Program-made: the position numbers and the translations under genes
Assembly (NCBI GenBank): GCA_036339585.1
Contig: JAYZAS010000018.1
Location: forward strand, 62,001-126,000
DNA: 64,000 nt
Source: Pseudomonadota bacterium
GTDB taxonomy: Bacteria > Pseudomonadota > Alphaproteobacteria > UBA8366
Reading direction: 5' to 3'
The notes under the pieces: model-generated
Told to the model about the DNA's origin: nothing
What the model saw: the letters and a program-made list of their open reading frames with translations, nothing else
Database searches by the model: none
Shown: positions 1-64,000 of the stretch, one piece after another
How positions within the stretch are numbered: position 1 is the stretch's first letter
How the letters are laid out: every line of letters begins with the position of its first letter

Positions 1-2133
1 TCGGATTCCATTTTTATGGACTGCATACTTTACATCGGCACTCATAGCCCCAGTCATTATGTTTTTAGTCGAAATACCCAGTCCTTCAAAAGCGGCTGCG
101 TCTAGGGAAGCGTTAAGGCTATAATCGCTTTTTATTTTGTGTTTTTCAGAAAAAAACTCGCGCCAGACGATCTGAGTTGCCGCTCCATTGATTTGCGCTG
201 GCCCTCTTACGGACATTTCATCTTCAACCATCTTAAATTTGAACTGACCATCCCGAATGTCGAGACCAAATGGCCCAGGAGCGAAAGCAACATCTTTGAG
301 GGTGGCACTTGATCGAACCCTCAGCTCATCCCTATCTACGTTCGTATCAAGTGGGAAATCCATTCTAAGTCGAATTGCCGCTGATCCACTTACATCTCCA
401 GCTGATAGACCGAGTTCCCGAATATAGCCCAAAGGCCTATGGTCAAGCACTTCGAGTGCAGTCCGGAGCGGTCCACGCATGACAACATCAACAGAAATTT
501 GCTCATTGTCAGTGTCGAGCTTGTACATATTCACCTGCGCCTGATCAATTTGAATATCACGCAATTTACCGCTAGAAACCACCATATCGAATCGTTTGTC
601 AGAGAAGGTAGCAGTACCGCCCGCTCCCTCAATTTTTGGCAGTGGCGACCAGTACGCGACTTTAAGATCCTCATATCGCATTGTGCCTCTTACACTTGAC
701 GCCTTAAATTTATTCAAGTCGTTGTCTGGCATCCAGCCTATTATTTGTAGATTCGTCTCCCGCGCAAAGCCGTTACGTATATTTCGTGTGACCCAGCGAC
801 GGGCAGATTTAGCTAGTTGTTTTGGCCAATAATTTTTCAGCCCTTCGAACGGTAAATCAAACAGGTTTGCATTTATTTTGAGCCGTGCCTCACCACCAAT
901 GCGCTCCGCCTGTGCTTCTGCTTCAATCTTAGGCCCACCAAAATCAACAATTGCTTCTGAAAGCTCAATTTTTTCTAAACCATTACTTAAAGTACCTTTT
1001 AACCGAACCTGTTTAATTTTGCGTGACGATTTCCACAAGTGCGGGATTTCTAGTGCTCCGCTGCCTGAAGCAAGGTTGAATTCTAACTCGCTAATATCAC
1101 CATTTAAAGTCGCCCTGCCTCCAACGCTGCCATTGAGATTAACCTGTAATCCAGCCAATTTTTTTAGCCACGATACACGTTTAGAAACCTCAGCCACATT
1201 GATCCCTTTAAATCGAGCTAACCCAACTATATTACTTTCACGGGGGTCTATCTCAAATTCTCCTTCAATCTGTCCCACCGGTGTCGCAATATTTCCACCA
1301 ATTTTTGTAATGGTGCCATTCTGGGTGCCACCAATAGCGACCTCCCCGGTGACAAGCATATTAAAGTTGACCAAATCGTTGAGGCCACTTACCGATCGAG
1401 CTACGAGGGAGGGGTTTAAATTCTCGAAACGAGTTCGGGCCAAGAACTCGCCTGTCCGTCCTTCATATACAAATTGGGCAAATAAATTTGCGCGACGTTT
1501 GTTAGCTTCTATGACGATCGCAGCATCAATCTTTAGGCCTGCAGCCTCTCGTAACATTACAATATCAGCACGAGGAGAATGCCAGATTATTCCTGCCAAC
1601 CGATCATCGAAGGTTAACTGGGATTGAATTATGTTCACACGTTTTAAGTAGCCGAGTGGCCCATCAGTTGAACCATACTGGCGCGACAACTCGCGAGCCG
1701 CGACTTTTAAAAGCCCCCCAATATTTTGGGCTTTTCCCTCTTTCGGCTGCAAGTCCACTGTAAGTACACCATCTGGAAACCGTGCGATTGAGCCTCGCAG
1801 TAAGCGAATTCCTAAAGTAGCCACTGCTAAACGCCCCTTAAGTATGGCGCGCATTGATAGCCCGATAGAGACTTGCGGCAGACTCACCAGCAATTTCCCA
1901 TCGCGGCTAAAAATCTCAATATTTCGAGCTCTAATATCAACTGGACGACGCCATCCGTCCCAAATGAGCACGGTTTCGTCGACACGCACAACGTAGGACT
2001 TGTCAACAGCGCTAAAATTGCGTTCGATAAAAGGCGTAGCAAAATTTAGAGACAGTGGTGAAGTTGACAACCGCCAAGCCAACAGAGCAGCTAGAATCAG
2101 ACCGCCTAGAAGGAGGCCTAAAAAAATTTTCAT
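1..2133 (-). CDS. AsmA-like / DUF3971 (YhdP-type) envelope protein, partial
   Basis: The reading frame is open on the minus strand from the left edge to about 2133, giving 711 residues without a stop; the C-terminus lies outside the window. The N-terminus has one hydrophobic segment (FLGLLLGGLILAALLAW) with a basic residue before it, as in single-pass inner-membrane AsmA-family proteins. The rest is a long, beta-rich, low-complexity periplasmic body with repeated patterns such as IEGEFEIDPRESNIVG and INGAATQIVWREFF, typical of DUF3971/AsmA_2 repeats. Family members such as YhdP are implicated in phospholipid traffic to the outer membrane. The start is uncertain: ATG at 2133 is reported, and GTG at 2160 would add nine residues (SQRRIKIV before MKIF); neither has a strong ribosome binding site. 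The gene is divergent from glnE, a neighbourhood I recall from other alphaproteobacteria. The family call is confident; the exact substrate is unknown. Confidence 0.82.
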   Translation of the reverse strand, partial: MKIFLGLLLGGLILAALLAWRLSTSPLSLNFATPFIERNFSAVDKSYVVRVDETVLIWDGWRRPVDIRARNIEIFSRDGKLLVSLPQVSIGLSMRAILKGRLAVATLGIRLLRGSIARFPDGVLTVDLQPKEGKAQNIGGLLKVAARELSRQYGSTDGPLGYLKRVNIIQSQLTFDDRLAGIIWHSPRADIVMLREAAGLKIDAAIVIEANKRRANLFAQFVYEGRTGEFLARTRFENLNPSLVARSVSGLNDLVNFNMLVTGEVAIGGTQNGTITKIGGNIATPVGQIEGEFEIDPRESNIVGLARFKGINVAEVSKRVSWLKKLAGLQVNLNGSVGGRATLNGDISELEFNLASGSGALEIPHLWKSSRKIKQVRLKGTLSNGLEKIELSEAIVDFGGPKIEAEAQAERIGGEARLKINANLFDLPFEGLKNYWPKQLAKSARRWVTRNIRNGFARETNLQIIGWMPDNDLNKFKASSVRGTMRYEDLKVAYWSPLPKIEGAGGTATFSDKRFDMVVSSGKLRDIQIDQAQVNMYKLDTDNEQISVDVVMRGPLRTALEVLDHRPLGYIRELGLSAGDVSGSAAIRLRMDFPLDTNVDRDELRVRSSATLKDVAFAPGPFGLDIRDGQFKFKMVEDEMSVRGPAQINGAATQIVWREFFSEKHKIKSDYSLNASLDAAAFEGLGISTKNIMTGAMSADVKYAVHKNGIR

Positions 2134-2230
2134 AACTATTTTAATGCGTCGTTGCGACACAGCTATTTGCCGAATTGTTAGGTCTAAAGCAATAGCACTG
2201 CGACATTCGATTGCATAGGGAAACCAGCAG

Positions 2231-5167
2231 TTGACAGAGAGATTTTCAAAATTTTTTGGATCTATAAAAAAGCTTCCATCTGCAGGACGTATTCGCAAGG
2301 CGGAGGCTGGTATAGATAGGTGGCTTGCTCAGGCCTCAGAAGAGGACGCTGCATTTCGGCAATACCTTGTTAAACATGACGGTGGCAGTTTCCTGAGAGC
2401 AATCTTTGGTAACAGTACATTTCTAACTCAGTGCATTATGAGCGAGTCCTCTTTATTTTTTCAAATTCTGGAAGAGGGCCCGGAAGCTGTCAACAATGCC
2501 ATCATTAATGCAATAGAAGTTGAGATCGGACAGGAAAACAATCTTACAAATTTAATGTCAGGTCTTCGCCGCGCTAAGCGACAAATTGCGATGTTGGTTG
2601 CAATATCAGATATCGCAGGTCTTTGGTCTATCAATCAAGTTACTTCAACCCTCAGTCAATTTGCCGATACTGCTATCAACATCGCCGTTCGGTTTGGACT
2701 TCGTCAGCTTTCAAACGCAAAAGTACTGCAGATATCAACCTCAAAAACCCCGGAAAAGGCTGGCGGATACGCTATTATCGGCGTGGGAAAGCTTGGAGCG
2801 CAGGAACTCAACTATTCAAGTGACGTTGATTTAATAGCGATCTATGACCCAAGACACGCCATAACATATCAACCGGACAAACTTAGTCGCGGGATGGTTC
2901 GGCTTACAAGGCTCATAATAAAAATTTTAGAGGAACGCACCCAAGACGGATATGTTTTCCGAACTGACTTTCGAATACGTCCTGCACCGGGCTCGAATCC
3001 TCTGGCAATACCAATCGATAGCGCTATCGGGTATTACGAGAGTATCGGACAAAATTGGGAACGACTAGCGATGATTCGCGCCCGGCCAGTTGCTGGGGAC
3101 ACTAGGGTTTGTGCAGATTTTATTATACGTATCCGGCCTTTTGTATGGCGACGAAATTTAGATTTCGCGGCCATACAGGATATTCACTCAGTCAAAAGAC
3201 AGATTGCCGCCTTCCGTGGGGGAGATAAGATATCCATAAATGGACACAATATCAAAGTGGGGCGTGGCGGAATACGGGAAATAGAATTTTTTGTTCAAAC
3301 ACAGCAACTCATCTGGGGCGGACGAATTCCCGCACTCCGTAAACGCGACCTAATTGAAACACTGTATGCCTTGGCCGCAAAAAACCTAATATCGTTGCAA
3401 ATATCTAAAGACCTTTGCAAGGCGTACGTATTCCTTCGCCATTTAGAGCACCGCTTGCAGATGGTTGATGATCGGCAAACTCATAACATACCAAAAACTG
3501 ACGAAGGAATTACAGCAATTGCTAAGTTTGCCGGTTTTCTTGACGCAACGTCATTTAGAGAAAAATTAATAGAAACCCTCAAGACAGTGGAACGTCATTA
3601 CGCAAAACTATTTGAAAGGTCAAAAAATCTAGGGGCTGAGGGTAATCTTGTTTTTACCGGGGTAGAGGATGATGCGGATACTTTGGTGAATTTGCGTAAG
3701 ATGGGTTTTTCTGATCCAGAATCCATATCCGAAGCGGTACGCAACTGGCATAGGGGGCAATATCGTGCAACACGCACGGAACGCGCCAGACAGATTATTA
3801 CCGAATTAATGCCTCACCTACTGAAAACATTTGGTTCACGCACTCAACCCGACAGGGTATTCATGCGATTTGATGCTTTTCTAAAAGCTCTTCCCAGTGG
3901 AGTACAAACATTGTCAATGTTTGCCAATTCACCATCAGTGTTAGAGCTTGTTACAGATATTATGGGAAACGCACCAAAACTCGCAACACGACTAAGTAAA
4001 AATCCAGGTCTTCTTGACCATGTGCTTTCCCGGGATTTTTACTCGCCACTTGGTAATCGCAAGAGCTTAATCGAAGATCTTTCCACAAATCTACAGCAAG
4101 CAACCGACTTTCAAGATCAACTCGATATAGTCAGACGTTGGACCAATGACAAAAAATTCCAAAATGGAACGCAGTTATTACTTGGTGCTGTAAAAGGGCA
4201 TGAATGCTGCGAGACGCTATCCGATATTGCAGAGACAGCTCTGCAAGCAATGACTGAATGTGCAAATAACAAATTTAGCAAAACACATGGTTCTTTAGAG
4301 GCGGGCAGCATGGCAATTATAGCATTTGGCAAACTAGGCGGCCGCGAGCTAATGCAGGGCTCCGACCTTGATTTGGTTTTTGTTTATAATTACTCACCAT
4401 CAGAAACGAGATCAAATGGGGCAAAGCCACTTGATGCCAATATCTACTTTATGCGCCTAGCCCAAAGAATAATCACAGCTCTATCCGTGCTTACCAGAGA
4501 GGGAAGACTTTACGATGTGGACACCAGACTGCGTCCGGATGGTAAAAGAGCGCCTATTGCAACACGTATTCTATCATACGAACAATACTACGCGAATTCT
4601 GCATGGACATGGGAGTATATGGCCTTAAGTAAGGCGAGAGTCATTGTCGGACCTACTGATTTGTCAGTTCGATTGGAAACAATGCGTCATGCGGTTCTTT
4701 CTCAAGAACGAGAAAAGACCAGACTGGTTAGCGACGTACTTGAAATGCGTAACCGCATATCACTCGAATTTCCTGGCCGTAATATTTGGGATATCAAACA
4801 TAGGCCGGGTGGCCTTGTTGATGCCGAGTTTATCGCTCAATATCTTCAATTACTTCATGCAGCTGAATGTCCAGAGGTCTTATCACCCAACACTATTCAT
4901 TCTCTTTATCAATTGCACGAGCATGGGTTTTTGAATTCAAGAGCTGCGAATGAGATTATCGGAGGACTTACGTTTTGGTACGACTTAGAATCTACACTTC
5001 GAATCACAACGACTGAAGGCGTAGAGAATAAATCACATACCACAGGCCCGCAGAAATTATTGGCACAAGCGGGGAACACAACTAATTTTGAGGAGCTAGT
5101 CGAAAAAATGCACGACACAGCTAATTTAGTCCGGAGGCATTTTAATGACCTTATCCGTATTTCTTAG
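2231..5167 (+). CDS. glnE: Bifunctional glutamine synthetase adenylyltransferase / adenylyl-removing enzyme
   Basis: A 978-residue protein of normal length for GlnE, which adds AMP to, and removes it from, the active-site tyrosine of glutamine synthetase according to nitrogen status relayed by PII. Two nucleotidyltransferase domains are visible. The N-terminal adenylyl-removing domain has GVGKLGAQELNYSSDVDL at about residues 184-201, and the C-terminal adenylyltransferase domain has AFGKLGGRELMQGSDLDL at about residues 696-714. Both keep the G-S/D-x-D metal-binding pattern. Helical bundle regions follow each domain (for example GRGGIREIEFF and HRPGGLVDAEFIAQ), as expected. The start is TTG at 2231; no better start was seen. 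The glutamine synthetase gene itself is not in the window. Confidence 0.96.
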   Translation: MTERFSKFFGSIKKLPSAGRIRKAEAGIDRWLAQASEEDAAFRQYLVKHDGGSFLRAIFGNSTFLTQCIMSESSLFFQILEEGPEAVNNAIINAIEVEIGQENNLTNLMSGLRRAKRQIAMLVAISDIAGLWSINQVTSTLSQFADTAINIAVRFGLRQLSNAKVLQISTSKTPEKAGGYAIIGVGKLGAQELNYSSDVDLIAIYDPRHAITYQPDKLSRGMVRLTRLIIKILEERTQDGYVFRTDFRIRPAPGSNPLAIPIDSAIGYYESIGQNWERLAMIRARPVAGDTRVCADFIIRIRPFVWRRNLDFAAIQDIHSVKRQIAAFRGGDKISINGHNIKVGRGGIREIEFFVQTQQLIWGGRIPALRKRDLIETLYALAAKNLISLQISKDLCKAYVFLRHLEHRLQMVDDRQTHNIPKTDEGITAIAKFAGFLDATSFREKLIETLKTVERHYAKLFERSKNLGAEGNLVFTGVEDDADTLVNLRKMGFSDPESISEAVRNWHRGQYRATRTERARQIITELMPHLLKTFGSRTQPDRVFMRFDAFLKALPSGVQTLSMFANSPSVLELVTDIMGNAPKLATRLSKNPGLLDHVLSRDFYSPLGNRKSLIEDLSTNLQQATDFQDQLDIVRRWTNDKKFQNGTQLLLGAVKGHECCETLSDIAETALQAMTECANNKFSKTHGSLEAGSMAIIAFGKLGGRELMQGSDLDLVFVYNYSPSETRSNGAKPLDANIYFMRLAQRIITALSVLTREGRLYDVDTRLRPDGKRAPIATRILSYEQYYANSAWTWEYMALSKARVIVGPTDLSVRLETMRHAVLSQEREKTRLVSDVLEMRNRISLEFPGRNIWDIKHRPGGLVDAEFIAQYLQLLHAAECPEVLSPNTIHSLYQLHEHGFLNSRAANEIIGGLTFWYDLESTLRITTTEGVENKSHTTGPQKLLAQAGNTTNFEELVEKMHDTANLVRRHFNDLIRIS

Positions 5168-5360
5168 ACAGGACCATCTAGACCAAACAAGATTGTTATA
5201 TTTTGTCATTGAGTGGGCAACACCGTTCCGTTAATTAATGAAAGGTGCAACTGAATTCATTAAAAAGGATCACAGAAATTTTTTCATTATCAGGCCCAAA
5301 TCCTTTGAAAGGGTGCTTAGGCAGAACACGGATATATCTCGGTATCCACTAAAAGTTATC

Positions 5361-5395
5361 GGCAGCATGCTTCTTAAATTAAAACCTATGCTGCC
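5361..5395. repeat. 8-bp inverted repeat between glnE and prfB
   Basis: GGCAGCAT at 5361-5368 and ATGCTGCC at 5388-5395 are perfect inverted copies separated by 19 nt. The repeat lies in the convergent gap between glnE and prfB, so it could form a hairpin at the ends of both transcripts. No T tract follows on either strand, so it is not a clear intrinsic terminator. A small open frame across 5238-5474 is not credible as a gene. Confidence 0.3.
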
Positions 5396-5423
5396 CAAGA
5401 TAGCACGGCATCGGGAGGTTAGT

Positions 5424-6552
5424 TTATTGCCCTTGCATCCCATTTTCGCGATTACCGATAACCCGTTCCGCTAACGCAGCTTCTAGAAAATCATCAATGT
5501 CACCGTCGAGCACTCCCTCCGCATTGCTTTTCTCAACAGCGGTTCGTAGATCTTTGACCATCTTGTATGGATGCAGGACATAGGAGCGTATTTGATGACC
5601 CCAACCTATTTCAGTCTTAGCTGCGTGGTCAGCCGCAGCTTTGTCTTCTCGTTTTTTTAACTCCAATTGGTAGAGTCTTGCTTTCAGCATTGTCATTGCA
5701 GTTGCACGATTACGATGTTGTGAGCGGTCATTTTGGCATTGCACGACGATACCGGTTGGTTCATGAGTTATACGCACGGCACTGTCTGTTCTATTTACGT
5801 GCTGACCGCCCGCGCCCGAGGCACGATAGGTGTCTATACGGATCTCACTGTCGACTATTTCTATTGCAATTGATTCGTCGATAACGGGATAAACCCCGAC
5901 TGAGGCAAAACTTGTGTGCCTACGTGAGGCCGAGTCGAATGGCGAGATGCGAACTAAACGATGAACACCACTTTCCGTCTTAAGCCATCCGTAAGAGTTA
6001 ATGCCAGAAATCTTAAACGTAATCGATTTGATACCCGCCTCCTCACCAGCACTCTCCTCTAGGAGTTCAACTTTACAACCGTGGTTATCGGACCAGCGTG
6101 CGTACATTCTAGAAAGCATTTCTGCCCAATCCTGAGACTCGGTGCCCCCCGCGCCTGCATGCACTTCCAGATAGCAATCATTCCCATCCGCCTCACCTGA
6201 GAGCAGGCTCTCTAATTGTCGCCGTGCTGCCTCTTTCTTCAATTTGATTAATGCCTTTTCGGCGTCTGCAGCAACCTCATTGTCTCCCTCGGCCTCCGCC
6301 ATTTCAATCAGCTCGAGATTGTCCATAAGCCCCTGTTCCATCTGCCAAAAACCATTCATCGCTTCAGAGAGCCGTGTGCGGTCACGCATAATTATTTGTG
6401 CCGTCTCAGGGTTGTCCCAAAGGTTTGGGTCTTCTGCGCATTTATTGAGACGTTCTAGTTCTTTTTTTGACTTTTCGAGGTCAAAGATGCCTCCTTAGCA
6501 GTTCCAAAGACTGCTGAATTTCATCGACAATGTTTTGCAAATCTGCACGCAT
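5424..6552 (-). CDS. prfB: Peptide chain release factor 2 (programmed +1 frameshift)
   Basis: RF2 recognises UAA and UGA stop codons and releases the finished peptide. The gene is read in two frames. It starts at ATG 6552-6550 and encodes 23 codons (ending LELLRRHL) before an in-frame UGA at 6483-6481; a +1 shift at CUU then gives DLEKSKKEL and the rest of the protein, 375 residues in all. The catalytic GGQ loop is visible as [19 protein letters not shown], and the class-2 stop-recognition region and the N-terminal helices are present. If the frameshift is ignored, the gene appears to begin only at Met 6389 and loses its first 54 residues. It lies downstream of the amidase and PBP1A genes on the same strand, an order common in alphaproteobacteria, though the gap to PBP1A is about 270 nt. 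Confidence 0.97.
6480..6495 (-). promoter_or_regulatory. prfB: prfB autoregulatory +1 frameshift site
   Basis: On the minus strand the sequence reads AGGAGG-CAT-CTT-TGA-C. This contains an internal Shine-Dalgarno (6495-6490), the slippery CUU codon (6486-6484), the UGA stop (6483-6481) and the following C (6480). It is the classic RF2 arrangement: low RF2 slows termination at the UGA, and the ribosome, pushed by the SD-anti-SD contact, slips +1 to make more RF2. The internal SD is a perfect AGGAGG. The site implies that UGA termination by RF2 is in use in this organism. Confidence 0.96.
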
Positions 6553-6822
6553 TCCGTTCCACCCTTCTAATTAATTAATAAACTAGCACTAAGAGTCTTT
6601 GAGCTTAGCAAGGTTACCCGACCGTTTTAAGTTCATAATTTTTATAGTCTTTTACCCAAGCATGTTAATAGGCAGAATGACAAGTAGCGGTTTTTTTATT
6701 TTGGCCAATGTGGCAAAAAATCATCCAGTGATTACAATCACCACCAGCTGAGGGGATTGTGTAATGGAAAAATTTCATTTTGTTTTTCTCTATTCGATTT
6801 GGTCAGCATATTGCTGACAGAA

Positions 6823-9273
6823 CTAGTATAGGCCGCTTGGACTTTCTATTGTTGATGTGGCAGGAAGAGCACTCTTACCAGGACCTCCGTGAGTACCATC
6901 AATAACCGTATATCGTGTGTTATCATCAGGCACTGTTCCATCTTTGAAAGCTTCGAGGATAAACGTTTTATCTTGCGGCTGAGCACGCATACCTGTTCGC
7001 GGGTTCACTCTGACCATACGAATACCAGGCGGTATTCTGAATGGCACCGCTGGCTGATCGGCAAGTTGTTTCTTCATAAACTGCTGAAAAATTGGTGCAG
7101 CAACCGAACCGCCTGTCTCGCGTTTGCCAAGCCTCTGACGATCATCAAAACCCACGTATACGCCTACCACGAGATCAGGAGAAAAACCTATAAACCATGT
7201 TTCACGACTGTTATTAGAGGTCCCAGTTTTGCCAGCTAAAGGTTTCCCTATGGCAGATACTTTTCTTCCCGTGCCTCTTTGGACTACCCCTTCAAGCATA
7301 GAGACTACTTGGTAAGCACTTGATGGGTCGACAATCTGCTCTCTAGCATCAGGGATTACTGGCGGCATCTGATTTTCCCAGCCTTGTGTCCGACATCCCT
7401 CACAGGGCCTTGAATCGTGTCTATATACAGTCTTGCCGTTACGATCATGCACACGGTCAATGAGTGAGGGAACGATACGTTTACCCCCATTAACCAGCAT
7501 AGCATAGCCAGTAGTGATCTTAAGGAGTGTGGTCTCATTGGCTCCGAGAGCCATAGCGAGATGTGGCGGAAGGCTGTCGGATATACCAAAACGCTTTGCA
7601 ATATCAACAATCGGACCCATTGAAATTTTTTGTGCCAACCGTACGGTCATCAAATTTCGCGATTTCTCCATACCGATCCGCATTGGGCTCGGCCCATAAA
7701 ATTTATTGGAATAATTATGCGGCTTCCATTTACCTTGGCCCGGTCCTTGATCAATCACAAATGGTGCATCCATTATATAGGTAGAGGGTGTAAAACCAGC
7801 CTCCAAAGCTGCCAAGTAGACGAAAGGCTTGAAGGCCGAACCAGGCTGCCGTTGAGCCTGTGTTGCACGGTTGAATTCACTGGTTTCGTAGTCATATCCA
7901 CCCGACATTGCATATACCCTGCCAGTATGAGGGTTGATTACAATAATGGCTCCATTTACTGCCGGAACTTGTCGTAAGCCGTATTTTTTCGACCCGCTGT
8001 GCTCGGACATATCATTTTCTGCCAATTGCTCCACAAGCACTACGTCGCCTACTTTTAAAGCGTCAGGTGCCTCCATAACCTTGGGACCCATTTTTTGGGG
8101 TTCTAGCCACTCACGTGCCCATTTTAATTCGCTCAGTGGAATACTACCAATCTTTCCGGTTTTCATTCCAACAAAAGCTGTCTTTTGATCTACCCTCAGA
8201 ACTATTGCTAAAGACCACCCGCCTGCACCTGCGGGCTTCTCCATATTGCTTAATACTTTCCGCCATTGCCCTGTTACTTCAATTCGCGCTACCGGCCCCC
8301 TGTAGCCATGACGACGGTCATATTTTATCAACCCATCACGCAAAGCTTGCTCCGCAATTCGTTGCATGCCGGGGTCGAGTGTAGTTCGCACCGAAAGCCC
8401 TCCTTTGTAGAGCCCTTCATCACCAAAACGTCTCGTAAGTTCTCTCCGCACCTCCTCCAAAAAGTATTCCGCCTTAACAATTTGCACCGCTTCTCGCGGC
8501 ACGACTCTAAGACGCGAAGCTCTTGATTCACGGGCTGTCACCAAATCGATAAAGCCCTCCTCCAACATTCGACGAATGACCCAATTCCGTCTATCGACCG
8601 CAGCAGCAAGCCGACGGACCGGATGATAATTATTTGGAGCCTTCGGTAACGCGGCGAGATATGCTGCTTCAGCGATTGATAATTCATCTAGAGATTTGTT
8701 AAAATAATTCAACGCAGCTGCAGCAACACCATAAGACCCATAACCTAGGTATATCTCATTAAGGTAAAGCTCAAGAATCCGCTCTTTATCAAATGCTTTT
8801 TCCATGCGGAAAGCCAAAATGGCTTCTTTGATTTTTCTCTCCATTGACAACTCATTAGTCAATAAAAAATTTTTGGCAACTTGCTGGGTTATTGTGGAAG
8901 CTCCAACGAGACGGCGTTGCTGAAAATATAGACGGATATTTTGGAAGCTTGCGCGTAAGAGGGCTTTGAAATCAACACCAGGATGATTAAAAAAGTCCTG
9001 ATCTTCGGCTGCGATAAAAGCGTTTATTAGATGTTTTGGCATAACCCGAACCGGCACAAACACTCGGCGCTCCGTAGCGTACTCTTTTATCAGGCGGCCG
9101 TCTCCAGCATGAATTCTAGTGAGGGTAGGTGGTTTATAATCAGCTAATTGTTCGTAATCTGGCAACTCCTGGCCATACTGCCATAATATATATGACACGC
9201 CTGCAACAGCTAGAACCGCTAAAAGCAGACCAACTGAGCAAAGAAAAGTGAATACCCGCAATATTTTACGCAT
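6823..9273 (-). CDS. mrcA: Penicillin-binding protein 1A, bifunctional transglycosylase/transpeptidase
   Basis: An 816-residue class A PBP that polymerises and cross-links peptidoglycan at the inner membrane. It has an N-terminal membrane segment (about residues 7-32) and a GT51 glycosyltransferase domain with catalytic Glu90 in AAEDQDFFNHPG, STITQQVAKN at 126-135, RKIKEA and RILELYLN. An OB-like insert is followed by a transpeptidase domain with SAFK (Ser479), SRN (538-540) and KTG (682-684). All catalytic motifs are intact and the length is normal. The start ATG at 9273 precedes a basic residue and the membrane helix. The amidase gene lies 113 nt upstream on the same strand and prfB downstream, so this is a cell-wall synthesis and remodelling pair. 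The symbol could equally be ponA. Confidence 0.96.
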   Translation of the reverse strand: MRKILRVFTFLCSVGLLLAVLAVAGVSYILWQYGQELPDYEQLADYKPPTLTRIHAGDGRLIKEYATERRVFVPVRVMPKHLINAFIAAEDQDFFNHPGVDFKALLRASFQNIRLYFQQRRLVGASTITQQVAKNFLLTNELSMERKIKEAILAFRMEKAFDKERILELYLNEIYLGYGSYGVAAAALNYFNKSLDELSIAEAAYLAALPKAPNNYHPVRRLAAAVDRRNWVIRRMLEEGFIDLVTARESRASRLRVVPREAVQIVKAEYFLEEVRRELTRRFGDEGLYKGGLSVRTTLDPGMQRIAEQALRDGLIKYDRRHGYRGPVARIEVTGQWRKVLSNMEKPAGAGGWSLAIVLRVDQKTAFVGMKTGKIGSIPLSELKWAREWLEPQKMGPKVMEAPDALKVGDVVLVEQLAENDMSEHSGSKKYGLRQVPAVNGAIIVINPHTGRVYAMSGGYDYETSEFNRATQAQRQPGSAFKPFVYLAALEAGFTPSTYIMDAPFVIDQGPGQGKWKPHNYSNKFYGPSPMRIGMEKSRNLMTVRLAQKISMGPIVDIAKRFGISDSLPPHLAMALGANETTLLKITTGYAMLVNGGKRIVPSLIDRVHDRNGKTVYRHDSRPCEGCRTQGWENQMPPVIPDAREQIVDPSSAYQVVSMLEGVVQRGTGRKVSAIGKPLAGKTGTSNNSRETWFIGFSPDLVVGVYVGFDDRQRLGKRETGGSVAAPIFQQFMKKQLADQPAVPFRIPPGIRMVRVNPRTGMRAQPQDKTFILEAFKDGTVPDDNTRYTVIDGTHGGPGKSALPATSTIESPSGLY

Positions 9274-9386
9274 TAATGCTTGCCTTTTGAAGCGCCTTGC
9301 TTGGACACACTATGAACTTCAAACTCCTTTAGACCAAGCGCTGTTAAACAAATATCATACCCGATAGATACCTAAGTATGATTAAG

Positions 9387-10637
9387 TTATGACCTGTTCA
9401 ATGCTGTCTTGCGCTGAAAATAACGCTCTATTGAGCGGTACATAGATTTGGCAAGTTTCTTGTAAAAACTTTTCGTCCGAAACATCCGCTCATCGGCCAC
9501 ACTAGATAAATAACCTAATTCCATCAAAACTGAGGGCGTATCTGGCGATTTCAGCACTGCAAATCCGGCAAATCTGTGGGTATTCCTTAAAACTCGAATG
9601 TCGCGGGCCAACTCATCGATTAAAACTTCTCCGAAAATTGCCGATTCATTCATTGTCTGACGTTGACGCAGTCCTATGAGTATTGAAGCAACGGTATCGG
9701 ACTGACGCGAGAGATCTACGCCGGCAATGATGTCCGACCGATTCTCTCTTGCCGCTAAAGCAGCCGCCTCCCTATCTGAGGATTTCTCAGACAAGGTGTA
9801 AACTGACGCGCCCCGTATACGACGATTTTTATGACTATCAGCATGGATAGATATAAATAATTCGGCTCGTACCTTTTCAGCCATTTGATAACGTCGCCGC
9901 AATGGAACGTATGTATCTTTATTACGAGTAAGAAAAACTCTGTAACGCCCGGTTGACTTCAACAGGCGGCGAACCTCTTTTGCCGCGCGCATGGTCACAA
10001 CTTTTTCACGCAAACCACCTACACCAATTGCACCGGGATCGGGACCACCATGGCCGGGATCCAGCATAACAACCCGCATGCGGTTTTTTGTTAGACGGGG
10101 TTTTGGCTTCGAAGCCTTAGCCGATGGTAACGGCCCCTTCTGCACGACTGCTGGATCAATGAGCTTCAACCAACCGGGTGATTGAAAGCTTTTTTTGCTG
10201 GCACGATACGCCTGCTGGTTTACAATTTTCAAGTCAATAAGAAACCTATGTTTGCCGAAACTATTGATCGGCAAAAATTTATGCTGAGCAACCTCCACTG
10301 GCTCTTTCACGTCAATAACTAACCTGCTTATACCAGCTTGAAAAAGTCCGTAACGATAACTACTGACAACACCGACCTCACGCCGGCCGTCTGTTTTGGG
10401 AACACTCCATTTCAGCGCAGGGAAATCTATCACTACTCTGTAGGGTGCCGACAAAGTAAAGATTTTGTAGGGAACAATTTGATCAACATCCAGTACCAGC
10501 CTAGTGATACCAGGATGAGTTCCAAGCCTTGCATCACTGACCGTTGATTTACTCACCCCCGGTGTTGCGAAAAAAACACAAAGGACTATGGCACTGGCCA
10601 CTCTAGAAAAAAATGTCTTCACAGACTGAAATACCAC
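9387..10637 (-). CDS. amiC: N-acetylmuramoyl-L-alanine amidase, AMIN domain (AmiC type)
   Basis: A 416-residue periplasmic amidase that cleaves the bond between MurNAc and the stem peptide, used in daughter-cell separation. The N-terminus has a signal-like hydrophobic stretch (about residues 11-27). An AMIN domain follows (about 35-140), which normally targets the enzyme to peptidoglycan or the septum. The Amidase_3 catalytic domain has zinc ligands His196 (LDPGHGGPDPGA), Glu211 and His265 (ISIHADS), and the catalytic Glu373 in VLMELGYLSS. It lies upstream of mrcA and diverges from rne across a long AT-rich gap. It could be called amiA/B/C; the AMIN domain favours AmiC type. Confidence 0.94.
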   Translation of the reverse strand: MVFQSVKTFFSRVASAIVLCVFFATPGVSKSTVSDARLGTHPGITRLVLDVDQIVPYKIFTLSAPYRVVIDFPALKWSVPKTDGRREVGVVSSYRYGLFQAGISRLVIDVKEPVEVAQHKFLPINSFGKHRFLIDLKIVNQQAYRASKKSFQSPGWLKLIDPAVVQKGPLPSAKASKPKPRLTKNRMRVVMLDPGHGGPDPGAIGVGGLREKVVTMRAAKEVRRLLKSTGRYRVFLTRNKDTYVPLRRRYQMAEKVRAELFISIHADSHKNRRIRGASVYTLSEKSSDREAAALAARENRSDIIAGVDLSRQSDTVASILIGLRQRQTMNESAIFGEVLIDELARDIRVLRNTHRFAGFAVLKSPDTPSVLMELGYLSSVADERMFRTKSFYKKLAKSMYRSIERYFQRKTALNRS

Positions 10638-11272
10638 TGCGTGTTATCGAGTCACAAACTTAGAAATAATAATATTTTAGTGAAAGAGAGTCACTCTTGT
10701 CCAGTATTTTTAGTACAAATAAAGTTAAAGTTTTTTTTTTACTTATACAATTCGATTTTTATAAAATACGGATTAATTTTCACTATTCAAAGATTTATAA
10801 AATTATATTTATACTTGAATAAAATTTATAAGGGCAGAATTTTAAAAGCCAATAACTTCGAATATCGTTAGTTTATCGCAAAAAAACCATTTAAAGTTAA
10901 TTACACATTGTGAAAAGGTGCCTCATAGGCGTATTTTACTATAATGACTTTGTGATCGGCTCTCACGCTGACCAAAATTTTTTAAACAAGATGAACAGCC
11001 CATGCATAAAACACCAATGGCAACACCCAGAATAACTTCCCATAATGCCAATAGTTGGGCGCAGGTCAAAAGTATTATCAGTGCACTTCAGGGTGAGCCC
11101 AAGCTCAACCAAATTGAAAGGGCAGCATTTATTCGTGAGACTAAAATAATGCGATTAGCTAAAGGCTATCAATTACATAACCACACAGCCTGGACTATTA
11201 ACCGTAAAAACCCAACCCGGCCGGCGGCCGCTCGATCAGCGCCCTGGTTCCAGTTGATGGAGATAAATCAAA
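10638..11272. other. 635-nt divergent intergenic region with long rne leader
   Basis: This is the longest gap in the window. From about 10640 to 10900 it is markedly richer in A and T than its surroundings, with runs of T near 10728-10740, so it probably holds divergent promoters for amiC and rne. From about 10920 to 11272 the composition returns to normal and reads as a long rne 5' leader. Near 11090-11110 there is an imperfect hairpin, GGGTGAGC/GCTCAACC with loop CCAA, and a GC-rich patch (CCGGCCGGCGGCCG) at 11218-11231. RNase E genes are commonly autoregulated through the leader, but no known leader family could be recognised. An open frame 11002-11364 overlaps the rne start and has no family resemblance, so it is not called as a gene. 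Confidence 0.5.
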
Positions 11273-13504
11273 ATGAACAAACAAATGCTTATCGACGCAT
11301 CTCAGCCCGAAGAGACTCGTGTCGTAGTAATCAAGGACAGCCGGATCGAGGACTTCGATTATGATTTCGAGGCAAAGAAACAACTTAAAGGCAACATATA
11401 TCTGGCAAAGGTTACCCGGGTGGAGCCATCACTTCAGGCAGCCTTTGTGGATTATGGCGGGAACCGGCACGGATTTTTAGCTTTTAACGAAATTCATCCC
11501 GATTATTATAAAATTCCAATCGCTGATCGAGAAAAACTCATCGCCGAAGAGACAGATAACGATGAGGCCAGTGATGAAACAGAAGATGGTGATAGCGTAG
11601 AGACTTTCGGCGGAGATGACCTGGAAGATTTAGAAAAACGACGTCGAAGGTTGAGACGTCGTTATAAGATTCAGGAGGTGATAAAAAGAAGTCAAATAAT
11701 ACTGGTTCAAGTTGTTAAAGAAGAACGTGGCAATAAGGGTGCCGCCCTTACCACTTACCTCTCGCTACCTGGGCGTTACTGCGTATTAATGCCCAATACG
11801 GCTCGCGGAGGTGGCATTAGTCGCAAAATTACCAATCAAAATGACCGTAAAAGATTAAAAAAAGTTCTTGATGACTTTGGCATTCCAACCGGCATGACGG
11901 TAATCGTCCGAACTGCTGGCTCAGAGAGAACAAAGGCAGAAATCAAACGGGATTATAATTACCTGATACGGTTGTGGAATACGATCCGGGAGCAAACGCT
12001 ACAGTCGATTGCACCCACGTTAATTTATGAAGAAGCTAATCTTGTCAAACGAGCCATTCGTGACCTCTACAGCAAAGAAATTGACGAGGTATTTGTTGAT
12101 GGCAATGAGGCCTACCGTGTTGCCAAAGACATGATGAAAACTCTGATGCCTAGCCACGCAAAGAAGGTTCAACCCTACAAAAATGGTGGCACTCCTCTGT
12201 TCCACAAATATCAAGTAGAGGGCCAACTGAACAGCATTAACAGTCCAGAGGTACAGCTTCGCTCTGGAGGTTCTGTTGTTCTCCATCAGACCGAAGCTTT
12301 GGTGGCAATTGATGTCAATTCGGGCCGCGCAACGCGGGAACGCCATATCGAAGAAACAGCACTTAGAACCAATTTAGAAGCTGCCGAAGAGATCGCGCGC
12401 CAGCTTCGACTTCGAGATTTGGCAGGCCTGATAGTTATTGATTTTATAGACATGGACGAGAACCGGAATAATCATGCTGTAGAACGCCGCCTGAAAGACT
12501 CAATACGGGCCGATAGAGCTCGTATCCAAGTCGGCAGGATAAGCCACTTTGGATTGCTCGAAATGTCGCGACAGCGTTTGCGCCCGAGCCTGACGGAAAT
12601 TTCCAGTCAACTTTGCACTCATTGCGCTGGCACAGGTCTACTGCGGTCAATAGAGTGGTCGGCATTGTACACCTTACGGTCAATTGAAGAAGAGGCAATA
12701 AAAAGCAAGCCTGGTAGGATCACCGTTTGTGTAAATCCTGACTGCGCCCTTTACATACTCAATCACAAGCGAGACGCATTAGCTAATATTGAGGAAAGAT
12801 ATGACATAAATGTAACCGTGATTGCAGACAGCGATCTGGGCGGCGAAACTTGTATGTTTCAAGGGGAGAACGGCGAGAGAATCTCGCCCACGGCACGGAA
12901 AAGCAGTGACGGTGATAATGATGGGAAGAAACACAAGCGGTCTCGCAGGCGAAGGCGTGGCCGTAGTGAAGAGACCCAATCTGAAAATGGCCCTGACAGC
13001 ACTAAACAAGCCGATCATCCTAAAGATAATGAAAGCGATGAACGTGAGGGACAGCGTAAGCGTCGCAGACGAGGCAGACGTGGGGGGAGACGTCGCGGAC
13101 GTAAGAGTACTCATGAAAATCTAGAAAATAAAGAGGGTCAATCATCACCCGGATTAAATATCGACGAAAAAGCACGTACTACTGACCCTGTAACCAATAG
13201 CCTTTCTGAAAACGAAAAGCCCATTTCTGAGAAAATATCAGAGAAGAAAAAATCAGAAGGTCGGCACCGCCAAAAGACTTCAGGCACTTCAAAAAAGGTA
13301 GTGTCTGCAAAGGAAAAGCAAAAAGAAATAGATGCGCCCGAAGTTCAAGATTCCGGTTCTAAAGACACCCTTAAGTCGGGTATTGGTAAAAAAAAGACCA
13401 AGGCATCAGAAAAGAAACCGTTATCTGCAAGCACTACGACATCTGCCGACAACAATGAGAAGAGGGAAAAACGCACGGGCTGGTGGAACAAAGTACTCAA
13501 TTAA
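11273..13504 (+). CDS. rne: Ribonuclease E/G family endoribonuclease
   Basis: A 743-residue single-strand-specific endoribonuclease for mRNA decay and rRNA/tRNA maturation. It has an S1 domain from about residue 37, interrupted by an acidic stretch (about 92-120) and a basic patch EKRRRRLRRR (121-130); such an insert is usual in alphaproteobacterial RNase E. The RNase-H-like catalytic domain carries Asp347 in AIDVNSGRAT and Asp390 in LIVIDFIDMD. The Zn-link is C448-THC-A (CTHCAGTG). The C-terminal 240 residues are a disordered basic scaffold with arginine-rich blocks (RSRRRRRGR and RKRRRRGRRGGRRRGRK), probably RNA-binding and degradosome-organising. GGAG lies about 10 nt before ATG 11273. The stop overlaps the convergent aminotransferase stop by 3-4 nt. 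Confidence 0.95.
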   Translation: MNKQMLIDASQPEETRVVVIKDSRIEDFDYDFEAKKQLKGNIYLAKVTRVEPSLQAAFVDYGGNRHGFLAFNEIHPDYYKIPIADREKLIAEETDNDEASDETEDGDSVETFGGDDLEDLEKRRRRLRRRYKIQEVIKRSQIILVQVVKEERGNKGAALTTYLSLPGRYCVLMPNTARGGGISRKITNQNDRKRLKKVLDDFGIPTGMTVIVRTAGSERTKAEIKRDYNYLIRLWNTIREQTLQSIAPTLIYEEANLVKRAIRDLYSKEIDEVFVDGNEAYRVAKDMMKTLMPSHAKKVQPYKNGGTPLFHKYQVEGQLNSINSPEVQLRSGGSVVLHQTEALVAIDVNSGRATRERHIEETALRTNLEAAEEIARQLRLRDLAGLIVIDFIDMDENRNNHAVERRLKDSIRADRARIQVGRISHFGLLEMSRQRLRPSLTEISSQLCTHCAGTGLLRSIEWSALYTLRSIEEEAIKSKPGRITVCVNPDCALYILNHKRDALANIEERYDINVTVIADSDLGGETCMFQGENGERISPTARKSSDGDNDGKKHKRSRRRRRGRSEETQSENGPDSTKQADHPKDNESDEREGQRKRRRRGRRGGRRRGRKSTHENLENKEGQSSPGLNIDEKARTTDPVTNSLSENEKPISEKISEKKKSEGRHRQKTSGTSKKVVSAKEKQKEIDAPEVQDSGSKDTLKSGIGKKKTKASEKKPLSASTTTSADNNEKREKRTGWWNKVLN

Positions 13505-14643
13505 CTTGACCTTTGAAGTTGGGCAATTGCTTGTTCTATAACATCCGGTGCTTCAGCATAAGAGATGCGAACAGATGTTTTCCCATAGTTGGGATCAAAG
13601 TCGCAACCCGGTGTTAGAGCTACTCCAGTTGCATTTAGAATGTCTTGGCAAAATTTCTCACTGTTATTAGTTTGAGCTGATACATCCGCGTACATGTAAA
13701 AGGCTCCATCGGCTGGGGCACATCTATCAAACCCTACATCAGGCAAATTTTTTATGAGAAAGTCTCTATTCCTTCGGTATTGTGCTACCCAGTTTTCTAA
13801 TTCGTCATGACACTTGAATGCTGCTTTTGCTGCAACCTGCGAAACCGCAGGTGCGCAAATAAATAGATTTTGTTGGAGACACTCTATTGAGCGCAAAAGC
13901 TCTGGAGGTAATACCATCCAACCAATTCGCCAACCAGTCATGGAAAAATATTTTGAAAAACTATTAATAACAATAGCATCGGAGTTTAATGAAGTTGCAG
14001 TAACTTCTTGGCGTTCGTGGGAAATCCCATGGTATATTTCATCAGAGATTAGACGAATATTCTCAACATCACAGAAGTCTGATAGAGCCCCCAATTCTTC
14101 AGGAAGAAGCATAGTACCGCTCGGATTTGATGGTGACGCAATAACCAATCCGTCAAGCGGCAAAACTGTCTCTAAAAGTTCCGGGGTTGGCTGAAATCTG
14201 CAAGTTATATCGGTTTGAATAACTACTGGCGTTATTCCAAAGGCCTGCAAAATATGTCGGTAACAGGGATATCCAGGAGAAATTACCGCTACCCGATCTC
14301 CTACATCAAAAGCAGCGAGGAAGCTTAACACAAACCCTGCCGAAGAGCCGGCGGTAACGGCAATTCGTTCCACTGGCACATCAAATTTATAATGATCACG
14401 ATAATGTTTAGAAATTGCACTTCTCAAAGAAGACATTCCAAACGCATCGGTGTACCCTAATTTTTCTGAAGAGAGCACACTACCAACAGCCTCAACAACT
14501 CTGCTAGGGGCGCCAGTGCTAGGCTGACCAATTTCGAGATGATACACCGCTTCGCCATCAATCATTTTTTGATTCGCTGCTTTAAGCACATCCATAACCA
14601 TAAATGATGGAATGCATCCCCTAGTGGAAATCTTCAACGCCAT
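13501..14643 (-). CDS. PLP-dependent aminotransferase class I/II
   Basis: A 380-residue fold-type I aminotransferase. The cofactor lysine sits in NSFSKYFSMTGWRIGW. Also visible are the substrate region LEIGQPSTGAPS near the N-terminus, SPSNPSGTML (Asn for the PLP ring), DEIYHGI and the C-terminal arginine region SVRISYAEA. This pattern suits the aspartate/aromatic aminotransferase family (AspC/AvtA-like); the substrate cannot be fixed. It follows the GGT-like gene by 17 nt on the same strand, so the two are probably co-transcribed. The 3' end overlaps that of rne, so the two transcripts converge without a spacer. Confidence 0.88.
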   Translation of the reverse strand: MALKISTRGCIPSFMVMDVLKAANQKMIDGEAVYHLEIGQPSTGAPSRVVEAVGSVLSSEKLGYTDAFGMSSLRSAISKHYRDHYKFDVPVERIAVTAGSSAGFVLSFLAAFDVGDRVAVISPGYPCYRHILQAFGITPVVIQTDITCRFQPTPELLETVLPLDGLVIASPSNPSGTMLLPEELGALSDFCDVENIRLISDEIYHGISHERQEVTATSLNSDAIVINSFSKYFSMTGWRIGWMVLPPELLRSIECLQQNLFICAPAVSQVAAKAAFKCHDELENWVAQYRRNRDFLIKNLPDVGFDRCAPADGAFYMYADVSAQTNNSEKFCQDILNATGVALTPGCDFDPNYGKTSVRISYAEAPDVIEQAIAQLQRSS

Positions 14644-14660
14644 AAACTTGGCTCCTTTTA

Positions 14661-16148
14661 TTAATCCTTATCACGAATATCTTTTTTGAACCGAGTGCCG
14701 ACACCAGTACCCCGTCTATCAGCCTTAACCTGACAGGCCGGATCACCACGCGAAACAGGTGGCAGCCCATTGGGACAGTAAAGAGCATTTATTCGGCCGA
14801 TTGATGGTACAATCGCGATATTTGGGTTTGAATAATCTACGTTATCATTTTTTTCTGCGCGAATGACCTTTTCCAAAATTATTGAGCCATCATGGTTTAC
14901 ATGTGCACGAGGATGATCACTAGCTTGTTGCAGGGATTCGAAAGACAATAGCACCCTCGCCGCAACTCCGGTCAACGCAGTAGATCCAGCAGCGCTGCTG
15001 TATCCAGATGCCCCAAATAAGAACTTATGGTTTTGCGAATCGATTGCTAGTAGAAGTGCATTGCTTCTACTGCGGTTAATTGGTGATAGCGCAAATCCTA
15101 ATCCCGGAAGGAATTTTCCAGTGCCAAACTTTCGCCCCGTTGTTACAGAACAGACTACTGCCAGACCGTCACCATCCACAACCACAAACCCGCTACCCAC
15201 GTTAGAAGTTGCTTCTTTTGCGCTTGCGGGCCCCAATGCTTTCGCCAAGTCAATGGCCCCTGTTCGAGTTTTCAAAAACGTTAAATCTCTTTTTTTGGTA
15301 AAACGCTGCCAAAAGGCAACTGCGCGGTTTTGGTTTTTTGTTACAGGCAAAAAAATTGATCTTCCTTCTAAACGTACTTCTTTTGCAGGCAGCCATCGAG
15401 GCTTAGCAATACTGAGTGCTGTGTGATCAATTTTCTGTCCCTGTCTTCCGGCAGCAGAAATAATTCTTTTGGCAAGGGCGCCCCGATAAAAAATACCAGC
15501 CCCCCGCGCAGCAATATTTCCTAGAACGGCTCCAAGCTCGATTTGCTGTAAAATAATCCCCTCGCCAAATGGCAATCCAAGGCGATCAAAAAACAAAGAT
15601 AGAGCAGTGGCATCATTTGCTAATCTAGGCACCTCTGATTTCAGGTCATTGATAAATCCACGCGAGGTTGTCACACCTTCGCGAGCAACACCGGCAATTC
15701 TATTCAGTAGTGAAGTCCAGCTCAAACGACCAAACCGCGCATGAAGCCAAGCCATACCACGAACCGACATTGGGATGGATAACTTATCGCCAACAACCCT
15801 AGGAGGAGTGTGACTAAAATCAAGCACTTTTACTTTTTTGACTCTGGGATCATATACCATACATGTTCCGCTACTTCCTATCCCGGCCTGGGATGGAAAT
15901 GTTACTGCGAGAGTGAAATAAAGTCCCACGGCAGCATCTGCCGCATTCCCCCCTCGTGCGAGCATATCACGAGCTGTTAAAACCGCAGTTGGCTCATCAG
16001 CTACAACAGCTGCGTGGAGTATGGATGGGGGTGTTTTGGGCAGTATTGAATTGGTTGCCCGTTCAATCGAAGAACACCCGGTGAGGGCAAAAAATAATGT
16101 AATTATGATTAAACGGACGAAACCTTGGTTGCTCCATGCCACTGGCAC
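14661..16148 (-). CDS. Gamma-glutamyltransferase-like lipoprotein, nucleophile not conserved
   Basis: The frame resembles gamma-glutamyltranspeptidase. The N-terminal ARDMLARGGNAADAAVG block is canonical, as is the following region up to SHTPPR. At the normal autoprocessing point, where the family has T-T-H-[FY]-S-V-V-D, this protein reads VGSGFVVVDGDG, so the nucleophilic Thr aligns with Gly and the next residue is Ser. The later SSM and glycine-rich oxyanion blocks are also altered (GASGYSSAAG). The start of the mature protein is a lipobox (FFALTGCSS), so it is probably a lipoprotein. The start is uncertain: GTG at 16148, GTG at 16142 or TTG at 16163 all place the signal peptide well. An upstream ATG at 16283 would overlap the divergent M48 gene and is unlikely. 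It may be a degenerate GGT acting as a binding protein, or an enzyme with a changed nucleophile. Confidence 0.75.
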   Translation of the reverse strand: MPVAWSNQGFVRLIIITLFFALTGCSSIERATNSILPKTPPSILHAAVVADEPTAVLTARDMLARGGNAADAAVGLYFTLAVTFPSQAGIGSSGTCMVYDPRVKKVKVLDFSHTPPRVVGDKLSIPMSVRGMAWLHARFGRLSWTSLLNRIAGVAREGVTTSRGFINDLKSEVPRLANDATALSLFFDRLGLPFGEGIILQQIELGAVLGNIAARGAGIFYRGALAKRIISAAGRQGQKIDHTALSIAKPRWLPAKEVRLEGRSIFLPVTKNQNRAVAFWQRFTKKRDLTFLKTRTGAIDLAKALGPASAKEATSNVGSGFVVVDGDGLAVVCSVTTGRKFGTGKFLPGLGFALSPINRSRSNALLLAIDSQNHKFLFGASGYSSAAGSTALTGVAARVLLSFESLQQASDHPRAHVNHDGSIILEKVIRAEKNDNVDYSNPNIAIVPSIGRINALYCPNGLPPVSRGDPACQVKADRRGTGVGTRFKKDIRDKD

Positions 16149-16185
16149 TAGTACAGTCCGCAAAAAATACTGTTGGTTATTTTTT

Positions 16186-17577
16186 ATGTGCCCAAATTTT
16201 TTTGTAAAATATCTGTATCGATTGAATATCATATTTGCCATCTTAATGTGGGGTTGCATTACTATTGTGGCATTTACAAGCACACACGCTCAGGCGCAAG
16301 CCCCTAGGGTTGTTCGAGATACTGAAATAGAAAATACCATTCGTGCATACGGGGCGCCACTTTTTGAAGCTGCTGGTCTGAATTTAGGTGCTGTGAAGAT
16401 CCGTATTATTTTATCCCGAGACCTTAATGCTTTTGTCGCGGGCGGACAGCAGATTTTCGTGAACACTGGTCTTCTAAGTCGAGCCGATGACCCAAGTCAG
16501 GTGATTGGGGTGCTCGCACATGAAATCGGGCACATCACTGGCGGTCATCTTTCAAGAATTCAAGAGGGGCTGCGCAATGCGTCAAACCAATCCATCATTG
16601 CTACAGTGCTTGGTGCCGCAGCAGCTATTGCGGCTGGCCAACCTGAGGGGCTAAGTGGAGCTATCATTGGGGGACAAGCTCTTGGTCAACGCGCTTTATT
16701 TAAATATACCCAAGGTATGGAACAGGCTGCAGATCAAGCTGGCGTCGATATCCTCGACCGCACTGAACAATCCTCCAGAGGATTGCTCAACTTTCTCAAA
16801 ATATTACAAAAAAATGCCTTATTATACACTGCCTCCCGTGACCCCTACGCATCAACACATCCACTCACGAAAGACAGGATATTATTCCTAGAAAATCATG
16901 TTGCGAGCTCTCCCTATTCGAATGTGCAAACGCCACAGCAATATGTGGTTATGCACGCCCGTGCACGTGGTAAAATAAATGGATATGTGAACGATCCAAC
17001 AAAAACCCTAGAGACTTATAAGGCTAGAGATAAGAGTGTTGAGGCACGTTATGCAAGGGCGTATGCCTACATGAAACTCAATGATAAAAGAAATGCACTA
17101 GCGATCATTGATGAGCTTTTATCCGAATCCCCCCAAGATCCGTTTTTTCACGAATTGAAGGGGGACATTTTGAAAAATGCAGCTGATGTCAATGGGGCCA
17201 TCCGATCATATACACGGGCAATAAAAATCATCCCATGGGCAGCGTTGATCCGTGTCAATCTTGCCCGCATGCAACTGGCGCTTAATAATCCAAAACTGGA
17301 TGAAGAAATCATTCTCAATGTGAGGAATGCTCTCCGATACGAGAACAAAATACCGGCGCTTTGGCGTCAATTGGCTACCGTATACGGACGCAGGGGCCAA
17401 ACAGGAAAAGCGTCTTTAGCACTAGCAGAAGAGGCCATGCTGAAAGGAGACTTAAATCGGGCCAAGCAAAATGTTAAAAGGGCGTTAGGAATTTTGTCTG
17501 CAGGGTCACCGGAGCATATTCGCGCCCAAGACATCGAGAATGAGATTACAAATGCATCTATCGATACAGGTCAATAA
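16186..17577 (+). CDS. M48 family metalloprotease with TPR repeats (BepA/YfgC-like)
   Basis: A 463-residue exported zinc protease. The N-terminal hydrophobic segment ends in THAQAQA, a likely signal-peptidase site near residue 38. The M48 domain carries HEIGH (His112, Glu113, His116) and the downstream glutamate region GMEQAADQAG. From about residue 290 the protein is helical with TPR-like repeats (ARAYAYMKLNDKRNAL, ELKGDILKNAADVNGAI). The family includes BepA, which degrades or helps fold outer-membrane proteins such as LptD. ATG 16186 was chosen because the longer frame from 16021 would cross the divergent GGT-like gene. The DsbA-like gene follows directly, so the pair may serve envelope protein quality control. 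Confidence 0.92.
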   Translation: MCPNFFVKYLYRLNIIFAILMWGCITIVAFTSTHAQAQAPRVVRDTEIENTIRAYGAPLFEAAGLNLGAVKIRIILSRDLNAFVAGGQQIFVNTGLLSRADDPSQVIGVLAHEIGHITGGHLSRIQEGLRNASNQSIIATVLGAAAAIAAGQPEGLSGAIIGGQALGQRALFKYTQGMEQAADQAGVDILDRTEQSSRGLLNFLKILQKNALLYTASRDPYASTHPLTKDRILFLENHVASSPYSNVQTPQQYVVMHARARGKINGYVNDPTKTLETYKARDKSVEARYARAYAYMKLNDKRNALAIIDELLSESPQDPFFHELKGDILKNAADVNGAIRSYTRAIKIIPWAALIRVNLARMQLALNNPKLDEEIILNVRNALRYENKIPALWRQLATVYGRRGQTGKASLALAEEAMLKGDLNRAKQNVKRALGILSAGSPEHIRAQDIENEITNASIDTGQ

Positions 17578-17597
17578 TGGACGGAGCTCGAATTAAT

Positions 17598-18353
17598 ATG
17601 AAACGATTTTCCATTATTTCGGCATACGCGCTATTTATTTCCGGGATTTTTTTATTTTTCAGTTTTTCGACTAAAGCTGAGCCTTTCACGCCTTCACAAA
17701 AGAAAGCCATTGAACAGATTATCCAAAACTATCTGCTCAATAAGCCAGAGTTAATAGTAAAATCAATGGAAAAGCTCCGCGAACGAGAACAGGCAGAGCA
17801 AATTAATAAGACCAAAGGATTACTCAGGACTTATTCAGACCGCATTTACCAACATCCAATGTCGCCGTATACAGGCGACAAAAATGGTGACGTAACATTG
17901 GTTGAATTTTTCGATTATCAATGCGGTTACTGTAAACAAGTTACTGAATCAATAATCATGCTCATGAAAAATGATCCGGGTCTACGCGTTGTATTGAAAG
18001 AACTTCCGATTTTAGGCAAAACCTCGTTAATTGCGGCAACTGCGGCTATGGCCTCTAGAAAACAGGGTAAATACTTTGATTTTCACGTTGCGTTAATGAA
18101 AAACCGTGGAAGTTTAAACCCTAAAAGAATTATGAAAATTGCAAAAAGCGTGGGCATTAATACAGCAGAATTAAAAAAAGATATGAGTGATCCTGCAATC
18201 GATACCTATATTGAGGACACTACTGAACTTGCACAAAAGCTAGGAATAAAGGGAACACCTGCATTTATTATCGGCGACCAAATCGTGCCAGGGGCAGCAA
18301 GCCTTAAGCAACTGAAAAAGTTCATCGAGAAAGAACGAAATGGCAAGCAGTAA
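17598..18353 (+). CDS. DsbA family thiol:disulfide oxidoreductase
   Basis: A 251-residue periplasmic thioredoxin-fold protein. A signal peptide covers about residues 1-27 (ending STKA). A helical N-terminal region (about 30-75) precedes the thioredoxin domain, as in Com1/ScsC-like proteins, where it can drive oligomerisation. The active site is CGYC (Cys109, Cys112) in FDYQCGYCKQV and the cis-Pro loop is GTPAFIIGDQIVPGA. ATG 17598 was chosen because GGAG lies about 10 nt upstream and it begins the signal peptide. A nearer ATG at 17577 overlaps the preceding stop and would add seven residues. It is likely translated in an operon with the M48 protease. Oxidase or isomerase activity cannot be told apart. 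Confidence 0.92.
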   Translation: MKRFSIISAYALFISGIFLFFSFSTKAEPFTPSQKKAIEQIIQNYLLNKPELIVKSMEKLREREQAEQINKTKGLLRTYSDRIYQHPMSPYTGDKNGDVTLVEFFDYQCGYCKQVTESIIMLMKNDPGLRVVLKELPILGKTSLIAATAAMASRKQGKYFDFHVALMKNRGSLNPKRIMKIAKSVGINTAELKKDMSDPAIDTYIEDTTELAQKLGIKGTPAFIIGDQIVPGAASLKQLKKFIEKERNGKQ

Positions 18354-18359
18354 TTTACC

Positions 18360-19010
18360 TCAAGGTCGCCAGTCAGTAGCCACATCGTGTTGCTGATTGG
18401 GTGCCGCCTTTTGGAATGCTTGGTGTTGAGCACATTGGGTATCAATTCCTTTTAATGTCGGAAATGCGTCGAAGTCCAGGAAATCATAGCGTTTCGTAGC
18501 ATAAAGCTGTGGCACTAAAAAACAATCAGCCATCAAAGTAGTGTCGCCATGACAGAATTCACCTGTTGATGAATCTTTACTCAGCCAATCCTCAAGCATG
18601 CTTAAACCCTGGTTTGCTCAGTGTGCATAACAATCGTCACGTGCGCTGGTAGTAAATTTCCTTTGAACATAATCTCTAATTCGGCTTGCAAGACGTGGGT
18701 GCATTTCGCAAGCCACAGCTTGAGCGAACGATCGAACGCGTTCTCTTGCGGCCGGATCCTCTGTCACAAAGGACGGTTTTGGATACGTCTCTTCAAGATA
18801 TTCAAATATTGCTACTGATCGGCCTATCTTTAATCCTTTGTCTTGTAAGATAGGTACTACTGATTGGGGATTCACGGCTGCGTACTTACTATTCCATTGC
18901 TCGCGCTTAGCCAGTTTAACTGCCACCATTTCGCTCTCTAAACATTTAAATGCCATAGCAAGTCGTACACGGTAAGCAGCTGAGGATCGTCAATAAGTGT
19001 GAAGTTTCAA
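18360..19010 (-). pseudogene. maiA: Maleylacetoacetate isomerase (zeta-class GST) with two in-frame UGA codons
   Basis: One continuous minus-strand frame of 217 codons matches zeta-class glutathione transferase/maleylacetoacetate isomerase over its full length. It starts at TTG 19010 with AAGGAG 8 nt upstream, located at the end of the S9 peptidase gene. Readable parts are KLHTY-x-RSSAAYRVRLA, NPQSVVPILQD, VAIFEYLEETYP, FAQAVACEMHP, YAH-x-ANQGLSMLEDWL and TTLMADCFLVPQLYA, ending at UGA 18360-18362. The two x positions are UGA at 18992-18990 and 18620-18618. The first falls where bacterial relatives have an aromatic residue (often YWRSS) and the second where they have HW. Three other Trp codons in the gene are UGG. 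No frameshift is needed. The simplest reading is a recent pseudogene with two UGG-to-UGA changes; readthrough or recoding cannot be excluded from sequence. The next gene downstream, the DsbA-like gene, is convergent. Confidence 0.85.
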
Positions 19011-19014
19011 TAAA

Positions 19015-20958
19015 TTACTCCTTACTAAGGCCTCTAGCATTTTCAATGGATAACGTTGGCACGTTTTCCGCCGGCTGAAATCCAAAAACTCTACTATAAA
19101 AATAAAGCTCGCCCTCTAGTGCGCGTTTTATATTCTCAGATTGCCTAAAACCATGCCCTTCATTTGAAAATGGAAGATATGCTACCGGAATGCCGTTTTT
19201 CCGAAGAGCAGTAACCATTGCCTCCGCTTGAGCGGGCGACACAACTTTATCGTCAAGGCCTTGAAAGAAAATCACTGGACAGGTTAGCATTTCAACGAAT
19301 TTAATGGGAGAGCGGTCAGAGAGGTTTGAGTTTTTCTCTGGCAGCGAACCAATAAGAATATCAAGATAACTTGACTCAAATTTGTGTGTTTCTTTTGCTA
19401 ACTCTGAAAGATCTCCAATGCCGTAATAACTAGCACCCGCAGCAAAACAATCCTCAAATGTAATTGCACAAAGAGTTGTATAACCTCCTGCACTATTGCC
19501 AGAAATTGCCATACGGCCTTTATCAACCCAACCTTTTGCAGCTAGCCAATTTGCACCACTAACACAATCTTCAACATCAACCAGACCCCATTTACCATTT
19601 AACTTTTCACGATATGCCCTACCATAACCTGAAGATCCGCGATAATTAACGTCAAGCACCGCAAACCCACGAGTTGTCCAATACTGGGTTTTCAGATTGA
19701 GGGCCGCTGAAGCCTGTCCAGTAGGGCCCCCATGACATTTTACAATAAGCGGAGGGCGGGCATCCAAAGGCCCGACGCAATAGGCATTCTGCGGTTGATA
19801 GAAAAAACCATGCGTTGTTTCATCCTCGCCAACAGGAATCGAGACTGGAATCGGTCTTGAAATATTTGAAACGCCTAAATTTGTCTCTCCTGATTGATAA
19901 ATTATATCAATCTTTTTTTCTTCTAAATTTACCGAAGCCACAGCGGGTAGCTTCAAGAGACTTCCACCTACAAAAATAACCCGTCCGTTTCCAGCTTTTA
20001 ACCCGCTTATGTCTACGAACGAGGAATGTATGGGGCTAAACGCGGATGTTCTGAGATCAACGGTCGCCAGTTTAGAAAGTCCATCCACAATATAACTAAT
20101 TACCACAAGATGCTCGGAAGCGAATCCATATGTCGACAATCCGAAATTCCATTGAGGTACTCCACATTCCGCCTCTAATGGCAAGACCAATTCGACATTA
20201 TTTGCCCGAAGTCTATACAAGTTCCACCAACCGGACCGGTCAGAAACAAAATATAAAGTGCCATCTGGAGCAAATGTTGGCTGAAAAACAGACTCATTGG
20301 GTCCGCCTGCTAACAGCACCCTCTCTCCCACCGAACCGTCATTTTCTATCAAAGCGCGCCAAAGTAAAGTCCCATCCCATGGCATGCACGGATGATCCCA
20401 AGAAAGCCAAGACAACCATTTACCATCATTGGACAACGTTGGTGATGCATAAAAGTCCGCTCCTTCAACCAACGTTACTACTTCGCCAGTATCTCTTATT
20501 CCTATCAGCCGGTTGTAGGGCTCCTTGATACCCTCTATGTGCTCCTCAGATACGGCAATCAGCTGGTTTCGATTGGGGTCACGCACAAGATCCGCATACC
20601 GACAATTTTTGCCAGAAGTGATGGGAACAGCCGATCCAGCTCGCGATTTATGCCACACACGGCAGTCATTCACGTCACTATACCAAAGTTCGCCTCTCTC
20701 TACGCAATATGCCCCCCCGCCATACTCATGCACACGAGATCGAACATTAGAGTTTGGCGGCGAAAAATCTTCGACTACGCCTTTTTCTCCGAGCTTACAA
20801 ACAACACTGCGACCTTTATCGTTCGCTCGCACCTCGTTCCAATAGACATCCGATCCATCAAGACAAAGCTGACCAAGCGAAACTGTGTCATCTGCAATCC
20901 ACTCTGCGCTTAGCGACGATGACCAACCACCGTAGGGAACAATTTTTCTTTGTAACAT
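19015..20958 (-). CDS. S9 family peptidase (prolyl oligopeptidase / acylaminoacyl-peptidase type)
   Basis: A 647-residue serine peptidase with an N-terminal beta-propeller (about 1-370; blocks such as VHEYGGGAY and FVSDRSGWWNLYRL) and a C-terminal alpha/beta-hydrolase domain. The latter has KCHGGPTGQA, NYRGSSGYGRAYREKLNG, the nucleophile Ser in SGNSAGGYTT near residue 488, the Asp region LDDKVVSPAQAE and the His in NEGHGFRQ. There is no signal peptide, so it is probably cytoplasmic and degrades short peptides. The length is normal. The stop (TAA at 19017-19015) is 4 nt before the TTG of the maiA-like gene, so the two form one transcript. Confidence 0.93.
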   Translation of the reverse strand: MLQRKIVPYGGWSSSLSAEWIADDTVSLGQLCLDGSDVYWNEVRANDKGRSVVCKLGEKGVVEDFSPPNSNVRSRVHEYGGGAYCVERGELWYSDVNDCRVWHKSRAGSAVPITSGKNCRYADLVRDPNRNQLIAVSEEHIEGIKEPYNRLIGIRDTGEVVTLVEGADFYASPTLSNDGKWLSWLSWDHPCMPWDGTLLWRALIENDGSVGERVLLAGGPNESVFQPTFAPDGTLYFVSDRSGWWNLYRLRANNVELVLPLEAECGVPQWNFGLSTYGFASEHLVVISYIVDGLSKLATVDLRTSAFSPIHSSFVDISGLKAGNGRVIFVGGSLLKLPAVASVNLEEKKIDIIYQSGETNLGVSNISRPIPVSIPVGEDETTHGFFYQPQNAYCVGPLDARPPLIVKCHGGPTGQASAALNLKTQYWTTRGFAVLDVNYRGSSGYGRAYREKLNGKWGLVDVEDCVSGANWLAAKGWVDKGRMAISGNSAGGYTTLCAITFEDCFAAGASYYGIGDLSELAKETHKFESSYLDILIGSLPEKNSNLSDRSPIKFVEMLTCPVIFFQGLDDKVVSPAQAEAMVTALRKNGIPVAYLPFSNEGHGFRQSENIKRALEGELYFYSRVFGFQPAENVPTLSIENARGLSKE

Positions 20959-21117
20959 GGCTTTCCATCAATTTCGGCATCAAACGCTCGGTAATTTAAC
21001 CGCTGCCCAATGGATATGGGAAGAGACGTTTTTTTTTGCATAACTTACTCATCTTTTCTTCCCCACCGCTCCGAATTGATATAGTACGAACATCATAAAC
21101 TGCTCGGGATTGTTGAA

Positions 21118-21570
21118 TTGACCGCTAAAAAGCGAATACTACTCCTTAATGGACCAAATTTAAATATGCTCGGCGTACGAGAGCCAGACATTTACGGCTT
21201 TACCACGCTCGAAGAAATTGAAAAAACTGTTCAAGCCACGGCAAGAAGACTCGATTTAGAACTAACCTTTAAGCAAACAAATCTTGAAGGCGAACTTGTA
21301 AGTTGGATTCAGGATGCTCGTTTTCAAACGGATATCATAGTTATAAATGCTGGAGCATTTTCCCACACCTCAATAGCGATTTTAGATGCATTACAGCTAT
21401 TAGAAATTCCGATCATAGAATTGCATTTATCTAATATATTCGCACGCGAGGAATTTAGACATAATTCCTACATTTCAAGATGCGCGAACGGTGTAATTTG
21501 CGGTTTCGGTGCAGCTGGTTACAATTTGGCACTGGAAGCTGCTGCACAAATATTCAGCAAACAGGATTGA
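21118..21570 (+). CDS. aroQ: 3-dehydroquinate dehydratase, type II
   Basis: A 150-residue enzyme of the shikimate pathway converting 3-dehydroquinate to 3-dehydroshikimate. Diagnostic parts are LLLNGPNLNMLGVREPDIYG (residues 7-26, with the lid Tyr), the NAGAFSHTSIAI block with the substrate-binding Asn, and ELHLSNIFAREEFRHNSY with the catalytic His region. It starts at TTG 21118. It ends at UGA 21568-21570, six nt before accB, at the normal length for the family; this is independent evidence that UGA is a real stop here. It is the first gene of an aroQ-accB-accC-aat run, an order common in proteobacteria. Confidence 0.96.
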   Translation: MTAKKRILLLNGPNLNMLGVREPDIYGFTTLEEIEKTVQATARRLDLELTFKQTNLEGELVSWIQDARFQTDIIVINAGAFSHTSIAILDALQLLEIPIIELHLSNIFAREEFRHNSYISRCANGVICGFGAAGYNLALEAAAQIFSKQD

Positions 21571-21575
21571 AACGC

Positions 21576-22037
21576 ATGGCTAAAATTAACCTCAACAAAG
21601 AACTCATACGGGAACTGAGCGAGCTCTTGGACGAAACGGGGTTATGCGAGATCGAAATAAGCGAGGGACGTCAATCCGTCCGCGTGTCTCGACGGGGAGA
21701 GAGCAATATTTCTTCTTTTAGGACTGAGGTACCTGCCACTCAAAATAACAACCCACCCGCACCAAACCCACACAAAATTGAAGAAAATGCCGAAGAAAAC
21801 TTAACTGGTGTAGTAACATCACCAATGGTAGGCACTGTTTATCTCTCACCAAAACCAAATGATCCTGCTTTTGTCAAAGAAGGAGATAGTGTCAGTGAAG
21901 GGCAGTCGATAATGATTATTGAAGCAATGAAAGTCATGAACCCGATACCAGCGCCCCATTCCGGCAAAGTTACCAAGATCCTAGTAACCGACACACAGTC
22001 TGTTGAGTTTGGAGAACCACTTCTAGTTATTGAGTAA
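21576..22037 (+). CDS. accB: Acetyl-CoA carboxylase biotin carboxyl carrier protein
   Basis: A 153-residue BCCP, the biotin-carrying subunit of acetyl-CoA carboxylase, the first step of fatty acid synthesis. The biotinyl lysine is in IIEAMKVMN near the C-terminus, inside the hammerhead domain that begins at about residue 75 (VTSPMVGTVYLSPKP). The N-terminal helix LNKELIRELSELLDETGL is typical, followed by a Pro/Asn-rich linker. ATG 21576 was chosen over an in-frame start at 21480 that would overlap aroQ. The accC gene follows after 5 nt. Confidence 0.97.
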   Translation: MAKINLNKELIRELSELLDETGLCEIEISEGRQSVRVSRRGESNISSFRTEVPATQNNNPPAPNPHKIEENAEENLTGVVTSPMVGTVYLSPKPNDPAFVKEGDSVSEGQSIMIIEAMKVMNPIPAPHSGKVTKILVTDTQSVEFGEPLLVIE

Positions 22038-22042
22038 ACCCT

Positions 22043-23395
22043 TTGTTTGAAAAAGTTCTCATTGCTAACCGAGGCGAAATTGCACTGCGCATTCACCGGG
22101 CGTGTAAAGAGCTCGGCATAAATACCGTGGCAGTGCACTCCACAGCAGATGCTGACGCCATGCACGTGCGGTTGGCAGATGAGGCGGTATGTATTGGCCC
22201 TCCAAATTCTGGAGATAGTTATCTGAATATTCCCGCAATCCTGTCGGCTGCTAATATCACCGCTGCAGATGCCATACACCCGGGTATTGGTTTTCTCTCG
22301 GAAAATGCAAAATTTGCTAGAATGGTTGAAGAACATGATCTTGTTTTCATAGGACCGTCGCCAGAACATATACGGTTAATGGGTGATAAAATCACAGCAA
22401 AGCAAAAAGCAATCGAGATTGGCCTTCCGGTGGTGCCGGGATCAGATGGCCCGGTCACAACAATTGAAGAAGCAACGGAGTTCGCAGCGCATGCTGGCTA
22501 TCCAATTCTTATCAAAGCGGCTTCTGGAGGAGGCGGGCGCGGAATGAAGATTGCGAAAACAGCGGAAGAGCTGCCTGAGGCTCTTGCTGTTTGTAAACAG
22601 GAAGCACTGACTGCATTTGGTGATGATACTGTATACATAGAAAAGCTTTTGCAGAAGCCACGACATATTGAAATTCAGGCACTAGGTGATGGAAATGGAA
22701 CTGTCGTACATCTTGGCGAACGCGATTGCTCACTTCAACGGCGGCATCAAAAAGTTCTCGAAGAGGCACCCTCGCCCGCCCTCGATCAAAAAACGCGAGC
22801 GGATATAGGCCAAGCAGTTACCAAAGCACTAGAGAAAATAAACTACCGTAGTGCCGGAACAGTGGAGTTTCTTTTTGACGAGGGTAAATTTTATTTTATC
22901 GAAATGAATACACGCCTCCAAGTTGAACATCCGATAAGCGAAATGATTACCGGCTACGATCTTGTGCGTGCTCAGTTAAAAATCGCCGCGGGTGAATCAC
23001 TCGGCTTTTCTCAGGCTGATATCCCACTTGAAGGGCACGCCATTGAATGCCGCATCAACGCAGAACATCCCATTACTTTTGCACCTTCGCCAGGTACAAT
23101 CACAGACTTTCATGCCCCGGGTGGTCTAGGTGTGCGCGTCGACTCAGCTATCTATTCTGGGTATAGGGTACCCCCATACTACGATAGCATGATCGCTAAG
23201 TTAATAGTTCATGGCCGGGATCGCCAACAATGCTTGATGCGACTAAGGCGCACTTTGGATGAAATTGTAATAGGTGGTATTGACTCCACTATCCAATTGC
23301 ATCAGCGCTTGATGAATGAACCAGACTTTATTGCAGGTCATTATGACATCCATTGGCTGGAAGCATGGCTTGAGTCCTCACCTAACAAAAAGTAG
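22043..23395 (+). CDS. accC: Acetyl-CoA carboxylase biotin carboxylase subunit
   Basis: A 450-residue ATP-grasp enzyme that carboxylates the biotin on AccB using bicarbonate and ATP. Visible are FEKVLIANRGEIALRIHRA at the N-terminus, the glycine-rich ATP loop KAASGGGGRGMKI, GERDCSLQRRHQKVLEEAPS, FIEMNTRLQVEHPISEMITG with the metal ligands and catalytic Arg, and the C-terminal region GHAIECRINAE. It starts at TTG 22043, five nt after accB. The length is normal and nothing is odd. Confidence 0.97.
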   Translation: MFEKVLIANRGEIALRIHRACKELGINTVAVHSTADADAMHVRLADEAVCIGPPNSGDSYLNIPAILSAANITAADAIHPGIGFLSENAKFARMVEEHDLVFIGPSPEHIRLMGDKITAKQKAIEIGLPVVPGSDGPVTTIEEATEFAAHAGYPILIKAASGGGGRGMKIAKTAEELPEALAVCKQEALTAFGDDTVYIEKLLQKPRHIEIQALGDGNGTVVHLGERDCSLQRRHQKVLEEAPSPALDQKTRADIGQAVTKALEKINYRSAGTVEFLFDEGKFYFIEMNTRLQVEHPISEMITGYDLVRAQLKIAAGESLGFSQADIPLEGHAIECRINAEHPITFAPSPGTITDFHAPGGLGVRVDSAIYSGYRVPPYYDSMIAKLIVHGRDRQQCLMRLRRTLDEIVIGGIDSTIQLHQRLMNEPDFIAGHYDIHWLEAWLESSPNKK

Positions 23396-23403
23396 CTAAG
23401 CTC

Positions 23404-24042
23404 ATGCCGGACGTTACGCCTGAAGTTATATTACGAGCTTATAAAGCGGGACTTTTCCCTATGTCCGAAAGCTATGACGATCCCAAAATTTTTTGGGTTG
23501 ATCCGCGTGTCAGAGGTATTCTCCCAATTAAAAAGTTTCATGTACCGCGACGCCTCAAAAGGACAGTGCGTTCAGAACGTTTTGAAATAACCATCAACAC
23601 AGAATTCAAGTCCATAATGGAAGGGTGTGCAGCGTCTGTGAGCAACCGGCCAAAAACTTGGATAAATAGCCAGATCATTGAACTTTATACAGCATTACAC
23701 GACATGGGTTTTGCGCACTCCATTGAATGTTGGCGTAATGGGCTTTTGGCTGGCGGTCTATACGGAATTGCGCTCGGCGGAGTTTTTTTCGGCGAAAGCA
23801 TGTTTTCTCGTGAACGCGACTCAAGCAAAGTGGCCTTAGTGCATCTAATAGCCCGCATGCGCGCTGGGAATTTTATGTTTATTGACACTCAGTTTATAAA
23901 TAAACATTTGAGTAGATTTGGTGCTATCGCGATATCACGTGCTGAGTATCAATCACTTTTAAAGCAAGCGATTGATATGAAATCTAATTTTCATGTGCCG
24001 ATTGACGAATACAAACTGAACCTTGTACTCGATACCGGTTAA
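23404..24042 (+). CDS. aat: Leucyl/phenylalanyl-tRNA--protein transferase
   Basis: A 212-residue enzyme that adds Leu or Phe from aminoacyl-tRNA to N-terminal Lys/Arg of proteins, marking them for the ClpS-ClpAP N-degron pathway. Motifs are YKAGLFPMSE, IFWVDPRVRGILP, HSIECWRNGLLAGGLYGIALG, FFGESMFSRERDSSKVAL and FIDTQF. It starts at ATG 23404, eight nt after accC. Its partners clpS and clpA are in the same window at 33.8-36.5 kb, so the complete N-degron branch is encoded here. Confidence 0.97.
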   Translation: MPDVTPEVILRAYKAGLFPMSESYDDPKIFWVDPRVRGILPIKKFHVPRRLKRTVRSERFEITINTEFKSIMEGCAASVSNRPKTWINSQIIELYTALHDMGFAHSIECWRNGLLAGGLYGIALGGVFFGESMFSRERDSSKVALVHLIARMRAGNFMFIDTQFINKHLSRFGAIAISRAEYQSLLKQAIDMKSNFHVPIDEYKLNLVLDTG

Positions 24043-24109
24043 CAAACTCCGAATAGTAAGCTGCTAACCCAAATTTCCTTCCGCAATAGAGGATCCAATA
24101 AACATTAAC

Positions 24110-24137
24110 TTTTATTGGCCGTAATAAAAATTTTTTT
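24110..24137. terminator. Possible weak intrinsic terminator after aat
   Basis: TTTTATT (24110-24116), a GGCCGT loop and AATAAAA (24123-24129) form a 7-bp, AT-only stem. It is followed on the plus strand by an A and seven T residues. It lies about 70 nt downstream of aat in the convergent gap before DUF2155. The stem is weak, so confidence is low. Confidence 0.35.
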
Positions 24138-24242
24138 GACCCACATGGTTTGTTAAAGAAATCTAACCTGAACACCTACCCTTTGTTCAAATCAAAATCT
24201 ATAGGGTTTTGGTTTAAAGCTATTTCCTGAGATCGTATTTAT

Positions 24243-24611
24243 TTATCGCTTACAGTCTAACACCCACACATCATATACGGGATGCTCCAACCCGCTAAGT
24301 CCCGGACTTGAAGCAAACATCCAGCCATGAAAAAGGTCAATACGTGTCTCGTTTGGTTTGGCCTCATAAATATCAAGATAAGCAGCAGACTCAGGCGGTT
24401 CCTCGGGAGGTGTGCGTTCACATTTTTGCACCACAATCTCCAACGTCCCAAAGCGCACCGTTCGTCCGGTTGGCGCCTCAAATGACCACACTCTAGCTGT
24501 CACTTTATCCATCCCTTGCAATACAACGGTATTTCCTTCAAAGCACCGCCCCGGAACTGCAAGGAAAAGCAGGCCAAATAAAATCACAGGCAAACAGCGA
24601 AATACAAACAT
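24243..24611 (-). CDS. DUF2155 domain-containing secreted protein
   Basis: A 122-residue small exported protein. An N-terminal signal sequence (CLPVILFGLLFLAVPGRC, residues 6-23) precedes the DUF2155 core: LQGMDKVTARV, a central FGTLEIVVQKCERTPPEE, and the C-terminal HGWMFASSPGLSGLEHPVYD-VWVLDC. Two cysteines (in KCERTP and LDCKR) may pair. The function is unknown; the family is almost confined to alphaproteobacteria and often sits beside aat, mlaD and NDUFA12, as here. It is the last gene of the NDUFA12-MCE operon, 45 nt after the third MCE gene. Confidence 0.9.
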   Translation of the reverse strand: MFVFRCLPVILFGLLFLAVPGRCFEGNTVVLQGMDKVTARVWSFEAPTGRTVRFGTLEIVVQKCERTPPEEPPESAAYLDIYEAKPNETRIDLFHGWMFASSPGLSGLEHPVYDVWVLDCKR

Positions 24612-24656
24612 CGTTAAATAGCTCTTATACTTTGCATAAATGATGCAAGCGTCGTC

Positions 24657-25178
24657 TTAGAGCCCTGGTGATTGAGACACCGGACCTTCGCGAACCAATA
24701 CCAGTACTCGCTCTAAGAGTTCGCCGAGCGATATAACGTCTTTTGTTTTTGTGAGCTCCGCCCCATCACCAAGAGATTTTTTCCCACCACCGGGCTCAAG
24801 TTTTATATAATTGCCGCCGAGTAGCCCATCGTTACCTATTCTCACCCGCGTATCACCTGTTAGGCGAATATCAGGCCTAATCGTCATTGTTACAACTGCT
24901 TTAAACGTTTGGGGATCAACTTTTTGATCTATTACTGTGCCAACCTTAACGCCGCCGATACGCACATCACTCCCTATTACCAGCCCATCAACAGAGGTGA
25001 ACTGAGCAGTGACCTTAAAACCACCCTCCGGCTTTAAGTCGGTGGATATAAATGCGAAATAAACTGATATTCCAATAACTAATAAAACAACAAATCCAAG
25101 AACCGCCTCCGCAGTTTTTCGCGAGAATAGTGCTTGTGCTCCGATGTCAGGATTTTTCCCTCTAAAATTTGATTTCAT
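24657..25178 (-). CDS. MCE domain lipid-transport protein (MlaD family), copy 1 (distal)
   Basis: A 173-residue protein with an N-terminal membrane helix (AEAVLGFVVLLVIGISVYFAF, about 24-44) and one MCE domain (VTAQFTSVDGLVIGSDVRIGGVKVGTV up to GNYIKLEPGG). MlaD-type proteins form periplasmic hexamers that carry phospholipids between membranes, with the MlaE permease and MlaF ATPase; neither is in the window. The C-terminal tail LGELLERVLVLVREG is a short helix. The start ATG overlaps the stop of the preceding MCE gene as TGATG, indicating coupled translation. It is one of three adjacent paralogues that differ clearly from each other. This copy has the closest match to the usual single alphaproteobacterial MlaD. 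Confidence 0.9.
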   Translation of the reverse strand: MKSNFRGKNPDIGAQALFSRKTAEAVLGFVVLLVIGISVYFAFISTDLKPEGGFKVTAQFTSVDGLVIGSDVRIGGVKVGTVIDQKVDPQTFKAVVTMTIRPDIRLTGDTRVRIGNDGLLGGNYIKLEPGGGKKSLGDGAELTKTKDVISLGELLERVLVLVREGPVSQSPGL

Positions 25179-25633
25179 CAGAGATCGCCTCCCACACCCA
25201 AACCGAAGATTTCCTTCCCAACAGTAGTTTCAACCGGCTCTACATCTTTAGTATTTTTCAAAAAAAGCCCATTCTGGTTAGAAAGCTTGCCTTGACCCGG
25301 TTCAAGAGCAATGTATTTCCCCCCAAGCACCCCCTCCGAAACGACTGCGGCTGCAGTATCAAAGGGTAATTTCAATTCTTTCAGGATTTGCATCTGCACA
25401 AGCGCGCGGTAATCTTGTTGATCTATTGTAAGGCCAACGACGGTGCCAACTTTTACGCCGCCAATCCGGACATCGTTCCCGACACCAAGACCATCAACAG
25501 AATTAAATTTTGCTTTCAATTCCCAACCTTGAATCGAAGCGATGTTGCCAACGTTTTGTGCGAAAACGAGAAAAACTCCTGCTACCACAAGAACCATGGC
25601 GGCTAGAGTGGTCTCCAATACATTTCTTTTCAT
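25178..25633 (-). CDS. MCE domain lipid-transport protein (MlaD family), copy 2 (middle)
   Basis: A 151-residue paralogue of its neighbours. It has an N-terminal membrane helix (ETTLAAMVLVVAGVFLVFA, about 7-25) and an MCE domain (LKAKFNSVDGLGVGNDVRIGGVKVGTVVG, then SEGVLGGKYIALEPGQG). The C-terminal tail (TTVGKEIFGLGVGGDL) is short and lacks the helix seen in copies 1 and 3. It ends in UGA within a TGATG overlap with copy 1, and begins 17 nt after copy 3. Likely a subunit of the same or a mixed MCE ring. Confidence 0.88.
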   Translation of the reverse strand: MKRNVLETTLAAMVLVVAGVFLVFAQNVGNIASIQGWELKAKFNSVDGLGVGNDVRIGGVKVGTVVGLTIDQQDYRALVQMQILKELKLPFDTAAAVVSEGVLGGKYIALEPGQGKLSNQNGLFLKNTKDVEPVETTVGKEIFGLGVGGDL

Positions 25634-25650
25634 TTGCCCACACCCACAGA

Positions 25651-26175
25651 TTAAGGGTTAAGAATGCTAAATGGGTTATCCGTCTTCTTCGCCGATGCCG
25701 GTCCAATTGCTTGTGCACGTTTTTCTTCAGCCTCAATCACAATTTTTTCTAATAGTTCTAGAAGTGGTATAGAATCTTGGACGAATTCGAAGGTATCACC
25801 GGACTTCATATTTGCCTCAGATCCACCGGGCTCTATTTTAAGGTATTTTGGGCCAAGCAACCCATCGGAAACAATCGAGATTGTACTTTCATGCGGAACC
25901 TTAGTTTCCTTTTGAAATGCCATCTTTACTAGAACATTTTGTCGATTGGTATCATATTCTCGCGCCGTGACTTGTCCAACCTTAATGCCAGTAAGAACAA
26001 CATCACTGCCAACTGAAATACCATCGGTTGCATTGAAACGGGCGCTCAAAAGATAACCCGCAGCCTCACCCTTCGGCCCGCTTTGGTACGACAACAGAAA
26101 TAGTGCCGCAGTTAGCCCGATTACTAACATACCTAGCAAAATGTGTTTGATTTCGTGCCTTGATTCCTCTCCCAT
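25651..26175 (-). CDS. MCE domain lipid-transport protein (MlaD family), copy 3 (proximal)
   Basis: Another MCE protein, 174 residues from ATG 26175, with a membrane helix (ILLGMLVIGLTAALFLLSY, about 12-30) and an MCE domain (LSARFNATDGISVGSDVVLTGIKVG, then SDGLLGPKYLKIEPGG). A C-terminal helix (PLLELLEKIVIEAEEKRAQ) follows, as in canonical MlaD. The start is uncertain: ATG 26175 overlaps the NDUFA12 stop as TAATG and is preferred; ATG 26190 would add five residues. Its MCE core diverges most from the other two (VVLTGIKVG in place of VRIGGVKVG), so it may have a different position in the complex. Confidence 0.88.
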   Translation of the reverse strand: MGEESRHEIKHILLGMLVIGLTAALFLLSYQSGPKGEAAGYLLSARFNATDGISVGSDVVLTGIKVGQVTAREYDTNRQNVLVKMAFQKETKVPHESTISIVSDGLLGPKYLKIEPGGSEANMKSGDTFEFVQDSIPLLELLEKIVIEAEEKRAQAIGPASAKKTDNPFSILNP

Positions 26176-26531
26176 TAATTTGGCTTCCATGATTCATAGT
26201 CGCCCGTGGCACGATCACGTTTACCGCTTTTTAGCGTGTGTCCGGGCGGACGATAGGCACTTTCTGTTCCGGTCAGGTTCGGGATGTGCTTTCTTTGCCA
26301 GGCGTGTGTCTTAACATTGTCTAGTGGCGGTTCACTTACGGTGTAGTGAAGCCAACCGTTCCATGGCGCCGGGACCTGACTAGCTTCGTCATCTCCGGCG
26401 TAAACCACCCAGCGTTTGCGTCGCCCAGGGCCAGTATTACGTCGTTTTTGGTAGTATCGATTTCCCGACTCGTCTGAGCCCACATAAGCGCCGCTAAGCA
26501 ACGTAATCATTCGTGTGATCATCGTCGGCAT
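26175..26531 (-). CDS. NDUFA12 / complex I B17.2 family protein
   Basis: A 118-residue protein matching the NADH:ubiquinone oxidoreductase NDUFA12 accessory-subunit family. It has the typical core VGSDESGNRYYQKR, RRKRWVVYAGDDEASQVPAPWNGWLHY and the C-terminal basic tail with PGHTL and YESWKPN. In alphaproteobacteria it is a supernumerary complex I subunit at the inner membrane. ATG 26531 was chosen because GGAGG lies 8 nt upstream. It heads an operon with three MCE genes and DUF2155. Its stop overlaps the next start (TAATG). Confidence 0.93.
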   Translation of the reverse strand: MPTMITRMITLLSGAYVGSDESGNRYYQKRRNTGPGRRKRWVVYAGDDEASQVPAPWNGWLHYTVSEPPLDNVKTHAWQRKHIPNLTGTESAYRPPGHTLKSGKRDRATGDYESWKPN

Positions 26532-26534
26532 CAA

Positions 26535-27003
26535 GGAAACCTCCGTTTCATAGAATATAGGGTAAATATGACATCGCCACCCGCATCAGTCCAGCGCTTC
26601 AGAACAAAATATAATTTATACCCGCTATACAAAATATTCATTCCAATATCAAAGTGATGCAATCATCTCTAAAAATCGCAGAAATCCGATATATTTTTTG
26701 ACGTGAAAGCTTTAGTCAGTGGCGCACCAAATTAATTAAGCATCGATAGTAGAGTATTTTTTGTAAATCACTCAATAATTACTTGCACCACCAACATCTA
26801 GTAGATACTATAGGCTTTAAGCTCTAAATATTGTATTATAGGGCGAGGGTGGGATAACTGGCGCTGGAGACTTAATTCGTTTAGTCATCGGTTAATACAG
26901 TACTTAAATCTTAAAAACCCGTGTTCTTGAGGTGTCGAGCCTAGGTCGGCTAGTACAAATACGCGCTGAAAAAGCGCATTGGTGATGTTTTGGGGGATAT
27001 GAT
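26535..27003. other. 469-nt divergent intergenic region, NDUFA12 operon / nrdJ
   Basis: The region separates the minus-strand NDUFA12 operon from plus-strand nrdJ and must hold both promoters. I saw no coding sequence. A 5-bp hairpin (GCGCT, loop GAAAA, AGCGC) lies at 26963-26977, just before the nrdJ ribosome binding site GGGGGA (about 6 nt before ATG 27004). No B12-box-like GCCACTG and no clear NrdR box (ACAnnATATnnTGT type) were recognised by eye. Confidence 0.5.
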
Positions 27004-30000
27004 ATGCGCATCGAAAGGCGCCACACTAAAGACAAAAAAACGCCCTTAGAGGGTATGGAGTTTCGGTATGTCACCAGTGAGATCCGGAATCCAGACGGAT
27101 CTGTTGTTTTTCAGCATGAGGATATTGAGGTTCCCGAACATTGGAGCCAAGTTGCAGCGGATGTGCTTGCGCAGAAATATTTTCGGAAAGCCGGGGTTCC
27201 AGCGGTATCAAAGCCAGTTAAAGAAAAAAACGTGCCAGAATGGTTGTGGCGTCATGTGCCGGATAAAAGCGCTATGTCCAACGTTCCTGAGGAGGACCGA
27301 TTTGGCGGTGAAACTAGTGCAAAACAAGTATTCCATCGTTTGGCAGGTACTTGGACGTATTGGGGTTGGAAGGGCGGTTATTTTGATACCGAAGAAGATG
27401 CGCTAACTTACTACAGTGAGATGAGTTACATTCTTGCCAAACAGAAAGGCGCCCCGAATTCTCCCCAATGGTTTAACACGGGTCTTCATTGGGCTTACGG
27501 CATTGACGGGCCAGCCCAAGGGCATTCCTATGTAGACTTTCAATCAGGACGTTTGACAAAATCAAAGTCCGCTTACGAACACCCCCAGCCCCATGCATGT
27601 TTCATTCAATCGGTCGATGATGATTTGGTTGGGGACAATGGTATTATGAGCCTGTGGCAAAGGGAAGCCCGTCTATTCAAATATGGATCAGGGACAGGTA
27701 GTAATTTTTCATCCATTCGAGGGGAAGATGAACCGTTATCCGGGGGAGGCAAATCCTCGGGTTTAATGAGTTTTTTAAAAATAGGAGATCGAGCAGCTGG
27801 TGCCATTAAATCAGGAGGCACCACTAGGCGAGCGGCTAAAATGGTAGCCCTTGATATTGATCATCCAGACATTGAAGAATTTGTAAATTGGAAGTGTTTA
27901 GAGGAACAGAAGGTGGCTGCTCTGGTCACGGGTTCTAAAATTTGCAATGAACAAATGAATTTGATCTTGGGTGCGTGTAACACTGGTGAGGAAGTTAACG
28001 CCGATAGTTTTGATCCCAAAAAGAATCGTGAGTTGCGTCGTGCTATCATAAAAGCACGAAAAAGAATGGTTCCTGAGAGCTATATCCAACGAGTACTTCA
28101 ATTTGCAGCGCAAGGCTTTACCGAGATTGAATTTGAGACCTACAACACCGATTGGGACTCAGAAGCGTATTTGACAGTCGCAGGCCAGAATTCGAACAAT
28201 TCTGTAAGAGTTACAAATGATTTTTTGCGGGCGGTAGAGGAAGATAGGAAGTGGAATCTTACTCAGCGCACGGATGGGAAAGTAGCCAAAACAGTCAATG
28301 CACAGGAGCTCTGGGATCAAATCGGCAGTGCTGCGTGGCAATGTGCTGACCCAGGCCTTCAATTCGACACTACAATAAATGAATGGCACACGTGTGCAAA
28401 CACCGATCGTATATACGGTTCAAATCCTTGTTCCGAGTATATGTTCTTAGATGATACTGCATGTAATTTAGCCTCACTCAACTTGCTGAACTTTCAGGAC
28501 AGTCATGGCAAGTTTAATGTTGATGACTTTACACATTCAGTACGACTGTGGACCATAGCGCTCGAAGTAGCAGTTTTAATGGCCCAGTTTCCATCAGATC
28601 AAATAGCTAGATTGTCCTATGATTACAGAACACTCGGGCTTGGTTACGCCAACATTGGCGGATTACTAATGGCCTCGGGAATTCCTTACGATAGTGACGA
28701 AGCGCGGGCTTTCTGCGGTGCCATAAGTGCCCTAATGACCGGCACTTCTTATGCCACATCAGCTGAGATGGCGGGGGAACTTGGGGCTTTCCCCGGGTAT
28801 AAGAAAAATCGATCTTCAATGCTGCGGGTCATTCGTAACCACAGAAAGGCTGCACAAGGCATGAAAGATGGGTACGAAGGACTTGCGATACCTCCTGTGC
28901 CGTTAGACCACTCCAGCTGTCCGTCAGCAGAGCTTTCAAAAGCCGCCAAGGACGCCTGGGAACAAGCATACAATTTGGGTAAGGAGTACGGGTACCGCAA
29001 TGCACAAGTTTCAGTTATCGCACCAACAGGTACAATAGCACTTGTTATGGATTGCGATACTACAGGCGTTGAGCCAGACTTTGCTTTGGTAAAGTTCAAA
29101 AAGCTGGCCGGCGGCGGCTACTTTAAAATCATAAACCGAATGGTTCCAGACGCCCTGAAGCGTTTAAAATATAGCGAAGCCCAAATCGATGAGATTATAT
29201 CCTATGCAGTTGGGCACGGTTCCTTAAAGAATTCGCCTTCTATCAACCATGATACACTAAGAGAACATGGATTCGGTAGAGAACAGTTAGACGCAGTTGA
29301 AAAAAATTTAGAAAGTGCCTTTGATATAAAGTTTGCATTTAACAAATGGGCCCTTGGCGACGATTTCTGCCGGGACACCCTCAACCTTTCAGAAGACCAA
29401 TTGAACAACCCATCGTTTGAGATTTTGCCAGCCTTAGGTTTCTCTCGTGACGAAATTGAAAAAGCAAACACTTACTGTTGCGGGGCTATGACCGTTGAAG
29501 GTGCTCCCCACATTAAGGAAGATCACTTGGCAGTGTTTGATTGTGCGAATCCCTGTGGGCGCGTGGGGAAACGCTATCTCTCTTGGCAAAGCCACATTCT
29601 TATGATGGCCGCAGCCCAACCGTTCATTACCGGAGCTATTTCCAAAACAATTAACATGCCTAATAATGCCACGGTGCGCGACTGCAAAGATGCGTATATG
29701 ATGTCTTGGAAGCTGGGGCTCAAGTCTAACGCTCTTTACCGCGATGGATCTAAGCTCAGCCAACCTCTTCAATCTGCGTTAGTCGAAGGCGCGGATGATT
29801 TGGAAGACGATTTGGTTGACTTACCCAAAAGCCAACAAGCGCCCCTAGTGGCTGAGAGGATCGTGGAGCGGATCATTGAGAAAGCCGCTGAACAAGAACG
29901 CAAGCGTTTGCCACACCGACGAAAAGGGTACACCCAAAAAGCTAATGTCGGCGGTCACAAGGTGTATTTGAGAACAGGTGAATACGAAGATGGTAGCCTA

Positions 30001-30684
30001 GGGGAAATATTTATAGATATGCACAAAGAAGGTGCCGCATTCCGAAGTCTGATGAATAATTTTGCAATAGCAATTTCTATTGGTTTGCAATACGGAGTGC
30101 CACTTGAAGAATATGTCGAGGCATTCACGTTCACACGTTTTGAACCAAGCGGAACGGTTCAAGGCAACGATACGATTAAAATGGCAACATCTGTTTTGGA
30201 TTACATATTCCGTGAGGTAGCCATAAGCTACCTAGGTCGTGATGACTTGGCACATGCTGAGCCCTCGGACGTATTGCCTGACGCATTGGGTACAGGTGCA
30301 GACGAAGGCCATTTGCCAAAGGAGGCAGCTGAAACAATCGCGGCAATTCGAAAAGTAACAAGTAATGGATACGTTCGTTCCTCAAAACTTAGAGTAATTT
30401 CTGGCGGTGTTGGAGTAGACGCTCCGGACATCGCTGAAACAAATGTGGCGGCTAGCTCTTCGGAGGGCCAGATAGCCGTTACTTCCGAGGCTACGGCACC
30501 AGCCGCAGCATCGGAGGCTCTGGCGCATGATGACGTGCTCGAGACTACACTTGAGCGAATACGTGAGGCTAGGGCCAAGGGGTACGAGGGTGACTCCTGC
30601 AGTGAATGCGGGAACTTCACACTTGTGCGCAACGGTACCTGCTTGAAATGCGACACTTGTGGCGCTACGAGCGGGTGTTCGTAG
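27004..30684 (+). CDS. nrdJ: Vitamin B12-dependent (class II) ribonucleotide reductase
   Basis: A 1226-residue adenosylcobalamin-dependent ribonucleotide reductase, which makes deoxyribonucleotides with or without oxygen. Visible are [27 protein letters not shown], the glycine-rich [20 protein letters not shown] and [17 protein letters not shown]-type substrate regions. The radical-site motif NPCSEY lies near residue 475. A late [13 protein letters not shown] segment and a C-terminal zinc-ribbon-like tail with CSECGNF and CLKCDTCG follow. The length agrees with the long alphaproteobacterial form. GGGGGA precedes ATG 27004. A strong terminator follows at 30720. No other reductase class is present in the window, but the rest of the genome is not visible. 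Confidence 0.97.
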
Positions 30685-30719
30685 CAGAGCCCCACTCTGG
30701 CACGGTGCTCCCTGTGACT

Positions 30720-30754
30720 GGGGGATGGTGATCATCACCATCCCCCGTTTTTTT
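30720..30754 (+). terminator. Strong intrinsic terminator after nrdJ
   Basis: GGGGGATGGTGA (30720-30731), loop TCA, and TCACCATCCCCC (30735-30746) form a perfect 12-bp stem. It is followed by a G and seven T residues. It lies 36 nt after the nrdJ stop on the plus strand, so nrdJ is probably transcribed alone. Confidence 0.95.
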
Positions 30755-30875
30755 ATAAATACCAATAGGGTCGTTGTAATTTAAAATTGACTCAAATACC
30801 GAAACGATATTCATTGCTTTGATAAAGTCTTTTACTTTCTTTGTGAAAACCCAGCGCCCAGTTTAATCGTCCTAC

Positions 30876-31838
30876 ATGAACATTACAGAACGAATTGACG
30901 CGAAGTATCTTTCACTTATACAAAGCGCATTAGACAATGCGCTCCCCAATTCGCACCTGCTCTCGCCTAAAACTTTACGTGCTGTTCGAGATGCGCAACA
31001 AACTACTATTACACCTCCGGAGAATATAATTATAGATGATGAAATTGTTGTGACCGCCAAGCGTGAGATCAACATTCGTATATATCGGCAAATCCAGCAA
31101 ACCGAACAAAACACGCCTGTTCTAATCTTTCTCCATGGTGGTGGCTTTGTGGTTGGAAATCTCGATACTCATCAGGGGAGTTGTATTCTTCTCTGTAGGG
31201 ACACATCATGGCCCGTAATTAGCATAGATTATCGCAAAGCTCCGGAACACCCATTCCCTGCAGCAACGAATGACTGTTATGATGTCCTTTGTTGGGTTTC
31301 ACAACAGCAGGAACTCCTTAAAATTGACCCTGCACGAATAGCAGTTGTAGGTGAGAGTGCAGGGGGAAATCTTGCAACTGTTACCGCTCTTATGGCGCGC
31401 GACCGCAATGGCCCTATGCCAGCGTTCCAGCTACTCTTTTATCCGGTTACTGATTGTAATTTTAAAAATCCGAGCTACATCAATTACGGGGAGGGCCCGT
31501 TGTTAAGCGCAAGTCAAATGGAGGCTTACTGGAGCTACTATCTTGGTGGCAAGACAACAACTGATAATCCCTATGCGGCCCCGCTACGTGCTAATACTCT
31601 CAAACGCATGCCTTCCACAGCCATCGTAACGGCGGAATTTGATGTTTTGCGATCGGAGGCGGAGGCGTATGCGGTACGCCTCAAAGCTGAGGGTGTGGCT
31701 ACGCAAGAATTTCGAGCCGAGGGACTAATACACGGATTTATGAAACATGTTGAAACACATCCGGTGGCTAATCGCGTATACATTGCTGCACGGAATAGCA
31801 TGACATTAGCTCTAAAAATTAATACTGAAGAAAGTTAG
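30876..31838 (+). CDS. Alpha/beta hydrolase, hormone-sensitive-lipase-type esterase
   Basis: A 320-residue cytoplasmic esterase of the HSL (family IV) type. It has the oxyanion motif FLHGGGFVVGN near residue 86, the nucleophile Ser in VVGESAGGNLA near residue 160, the catalytic Asp region ALYDVLR-like AEFDVLRSEAE, and the His in GLIHGFMKH. These enzymes hydrolyse short acyl esters. It abuts a RidA gene with no gap (stop, then ATG), so it is the first of a three-gene operon. Substrate unknown. Confidence 0.93.
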   Translation: MNITERIDAKYLSLIQSALDNALPNSHLLSPKTLRAVRDAQQTTITPPENIIIDDEIVVTAKREINIRIYRQIQQTEQNTPVLIFLHGGGFVVGNLDTHQGSCILLCRDTSWPVISIDYRKAPEHPFPAATNDCYDVLCWVSQQQELLKIDPARIAVVGESAGGNLATVTALMARDRNGPMPAFQLLFYPVTDCNFKNPSYINYGEGPLLSASQMEAYWSYYLGGKTTTDNPYAAPLRANTLKRMPSTAIVTAEFDVLRSEAEAYAVRLKAEGVATQEFRAEGLIHGFMKHVETHPVANRVYIAARNSMTLALKINTEES

Positions 31839-32303
31839 ATGGAAAATATAGAACAACGTTTATCTCAATTAGGCATAAAACTACCAAACACAGCGGTGCC
31901 GGCTGGAAGTTACGTGCCTTATGTTCTGGAAAAGAACTTGCTCTGGATTTCCGGTCAAGTGCCCTTTTGGAATGGCAAGGTGAAATACCGCGGAAAAGTT
32001 AGCAGCGAAGTTTCTATAGATGATGCCGTCATGGCCGCCCGCCTATGTGGACTAAATATACTTGCCCAAATAAAAACAGCACTTGGAAACCTCAACCGCG
32101 TGGAACAAGTGATTAAGTTGAGCGGCTTTGTTAATTCGTCCTCCGACTTTACCGACCATCCAATAGTAATTAATGGTGCATCGGATTTAATAGTTGATGT
32201 TTTCGGCGAATTGGGACGCCATACACGAGTTGCGACCGGCGCCTCCAGCCTTCCACTGAATTCGACAACTGAGGTCGATGCCCTAGTACGCGTTCGCACC
32301 TAA
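31839..32303 (+). CDS. RidA family protein
   Basis: A 154-residue member of the RidA/YjgF family, which often hydrolyses reactive enamines/imines from PLP enzymes. The core has LLWISGQVPFWNGKVKYRGK, AARLCGLNILAQIKTALGNL and the C-terminal TRVATGASSLPLNSTTEVDALV with the family's conserved Arg. It is longer than the 128-residue RidA archetype and fits the longer YjgH-like subgroup. It starts directly after the esterase stop and ends just before the acyltransferase gene. Confidence 0.92.
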   Translation: MENIEQRLSQLGIKLPNTAVPAGSYVPYVLEKNLLWISGQVPFWNGKVKYRGKVSSEVSIDDAVMAARLCGLNILAQIKTALGNLNRVEQVIKLSGFVNSSSDFTDHPIVINGASDLIVDVFGELGRHTRVATGASSLPLNSTTEVDALVRVRT

Positions 32304-32325
32304 TATCGTGTATGATACCTGCGGT

Positions 32326-33501
32326 ATGTCCAAAATCAAAAATCGTTATAAAATAGAACTTATTGCAAAGATCTCTGACATCAATCCTAAAGAGTGGGAC
32401 GCCTGCCTCACAGGACCAACAAGACAACCCGGTGCCCCTTTTTTAAGCCATGCCTTCCTTAATGCTTTGGAAATCTCTCAATCAGCTAATAGCACAACAG
32501 GTTGGCTACCCCGTCATCTTATTTTGCGAAAAGAAACTAACCAGTTGGTTGCAGCGTGTCCTCTCTACGTGAAGAGCCATAGCCAAGGTGAGTATGTATT
32601 CGACCAGAGTTGGGCTCAGGCGTTTGAGCGTGCAGGTGGAGAATATTATCCAAAGTTACAGTGTGCGGTCCCTTTTTCCCCTGTTACAGGGCCACGGCTA
32701 CTTGCCCCTGCGGAAGCGGTAGACTGTTTGGAATACCGCAAATGCATGGCACAAGGACTCATTGATATTACTAGGCAAATGGAATTATCATCTTTACATG
32801 TCACCTTTTGTACAAAAGCAGATGCAGAGTTGCTCAAAGACCAAGGATTCTTAATTCGTCACGATACACAATTCCACTGGGAGAACGATAACTACGATGA
32901 TTTCGAAAGCTTCCTCGAGGCTTTAAATAGCCGTAAACGGAAAAATATAAGAAAAGAGCGCCGGTTTATCAATGAAAGTGGGATATGCATTAAAATGCTT
33001 ACTGGTGATGATATAGAGCCTCAACATTGGGATGCCTTCTTCAAATTTTACATAGACACCTATGACAAAAAATGGGGATACCCTTATCTAACACGAGATT
33101 TTTTCACGCAACTTAGTAAAACCATGGCCGATCAAGTACTTTTGGTATTGGCTTACCGAAATGGGAAGCCAATTGCCGGCGCTATAAATTTCTTCGATGA
33201 TCAGGCATTATATGGTCGCAATTGGGGATGTTGCGAGGAACATAAATATCTTCATTTTGAGACATGCTACTATGCGGCAATTGATTTCGCTATAAGCCGC
33301 AATTTAAAAAGGGTTGAAGCAGGCACACACGGCCAACATAAGTTACATAGGGGGTATATCCCAAGGCGAACCTATAGTGCCCACTGGATAGAAAATGAAA
33401 ATTTCCGAACTGCTGTATCACATTACCTGGAAGAAGAGACCAGATATCGAACTCATGAGGCCTCAGTGCTAAAAGAGTTTACCCCCTTCCGCAAAATTTA
33501 A
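32326..33501 (+). CDS. FemAB-like / DUF482 GNAT-fold acyltransferase
   Basis: A 391-residue protein of the PF04339 (DUF482) family, with two GNAT-like halves as in FemAB peptidyltransferases. Recognisable parts are WDACLTGPTRQPGAPFLSH near the N-terminus, SPVTGPRLL, a central basic block NSRKRKNIRKERR, YDKKWGYPYLTRDFF and the late FETCYYAAIDFAISRNLKR with EAGTHGQHKLHRGY. The function is not established in the family. The start is uncertain: ATG 32326 is reported; GTG 32308 would add six residues. It is the last gene of the esterase-RidA-acyltransferase run. Confidence 0.85.
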   Translation: MSKIKNRYKIELIAKISDINPKEWDACLTGPTRQPGAPFLSHAFLNALEISQSANSTTGWLPRHLILRKETNQLVAACPLYVKSHSQGEYVFDQSWAQAFERAGGEYYPKLQCAVPFSPVTGPRLLAPAEAVDCLEYRKCMAQGLIDITRQMELSSLHVTFCTKADAELLKDQGFLIRHDTQFHWENDNYDDFESFLEALNSRKRKNIRKERRFINESGICIKMLTGDDIEPQHWDAFFKFYIDTYDKKWGYPYLTRDFFTQLSKTMADQVLLVLAYRNGKPIAGAINFFDDQALYGRNWGCCEEHKYLHFETCYYAAIDFAISRNLKRVEAGTHGQHKLHRGYIPRRTYSAHWIENENFRTAVSHYLEEETRYRTHEASVLKEFTPFRKI

Positions 33502-33820
33502 CCTTCAGATCTTGATTTAGTCGGTTTCCGAACATTAGACCTCTAATAGGGCATAGATGACCTGAGCTGTCATTGCGTTTTATACGTCTAAGAACTGAGG
33601 AATATTCCTATAAAATTGTGAGAAAACTAAATTATGAGTGACCTAATATTTGAAAGGACTATTAACCAAAAGCTCAAGTATCATTTTGGTAAGTCACCGC
33701 CAGTAATACCGAAACCAATGCCCCCTTCATATTACTTCTACCAGCATTCTTGCAGCTAGAGCTCCAAGCATCTCTATACGTAAATGTTTCCATTAACACT
33801 GTGCCTCAATCGAGCCGTTG
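33502..33820. other. 319-nt convergent gap without a gene
   Basis: This gap lies between the ends of the acyltransferase gene and clpA. I found no coding frame with family resemblance. The only feature noted is a 12-bp palindrome AGGAATATTCCT at 33598-33609. No terminator with a T tract was recognised. Confidence 0.4.
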
Positions 33821-36115
33821 TTATTTTCGATCCTTTTTTTCCTTGCCGGCCCTAAAATTCTTAATTTTTACGCAAGAGAATGTTAGTTGCCCAGCCTTCA
33901 AACCAATCCGAACTGTGCCACCATTTGTCAGTTTGCCGAATAACAGCTCCTCCGCAAGCGGCTTCTTTATCTTTTCTTGAATAAGTCGCGATAAGGGCCG
34001 GGCCCCAAAATGCGGGTCATATCCATGCTTTGCAAGCCAGGACCGTGCATTGCTTGAAATGATTATTGTCACTTTCCGATCAGCGAGTTGTTCTTCTAAC
34101 TGGATTACGAACTTATCCACTACACGTGTTACAACCGATGCAGGTAAGGAAGAAAATCCGATAATCGCATCGAGACGATTGCGAAACTCGGGTGTAAAGA
34201 GTCGGTTAATAGCCTCAGTATCTTCACCGCTCCTATTTTGACGAGCAAAGCCAACAACCGCTTTTGCTAGATCTGCGGCCCCTGCATTGGTTGTCATTAT
34301 TAAAATTACGTTACGGAAATCGGCAGCTTTGCCATTGTGATCTGTCAGTTTCCCGTGATCCATTATCTGGAGTAGTATATTAAATACATCCGGGTGTGCC
34401 TTTTCTATCTCATCAAGCAAGACTACGGAATGTGGCGTTTTTTCAACGCAGTCAGTTAGAAGACCACCCTGATCGAATCCGATATACCCGGGCGGCGCAC
34501 CGATCAATCGAGAAACACTGTGCCTTTCCATATATTCTGACATATCGAAACGCACCAAATCGATGCCAAGGGTCATTGCGAGCTGACGTGCGACTTCGGT
34601 TTTTCCAACTCCAGTCGGCCCCGAAAATAAGTAGGATCCAATGGGCTTTTCTGGTTCCCGCAGCCCAGCGCGTGCTAGTTTGATAGATGCAGCTAATGCT
34701 TCGATCGCATCATCCTGACCGAACACCGACATTTTTAAATCACGCTCTAGTGTTTTAAGCGCCTGACGGTCATCACTTGTAACTTGCTTTGGTGGAATGC
34801 GAGCGATTTTTGAAACTACATGCTCAATATCTCTAGTACCTATTTTTTTCTTCCGTTGAGAGGGTGGCAACAACATCTGCGATGCACCAACTTCATCCAT
34901 CACATCAATAGCCTTATCGGGTAACTTTCGATCTGTGATATAGCGCGCAGAGAGGTCAACCGCGCTTCGGATAGCTGGCGCTGTGTATTTTACCTTGTGA
35001 TGGGTCTCGTAGTAAGGAGCCAAGCCGTGCAGGATTTTAATTGCATCAGCAACTGAGGGTTCAGAAACATCAATCTTTTGAAAACGCCGTACCAGTGCTC
35101 GATCTTTTTCGAAGTAGTTTTTGTATTCCCTATATGTCGTTGACCCGATGCACCGCAACGAACCATTTTGCAAGGCGGGCTTAAGAAGATTTGAGGCATC
35201 CATAGATCCACCACTAGTAGCGCCGGCTCCGATCACTGTATGAATTTCATCTATGAATAATATCGAATTAGGCTGTTCCTCCATTTCCTTAAGGACAGCC
35301 TTTAAACGTTCCTCAAAGTCACCACGATATCGCGTTCCGGCTAAAAGTGAACCCATATCAAGAGAGTGAATTTCCACGCCACTTAAAACTTCGGGAACTT
35401 TACCCTCAACTATGTACCTAGCTAAACCCTCAGCAATTGCCGTTTTTCCAACACCCGGATCACCAACATAGAGCGGGTTATTTTTCGTGCGCCGACAGAG
35501 TATTTGAATAGTCCTTTCAACTTCACCAGATCGCCCAATTAACGGATCAATCTTACCAGCAGATGCCTTTTTATTAAGGTTTATGCAGTACGCCTCTAAT
35601 GATTTAACATCGGTCTCACGTGAATTTTCTCCGGAAGAAAAATCATCGACACCAGCTCCAGGCTGGGGGCCTTCCATTCCTGCAGTTTTGGTAATTCCAT
35701 GGCTCAAAAAATTCACTGCATCAAAGCGCGACATTTCTTGTTGCTGAAGAAAAAATACAGCGTGGCTCTCACGTTCCGAAAAAAGCGCCACAATGACGTT
35801 AGCACCGCTAACTTCCTCTCGGCCAGAGGATTGAACGTGGATTGCCGCACGCTGCAAAACACGTTGAAATCCCAATGAGGGTTTCGGATCAGAGTGATTA
35901 GAAGTCTTAAGTGTTTGCAATTCAGCATCCAGAAACTCTCTTAGGTTAGCATCCAAAATGCCCATATCTACACCGCAAGCTTTCAAAATGGTCGCTGCGT
36001 CGTCATCTTTTAACAAAGCTAGTAAAAGATGTTCGAGCGTTGCAAACTCGTGTCCGCATTCACTAGCAACTGAGATTGCTCGGTGAAGCGTTTGCTCTAG
36101 ATTTGAAGACAACAT
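33821..36115 (-). CDS. clpA: ATP-dependent Clp protease ATP-binding subunit ClpA
   Basis: A 764-residue AAA+ unfoldase that feeds substrates to ClpP and accepts N-degron substrates from ClpS. It has N-terminal Clp_N repeats (HRAISVASECGHEFATLEHLL), a first AAA module with Walker A GDPGVGKTA and Walker B ILFIDEIHT, and a second AAA module with GPTGVGKTE and VVLLDEIEKAH. The ClpP-docking loop appears as VVGFARQN in place of the IGL/IGF type. The D2-small domain follows (HFGARPLSRLIQEKIKKPLAE). It lacks the ClpB coiled-coil insertion. It follows clpS by 6 nt, forming the clpS-clpA operon. Confidence 0.97.
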   Translation of the reverse strand: MLSSNLEQTLHRAISVASECGHEFATLEHLLLALLKDDDAATILKACGVDMGILDANLREFLDAELQTLKTSNHSDPKPSLGFQRVLQRAAIHVQSSGREEVSGANVIVALFSERESHAVFFLQQQEMSRFDAVNFLSHGITKTAGMEGPQPGAGVDDFSSGENSRETDVKSLEAYCINLNKKASAGKIDPLIGRSGEVERTIQILCRRTKNNPLYVGDPGVGKTAIAEGLARYIVEGKVPEVLSGVEIHSLDMGSLLAGTRYRGDFEERLKAVLKEMEEQPNSILFIDEIHTVIGAGATSGGSMDASNLLKPALQNGSLRCIGSTTYREYKNYFEKDRALVRRFQKIDVSEPSVADAIKILHGLAPYYETHHKVKYTAPAIRSAVDLSARYITDRKLPDKAIDVMDEVGASQMLLPPSQRKKKIGTRDIEHVVSKIARIPPKQVTSDDRQALKTLERDLKMSVFGQDDAIEALAASIKLARAGLREPEKPIGSYLFSGPTGVGKTEVARQLAMTLGIDLVRFDMSEYMERHSVSRLIGAPPGYIGFDQGGLLTDCVEKTPHSVVLLDEIEKAHPDVFNILLQIMDHGKLTDHNGKAADFRNVILIMTTNAGAADLAKAVVGFARQNRSGEDTEAINRLFTPEFRNRLDAIIGFSSLPASVVTRVVDKFVIQLEEQLADRKVTIIISSNARSWLAKHGYDPHFGARPLSRLIQEKIKKPLAEELLFGKLTNGGTVRIGLKAGQLTFSCVKIKNFRAGKEKKDRK

Positions 36116-36121
36116 GTTGGG

Positions 36122-36454
36122 CTAGTCCTTTTCCATCGTGCATTGGAGCGGATGTTGATTTTTTCTTGAAAAATCCATGACCTGATTTACTTTGGTCTCC
36201 GCAACATCAAAGGGGAAAACCCCACACACCCCAACACCAGACCGATGCACATGCATCATGATTTGTGCCGCTTTTTCCTCATCCAACGAAAAAAAACGCT
36301 GTAAGACATGAACCACAAACTCCATTGGTGTATAATCATCATTCAATAATAATACCCTATACATGGACGGCTTCTTTGTTTGTTCATTTGTCTTATTTTT
36401 GGTGATTACACCGACACCTGTATCGTATTCCTTGTCTGACATTGTCATACCCAT
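36122..36454 (-). CDS. clpS: ATP-dependent Clp protease adaptor ClpS
   Basis: A 110-residue N-recognin that binds N-terminal Leu/Phe/Trp/Tyr of substrates and delivers them to ClpAP. The core is [20 protein letters not shown] with the N-degron-binding Asn-Asp pair, followed by [15 protein letters not shown] and a C-terminal helix. ATG 36454 was chosen because AAAGG lies about 8 nt upstream; a longer frame to 36544 would overlap the divergent methyltransferase gene and adds no family residues. It works with aat (23.4 kb) and clpA. Confidence 0.95.
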
Positions 36455-36513
36455 TAATTCGACCTTTGCCCTATAATATGAGATTAAATAGATCGGTTTA
36501 AAGGCTAAATAAC

Positions 36514-37323
36514 ATGCTGGACAACATTGGACGATATTTCCCAAAAATCCTCTCCGGAAAATATAGTGAACCCAAGGTTTACGGCGACCCTTTATTAACC
36601 ACTCACACTAGGCAAAAACGTAAAAGGGGAGGATTATTCCTATGCCCCATTTGTATGGAGAGATACCAAAACTTTTTGCCTTTTGGCCTTCATGGAAGAC
36701 GAAATGCCCGCTGCCCTAATTGTGCCTCTCTTGAAAGACACAGGTTTCTATACCTTTATGTCAGAGATTTATTGCGATGGACGCGTAGACGCCTTCGCAT
36801 CCTACATATTGCGCCAGAGGAGTGCATTCGTAGATGCTTGTCGACTTTACCCCAAATCAATTACACCGATATTGACCTTTTTAGCACTAATGTAAAACAA
36901 AAGATGAATATCATTGATCTGCGCTTCCAAAACGACCACTTTGACGGCATCATATGCTCTCACGTCCTTGAACATGTTATGGATGATCACAAGGCGCTGC
37001 TTGAATTGTATAGGGTTATAAAAGTAAACGGACTTGCCCTTATTATGGTTCCCCAAGACATGAGCCTGAAGAAGACTGACGAAAACGAATCTATTACAAA
37101 CCCAAAAGATCGTTATTTGCGCTTCGGACACCCTTACCACGTTCGAACTTGCGGATCTGATTATGCAGACCGGTTCACTGAGGTTGGTTTTGAAGTTACA
37201 CAGATTGACAGTAGATCTCTGCCACGCCAAAGGCGCCGTTTATATCGCCTCAATAAATGTATAATCTATAGCTGCAAAAAAGTGAGAGAGGGGAGCAGTC
37301 CTGCCACAGACAAGACTGTCTGA
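36514..37323 (+). CDS. Class I SAM-dependent methyltransferase with N-terminal zinc-ribbon
   Basis: A 269-residue protein. An N-terminal four-cysteine ribbon (CPICMERY and [11 protein letters not shown]) is followed by a Rossmann methyltransferase domain. The latter has [42 protein letters not shown] and [15 protein letters not shown]. It lacks export signals. Substrate is unknown; similar zinc-ribbon methyltransferases occur beside surface-polysaccharide genes, though the nearest such genes here are a few kb away. It diverges from clpS by 59 nt. Confidence 0.86.
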
Positions 37324-37336
37324 CCTCGCCTTAATC

Positions 37337-37807
37337 TTATATTGATGCATCCTTCATAGTCTTTGCCATCGAGCTATGCATCTGCTCCTTCAATGGCTCG
37401 AAAGTGTCATGCGCTACTTTCAGTGAGAGCTCACTAATTTTTGTACCCTCTGAGAATAAGGTCTGGCAGGACTCTAGGGCAAAATCGTTTTGGACGTCTA
37501 CCACATCATTGATTGTTTTCGCTGCGAATACTGCTTTCGCTGCCTCAGCATTTGTTTCAGCGGTAATTTTGGCCAGTTTAAAATAAGCATGCCCAATGTC
37601 TTCTGCCCCTTTGGCAAAAATTTCGCCTGCCTTTATGTAGACCCCCAAAGTTTCTTGACTAAACTTTGAGAACTCCCCATACGCTCGGGAATAATTTTCT
37701 TGTACTTGCTCAACCTTTTCTTTTCCCATAGCCATTGCTGCTTCGACAGTATCGTTAACATTTTCCATGGTCGTTTTGTTATTATCTGCAGCTTTGTTCG
37801 AGCTCAT
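37337..37807 (-). CDS. Phasin family protein
   Basis: A 156-residue, almost entirely helical protein matching the phasin_2 family: an amphipathic core from KEKVEQVQENYSRAYGEFSKF through NAEAAKAVFAAKTINDVVDVQ to FVKE-like C-terminal helices. Phasins coat polyhydroxyalkanoate granules. Some alphaproteobacterial members have other or unknown roles, and no PHA synthase lies in the window. AAGGA lies about 8 nt before ATG 37807. Two TGC/GCA palindromes lie 80-145 nt upstream and may be operators. Confidence 0.9.
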   Translation of the reverse strand: MSSNKAADNNKTTMENVNDTVEAAMAMGKEKVEQVQENYSRAYGEFSKFSQETLGVYIKAGEIFAKGAEDIGHAYFKLAKITAETNAEAAKAVFAAKTINDVVDVQNDFALESCQTLFSEGTKISELSLKVAHDTFEPLKEQMHSSMAKTMKDASI

Positions 37808-37888
37808 TTATCAATTCCTTATTATCTGCCACATCCCTCGGATGGGTCCTGTGAATAGAAAAATATTTATAACCGTTTTTGTACACTA

Positions 37889-37903
37889 TGTTGCACTGCA
37901 ACA
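37889..37903. promoter_or_regulatory. Palindrome TGTTGCACTGCAACA, possible phasin operator (site 1)
   Basis: A perfect 15-nt palindrome around a central C. It lies 82 nt upstream of the phasin start. PHA-responsive PhaR repressors bind TGC/GCA-rich inverted sites near phasin and PHA genes, so this is a candidate operator. The match is by pattern only; no PhaR gene is in the window. Confidence 0.4.
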
Positions 37904-37938
37904 ATATGTTTCAGCTATATTCATCCGTCAAGGTTTTT

Positions 37939-37953
37939 TTGTGCAGCGCACAA
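37939..37953. promoter_or_regulatory. Palindrome TTGTGCAGCGCACAA, possible phasin operator (site 2)
   Basis: Arms TTGTGC and GCACAA flank AGC. It lies 132 nt upstream of the phasin start and 50 nt (centre to centre) from site 1. Sharing the TGC/GCA core with site 1, it supports one regulator binding both. Assignment to PhaR is inference. Confidence 0.38.
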
Positions 37954-38154
37954 TAAATATTTTTTCAACACAAAAAATCATACGTCTCTTCACTCAAGTC
38001 AAGGAACCTAATCATAATCCAAACACTCCACCAAAAACTTAAAAACTATCGACATTTCGATGGTGCTATCGTAGTATTACAATCAAAATAATTTTAAAAT
38101 TTACAAGTATTACTATAGTAGTACTAAATTATAGCACGGGGAAATAATAATATC

Positions 38155-39405
38155 GTGAATGTAATAAAATCCATATTACTATTTTTTACTTTAGTTTTAT
38201 TCTTTTTGGCAGCGCAGCCATCAGAGGCTCGCTATGCTGCGATAGTGATTGATGCGAAAGATGGTAATGTTCTGCATTCAACCAACGCTGACACCCTAAA
38301 TTATCCAGCCTCCCTAACAAAGTTGATGACTTTGTTATTGCTTTTCGAAGCCTTAGGACAAGGCAAACTAGAAATAAGTACAGAATTAGTCACATCAACC
38401 CGAGCGAGTAAAGCCAAGCCTTCAAAATTAGGCCTACAACCTGGCGACATAATTACCGTTGGACAAGCCATCTCCGCACTTATTACAAAATCTGCAAATG
38501 ATGTTGCTGTAGTCGTTGCCGAACAATTATCAGGTTCTGTTCGCTCTTTCGCGCGAGCCATGACACGTCGTGCGCGCGCCCTTGGGATGAAAGATACAAC
38601 ATTCCGTAACCCCCACGGGCTGCCGAATCGCGGTCATCTCTCTACCGCGCGCGATATGGCATTACTCTCGCGTATATTGATCAATAAATTTCCCAAGTAC
38701 TATAATTACTTTGCAACTCGTAAGTTTCACTTTAGAGGTCATAGCTTCAATAATCACAATAAGCTTCTTGGGCACTACGAGGGTGCTGACGGTATCAAAA
38801 CCGGCTACACAAATGCGGCCGGCTACAATCTCTCTGCGTCTGCTGAACGCAATGGAACGAGATTGATTGCCGTTGTTTTCGGTGGAAAAACTGCAAAATT
38901 TCGGGACAACCATGTAAAAAAACTTTTGAATGAGTGCTTTGCTAAAACCGCGGTCTCACGCAAAGCCGAAATACTGTTAACAAGTTCAAAACCGATGCAT
39001 GCAAATTCGGCAAATGTTTTTTCGGACCCACGCCCAACACAATCTAGTGTTGCAGCAAAGGCACGACAGTCAGCCCGTCAAATCGCTAAAGATTCCGAAT
39101 TACCCCCATTTTTTAAGCCCATTGCAAGCCCTGCTCCACGCGGGGCCTGGATGATACAAATTGGTGCATATTTTAAAATAGCACCAGCGACAAAAAGGGC
39201 AGGCAAAGCAGCAGCAAAGCTTTCTAAATTCGGCAAAAATTACGATATTGCTGTCATGACGGCAGAGCGAGAAAATCGAACCCTCTACCGGGCTCGCTTG
39301 GCCGGACTTAGTCGCAAAGATGCATATGACGCGTGCCGCGAACTAAAGCGGCACGATTTTGACTGCATACCGATGGCACCAACGCGTGCTTACCACCGTC
39401 GGTAG
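38155..39405 (+). CDS. D-alanyl-D-alanine carboxypeptidase with SPOR domain
   Basis: A 416-residue periplasmic low-molecular-weight PBP that trims the terminal D-Ala of peptidoglycan stem peptides. A signal peptide covers about residues 1-25 (ending PSEA). The peptidase S11 domain has SLTK (Ser53, Lys56), SAN near residue 112 and KTGYTNAAG near residue 216. The C-terminus (about 335-410, GAWMIQIGAYFKIAPATK) is a SPOR domain that binds denuded glycan at the septum. The start GTG 38155 begins the signal peptide. The family is DacC/DacF-like; the SPOR fusion is common in alphaproteobacteria. Confidence 0.94.
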   Translation: MNVIKSILLFFTLVLFFLAAQPSEARYAAIVIDAKDGNVLHSTNADTLNYPASLTKLMTLLLLFEALGQGKLEISTELVTSTRASKAKPSKLGLQPGDIITVGQAISALITKSANDVAVVVAEQLSGSVRSFARAMTRRARALGMKDTTFRNPHGLPNRGHLSTARDMALLSRILINKFPKYYNYFATRKFHFRGHSFNNHNKLLGHYEGADGIKTGYTNAAGYNLSASAERNGTRLIAVVFGGKTAKFRDNHVKKLLNECFAKTAVSRKAEILLTSSKPMHANSANVFSDPRPTQSSVAAKARQSARQIAKDSELPPFFKPIASPAPRGAWMIQIGAYFKIAPATKRAGKAAAKLSKFGKNYDIAVMTAERENRTLYRARLAGLSRKDAYDACRELKRHDFDCIPMAPTRAYHRR

Positions 39406-39417
39406 CAGCCCCTTGAA

Positions 39418-40797
39418 CTAAAATATTGGCGGCTCCACACCACTTAGCCGCAGCTGCTCCAAAACCATGCCTTTCATCTTTTTGAGCCCACCTTCCGTCT
39501 GTGATTCGCACCGCACAACAAGTGCATTCTGGGTATTGGAGGCGCGCAGAAGCCACCAGCCATCTCGCGTTTGAACGCGCACCCCGTCTATGGTGCTAAC
39601 ACTTGCGCTGCCCTGCTGGAGACGATCCTGCACCTCTTGTGCAATTGCAAATTTACGGTCTTCCGGCACATCAAATCGTATCTCAGGTGTATTAACCATT
39701 TGCGGAAGTGTGTCACGCATTGTCGCTAAAGTTTTATCCGATCGTGCAACTATATCAACTAATCTAAGCGCAGCATAAAGAGCATCATCATACCCATAAT
39801 AGCGGTCAGCAAAAAAAATATGGCCGCTCATTTCTCCAGCCAACGGTGCTTTCAATTCAGCCATTCTTGATTTGATAACAGAATGGCCAGTAGGACTCAT
39901 TACGGGGTGACCACCAAGACGGGTTACTTCATCAAATAATACTTGGCTAGCTTTAACATCTGCTATTATCGTAGCACCCGGAAGCTCTTCAAGCATATCA
40001 CGCGCCAAGATCGCAAGAATCTGATCACCCCACAGTATACGGCCTAACCCATCTACGACACCTATCCGATCTCCATCTCCATCAAAAGAGATACCTAGGT
40101 CACATTTTTCTTTCCGAACAACTTCTTGGAGCTGAGTAAGGTTTTCAGGGATCGTTGGATCAGGATGATGTGCTGGGAAATCCCCGTTAACCTCTGCGTT
40201 TAAAAGAATGTGCACTCCCGGCAAACACGAGGTTAATTGTGTCATTGCGGGACCCAACGCTCCATTACCAGCGTCCCATGCAACTTTTAATCCTTTGGCC
40301 GAACGAAAATCTCCCATCAGCCTAGCCACGTATGATTCCCTAATGGCTTTGGTTGAAATCCCCCCGGAACCCCTCGTGCAATTAGCAACTTCAGCTCGTT
40401 GTCCTAACCCAACTATATCGGCGCCCCAAAATGGCTTGCCACCGAGCATAAACTTAAAGCCATTATATTGGGATGCGTTATGTGAACCTGTCACCATAAT
40501 GCCTCCACCAGCCTCGAGTACAGTAGTTGCGTAGTAGAGGGTTGGGGTTGCATTTAAGCCTATATTTATAACATTTATACCAGCACCCATCGCGCCACTG
40601 ATTACATTTTCAGCTAAACTTGGTGATGATTTACGCCCGTCATAACCCACGCAAACCGTTTGATCTCCCTCTTCTTTAATGATTGAACCGAAAAAGAGCC
40701 CGACTGCAAAAGCATCACTCTCGGTCAAGGTTTCCCCATAAATACCACGGATGTCATACTCTCTAAGAATAGTGGGATCAAAATGGTGTGGCTTCAC
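39418..40797 (-). CDS. Phosphomannomutase / phosphoglucomutase
   Basis: A 459-residue enzyme of the alpha-D-phosphohexomutase family (AlgC-like), interconverting mannose or glucose 6- and 1-phosphates. It has LREYDIRGIYGETL at the N-terminus, the phosphoserine loop TGSHNASQYNGFK (Ser105), the metal loop SFDGDGDRIG and the substrate loop GEMSGHIFF. The C-terminal phosphate-binding region reads VQTRDGWWLLRASNTQN. It starts at GTG 40797 in a GTGA overlap with ugd, so the two are translationally coupled. With ugd and galU it supplies sugar nucleotides for surface polysaccharides. Confidence 0.94.
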   Translation of the reverse strand: MKPHHFDPTILREYDIRGIYGETLTESDAFAVGLFFGSIIKEEGDQTVCVGYDGRKSSPSLAENVISGAMGAGINVINIGLNATPTLYYATTVLEAGGGIMVTGSHNASQYNGFKFMLGGKPFWGADIVGLGQRAEVANCTRGSGGISTKAIRESYVARLMGDFRSAKGLKVAWDAGNGALGPAMTQLTSCLPGVHILLNAEVNGDFPAHHPDPTIPENLTQLQEVVRKEKCDLGISFDGDGDRIGVVDGLGRILWGDQILAILARDMLEELPGATIIADVKASQVLFDEVTRLGGHPVMSPTGHSVIKSRMAELKAPLAGEMSGHIFFADRYYGYDDALYAALRLVDIVARSDKTLATMRDTLPQMVNTPEIRFDVPEDRKFAIAQEVQDRLQQGSASVSTIDGVRVQTRDGWWLLRASNTQNALVVRCESQTEGGLKKMKGMVLEQLRLSGVEPPIF

Positions 40798-42137
40798 TGA
40801 GCTTCCCTCGCAGTAAGGAACCTTTTTCTGTTTAACGGCCGTCCAATCGAACTGTATTGAAAGCCCGCGTCCGTCATTGTCTTGGGGTCATATATATTGC
40901 GTAAATCGACGACAACCAATCCCTTCAATATTTTCTTGATACGGTCGAAATTTAGCGATCTAAATTCATTCCATTCTGTGACGATGACAAGTGCGTCCGC
41001 ACCGTCGAGTGCCTCATAAGTATCTTCACACCAATTTACGTTTTGTAAGAGGGGTTTTGCCTCTTCCATGCCAGCGGGGTCGTAAGCCCGGATTATTGCA
41101 CCCGCCTCAATAAGCATAGGGATAATATCTAGGCTAGGACTATCCCGCATATCATCAGTATTTGGTTTGAATGTTACTCCTAATAGGGTGATCGTTTTGC
41201 CTTCTACGCTATTACCGCACGCTTTTATAATCCTTTTTGCCATGTCTTTTTTTCGGACTTTGTTTGCCTCAACAACTGCTTCCACAATGCTTAGATCTAC
41301 CCCGGCCGATTGCGCAGTGCGAACCATTGCCAAAGTATCCTTAGGAAAACAAGAGCCACCATACCCAGGGCCAGCATGCAGAAACTTATTTCCAATCCGT
41401 CCATCGAGACCCATACCCTTTGCTATATCGTGAACGTTTGCTCCAACTTTTTCACACAGATCTGCCACCTCGTTGATGAACGTAATTTTTGTAGCGAGAA
41501 ATGCATTGGTGGCGTATTTGACAAGTTCCGCGGTTTCTAGCTTGGTAAAAAGTATAGGTGTCTGTATTAAATGCAACGGCCTGTATAAATCATTCATAAG
41601 CTCTTTAGCACGCTTAGTCTCTACCCCTATAACGACCCGATCAGGACGCATAAAGTCCTCGATAGCCGAGCCCTCTCGAAGAAACTCAGGATTCGAAATC
41701 ACATCAAAATCAGCGTCAGGACATTCTGCTCGGATCACACGCTCGACTTCCCTGCCCGTACCAACTGGTACTGTGGACTTATTGACTACAACTGTATAAC
41801 CCTTCATGGCATTCGCGATTTCTTTGGCTGCGGCAAATACATACGATAGATCAGCGTGCCCGTCACCGCGCCTACTAGGTGTGCCCACGGCTATGAATAC
41901 GGCATCCGCCTCGCTAACCGCTTCTCCCAGGTTATTTGTGAAATGAAGGCGCTGGGCAGACACATTTTTGTCTACCAGATCTTCCAAACCTGGTTCATAT
42001 ATGGGTATTTTACCGTTTTGGAGGTCACTTATTTTTTCTACATCAACATCAATACAAGTGACATCTATCCCGAATTCAGAGAAACATGCGCCAGAGACGA
42101 GCCCAACATAACCAGTACCGATAATTGCAATACGCAT
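40794..42137 (-). CDS. ugd: UDP-glucose 6-dehydrogenase
   Basis: A 447-residue enzyme oxidising UDP-glucose to UDP-glucuronate with two NAD+. It has an N-terminal Rossmann motif IIGTGYVGLVSGACF, the catalytic Cys in GPGYGGSCFPKDT near residue 260, Thr in NKSTVPVGTG and a C-terminal second Rossmann domain (TLLGVTFKPNTDDMRDSPSL). The length is normal. The gene lies 32 nt after the galU stop on the same strand and overlaps the phosphomannomutase start by 4 nt. Confidence 0.96.
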   Translation of the reverse strand: MRIAIIGTGYVGLVSGACFSEFGIDVTCIDVDVEKISDLQNGKIPIYEPGLEDLVDKNVSAQRLHFTNNLGEAVSEADAVFIAVGTPSRRGDGHADLSYVFAAAKEIANAMKGYTVVVNKSTVPVGTGREVERVIRAECPDADFDVISNPEFLREGSAIEDFMRPDRVVIGVETKRAKELMNDLYRPLHLIQTPILFTKLETAELVKYATNAFLATKITFINEVADLCEKVGANVHDIAKGMGLDGRIGNKFLHAGPGYGGSCFPKDTLAMVRTAQSAGVDLSIVEAVVEANKVRKKDMAKRIIKACGNSVEGKTITLLGVTFKPNTDDMRDSPSLDIIPMLIEAGAIIRAYDPAGMEEAKPLLQNVNWCEDTYEALDGADALVIVTEWNEFRSLNFDRIKKILKGLVVVDLRNIYDPKTMTDAGFQYSSIGRPLNRKRFLTAREAQ

Positions 42138-42169
42138 TTTCTCACACTTTCGCTAAAGTTCGCATGTAT

Positions 42170-43039
42170 CTAGGTGTACAACTTTACAAGCTTCTCGACA
42201 TCTGTCTTCATATCATCACGATTAAGTGCAAAAGCAAGATTAGCCTCCAAAAACCCAACCTTGTCGCCACAGTCAAATCTTCTCCCTTCAAATCGCAACC
42301 CGTAGAACGGCATGCTGTTGACCATTTTTGCGAGTGCATCAGTCAATTGTATCTCTCCGCCGGCACCGGGGTGTTTCTCTGCTAAATGATCAAAGACCTC
42401 CGGCATCAATATATATCGACCGATGATAGCTAAATTAGAGGGGGCATTCGCTCGAAGAGGCTTCTCAACCAAACCCTTCACCGATACTAATTGCCCTTCA
42501 TCCTTTTCAACATCTAAAATTCCATATCGATCAGTGTGCTCAGGCAACACTTCCATCGCCGCAACGATATTGCCCGGTGTTATCTGATATGATTCTATTA
42601 ATTGTTGCAAACAGGGTTTACTGGCCAATACCAAATCATCTGCCAAGAGGACAGCGAATGGCTCATCGTCAATATATTTCCGTGCACACCATACTGCATG
42701 CCCTAAGCCAAGTGGATCCATCTGTCTTGTATAGGTGATCTGCCCGGGATTTGGCATCCAGCTCCTAAGTGAGTTCACCAAATCATCTCTTCCACGAGCA
42801 CTTAGTGTTTGATCCAATTCATAAGAAATATCGAAATGATCTTCTATCGCCTGCTTCCCCCGCCCCGTAACGAAGACAAATTCTTCTATACCTGCGGCAG
42901 CAGCCTCCTCTACCGCGTACTGTATGAGCGGCTTATCGACAATAGGCAACATCTCTTTTGGGAGAGCCTTGGTTGCAGGAAGAAATCTTGTGCCTAGGCC
43001 ACCGACCGGAAACACAGCTTTGCGTATTTTTTGTGCCAT
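42170..43039 (-). CDS. galU: UTP--glucose-1-phosphate uridylyltransferase
   Basis: A 289-residue enzyme making UDP-glucose, the substrate of the following ugd gene. The nucleotide-binding signature is FPVGGLGTRFLPATKALPKE at the N-terminus, followed by DKPLIQYAVEEA and FAVLLADDLVL. The C-terminal KVGFLEANLAFAL is typical. ATG 43039 was chosen; an upstream TTG at 43051 is possible. With the next two genes it forms a galU-ugd-phosphomannomutase operon. Confidence 0.96.
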   Translation of the reverse strand: MAQKIRKAVFPVGGLGTRFLPATKALPKEMLPIVDKPLIQYAVEEAAAAGIEEFVFVTGRGKQAIEDHFDISYELDQTLSARGRDDLVNSLRSWMPNPGQITYTRQMDPLGLGHAVWCARKYIDDEPFAVLLADDLVLASKPCLQQLIESYQITPGNIVAAMEVLPEHTDRYGILDVEKDEGQLVSVKGLVEKPLRANAPSNLAIIGRYILMPEVFDHLAEKHPGAGGEIQLTDALAKMVNSMPFYGLRFEGRRFDCGDKVGFLEANLAFALNRDDMKTDVEKLVKLYT

Positions 43040-43129
43040 CGAAATCGACAAAAATCTTTTTAGTTTTTCAAGTAAGATCCACTTTTAGACCTCGAACGTG
43101 CTAACGGCAACCGCTTAAACGCAAAACCG

Positions 43130-43849
43130 TCATTCTCCAAGCAGAATTCCTCTGGCCTGTATGACTTTACGACGGATATTCTCAGCCTCCGATGCATCAG
43201 GATGACCCGTTTCGATCAATGCCTGTGAAGTGCGTTCGATCTCAGTTTTTGAAGCTCCTGGCTGTAGTCCTAAAATCTCATAGGCGTCAGACCGCGTCAT
43301 TCCGCCGTCCCCCTCTACATTCTCTTCAGCACCGTCTGACCGACTTTTAACAATTTTTGATTTAGATCTCCACGTCTGACTGTGCATCCTATCAAGATAG
43401 TCTTCTATAATTTTCGCACTTTCATCGTCTTCTATAACAGCAGCTTCATACAGAGTAACGAGGGAATCAATGGCCAAGTCAGAAAGTAACATACCCGCTT
43501 TTGGTCCCGCCAAAACCCTTCCATCCATATCACCCGTTTCCGGATTGACATACAACACCACAAATTTTGCACGTTTATCGATATGCTGCCCACTCGCTGG
43601 CCCTTTTAACTCCCCGACTTGGCGATTAAAGGCTTTCAGCCGCCCCAACCAGGGCAGAATACTAAGCAGTATAAGCCAAAGAATACCAAACCGACCCGAT
43701 ATTAAAGCGATACCAAGCACTACGATGGCAAAAAATAGGCCAATGTATCGTAGCGCCGAAAACACATCACGTGGCTCAGCATTGACGTACCAACGCGCAA
43801 AAAACAATAAAACTGCTAATAAGGCGGCACCTACGAGTATCCAAATCAT
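43130..43849 (-). CDS. Membrane-anchored J-domain protein
   Basis: A 239-residue protein with hydrophobic segments in the first 70 residues (IWILVGAALLAVLLFFA; IGLFFAIVVLGIALISG; ILWLILLSILPWL) and a C-terminal J-like domain (about 183-238). The latter has DAYEILGLQPGASKTEIERT and the HPD motif in ETGHPDASEAEN, with a short last helix RKVIQARGILLG, as in Tim14/Pam18-type J proteins. It probably stimulates DnaK at the membrane; its partner is unknown. It starts in an ATGA overlap with mipZ, a pairing common in alphaproteobacteria. Confidence 0.88.
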   Translation of the reverse strand: MIWILVGAALLAVLLFFARWYVNAEPRDVFSALRYIGLFFAIVVLGIALISGRFGILWLILLSILPWLGRLKAFNRQVGELKGPASGQHIDKRAKFVVLYVNPETGDMDGRVLAGPKAGMLLSDLAIDSLVTLYEAAVIEDDESAKIIEDYLDRMHSQTWRSKSKIVKSRSDGAEENVEGDGGMTRSDAYEILGLQPGASKTEIERTSQALIETGHPDASEAENIRRKVIQARGILLGE

Positions 43850-44709
43850 GTATCCGCACTCCCTAGCGCTCTTGGACCTTCATCTTGCTCAACACTTTCT
43901 GGCAAACCAATCGCTTCTAACATCATTCTAACCTCCTGACGTGCCGCAAGGTGAGACATGTTTAGACGAATGCCAGCGTCTGGATCACGAAGATCAAGAA
44001 GTGTAAGCCCTTTTAGAAATAATTCTCGAAAAATCATGCGCTCGCTGAAGCCGGGCGCCACTCGAAAGCCAATTCTATTCGACAATGTGGTTAACACATT
44101 TGCAACAGCTCGCCTATTTCGGGAATCCAAACTACTCAGCCTATTGCGCGCAACAATCCAATCAATACTCCCGCCATCACGTTGTATGCGCTTTTTGCGA
44201 TTTTCCCAAACGAGCTCAGCGTAAGCACTCGGCCTTACAATTTCCATAGTCTCTGGTTCAACCTTTGCTAAAACATCTAGATCAATGAAACTATCATTCA
44301 TCGGAGTAATCAAAGTATCTGCATAGCTATGTGCACGCCTAGACAACGTGTCATCTCCTCCCGGAGTATCAACTACGATGAAATCACTCTTTTGACCAAG
44401 CCGTGTCAAACATTCGTCAACAGCTGCTTCATCCTCGGCATACGCAATATCACGATTTGAAACGGTGCTTGCCTTTAAAACTCTATGTTCGGGGAGAGGT
44501 AAACCGATACCTTTTGTTTCAACATGATCGCGACGATTAGTTATATAACGGGTTAATGTTGATTGAGGGGAGTCTAGATCGAGCGAGCCGACAAGGTAAC
44601 CAGCGTGGAGGAGGCCCGCGATCAGATGCATGCTGGTTGTAGATTTGCCTGTACCTCCTTTGACATTGCCAACTACAATGATTTGGGCCGGTGATTGGTT
44701 TTCTGTCAT
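43846..44709 (-). CDS. mipZ: Division-plane positioning ATPase MipZ
   Basis: A 287-residue ParA-superfamily ATPase that forms a polar gradient with ParB and blocks FtsZ assembly away from midcell in alphaproteobacteria lacking MinCD. It has the deviant Walker A VKGGTGKSTTSMHLI (about residues 14-28), LDLDSPQSTLTRYITNR, and Walker B FIVVDTPGGDDTLSR. A MipZ-typical basic Lys/Arg-rich helix follows (VWENRKKRIQRDGG). It is upstream of, and overlaps, the J-domain gene. The promoter is in the 163-nt divergent gap before the lipoprotein gene. Confidence 0.95.
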   Translation of the reverse strand: MTENQSPAQIIVVGNVKGGTGKSTTSMHLIAGLLHAGYLVGSLDLDSPQSTLTRYITNRRDHVETKGIGLPLPEHRVLKASTVSNRDIAYAEDEAAVDECLTRLGQKSDFIVVDTPGGDDTLSRRAHSYADTLITPMNDSFIDLDVLAKVEPETMEIVRPSAYAELVWENRKKRIQRDGGSIDWIVARNRLSSLDSRNRRAVANVLTTLSNRIGFRVAPGFSERMIFRELFLKGLTLLDLRDPDAGIRLNMSHLAARQEVRMMLEAIGLPESVEQDEGPRALGSADT

Positions 44710-44872
44710 TTGTGGTTTACCAAATATTTGAATTAAATACCTTCAGTCGCCAAAGTTTACCCCCAGCACTTCCCTTGTTTCTTACCAATACATAAGAAGT
44801 GCATAAGGCCTCTACAAAATACAACACTATACGATATGATATATGCTTCAACGATATAAAGACGATATTTAG

Positions 44873-45493
44873 GTGCCAAAATTTATAAAACACAAATTTG
44901 TGAACGGCTTGTTGCTCCTTGGTCTCAGTTTGCTCTCCCCAATAGGATGTCAAGGTGATTACGGCAATCCGCCTTCCGGCAAGACTCTTTGGATAAAACC
45001 TAATGAAACAAGGCTAATCTTCAATATGCCCGAGCTTAAACAATCACAAATTCGCGTTCGGCGCTACACCTCAGATAACGGGAATCATATTGAAGAACTT
45101 GGTGAGTGGTACCGTTTTGATAAAAGTAGCATCGCTGGTCTCTTACTAAGCCAGTCAGCCGAAGGCCCACCTTTGAATGACCCTCAAGACCCCATGGACA
45201 TAGCTGGTCAATGGGCGGTCTTTCGCAATCAAAAACCAAGTTTCGGTATTTTAAAAAAATCAAATAACATTTTAGGACCAGTACTTTGGCGACGTACTGG
45301 AATTGGCACGCGCACCTGTGTAGTTTTTTTACAGCGTTGGTCTTTGGAGAAAAGGTCAACTAGTTCCGCACCAATAACAAGCTTATCCGGTTACTATTGC
45401 AATAAACCGGGGAAGGTATTCTCTCCATCTTTAGCAACGAAAGCTCTTAAATCAATTGGCCTCGGTCAAAAGACTCAACCCACATTGCCCTAG
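44873..45493 (+). CDS. Putative lipoprotein, unknown function
   Basis: A 206-residue protein with a lipoprotein-like signal sequence: FVNGLLLLGLSLLSPIGC, where Cys26 would be the lipidated residue (the lipobox is SPIGC). The body (GNPPSGKTLWIKPNETRLIFN, WRRTGIGTRTCVVFLQRW) has four cysteines in all, one at the lipidation point. I do not recognise the family. The start is GTG 44873; it could be shorter. It is divergent from mipZ and is followed 34 nt later by an SDR gene, which may be in the same transcript. Confidence 0.7.
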   Translation: MPKFIKHKFVNGLLLLGLSLLSPIGCQGDYGNPPSGKTLWIKPNETRLIFNMPELKQSQIRVRRYTSDNGNHIEELGEWYRFDKSSIAGLLLSQSAEGPPLNDPQDPMDIAGQWAVFRNQKPSFGILKKSNNILGPVLWRRTGIGTRTCVVFLQRWSLEKRSTSSAPITSLSGYYCNKPGKVFSPSLATKALKSIGLGQKTQPTLP

Positions 45494-45527
45494 AGTTAAA
45501 AAATTACTACCAGAGGACACTAACGTG

Positions 45528-46301
45528 ATGACACTTTTCGACCTTACCGGTAAAACTGCAATTATAACAGGATCGACCAAAGGTATTGGTCGCGCCACCG
45601 CTAATCGATTGGCAGAACATGGGGCAAATGTCGTGATCTCCTCGCGAAAAGCCAGTGCATGTAATCAAGTAGCGGAAGACGTAACCCGGAACTGGGCCAA
45701 CGATAGTGCTAAAGCTATCCCAATCCCGTGCAACATTTATCACAAAGAACAATTGAGATTTTTGGTAGACAAAACCGTAGAAACATTCGGCACAATTGAT
45801 ATTTTGGTATGTAACGCTGCAGTCAATCCATATTTTGGACCGTCTGCTGACATATCCGATGAAGCCTTCAACAAAACGATGGAATCAAACGTTCGAAGTA
45901 ACTTTTGGCTTTGCAACATGGTAATAGCAGAGATGGATCACATCCAAGGAGGCTCTATAACTATCATATCCTCGATAGGCGGTTTGCGAGGCCGTCCGTT
46001 GATCGGCGCCTACGGTATTTCAAAAGCTGCTGACATGCAAATTGCACGTAATCTGGCAACAGAGTACGGGCCCAAAAATGTCCGCGCTAATTGTATCGCG
46101 CCAGGGCTTATACGTACTGATTTTGCGCGCGCCCTCTGGGAAAATGAGGAAATCCTCTCGGAACGCACAGCTTCTACTCCCCTCAGACGGATAGGTGAGC
46201 CTGATGAGGTTGCTGGGGCAGTGGTATTTTTGGCGTCTAACGCAGGAGCATTTGTCACTGGTGAGACACTTGTTATCGACGGGGGGGTAACTGCAGTCTA
46301 A
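45528..46301 (+). CDS. SDR family oxidoreductase
   Basis: A 257-residue short-chain dehydrogenase/reductase. It has the cofactor motif ITGSTKGIGRATA (about residues 12-24), NAA in LVCNAAVNPYFG, the catalytic Ser in IISSIGG, Tyr-x3-Lys in AYGISKAADM, and PGLIRTDFAR. The C-terminus FVTGETLVIDGGVTAV is canonical. It resembles DHRS4-like and 3-oxoacyl reductase-like enzymes; substrate unknown. ATG 45528 is preferred; AGAGG lies about 10 nt upstream, and GTG 45525 is also possible. Confidence 0.92.
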   Translation: MTLFDLTGKTAIITGSTKGIGRATANRLAEHGANVVISSRKASACNQVAEDVTRNWANDSAKAIPIPCNIYHKEQLRFLVDKTVETFGTIDILVCNAAVNPYFGPSADISDEAFNKTMESNVRSNFWLCNMVIAEMDHIQGGSITIISSIGGLRGRPLIGAYGISKAADMQIARNLATEYGPKNVRANCIAPGLIRTDFARALWENEEILSERTASTPLRRIGEPDEVAGAVVFLASNAGAFVTGETLVIDGGVTAV

Positions 46302-46305
46302 AAGA

Positions 46306-46342
46306 AATAATGTAAATGAAGTAATTTATTTAATACATTATT
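46306..46342. repeat. Inverted repeat after the SDR gene, possible terminator
   Basis: AATAATGTA (46306-46314) and TACATTATT (46334-46342) are perfect 9-nt inverted arms with a 19-nt loop, starting 5 nt after the SDR stop. The next bases are T-rich (TTATTTAG). The stem is only A/T with two G-C pairs, so it would be a weak terminator. Confidence 0.35.
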
Positions 46343-46473
46343 TTATTTAGAATTATGTCCGTTTTATTAAGTATTTACAATAACATTTTTTTTATTGTGT
46401 TAAGAATAAGTAAAATTTTTTCTTCTTTATATTTATTACTTTATATATGTATTTCTTTTTCGGTAAAATAAAT

Positions 46474-46487
46474 GTGTTTATAAACAC
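46474..46487. promoter_or_regulatory. 14-bp perfect palindrome upstream of asnB
   Basis: GTGTTTATAAACAC is a perfect palindrome, 53 nt before the asnB start ATG 46540. The 170 nt before it are very AT-rich. Its place suits a transcription-factor operator or promoter element for the asnB-GT4 operon. No regulator could be named. Confidence 0.4.
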
Positions 46488-46539
46488 GCATTGGCAATGG
46501 TGTTTTAATCGTCAGCCCAGAACCCACTGAGGGTGAGTT

Positions 46540-48453
46540 ATGTGCGGAATAGTAGGATTACTCGAGGACACCGGCAAAGGTGAAAAACAGACACTAGAGC
46601 AACAAGCGTGCCGAATGGCAACCACTTTGCGACATCGTGGCCCTGATAGAGGGGGCGTGTGGGCTGACAGCAAAACTGGCATCAGTCTTGGTTTTCGACG
46701 CCTTTCAATCCTAGATCTTAGCGAAGCCGCAGATCAGCCGATGACACTTGGTGATGGAAGATATGTAATCATTTTCAACGGAGAAATTTATAATTTTAAA
46801 GATCTTAAACTTAATTTAGAAACCGAGGGGATTTCTTTTCGCAGCCAATCAGACACCGAGGTATTGCTTAGAGCCTGCATGAAATGGGGCATCGAACGCA
46901 CCGTAAAAAAATGTATTGGTATGTTTGCATTTGCCCTTTGGGATACGGTAGACCGTAAACTTTGGTTAGCGCGAGATCGTCTTGGAATAAAACCGCTTTA
47001 TTATGGCCACACGGGAAACCGATTTGTTTTCGCTTCGGAGCTAAAACCTTTTTGCGAACTATCAGATTGGAATCGCAAGATCGATAGGGAAGCACTTAAT
47101 CTCTTTTGTCAATTCAATTATGTACCCGCACCAAAAACGATTTATCAGAACATTTATAAGCTTGAAGCTGGTTGTTTTCTCGAGGTAACAGCGGGTAGCC
47201 AGCCACAAATAACCCAATATTGGGACCTTCGTCGATATTATGAAAACAAATCACTTGATATAAGCGAGCGAGATTTAATTTCAGCAGTAGATAACTCATT
47301 AAGAGAAGCAGTTGGTCGACGCCTAGTGTCCGATGTTCCCGTAGGAGCACTATTATCTGGCGGGCTGGATTCCACAGCAGTAGTGACAATGATGAGCCAG
47401 ATACAAGAAAAACGTATCCGCACATTTACAATAGGATTCGAAGACAATGCATATGATGAAGCGGATCATGCAAAAAAAATCGCACAATATCTCGGCACAG
47501 ATCACACTGAAGTTGTCATGCATCCAAACAAAGCATTAGATCTAATTTCAGATATCCCGAATATTTTTGACGAACCCTTTGGCGACTCATCAGCTCTTCC
47601 ATCCTACCTTGTTTCTGCACTCGCTCGGCGCGATGTTACTGTTGCGCTGTCTGGTGATGGTGGCGATGAGGTTTTTTTTGGCTATAACCGTTACAGAACA
47701 GCACCAAAGTTTTGGCAAAAGACAAGATGGATGCCCTATGCACTGCGTCACTTTATCGGCAAGACCATGCAAATCCCTAATGCACGTTTGTGGGACAAGC
47801 TAGTGAAGTTGTTACCAGAAGCGAAACGGCCCAATACATTTGGTGTTAAAGCCCATAAACTGGGCGCAATTTTGCAGCAAGCTGATGAAAGGGGAGTTTA
47901 CCAAGCCTTGGTGAGTCATTGGCAAGGGTTACAACCAGTGAAGAATGGTTCACTGCCCAATATTGCTGATTGGCACAACACAGACAAGCTAGGTTTTGCT
48001 GCAGAGATGGCTCAACAAGATAGTCTTACCTATTTGCCAGATGATATATTAACGAAGATTGACCGAGTTAGCATGGCGGTTAGCCTTGAGGTGAGAGTAC
48101 CTATGCTGGACCATCATTTAGTCGAACTAATGGCGCGGGTACCAAGTGATTTGAAACTAAAAAAAGGCGTATCAAAATACATTCTCCGGCAGGTGCTAAG
48201 ACAATATTTACCCAATGAATTAATGGAACGCCCTAAGATGGGGTTTGCGGTCCCGCTTGATCTTTGGCTAAGGGGTCCGCTGCGCGATTGGGCGGAGGAC
48301 CTCCTAGATGAACGCCGTCTTAAGAACAGTGGTTTATTTGAAGCGAAAGTTATACGATCTGCTTGGCAGCAGCACTTAGATGGTTTTGGAAATTACCAAG
48401 AGGCGCTGTGGGGTGTATTAATGGCGCAAGCATGGCTTGATAGGTGGACATAA
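46540..48453 (+). CDS. asnB: Asparagine synthase (glutamine-hydrolysing)
   Basis: A 637-residue enzyme. The N-terminal class II glutaminase begins with the catalytic Cys2 (MCGIVGLLED) and contains HRGPDRGG and IFNGEIYNF. The synthetase domain has the PP-loop SGGLDSTAVVTMM, FDEPFGDSSALPSYL and SGDGGDEVFFGY. Such AsnB copies are common in capsule/exopolysaccharide loci, where they amidate a uronic acid or another group rather than making free asparagine. It overlaps the GT4 gene start or abuts it, so they form one operon. Confidence 0.94.
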   Translation: MCGIVGLLEDTGKGEKQTLEQQACRMATTLRHRGPDRGGVWADSKTGISLGFRRLSILDLSEAADQPMTLGDGRYVIIFNGEIYNFKDLKLNLETEGISFRSQSDTEVLLRACMKWGIERTVKKCIGMFAFALWDTVDRKLWLARDRLGIKPLYYGHTGNRFVFASELKPFCELSDWNRKIDREALNLFCQFNYVPAPKTIYQNIYKLEAGCFLEVTAGSQPQITQYWDLRRYYENKSLDISERDLISAVDNSLREAVGRRLVSDVPVGALLSGGLDSTAVVTMMSQIQEKRIRTFTIGFEDNAYDEADHAKKIAQYLGTDHTEVVMHPNKALDLISDIPNIFDEPFGDSSALPSYLVSALARRDVTVALSGDGGDEVFFGYNRYRTAPKFWQKTRWMPYALRHFIGKTMQIPNARLWDKLVKLLPEAKRPNTFGVKAHKLGAILQQADERGVYQALVSHWQGLQPVKNGSLPNIADWHNTDKLGFAAEMAQQDSLTYLPDDILTKIDRVSMAVSLEVRVPMLDHHLVELMARVPSDLKLKKGVSKYILRQVLRQYLPNELMERPKMGFAVPLDLWLRGPLRDWAEDLLDERRLKNSGLFEAKVIRSAWQQHLDGFGNYQEALWGVLMAQAWLDRWT

Positions 48454-48455
48454 CA

Positions 48456-49586
48456 GTGACCATGCGTAACAAAAAGGTCCTGCTTGTTGTAAGCGAGGAC
48501 TGGTATTTTTGTTCACATCGCCTTGACTTGGGCACAAGCCTTGTTGAAGCCGGTGCTGAAGTAGCCGTTGTAACTCAGGTGAGTAAATTCCAGAAAGTCA
48601 TTCAGCGTGCCGGGATACGGGTGATTCCATTAAATCTTGCGCGTAGTGGGCATAATCCGTTTCGGGATTTCATGACTATTTGTAGATTAATCCTAATATA
48701 TAGACGTGAAACACCAGACATAATTCATCATGTAGCCCTCAAACCCTCGCTATATGGTGCCATTGCGGCTTGGATCACCCGGATGCCCGCTGTAGTTAAT
48801 GCATTAGGCGGCATGGGTTTCATTTTCATATCAGAGCGTTTTTTTGCAAGATTAGTGCGCAAAACAACAGGGCGAATGTTTCGTTTTCTCATGAACCGCA
48901 AAAACACTCTTACAATTTTGCAAAATCACGATGATATATCGCTTTATAAAAATGAAATTGGTGTTGAGGAGAAAAACCTTACCCTCATAAAAGGATCTGG
49001 CGTAGACCTCAAAAAATTCAGTGTAAAACCCGAACCTAACGGCATACCAGTAGCGGTCTGCGTCTCACGGATGCTATGGGATAAAGGCATAGGAGAGTTA
49101 GTAGAGGCGGCGCGCATTCTGAGCAAACGGAATATTCCAATCAAAGTTCGATTAGTCGGACCGACCGACGTAAATCCCTCCGCAATACCCCAAAAAGTAC
49201 TTGATTCTTGGAAAGCCGAGGGGGTGGTCGACATTGCCGGTCCGCAGACGGATATAGCTTCTGAGTATCAAGCAGCTCATATTGGTGTCCTGCCTTCTTA
49301 TCGTGAGGGTTTGCCAAAATCACTCCTAGAAGCAGCAGCCTGTGGTCGTGCCATCGTCGCAAGCGATGTGCCCGGTTGCAGAGAAGTTTGCCGCCACGAA
49401 GTTACGGGACTCCTCTGCCCAGCAAAAAATGTTAAGGCGTTAGCCGATGCATTAACGGAACTTGCAACCAACAAAGTTCTACGTCAAAAATTGGGGCGTC
49501 AAGGCCGACTGTTAGCAGAGAGTGAATTCGGGGTTGCCTCCGTAATCACGGACACAATTGGTGTTTATGATCGGCTTTTGCGGTGA
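48456..49586 (+). CDS. Glycosyltransferase family 4
   Basis: A 376-residue GT-B enzyme. The N-terminal half has DWYFCSHRLDLGTSLVEAG and HHVALKPSLYGAIAA; the C-terminal half has the nucleotide-sugar site SYREGLPKSLLEAAACGRAI with the GT4 E-x7-E pattern. It probably transfers a sugar to a lipid-linked acceptor in surface polysaccharide assembly. The start is uncertain: GTG 48456 has AGGTGG 8 nt upstream and ATG 48462 is the alternative; a GTG at 48444 would overlap asnB by 10 nt. It ends in UGA. Confidence 0.92.
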   Translation: MTMRNKKVLLVVSEDWYFCSHRLDLGTSLVEAGAEVAVVTQVSKFQKVIQRAGIRVIPLNLARSGHNPFRDFMTICRLILIYRRETPDIIHHVALKPSLYGAIAAWITRMPAVVNALGGMGFIFISERFFARLVRKTTGRMFRFLMNRKNTLTILQNHDDISLYKNEIGVEEKNLTLIKGSGVDLKKFSVKPEPNGIPVAVCVSRMLWDKGIGELVEAARILSKRNIPIKVRLVGPTDVNPSAIPQKVLDSWKAEGVVDIAGPQTDIASEYQAAHIGVLPSYREGLPKSLLEAAACGRAIVASDVPGCREVCRHEVTGLLCPAKNVKALADALTELATNKVLRQKLGRQGRLLAESEFGVASVITDTIGVYDRLLR

Positions 49587-49623
49587 TGGAAAAGTATCAT
49601 GATTGCGGAAAGACGTCGGCACC

Positions 49624-51012
49624 ATGAGAGCTTGGCAATTCATAATTTCTAGCATTAGTCTTACAACGTGCATATTCTTGCTGTGTTTACCGACACCGGA
49701 GGGCTGGCCGCCGCAAGCGCTGAGTGCACTAGGTCTTGTCTTTCTAGCCGTAGGCCTTTGGTCCACCGAAATCCTCCCACTTCACCTCACAAGTTTTATT
49801 ATATTTTTTCTTGCACTCATATTTTCGATAGCACCGCCGTCTATAATATTTTCGGGATTTCATTCAGGTGCAGTTTGGTTGGTTTTTGCCGGAATTGTTA
49901 TTGGCATTGCGGTTGAAAAATCGGGAATAGGAGCGAATATTGCGGAAGGAGCGGTTAAGTGGTTTGGCCACTCATACACTGGACTAGTTCTAGGCATGGG
50001 CGTGGCAGGTTTTGGCAGCGCATTTCTAATGCCCTCCGCCATGGGTCGTGTTGTTATATTAGCACCGGTTGTAGCTAAAATAGCAGAACGGCTTGGTTAT
50101 GAGACGAATAGCCGGGCAAGGTCAGGGCTCATATTGACTTTTTGTTTCTGCACAGTGTTCCCTGCCTTGAGTATACTGCCGGCAACTGTTCCGAATGTAG
50201 TGCTTGCAGGTGCCTCAGAAAACATACACGGGATTACGCTTCATTACACGGATTTCATGAACTTACACTTCACGGTAGCGGGATTCGGAAGTTTTATTGT
50301 TATTCTCACCCTAACGTTACTTATGTTTCGCAGCAAACAACCAGAACTGGAGAAACCTTTTGTAGCGCAAACGGCCACAAAGATAACGCCTGAAGGAGTT
50401 AGGCTTTTGATAATTCTTTTACTCACCTTGAGTTTTTGGCTCACCGACAAAGTCCATGGCATTGCGCCCGGCTGGATAGGCTTAGGCACCTCAATAATCT
50501 GTCTAATGCCATTTTTAAAATTGGTCGAAAGCCGCGCACTAGTGCAAGGAGCAAACTATTCTCCATGGTTCTTCGTCGCTGGTATCATTGGTCTTGGGGC
50601 TATCGTAGCTCATACCGGCCTTGCCGAGATATTAGCAGCAGCCTTAATTGAAATAGTAGGTTTCGAAGACAAAACTGATTTATTCAAGTTCAGCGCACTG
50701 ACCATGATTGGCGGCATACTCTCTTTTGCACTCAATCCAGCCGGTGTCCCTGCTGTACTTGCACCAATGGCTGATAGCATTGCCAAAGCAACTGGCTGGC
50801 CGTTAGAAACGGTTTTAATGAGTCAAATAAATAGCTTTTTCATAATAATAGTACCATATCAGGCTGCCCCTATCTTCGCCGGGATCATTCTTACAAAAGT
50901 ACCCATTAGACACTGTGCACAGCTTGGAATTATTTTTTCGATTCTTTACGTATTTTGTATAATGCCTACCAACTATTTCTGGTGGAATCATTTGGGTATG
51001 TTTTCGTCGTAA
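49624..51012 (+). CDS. SLC13 / DASS family permease
   Basis: A 462-residue integral membrane protein with about 11-13 hydrophobic helices. Visible are LPTPEGWPPQALSALGLVFL, WSTEILPLHLTSF, SAFLMPSAMGRVVILAPV and the C-terminal half repeat with SFALNPAGVPAVLAP. The family comprises sodium-coupled carboxylate or sulfate carriers. The usual SNT sodium-binding motif appears as MPSAMGR and NPAGVP variants, so cation and substrate are unsure. ATG 49624 is reported; TTG 49603 would add seven residues. It follows the GT4 gene by 37 nt on the same strand. Confidence 0.85.
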   Translation: MRAWQFIISSISLTTCIFLLCLPTPEGWPPQALSALGLVFLAVGLWSTEILPLHLTSFIIFFLALIFSIAPPSIIFSGFHSGAVWLVFAGIVIGIAVEKSGIGANIAEGAVKWFGHSYTGLVLGMGVAGFGSAFLMPSAMGRVVILAPVVAKIAERLGYETNSRARSGLILTFCFCTVFPALSILPATVPNVVLAGASENIHGITLHYTDFMNLHFTVAGFGSFIVILTLTLLMFRSKQPELEKPFVAQTATKITPEGVRLLIILLLTLSFWLTDKVHGIAPGWIGLGTSIICLMPFLKLVESRALVQGANYSPWFFVAGIIGLGAIVAHTGLAEILAAALIEIVGFEDKTDLFKFSALTMIGGILSFALNPAGVPAVLAPMADSIAKATGWPLETVLMSQINSFFIIIVPYQAAPIFAGIILTKVPIRHCAQLGIIFSILYVFCIMPTNYFWWNHLGMFSS

Positions 51013-51027
51013 CGGACATACAAGTTC

Positions 51028-51082
51028 TTCAAGTGAATTATTATGTTCTTGATCTTCAAATATTCAAAACATTTCACTTGAA
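51028..51082. repeat. 10-bp inverted repeat in convergent gap
   Basis: TTCAAGTGAA (51028-51037) and TTCACTTGAA (51073-51082) are perfect inverted copies separated by 35 nt, between the converging SLC13 and TylF-like genes. They may form a hairpin at the ends of both transcripts, or be a binding site pair. No T tract follows directly. Confidence 0.35.
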
Positions 51083-51091
51083 AGCACTTGG

Positions 51092-51787
51092 CTAGCTTGG
51101 CTTCACGAGGTATGCAAGGCCATATTTAGTACTTTGAAGCGGACAATAGAAGTTTGAATCCTCTTCGAACTTTTTAGCCAAAAACTTGTGAACCGCATTT
51201 GTGCATCCGGACCAGTCATAATAATCATCTATCAGTATAAGACCACCTGCCACCACTCTATTCCAAAGTATTTCAAAACAAATCATAGTCGATTCGAACC
51301 AATCACCATCGAGTCGCAAAACAGAGATACATCCATCCGAAGGGTAATCAGCCAAAGTGTCATTGAACCAACCTTTATGAACAGTGACGTCAACACCTTC
51401 GGGTCTAAATTGTTTCAGGTCTTTCAAAAATTTCTCATAACTTGCAGTGTTACCATCAAACCATAACTCGTCGTTCTTTTGCTTCTCTAAAGCGTCTGCT
51501 CCATCCATAGCCGTGGCCATCGGCAATCCTTGAAAACTATCGAAAAGATGAAAACCGGTCACACCGTAGCGTTTGAGGCTATGCATCATTGCAAAAGATA
51601 TACCTCCTCGCCATACTCCACATTCTACATAATCGCCTTCGATTTTTGTTTTCCGCATGTGGCGTTCCGCAATTAACAAATTATCCTCGAAACGTCCATA
51701 AGTTCCAATCATCGTGCATGATCGAAGTCGCCGGTAAAGTGCGTAATTTTTTGGCCTATTAAAATATCGGTTAAAAAATGTTGGCAT
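51092..51787 (-). CDS. TylF/MycF-type O-methyltransferase
   Basis: A 231-residue SAM-dependent methyltransferase similar to macrocin O-methyltransferase. It has YVECGVWRGGISFAMMHSLK (SAM-binding), FHLFDSFQGLPM, VTVHKGWFNDTL, SVLRLDGDWFESTM and LILIDDYYDWSG with the metal-binding Asp pair. The family methylates sugar hydroxyls in macrolides and in surface glycans. Placed beside asnB and a glycosyltransferase, it probably decorates a polysaccharide. It is on the opposite strand to these genes. Confidence 0.9.
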   Translation of the reverse strand: MPTFFNRYFNRPKNYALYRRLRSCTMIGTYGRFEDNLLIAERHMRKTKIEGDYVECGVWRGGISFAMMHSLKRYGVTGFHLFDSFQGLPMATAMDGADALEKQKNDELWFDGNTASYEKFLKDLKQFRPEGVDVTVHKGWFNDTLADYPSDGCISVLRLDGDWFESTMICFEILWNRVVAGGLILIDDYYDWSGCTNAVHKFLAKKFEEDSNFYCPLQSTKYGLAYLVKPS

Positions 51788-51850
51788 GGTAGGAATGGTC
51801 TAATAGAAATTGCGTGATAGGAACAGCACCTTTACCTTATCTTTGTAATA

Positions 51851-54800
51851 TTATTCCCTAGTGGGGAAAGACGAAACAGAGCGTAATGCAAGTATATTAC
51901 TCGAACCATTTGATTTTGGTATTCCCTTATTAATCTCACACATAGACTTACTCTCAACGCTCTTTTGACATTCACTACCGAGCTCATCCAACACAACTGA
52001 CAGGTCCTCTATCTCATCAGCAATAAGGTGGGTCACATTACCATCACTTTGAATTTTCCCACTAACCTTCATTAACCGCGCGCTTAAGATTTGGCGGCGA
52101 AAGTATTCATATTTTTCAGGCCAAACAATTATGTTTGCAATACCAGTTTCATCCTCTAACGTTAAAAAACAGACTCCCCTAGCGCTAGAGGGCCTTTGAC
52201 GACAGAGTACTAGTCCGGCGACAGAATGCCGAGCCCCAGATTCTAACGATAATAGTCTTTTAGCACTTACCACTTCGCTCAACTGTGGTTTAAGCAATTC
52301 TAACGGATGACATTTTAATGTTAAACGCAGCGTTTCGTAATCCTCGACCACTTCTACACCAAGTGGCATCGCTGGTAACTTTATTGGAGAGCTTTCATTA
52401 GTCTCCTCTTCTATCATAGCATTAGAAAATAATGGTGGAGGCTGTTCTCCAAGTCCCGCCACCGACCACATCGCATCACGACGTCCAAGCCCAACCGAAT
52501 TGAAGACATCGGCCCGCGCTAACCTTCGCAGAGCTGCTAGACTGAGACCAGATCGTAGCCACACCGAAGGTACATCACGATAACCATTGCCGCGCATAGC
52601 AATCAACCGTATTGCATCTTCTTCTCGAAAACCTTTGATTTGACGAAACCCAAGTCGAATAGCAATACCAGCATCGCAAGATTCTAATATATTGTCCCAG
52701 TCTGAATAATTAATATCCGGCTGCAGTACGTCTATTCCATGCTCCTTAACATCTCTTACAATTTGTGCTGGCTCATAAAACCCCATCGGTTGGCTATTAA
52801 GTAGGGCAGTCGCAAAAATGGCTGGGTAATGACACTTCAACCAAGCTGAGACATAGACCAGAAGAGCAAAACTCGCTGCATGACTTTCGGGAAAGCCATA
52901 ACTCCCAAACCCTTCAATCTGCTGAAAACAACTCTCGGCAAAATCTAAGTCATAGCCATTAGTAAGCATACCAGAGATAAATTTGCTGCGAAAAGCATGG
53001 ATATTATCCGTGTGGCGGAAAGTCGCCATGGCACGACGTAACGCGTCAGCCTCGTTAGGACTGAAACCGGCACCATTAATAGCAATTTTCATTACCTGCT
53101 CCTGAAACAGAGGAACACCAAGCGTCTTTTCCAAGACATCACGGAGCTCTTCGGAAGGGAAACTTACTTCTTCCTCACCATTCCGTCGCCTAAGATAAGG
53201 ATGGACCATGTCCCCTTGAATTGGTCCTGGTCGCACTATCGCTACTTCAATTACCAAATCGTAAAATGAACGCGGCTTCATTCGTGGTAAAAATGCTATC
53301 TGCGCTCGACTTTCGACCTGAAATACACCTATTGAGTCAGCTGCACATAGCATATCGTAGACAGCTGGATCTTCTGTGGGGATAGATGCCAAATCAAAGT
53401 CAACCGCATAATAGCTTTTTAATAAATCGAATGCCTTTCTAATACAGGTCAGTATCCCGAGAGATAGTACATCTATTTTTAATATACCAAGAGCATCAAG
53501 ATCGTCCTTATTCCAGCCGATCACTGTGCGCCCTTCCATAGCTGCATTTTCGAGTGGCACTATTTCAGAAAGTAATCCACGGCTAATCACAAAACCACCA
53601 ACATGCTGTGACAGGTGACGAGGGAATCCTAGTAATTCTGACGCTAAGCGTAACGTCAAGCGAAGACGCCGATCTTCAGGATTAAGACCAACTTCCTGAA
53701 GCCGGTCTAAGTCGATATCACTGCGTAATAAGCTTAAAGACTGCTCTAATAGGGCATCGATAATATCTTGGGATAGCCCTAATGCCTTGCCCACCTCGCG
53801 AATCGCGCTACGATTTTTATAAGTTATGACTACGGCTGTCATTGCAGCTCGTTCGCGGCCATACTTTTCATAAATATACTGGATTACCTCTTCTCGTCGC
53901 TCATGCTCGAAGTCAACATCAATATCTGGCGGTTCATCACGCTCAGAAGAAACAAATCGCTCAAATAAAATATCGCTTTGCGATGGATCCACTGAGGTTA
54001 TACCGAGACAAAAACAAACAGCTGAATTGGCGGCGGAACCGCGACCTTGACAGAGAATACCTTTGCTTCGTGCGAAACTAACTAAGTCATAGACAGTAAG
54101 AAAGTAAGGTGCATAACCGAGTTCACCAATCAGCGTTAATTCATGAGAAATTTGATTTTTAACTTTTTCTGAAATCCCATCTGGGTAACGCTTTTTAGAA
54201 CCTATATCTGTCAACTGTTCCAGTTCTACTTGGGGGCTTCTACCACTTGACGTGACCTCACTAGGATATTCATAGGTGAGTTCATCAAGTGAAAAGTGAC
54301 AGCGTTCGGCGATTTCTACTGTACGCACAAGCGCACCTGGATAATGCGAAAACAGTTGCCCCATCTCTTCTCTAGATTTTATTCGTCGTTCGCCATTGCG
54401 CGAAATCCAATAACCAGCTGTATCAACGGTAACATTCTTACGAATGCACGTCAGGATATCTAACAAAGGACGGCGAGACTCTCGATGCATTAGAACATCA
54501 TTCGTAGCAACCATTGGTACACCCGTACGTGCTGCAACTTTGGACAGCCAATCCAAATGTGCGTCATCGTCACCGCGAAGCGAATGGCTAGCTGCAAGAT
54601 ATACAAATCCGGGAACAGCTGCATTTAATGCGGCTAGCTCTACCTCAAATTCAATATTGCAATCTCGAGGAGGTATGGAGACCAAAACCATACCAGTGGC
54701 GTATTTCAATATATCTTCACGGTAAAGTTCACATTCACCCTTCGGTGAGCGACGGCGACCTAACGTAATTAGTTTCGATAATCGTCCGTATGCTGAACGG

Positions 54801-55057
54801 TTTTCGGGATACGCAAGCATGCTAGCGCCATCCTTAAGGTCTATCCTAGAACCAACCAGCAGAGGAATCCCTACTTTTTTTGCCTCAACATGTGCACGCA
54901 CTAAGCCCGAGAGGCTATTGCGATCAGCAATTCCGATTGCTCTGTAACCAAACGCGGCAGCCTGTGTTACCAGCTCTTCTGGATGTGAGGCAGCACGCAT
55001 AAAACTAAAATTAGAAGTCACCTGAATCTCAGCGTAGTCGGGGGCATCTATATACAT
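51851..55057 (-). CDS. dnaE2: Error-prone DNA polymerase DnaE2 (ImuC)
   Basis: A 1068-residue C-family polymerase that extends past lesions in the SOS mutasome with ImuB and the beta clamp. It has an N-terminal PHP domain (YAEIQVTSNFSFMRAASHPEE; IADRNSLSGLVRAH) and a palm with the catalytic Asp motif PDIDVDFEHERREEVI. Other marks are GRGSAANSAVCFCLGI, GRGSA-related fingers, and a late OB domain near GIANIIVWPEKYEYF. ATG 55057 lies 1 nt after the imuB UGA stop; a longer frame to 55153 overlaps imuB and is not needed. It is the last gene of the imuA-imuB-dnaE2 operon. Confidence 0.95.
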   Translation of the reverse strand: MYIDAPDYAEIQVTSNFSFMRAASHPEELVTQAAAFGYRAIGIADRNSLSGLVRAHVEAKKVGIPLLVGSRIDLKDGASMLAYPENRSAYGRLSKLITLGRRRSPKGECELYREDILKYATGMVLVSIPPRDCNIEFEVELAALNAAVPGFVYLAASHSLRGDDDAHLDWLSKVAARTGVPMVATNDVLMHRESRRPLLDILTCIRKNVTVDTAGYWISRNGERRIKSREEMGQLFSHYPGALVRTVEIAERCHFSLDELTYEYPSEVTSSGRSPQVELEQLTDIGSKKRYPDGISEKVKNQISHELTLIGELGYAPYFLTVYDLVSFARSKGILCQGRGSAANSAVCFCLGITSVDPSQSDILFERFVSSERDEPPDIDVDFEHERREEVIQYIYEKYGRERAAMTAVVITYKNRSAIREVGKALGLSQDIIDALLEQSLSLLRSDIDLDRLQEVGLNPEDRRLRLTLRLASELLGFPRHLSQHVGGFVISRGLLSEIVPLENAAMEGRTVIGWNKDDLDALGILKIDVLSLGILTCIRKAFDLLKSYYAVDFDLASIPTEDPAVYDMLCAADSIGVFQVESRAQIAFLPRMKPRSFYDLVIEVAIVRPGPIQGDMVHPYLRRRNGEEEVSFPSEELRDVLEKTLGVPLFQEQVMKIAINGAGFSPNEADALRRAMATFRHTDNIHAFRSKFISGMLTNGYDLDFAESCFQQIEGFGSYGFPESHAASFALLVYVSAWLKCHYPAIFATALLNSQPMGFYEPAQIVRDVKEHGIDVLQPDINYSDWDNILESCDAGIAIRLGFRQIKGFREEDAIRLIAMRGNGYRDVPSVWLRSGLSLAALRRLARADVFNSVGLGRRDAMWSVAGLGEQPPPLFSNAMIEEETNESSPIKLPAMPLGVEVVEDYETLRLTLKCHPLELLKPQLSEVVSAKRLLSLESGARHSVAGLVLCRQRPSSARGVCFLTLEDETGIANIIVWPEKYEYFRRQILSARLMKVSGKIQSDGNVTHLIADEIEDLSVVLDELGSECQKSVESKSMCEINKGIPKSNGSSNILALRSVSSFPTRE

Positions 55058-55058
55058 T

Positions 55059-56594
55059 TCAGGCAAAAAATCCGTGTAAATACCAACGCAATGAATTACA
55101 CCGTTTATCTCTTCTACCTTCACAAAATAACCAAAATCGACGCCCTTCCTCATCTTCTACGCGCCAATAATCTCTAAGCCCTTTAGCCCAACCTCTGTCA
55201 CAATGCCACCATTCTGGGGCTATTCGTTCTGGCCCTTCTGTCGCGCGCACACTGTACTTGTTCTGACGCCAACGAAATACTTTGGGTGGCTGATAATACG
55301 CAATACCAGTAATACTCTCTACGGGTTCTGGTTGATCTAAAAGAACAAGAGGTCGGATCTGCGTCTCAGGCCAAGACCCGTGCATTTTGCTTTCTGCAAC
55401 TGAAACCTGCCTCACGGCATGATCTGGCAAATGACTAGCTCTTGGCACCAATCTCGTCACATGCTCGAAATTGAGCCGGCTGCCTAACCTATCGAGCAAA
55501 GGTGCGAGAGGAACTATTTCCTCATCCCTCTCGTCGAACAAGACATTAATCTGAGATTCTGTTAGAGGTTCAACAACCTGTGCAGAAAGGATCATAGTCT
55601 CGATTCCAAAGCCAGAGTCTATTTTACTGAGTGGCTCAGCAAAAAGTTTGGCTATACATCTGGCTTCTCTAACCGGCCTTACCGTCCCAACGTGAAGTGT
55701 TTTAGTAGCTCCCTCAACTAGGAATAAATCAAGAATTAATTGCCGCACACCCTGGCTAGCAGATTCTAAAGCTGAACAAATATCTTCCAACAACTGAAGT
55801 AGGCAGGATTCAATATTATCTTTTCGGCTGACCGGCTCGAGAAAAGAGCATTCGGCACGATATTTAGGTAGTGGGCGAAGAGGTGATATGGGCTCTGGCA
55901 TTCGTCCAAGTGCTTGATCCAGCCGCTCGCCAATTACCCTGCCAAACCGCTTCGCCAGAGTAGCACGCGGTAGAGCATAAAGATCACCGATACTCCTAAT
56001 GCCGAGACGAATAAGTTCGACTGATTTCATATTACCAATGCGTAGCGCAATCACGGGTAAAGAGGCCAATGCCGATCGCTGTGCACCAGGAGCAATCAAC
56101 TTTTCTTCGCCCCCATGGTGGGCTATAGCCCAAGCAGCCCCAGGTGTATCAGCAATACTGAAACGCGAAGTGAAACCAAAATTGGTTAAATGCATGATTA
56201 GATCTTTTATCAGAGCCTCCTCGCCGCCTAACAAATGTGCGCAGCCGCTGATATCAAGCCATAAACCGTCACGGCCACAGATCGCGACCCACGGAGTATA
56301 ACGAGTAGCCCAATTCGCTATTCTTTCGAGCATATTAATATCTGCACGTGGGTCTGCCGGCACTATGTTCAAATTGGACTCTAATGCCCTCGCATCAGCA
56401 AGAGACATTCGAGGAGTAACACCACAAGCCAAAGCATCATGACTAGCAGCAGAAACAAAGCAAACACCGTTAATGTACTCCGTGAGAACTATTGGTACTG
56501 GCAATGATTTTTTTGTTTTTGAGGCATACTTTGTTTGACGATGCCAACGTTCCACACTTAGCATCGGAAACCAAAGCGAGAGTATTCGTCGCAT
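55059..56594 (-). CDS. imuB: ImuB, Y-family-like polymerase subunit of the mutasome
   Basis: A 511-residue Y-family DNA polymerase homologue that has lost catalysis in characterised members and acts as a scaffold linking DnaE2 to the beta clamp. Visible are RRILSLWFPMLSVERWHRQ at the N-terminus, LWLDISGCAHLLGGEEAL, the HhH region SIGDLYALPRATLAKRFG, and the C-terminal RPLVLLDQPEPVES and SLRWYLHGFFA. ATG 56594 was chosen because GGAG lies 8-11 nt upstream; ATG 56609 adds five residues. It overlaps imuA by about 125 nt, in a different frame. Confidence 0.94.
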   Translation of the reverse strand: MRRILSLWFPMLSVERWHRQTKYASKTKKSLPVPIVLTEYINGVCFVSAASHDALACGVTPRMSLADARALESNLNIVPADPRADINMLERIANWATRYTPWVAICGRDGLWLDISGCAHLLGGEEALIKDLIMHLTNFGFTSRFSIADTPGAAWAIAHHGGEEKLIAPGAQRSALASLPVIALRIGNMKSVELIRLGIRSIGDLYALPRATLAKRFGRVIGERLDQALGRMPEPISPLRPLPKYRAECSFLEPVSRKDNIESCLLQLLEDICSALESASQGVRQLILDLFLVEGATKTLHVGTVRPVREARCIAKLFAEPLSKIDSGFGIETMILSAQVVEPLTESQINVLFDERDEEIVPLAPLLDRLGSRLNFEHVTRLVPRASHLPDHAVRQVSVAESKMHGSWPETQIRPLVLLDQPEPVESITGIAYYQPPKVFRWRQNKYSVRATEGPERIAPEWWHCDRGWAKGLRDYWRVEDEEGRRFWLFCEGRRDKRCNSLRWYLHGFFA

Positions 56595-57264
56595 TGTCCC
56601 ACTCCACATCCCAAGATCTTTTTTTTGCTACACTCCGACAACGGCAAAGTGATAAACCCCAGTGCGTTTTATTATTCATTGTCCCATTTTTAAGGGTTGG
56701 TAGAGAGTTTACTCGCCAGCGCGTTGTCACCGCACTCGGAGCTACAATCTCTTCAGACAATCCATCGTGCAAAATAAGTCCAATCGTACAACCAGCCTCG
56801 GCTGCCAGTTGTAACCGTCGACTGGCGGTTAACGAAACCGATTTCGACAAACCACCAACTACTAACCCAATGGATTTTTCCCTGAGCCCCTCCTCCATTG
56901 CCCAAAGAATTTCATCTGTTCCTCGGCAACGTGCCATTATAAGGAGTTCCATTTTGACCCCGAATACCAATAATCCAGGGCCGTACAGCATTTTCGAAGA
57001 GTCGCCTTCAACACACCAAAGAATGGGCTTATTACTGCGGCAAGCCTGACCGGCTAAAAATGCTGCAAATCCATTGCCGGAGCTGCCAGTTACCTCGTGC
57101 ACTGCTGATGAAGCGATTCCGCCCTCAGGCAGTGTAGAATCTATTGCTTTCAGCCCTAAAGTTAAAGACTCAGAACGTCGCTTTTTTGGCCGCTCGATCT
57201 TATGGATCCGCGCTTTCAGTGCACGCAAATCTTTTTCCCTAAATACTTTTAAGTTCTTTTCCAT
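56470..57264 (-). CDS. imuA: ImuA, RecA-like mutasome protein
   Basis: A 264-residue RecA/SulA-related protein needed for damage-induced mutagenesis. It has LTLGLKAIDSTLPEGGIASSAVHEVTG-like N-terminal core, a degenerate nucleotide loop GSSGNGFAAFLAG, ILWCVEGDSSKMLYGPGLLVFG and TTRWRV. The last 40 or so residues run into the imuB start region. It heads the SOS cassette. ATG 57264 is 16 nt from the LexA box at 57280-57294, so transcription is probably LexA-repressed. Confidence 0.92.
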   Translation of the reverse strand: MEKNLKVFREKDLRALKARIHKIERPKKRRSESLTLGLKAIDSTLPEGGIASSAVHEVTGSSGNGFAAFLAGQACRSNKPILWCVEGDSSKMLYGPGLLVFGVKMELLIMARCRGTDEILWAMEEGLREKSIGLVVGGLSKSVSLTASRRLQLAAEAGCTIGLILHDGLSEEIVAPSAVTTRWRVNSLPTLKNGTMNNKTHWGLSLCRCRSVAKKRSWDVEWDNATNTLALVSDAKCGTLASSNKVCLKNKKIIASTNSSHGVH

Positions 57265-57279
57265 GGGAGATCAGAATAA

Positions 57280-57294
57280 GAACAAAACATGAAC
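57280..57294 (-). promoter_or_regulatory. LexA box upstream of imuA
   Basis: On the minus strand GTTC-ATGTTTT-GTTC fits the direct-repeat alphaproteobacterial LexA site GTTC-N7-GTTC. Its near edge is 16 nt from the imuA ATG, so repressor binding would cover the promoter or initiation region of the imuA-imuB-dnaE2 operon. This makes the cassette SOS-inducible. Confidence 0.85.
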
Positions 57295-57647
57295 ATTGTC
57301 AAGTGCATGCTAAAAATAAGAGGAAAAATATCCGCCTAATATTTGTGAACTCGAAAATGCTAGATACAGGATAACTCTTTCTACCGAGCACCACTCAAAT
57401 TTAAACTGCGACGTATGCCAAAACTGCACGATGTATAATAATATTCTACGATTATGATTCTAGATTGTGATTACAGCTAAATACGTCGCTTACTTTGTTG
57501 CTCTCAATTGACAGAGAGAAACGTCTGCACATTCCGTATAAAGCTTTAATAATTAATCGTTGTAAAATAAACCAACCCTACTGAAAAAATGGCAGTATTA
57601 TATTCGCAAATCATCGATTACGTTCTTACGTGACTTAGTGACGCAAC
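57295..57647. other. 353-nt gap with no gene recognised
   Basis: The gap lies between imuA (minus) and the RraA-like gene (plus). It is moderately AT-rich. TTGACA at 57509 is followed by TATAAA only 23 nt later, too far for a good sigma-70 promoter. No small gene or RNA was recognised. Confidence 0.4.
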
Positions 57648-57689
57648 GTGATGATCATATATCTGATAATTTTTCATAAGAGTCGGTTC

Positions 57690-58313
57690 ATGCCCTTATC
57701 CACCAAAGACTACGAGCACCTAAAAGAACTACAATCAGGCCATATAAGCGATGCAATGGAAGGTATGGCTTTGCCACGCACCGTACTTCATGGTTACACA
57801 TATCTTGGTCCCTCAGGAAAACGGATGGCGGGCACCGCATTCACTGTTCAACAAATACCAAAACATTTTTCTGCAAATCATACCGATGCCTTGGTAACCC
57901 ACGCACAGGTATCCAGAGAGCTTGCAAGCGAAGGAGAGATTATACTAATTGATGCTGCAGGGCGTACAGATACTGGAACGTGGGGAGAGAACCATTGTAA
58001 CCGGGCAAAGCCACGCGGCGTTTCTGGTGTGGTAATAAATGGAGCAACCCGGGATGCAGACGAAATCAGATTACTTAATTTTCCAGTCTTCTGTAAGGGA
58101 TTTTCGCCAATAAAGAGCCAATGGGACCTCGAAACATTATCGCATAATCAACCAATTAATCTTGATGGCGTTCAAATCCGCCCCGGTGATATTGTATTTG
58201 GGGACACCACCGGTATTTTAGTGATCCCACCTGAGATGAAAGACCCAATCATTTCTGCTGCATTGAAAATAAGAGACACAGAAGCACAATGGACGAATAG
58301 CTCTGAGATTTAG
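57690..58313 (+). CDS. RraA family protein (dimethylmenaquinone methyltransferase-like / HMG aldolase-type)
   Basis: A 207-residue protein of the RraA-like fold. It has the LQSGHISDAMEGMALPR start, GKRMAGTAFTVQQIP, the metal/pyruvate-binding G-x-x-R-D pattern in GATRDADEIRL and the C-terminal GDIVFGDTTGILVIPPEM. Members include RNase E inhibitors and 4-hydroxy-4-methyl-2-oxoglutarate aldolases; context here cannot decide, but the Arg-Asp motif favours an aldolase-like enzyme. The ATG at 57690 was chosen as it begins the conserved region; ATG 57648 would add 14 hydrophobic residues. Confidence 0.85.
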   Translation: MPLSTKDYEHLKELQSGHISDAMEGMALPRTVLHGYTYLGPSGKRMAGTAFTVQQIPKHFSANHTDALVTHAQVSRELASEGEIILIDAAGRTDTGTWGENHCNRAKPRGVSGVVINGATRDADEIRLLNFPVFCKGFSPIKSQWDLETLSHNQPINLDGVQIRPGDIVFGDTTGILVIPPEMKDPIISAALKIRDTEAQWTNSSEI

Positions 58314-58366
58314 AACTGTTTCTCAAGATCTGAGAGTATCGCAGTAATTTTTTAACACCGCAATTT

Positions 58367-59203
58367 CTAGGTTGGTCGATCACCTTCAATTGTGACACGG
58401 TGCATACGCCGTTTGTAACCTGCATAATCAAATAATGCATTATGAAGAACACAACGATTATCCCAAATTACTAATGTATCTGGTTCCCAAACGACACGGC
58501 AGGTGAACGCATCACTGGCCTGATGCTCATAGAGACGTGCCAGCAGTGAGTCGGCGGCTTTTTCTTCCATTCCCTTAATGCTTGTTGTGTGGAGAGAACT
58601 CACAAATAGTGATTTGCGGCTCGTCTCAGGATGCGTGCGGATAATTGGATGGTAGTTTTCCAAGCTCATGTTTTTCTTGTTCCCAGCCTGTTTTATTTGA
58701 CCATATATTTGAGAACGATCCGCCGGCTTTGCGTAGCGCTTATTTGCAGAGTGAACCGCTTGCTGCCCATCCAAAAAACTTCGGGTCTCTCTGTCTAGTG
58801 CGTCATACGCCAGATACATATTGGAAAAAATAGTATCACCCCCGACAGGCGGCAGTTCTTTCGCATACAAAACAGAGCCCAGTGATGGAATTTCCAGATA
58901 TGGAGTATCGGTGTGCCAACCACCACCAAAGTTAACACCATCCTCCGGTCGGGTAATCACTTCGAGAACCTCTGGACAACATTCGAGGCCTTTAAGGAAT
59001 GGATATGGGACAACCGATCCAAAGTAACGTGCAAATCTAACTTGCTGCTTTGGCGTTAGAGCTTGGTTTCGGAATACTAGCACCGATCGGTCTAAAAAAA
59101 TTTGATGAATTTCTTGCACGATGTTTGGAACTAATGGTTTGGCAAGATCAATGCCAAAAATTTCAGCCCCAAGCGCCGGCGCAATATCTTTAGAATATAT
59201 CAC
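58367..59203 (-). CDS. TauD/TfdA family Fe(II)/2-oxoglutarate dioxygenase
   Basis: A 278-residue oxygenase. It has IAPALGAEIFGIDLAKPL near the N-terminus, the iron facial triad His-x-Asp in GGGWHTDTPYLE and distal His in DNRCVLHNALFDY, and the 2-oxoglutarate Arg in RRMHRVTIEG. The family oxidises taurine, alkylsulfonates and related substrates, with sulfite or other release. Substrate unknown. GTG 59203 was chosen because GGGAG lies about 7 nt upstream and the family start follows; a longer frame to 59359 adds no family residues. It converges on the RraA-like gene. Confidence 0.9.
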   Translation of the reverse strand: MIYSKDIAPALGAEIFGIDLAKPLVPNIVQEIHQIFLDRSVLVFRNQALTPKQQVRFARYFGSVVPYPFLKGLECCPEVLEVITRPEDGVNFGGGWHTDTPYLEIPSLGSVLYAKELPPVGGDTIFSNMYLAYDALDRETRSFLDGQQAVHSANKRYAKPADRSQIYGQIKQAGNKKNMSLENYHPIIRTHPETSRKSLFVSSLHTTSIKGMEEKAADSLLARLYEHQASDAFTCRVVWEPDTLVIWDNRCVLHNALFDYAGYKRRMHRVTIEGDRPT

Positions 59204-59484
59204 ATTCAATCTCCCTCTACTGCACGGAATAGCGTACAATATTAAATTGCAGGATGCCATGGACCCACGGGCAACATGGCAAGCACTTGCTAAGCTCGCA
59301 GTAACAGGCCACGTCCCAAAATCCCCGCGACAGTTACTTTCTAGATATTGAAACGACATTCTCTAGATCGTTGAATCCTTCTTAAACCCCCGACAATTTC
59401 TTTTCAGTCTTGAAAGGGTTGTTTTTATCCCGCTTAATATATAACGTAAGTAATTATATTAGCTTTTTTGGTTTAAGATCTTAC

Positions 59485-59775
59485 ATGACTGACATCACAG
59501 GATTAAGCGGCAATGATGCGTTGGATGTGGCTCACACTGGCACAAACAAGCGTGAAACAGATGTGCAGCGTAACGCCGCCAATCAACCCAAACGTTCGAC
59601 CGAAATCCAAAATCAAGAAAACCTTATAACTTCGGGTCAGAGTGAAAGGTTCCAACCGGATGCACGCACAACAAATCAAGTGGAAACAGCGCAAAGTCGT
59701 GAGATTGGTAATGATAATAAGAGTCAGACTGAGGCAAGCCGTACACTGGGCAAAATGGTTGACGTGTTCGCTTAA
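59485..59775 (+). CDS. Small hydrophilic protein, unknown function
   Basis: A 96-residue reading frame from ATG 59485. It has almost no hydrophobic residues and is rich in Asn, Gln, Thr, Glu and Arg (ANQPKRSTEIQNQE; NDNKSQTEASRTLG), so it is probably disordered, with a short apolar tail LGKMVDVFA. No family is recognised. It stands alone between the divergent dioxygenase gene and the convergent RND pump gene. A frame 25 residues longer upstream (59410) is possible but has no good start signal. Confidence 0.55.
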   Translation: MTDITGLSGNDALDVAHTGTNKRETDVQRNAANQPKRSTEIQNQENLITSGQSERFQPDARTTNQVETAQSREIGNDNKSQTEASRTLGKMVDVFA

Positions 59776-59854
59776 CACTCAAATTTTTGGTGTTAGGTCT
59801 AATTAATATTTTTAAAAAATATTTTCTTCCAGGAATGTTAGCAGCCTGCAACCG

Positions 59855-62800
59855 TTAAGAGCTTACCTTATTCTTAGCTCTGTTAACTCGTGAATTTTCA
59901 ACAGTTTGCATTACTATGCTCAGTAATGGCGGTACAATAGCAAGCGTAAGTATCGCAGAAAAAGATAATCCGCCAACAACCACCGAACCCAATCCACGAT
60001 AAATTTCGGATCCTGCACCCGGAAATAAAACAAGCGGTAACATGCCAAAAACGCTGGTGAGGGTTGACATAAAAATGGGACGAATTCTATTGCGGGTGGC
60101 CTCCATAACCGCCTCTTGGCATTCCATTTTTTCTTCACGGTAATGATGCAAAGCCTGATGAACAATTAAGATTGCATTATTAACAACTATGCCAATGAGA
60201 ATGACAAACCCTAGAATTGTCAGCATATCTAGCCGCTGCTCGCTATCAAACAGACGTAAGATGGTAAGTCCCAAAACACCTCCGGCAGCAGCAAGCGGAA
60301 CAGAAAAAACAATAATTAATGGATATACGAAACTTTCGAATAGCACCGCCATTAAAAGGAATACAATGGCTAGAGCTAAAATTAAGTCCCACTTTAATTC
60401 GGCGGCAGTGGCATTTAATTCTTTAGCTGTCCCCGTAAGCTGGAAACGGATTCCCGGCGGTAACCCTTCACCTGTGACTTGCGTAAGCACTTTGTCACGT
60501 ACGATATTTATTGCATCCCCTAGGGCAATATCATTAGCGGGTCGAACCCGCACTGTAATAGCGCGTTGGCGTTCACGATGCCATATAGCGGTAGGACCGG
60601 TAGTGACTTGAACCTTTGCTAAAGATGACACCGGTAAAATTTTTCCGGAACTTACAACGACTGGTAGATTTTGTATCGCTTGAGTGGTGCCAACATCGGT
60701 TTCGGGGCCCATTAGTATTAAATCAATTATTTTGCCACCAACATTAATCTCAGCGATCCTAACTCCATCATTAAAAGCATCAACAGACAGTGCTAAATCT
60801 TTCGTGGATATACCATTGTCAGCAAGGCGAATAGGATCGGGTAATACGCGGATTTCCGGCTCTCCCACCTCAATGCGCGGTCGTGCACGAACTTGCGAGT
60901 TCGGCAGATGTTCTTCTATCACTTCTGAAATACGCTGGGCTACCTGTGAGATATCCTCAAGCACAGGACCTTTTATATCAATGTTGATACTGCGGGTACC
61001 ACCAGCTCTGCGGCCGAAGATTGAAGACTGCCGAAATGTACTTTTCGTCCCAGGCTCGTCTTTCACAGAATCACGGAGTAATGGAACCATTTCTCGCGCA
61101 CGCTCTGGATCCATACCTCTAGCACCAACAATTGTACGTTGCCGAAATGCCAAAAAGAAAAAATATTTCAATTTCGGAGGGCTCTCAACATCAGCATGAG
61201 GCCCAGAAATTGAGGCAAGATTAGGTTTTATTTTTTCTTCCATACGAGTTGCCATCTCAGTGACACTTTTGAGATTGTAACCAGCTGGCGAATAAATATA
61301 ACCAATTACTAAATTTTGATTTCCCTCGGGTAAATATTCCAAAGACGGTAACAGTATCCAGGCAAAAAAAGCGCAAAAACCAGTCACTCCAGCAACCACG
61401 CCGAAAGCGCGGCGGCGGCTTTCAGTTATTTTGTTTGTCAGCTTTAGAACCTCAGCAACAAACCAACGTCCAAAGGCATCGATTAATGGAATTTTATACC
61501 TGCTTCCTTTGCTAGTACCATCATGGGCTAGCAAACGGTTGGAGAGTGAAGGTATCAGAGTGATCGAAACTATGAGTGATAATGTCACCGCGACTGAAAT
61601 TGCAACTGCAATGTCACGAAAAATCTGGCCTGCTGTACGCTCCATTAATAAAAGTGGAATAAACACGGCGACAGTAGTAACAACAGAAACCATAATTGCC
61701 CCCCACACCTGTTTCGCCCCAACAAGGGCTGCAACAGAAGCGGGCTCGCCACGCTGACGTAATCTGTAAATATTTTCAAGAACGACTATCGCGGCATCAA
61801 CCACCATGCCCACCGAAAAAGCAATGCCTGCTAAAGAAACAACATTGATGGAGCGACCAAGTATCGCCATGGCCACAAAGGCGGAAACCACCGAAACCGG
61901 TATAGCGATCCCTATAACCAGGGTTGCTCTTCCTGATCGCAAAAAAAGAAATAAAATACCGACAGCAAATATACCCCCGATCCATATATTCTGCACAACA
62001 AGATTAATCGCAGAGTCAATGTAAACGGTTTCATCATATAATTGCCGAAAGTTTAATCCTTCCTGCTTGGCCGCATCTTCAGCAATCTCTTTGACAGCTT
62101 TCCGGATTCCCTTCATCGTTTCTACAATATTAGAACCAGACTCACGGGTGGCGAACATTGCGATAGCCGGCTCCCCATTGGTACGTATCCGGTGGATGGG
62201 GCTAGAGTATCCAAACTTGATATCTGCAATATCAGAGACTAGTACCCTTGCAGTTCGGCCAGTTTGTTTATCACGCGCAGCACGAAGCACAACACTACCT
62301 ACTTTTTCAGTACTACGAAATTCTCCATCTGTGCGAACCACATAACGCCGTTTTCCCTCCTGCACATCACCAGCTGTAACGGAGATGTTAGCCAGTCGAA
62401 GCTTGGTGAGTATTTCAGGCACAGTAAGTCCATATTGCGCCATTTTCTCAGGCTGTATGATTACCCTCATTTCCAGTGTGCCACCACCGCGCACCCCAAC
62501 AGTCCCAACACCAGGAACGCGTTCGAGACGGTCGCGAATTACATCTTCGGCATAGTCCCCAAAATGGTGTATCGGAGTTGTATTTCCTTCCATACGAGAC
62601 ATGTGAAACCAGGCAATCCTGTCATCATCCTCTCCCGACCGACGCAATTTTGGCTCCTGCGCCTCATTGGGATAGTCACGCACTCTATCGAGACGATTGG
62701 ACACAAGCAGTAAAGCCTTGTCCATATCAGTTCCAATCTCAAACTCCAACTCAATCCTACCACGGGATGTCTCTGCCCTACTTGTAATACGACTTAATCC

Positions 62801-63025
62801 CGGTAGACCTGTCAGCGTTTCTTCTTGCTCGTTGATGATCTCACGCTCCACTTCGGCTGGTGCCGCGCCAGGCCATTGTGTCACTATCGTTATAACGGGC
62901 TTGGTTATATCTGGTGAAAGCTGTATCGGAATCGAACTCAAAGAAGCAACACCAAAAAGAACAACCATGATTACTGCTGCAATCACAGCCATGGGGCGGC
63001 GAATCGCCAATTGGATAATGTCCAT
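59855..63025 (-). CDS. RND efflux transporter permease (AcrB/MexB type)
   Basis: A 1056-residue inner-membrane proton-antiport pump of the HAE family. It has 12 membrane helices in two repeats with the large periplasmic loops. Visible are MAVIAAVIMVVLFGVASLSS at the N-terminus, the proton-relay region GMVVDAAIVVLENIYRLR with Asp-Asp-type acidic residues in the middle, and the C-terminal GIVVNNAILIVHQALHH and GLGSVVVGGL. It forms one operon with the adaptor gene upstream (12-nt gap); no TolC-like channel is in view. Substrates are unknown. Confidence 0.94.
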   Translation of the reverse strand: MDIIQLAIRRPMAVIAAVIMVVLFGVASLSSIPIQLSPDITKPVITIVTQWPGAAPAEVEREIINEQEETLTGLPGLSRITSRAETSRGRIELEFEIGTDMDKALLLVSNRLDRVRDYPNEAQEPKLRRSGEDDDRIAWFHMSRMEGNTTPIHHFGDYAEDVIRDRLERVPGVGTVGVRGGGTLEMRVIIQPEKMAQYGLTVPEILTKLRLANISVTAGDVQEGKRRYVVRTDGEFRSTEKVGSVVLRAARDKQTGRTARVLVSDIADIKFGYSSPIHRIRTNGEPAIAMFATRESGSNIVETMKGIRKAVKEIAEDAAKQEGLNFRQLYDETVYIDSAINLVVQNIWIGGIFAVGILFLFLRSGRATLVIGIAIPVSVVSAFVAMAILGRSINVVSLAGIAFSVGMVVDAAIVVLENIYRLRQRGEPASVAALVGAKQVWGAIMVSVVTTVAVFIPLLLMERTAGQIFRDIAVAISVAVTLSLIVSITLIPSLSNRLLAHDGTSKGSRYKIPLIDAFGRWFVAEVLKLTNKITESRRRAFGVVAGVTGFCAFFAWILLPSLEYLPEGNQNLVIGYIYSPAGYNLKSVTEMATRMEEKIKPNLASISGPHADVESPPKLKYFFFLAFRQRTIVGARGMDPERAREMVPLLRDSVKDEPGTKSTFRQSSIFGRRAGGTRSINIDIKGPVLEDISQVAQRISEVIEEHLPNSQVRARPRIEVGEPEIRVLPDPIRLADNGISTKDLALSVDAFNDGVRIAEINVGGKIIDLILMGPETDVGTTQAIQNLPVVVSSGKILPVSSLAKVQVTTGPTAIWHRERQRAITVRVRPANDIALGDAINIVRDKVLTQVTGEGLPPGIRFQLTGTAKELNATAAELKWDLILALAIVFLLMAVLFESFVYPLIIVFSVPLAAAGGVLGLTILRLFDSEQRLDMLTILGFVILIGIVVNNAILIVHQALHHYREEKMECQEAVMEATRNRIRPIFMSTLTSVFGMLPLVLFPGAGSEIYRGLGSVVVGGLSFSAILTLAIVPPLLSIVMQTVENSRVNRAKNKVSS

Positions 63026-63036
63026 CGACTCCCCCG

Positions 63037-64000
63037 TTATTTTTCTACTATTTTTATTTTCTTGCCAGGCTTGAGCTTCTCATTACCCCTTGTGGCTACA
63101 ATTTCACCATCCTTAAGCCCGGAGATGATGACAAACCGATCGGCAACCGCTTGGCCCAAGTTTATATTGCGACGCCAAGCTTTCCCATCTTTAATGACAT
63201 AAACAAAATATGACTGACCGCTAACGATAATAGCGTCCTTGTGAACAGTCGTCATATCCTTTGATTGAGCAATGGGAACGTCGATGGTAACAGACTGATT
63301 TGCTGCTAGTGACCCGTTAGTAAATCTATCATTGATATCTGGAACTAACCGAACTGATCGCGTACGGGTTGAGGGATCTTCCTCTGGCACTATCGCTCTG
63401 ACCACCGCTTCGCTAAATAATCCATTACCGAAGCGAATTGTCACTTTAGTACCTGGAACGATACCTTTAAGCCGGGATTGAGGAACATTCACCTCAACCT
63501 CAAGGTCAGCGTCATTTACCAAAGTTACGACTGCGTCGCCAACGCGAACGAAGTTTCCGAGTGAAACATGGCGTTCAGCCACAACACCGTCATAAGGCGC
63601 TCGGATATTAGCATAGTTCAAGTCAATTTCGGCCATTCGAAGATTGGCTTTAGCGCTAGAGACTGCGGCTTCTTTTTCCGCTACTTCACTTTCAAACTTC
63701 GTATATTCGTTGCGTTTATCAATCAAACGTGCCCTCGAGAAAGCTGCGGACCCCCTTAGTTTTTTGTTACGCCGCAATTCCTCACCTATCAACTTTAACT
63801 GTGCGCGGGCAGCTCTAAGTGAGCCATCTGCCTCTTTCAGCCTTGCTTCGTTAATCAATTTGGCTGTATCTAGGCGGCTAACATCAAGTTTAGCAAGCAC
63901 CTCCTGGGCTTTAACCCGCGTGCCAACATCTACAAGCACTTCTGCAACTGTACCTCTCACCCGAGCGGCGACAGCACCACGCTGAAGAGCAACAAATCTG
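63037..64000 (-). CDS. RND efflux periplasmic adaptor (HlyD/MFP family), partial
   Basis: The frame is open to the right edge (at least 321 residues), so the N-terminus lies beyond 64000; a GTG at 63960 is internal. It has the lipoyl-half motif VRGTVAEVLVDVGTRVKAQE, a coiled-coil hairpin (LINEARLKEADGSLRAA to EKEAAVSSAKANLRMAE), the second lipoyl half IRAPYDGVVAERHVSLG and the beta-barrel and C-terminal NEKLKPGKKIKIVE parts. It joins the RND pump to an outer-membrane channel. It is upstream of the pump gene on the same strand. Confidence 0.92.
   Translation of the reverse strand, partial: RFVALQRGAVAARVRGTVAEVLVDVGTRVKAQEVLAKLDVSRLDTAKLINEARLKEADGSLRAARAQLKLIGEELRRNKKLRGSAAFSRARLIDKRNEYTKFESEVAEKEAAVSSAKANLRMAEIDLNYANIRAPYDGVVAERHVSLGNFVRVGDAVVTLVNDADLEVEVNVPQSRLKGIVPGTKVTIRFGNGLFSEAVVRAIVPEEDPSTRTRSVRLVPDINDRFTNGSLAANQSVTIDVPIAQSKDMTTVHKDAIIVSGQSYFVYVIKDGKAWRRNINLGQAVADRFVIISGLKDGEIVATRGNEKLKPGKKIKIVEK

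Follow-up and report, generated by a model that had tools for sequence, protein, structure and literature searches.

The maiA gene carried by the window, the whole 64,000-nucleotide stretch of DNA that was analyzed, is in all likelihood a unitary pseudogene that arose by ordinary gene decay. The gene belongs to the zeta-class GST/maleylacetoacetate isomerase family and occupies positions 18360..19010 of the minus strand, with 216 sense or former sense codons and a terminal TGA. Its frame of 217 codons, terminal TGA included, begins at a TTG start codon (19010-19008), and the read-through protein matches the maiA model TIGR01262 at 210.8 bits over positions 1-210 of 211, the curated cut-off being 171.05 bits. 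The frame is interrupted by internal TGA codons at codon 7 (18990..18992, minus strand) and codon 131 (18618..18620, minus strand) and by no other stop. Thus far the original prediction, which described a full-length frame broken only by UGA at these two places, was accurate. It was also right that the TTG lies on the minus strand 4 nt past the stop codon (TAA, 19017-19015) of the S9 prolyl-oligopeptidase-family gene (19015..20958, minus strand), which is intact and lies upstream of maiA here as in four related genomes. The Shine-Dalgarno-like AAGGAG (19018..19023, minus strand) is 7 nt before the TTG rather than the 8 nt proposed. The survival of this start codon and Shine-Dalgarno sequence speaks against a pseudogene. 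On the other side, maiA converges with an intact DsbA/ScsC-like gene (17577..18353, plus strand) that is syntenic in relatives.

Evidence for decay comes from comparison with related genomes, namely the congeners G001 and G002 and two members of another genus of the same family, G005 and G009. The gene order S9 peptidase, maiA, dsbA, M48 is common to all four, and because it is kept we take their maiA copies to be true orthologues. All four have TGG at both UGA sites, and among 46 relatives the equivalent of codon 7 is W, F, or Y in 43 and that of codon 131 is W or F in 45 (the relatives show F, W, and Y there, and a single C), in line with the aromatic or tryptophan residues that had been expected there. 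G002 carries an intact maiA, so an intact syntenic orthologue exists in a close relative, and the window copy has no indel relative to it, which bears out the claim that no frameshift is present. The G009 copy is intact as well. The G001 copy, in contrast, is disrupted by a 1-nt insertion near its start codon and by premature stops at codons 97, 114, 116, and 134; some of these lesions could be errors, as the gene adjoins a contig end with nearby N bases. The syntenic copy in G005 (G005:C8:6864-7508) has a premature TAA at codon 56. Different lesions thus disrupt three of the five syntenic copies. The G005 genome also contains two additional open maiA-like genes. Three further genomes (G022, G093, and G042) were considered as carriers of a maiA with an internal TGA and were set aside, since in their translations the TGA is simply the terminal stop of the gene.

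The window copy has also degraded in its sense codons, contrary to the view that it is otherwise intact. Its sense codons carry 16 nonsynonymous changes that are private to it, three of which, Q64R, P83T, and W127C, strike sites that are invariant in the 46 relatives. Codon 64 (18819..18821, minus strand) has changed from CAA to CGA and now encodes Arg where 46 of 46 relatives have Gln, and codon 127 (18630..18632, minus strand) has changed from TGG to TGT, giving Cys where 46 of 46 have Trp. Q64 is the glutamine of the QS motif, through which zeta-class GSTs bind glutathione. For each of the three congeners we calculated omega from the changes that it alone carries, the counts being modest. 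On the window genome's own branch maiA has 18 nonsynonymous and 12 synonymous changes (omega 0.41, bootstrap range 0.17-0.84, below 1), and on the G001 branch 20 and 11 (omega 0.50), while the intact copy of G002 has 17 and 25 (omega 0.19). Purifying selection on the window copy is thus relaxed relative to six neighbor genes, for which own-branch omega is 0.02-0.26; most neighbors lie at about 0.1-0.2, and dsbA, outside these six, has an omega of 0.43 on 16 changes. The ratio of nonsynonymous to synonymous changes in the window copy exceeds that of the pooled neighbors (Fisher p 0.004; 0.011 without nonsense codons; 0.005 also without dsbA), as does that of the G001 copy (p 0.0009), whereas the intact G002 copy shows no significant difference (p 0.31). 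Since omega is below 1, constraint on maiA lasted for part of the branch; the value fits a gene that was constrained for much of that time and released later. The original prediction of a "very recent" pseudogene with merely two UGG-to-UGA changes was too strong, as other nonsynonymous changes have built up; the data fit a decay that is recent, but not so recent that the two stops alone accumulated.

The metabolic context suggests how selection on maiA may have been relaxed. Fumarylacetoacetase (FAH), homogentisate dioxygenase (HmgA), and gentisate dioxygenase gave no match in the window genome, G001, or G002, all draft genomes that may miss genes, whereas G009, in which maiA is intact, has a gentisate dioxygenase above cut-off. 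We propose that in the ancestor of the family maiA would have stood behind the S9 peptidase gene. Because the three enzymes that make or use its substrate are undetected in the genus, selection on maiA would have been relaxed there, and the absent pathway is a plausible cause. In the window species, two TGG codons would then have turned into TGA by transition and invariant sites would have taken several missense changes, and a sister species would have lost the gene in an independent event. A ribosome that starts at the TTG would meet the first UGA after six residues, and the fragment between the two stops would lack the glutathione-binding N-terminus. We infer that loss of the pathway preceded the decay of maiA and that no MaiA protein is made. 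An internal start at 18956, opening a 112-amino-acid ORF, was rejected as the source of a product; its protein would be missing the N-terminal strand and helix, and no Shine-Dalgarno sequence is evident.

The original prediction had offered a pseudogene, a sequence error, or recoding of the UGA codons as explanations. Only the first stood, on the relaxed constraint and the lost invariant residues; a two-base error did not, and recoding failed on SECIS, tRNA, and comparative grounds. That maiA is a functional gene in which both codons were misread during sequencing, amplification, or assembly is very unlikely. The genome is a 2.79-Mb draft assembly of 25 contigs, which speaks for such errors, but two base errors leave unaccounted for both the 16 private sense-codon changes and the independent breakage of the gene in G001 and G005. 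Moreover, the neighboring genes of this contig have open frames and are conserved.

Recoding of the maiA UGAs is, taken over all its forms, highly improbable. Raised nonsynonymous divergence elsewhere in the gene had been named in advance as a sign that would tell against it, and own-branch omega of about 0.4 and the loss of Q64, P83, and W127 are such a sign. One form, in which a suppressor tRNA, an altered genetic code, or strong readthrough of the stop lets UGA be read as tryptophan, deserves extremely little credence. Both UGAs occupy Trp positions, and the first stands in the context UGAC, a leaky stop context. However, a reading of all 41 RF00005 matches and of tRNA-Sec found a single tRNA-Trp, with anticodon CCA, and the anticodon UCA in tRNA-Sec alone; the UGA-suppressing tRNA-Trp(UCA) that had been suggested was not among them, although in a draft genome this absence is not absolute. 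RF2 (prfB) is present (504.9 bits), and UGA is used as a stop, TGA ending 9 of 44 selected ORFs of the window and maiA as well. Basal readthrough of two serial stops would be negligible, and the relaxed constraint on maiA also speaks against readthrough as Trp. The chance that both nonsense changes would be Trp to UGA is about 0.7-1.3% under random nonsense mutation with kappa 2-4, which counts against a pseudogene, but the surprise is inflated by the fact that the case was picked for this very pattern; a mutation bias from G:C to A:T would make that chance larger, and we treat the pattern as a coincidence. That a MaiA protein is translated by reading through one or both UGAs, by SECIS-independent use of selenocysteine or by Trp-inserting suppression, is likewise a scenario to which we give hardly any weight. 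The prfB gene itself (5424-6491, minus strand) has a short N-terminal frame that reads AGGAGG CAT CTT TGA C, with the site at about 6480-6486, a classical programmed +1 frameshift site; the ORF listing gives the downstream part alone (5424-6389).

The remaining form, in which the UGA at codon 7 is decoded as selenocysteine by SelB and tRNA-Sec, is next to impossible, even though the genome has the machinery for it. The tRNA-Sec that had been proposed as worth seeking was found (69.8 bits, anticodon UCA), with the SelB gene (442.9 bits) directly upstream of it, and a SelA homologue, recognized by reading its sequence, shares one contig with a UGSC selenoprotein frame, so that selA, selB, and selC are all present if SelA is accepted by inspection. 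UGA is very probably a selenocysteine sense codon in at least one gene of this genome. The context of codon 7, U-R-S-S, forms a UxxS motif where helix 1 of a thioredoxin-fold domain begins, and there are reports of GST-like selenoproteins in marine metagenomes (PMC2398784, the GOS survey; PMC13188914). Yet neither maiA UGA has a SECIS element. Under the published bSECIS model (PMC13188914), the hairpin must reach -7.5 kcal/mol or below, its apical loop must lie 16-37 nt from the UGA, and there must be a G within the first two nucleotides of the loop. At codon 7 the best correctly placed hairpin reaches -2.4 kcal/mol, which 78% of random UGAs equal or surpass, and at codon 131 the best reaches -4.8 kcal/mol without the loop G, which 62% of random UGAs equal or surpass. 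The UGSC gene, as an internal positive control, has a hairpin of -18.1 kcal/mol with a spacing of 18 and the loop UGUAU, which contains the G; 1.5% of random UGAs match it. In addition, the four nearest orthologues carry Trp and not Cys at the UGA sites, and selenocysteine at codon 7 would also require the second UGA to be decoded, at a structural Trp site. As for the selA-selB-selC cluster (G000:C10:38000-48000, referred to as L150), it is followed by an AhpD/CMD-like protein in which SKSS replaces the usual CxxC region, a 376-amino-acid protein, and the UGSC selenoprotein frame, whose UGA lies at L150 7618 and has a strong SECIS-like hairpin.

Compared with known systems, the window gene resembles intact maiA (TIGR01262), as in the G002 orthologue, in its homology over the full length, its size, its place in the operon, and its start signal, but differs in its two premature UGAs and its changed Q64, P83, and W127. 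With the GST-like selenoproteins of marine bacteria (PMC2398784) it has in common a GST fold, an in-frame UGA, and a host with the Sec machinery; unlike them, it lacks a SECIS, is matched by Trp and not Cys in its orthologues, contains two UGAs, and is under relaxed constraint. The best resemblance is to bacterial unitary pseudogenes that follow pathway loss, with independent lesions in sister lineages, relaxed dN/dS, intact flanks, and pathway partners that were not found, and from these it differs in nothing notable, save for the coincidence that each of its stops is a former Trp codon turned into UGA. In itself the case matters little, being one more unitary pseudogene. It does advise caution, in that recoding cannot be read from in-frame UGAs at Trp sites when a genome decodes Sec. 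The case also shows the same enzyme lost in parallel in related marine lineages. Elsewhere in the window, three tandem MlaD-like genes of the MCE family lie at 24657-26190 on the minus strand and score 107-126 bits to TIGR04430, for which the cut-off is 135.
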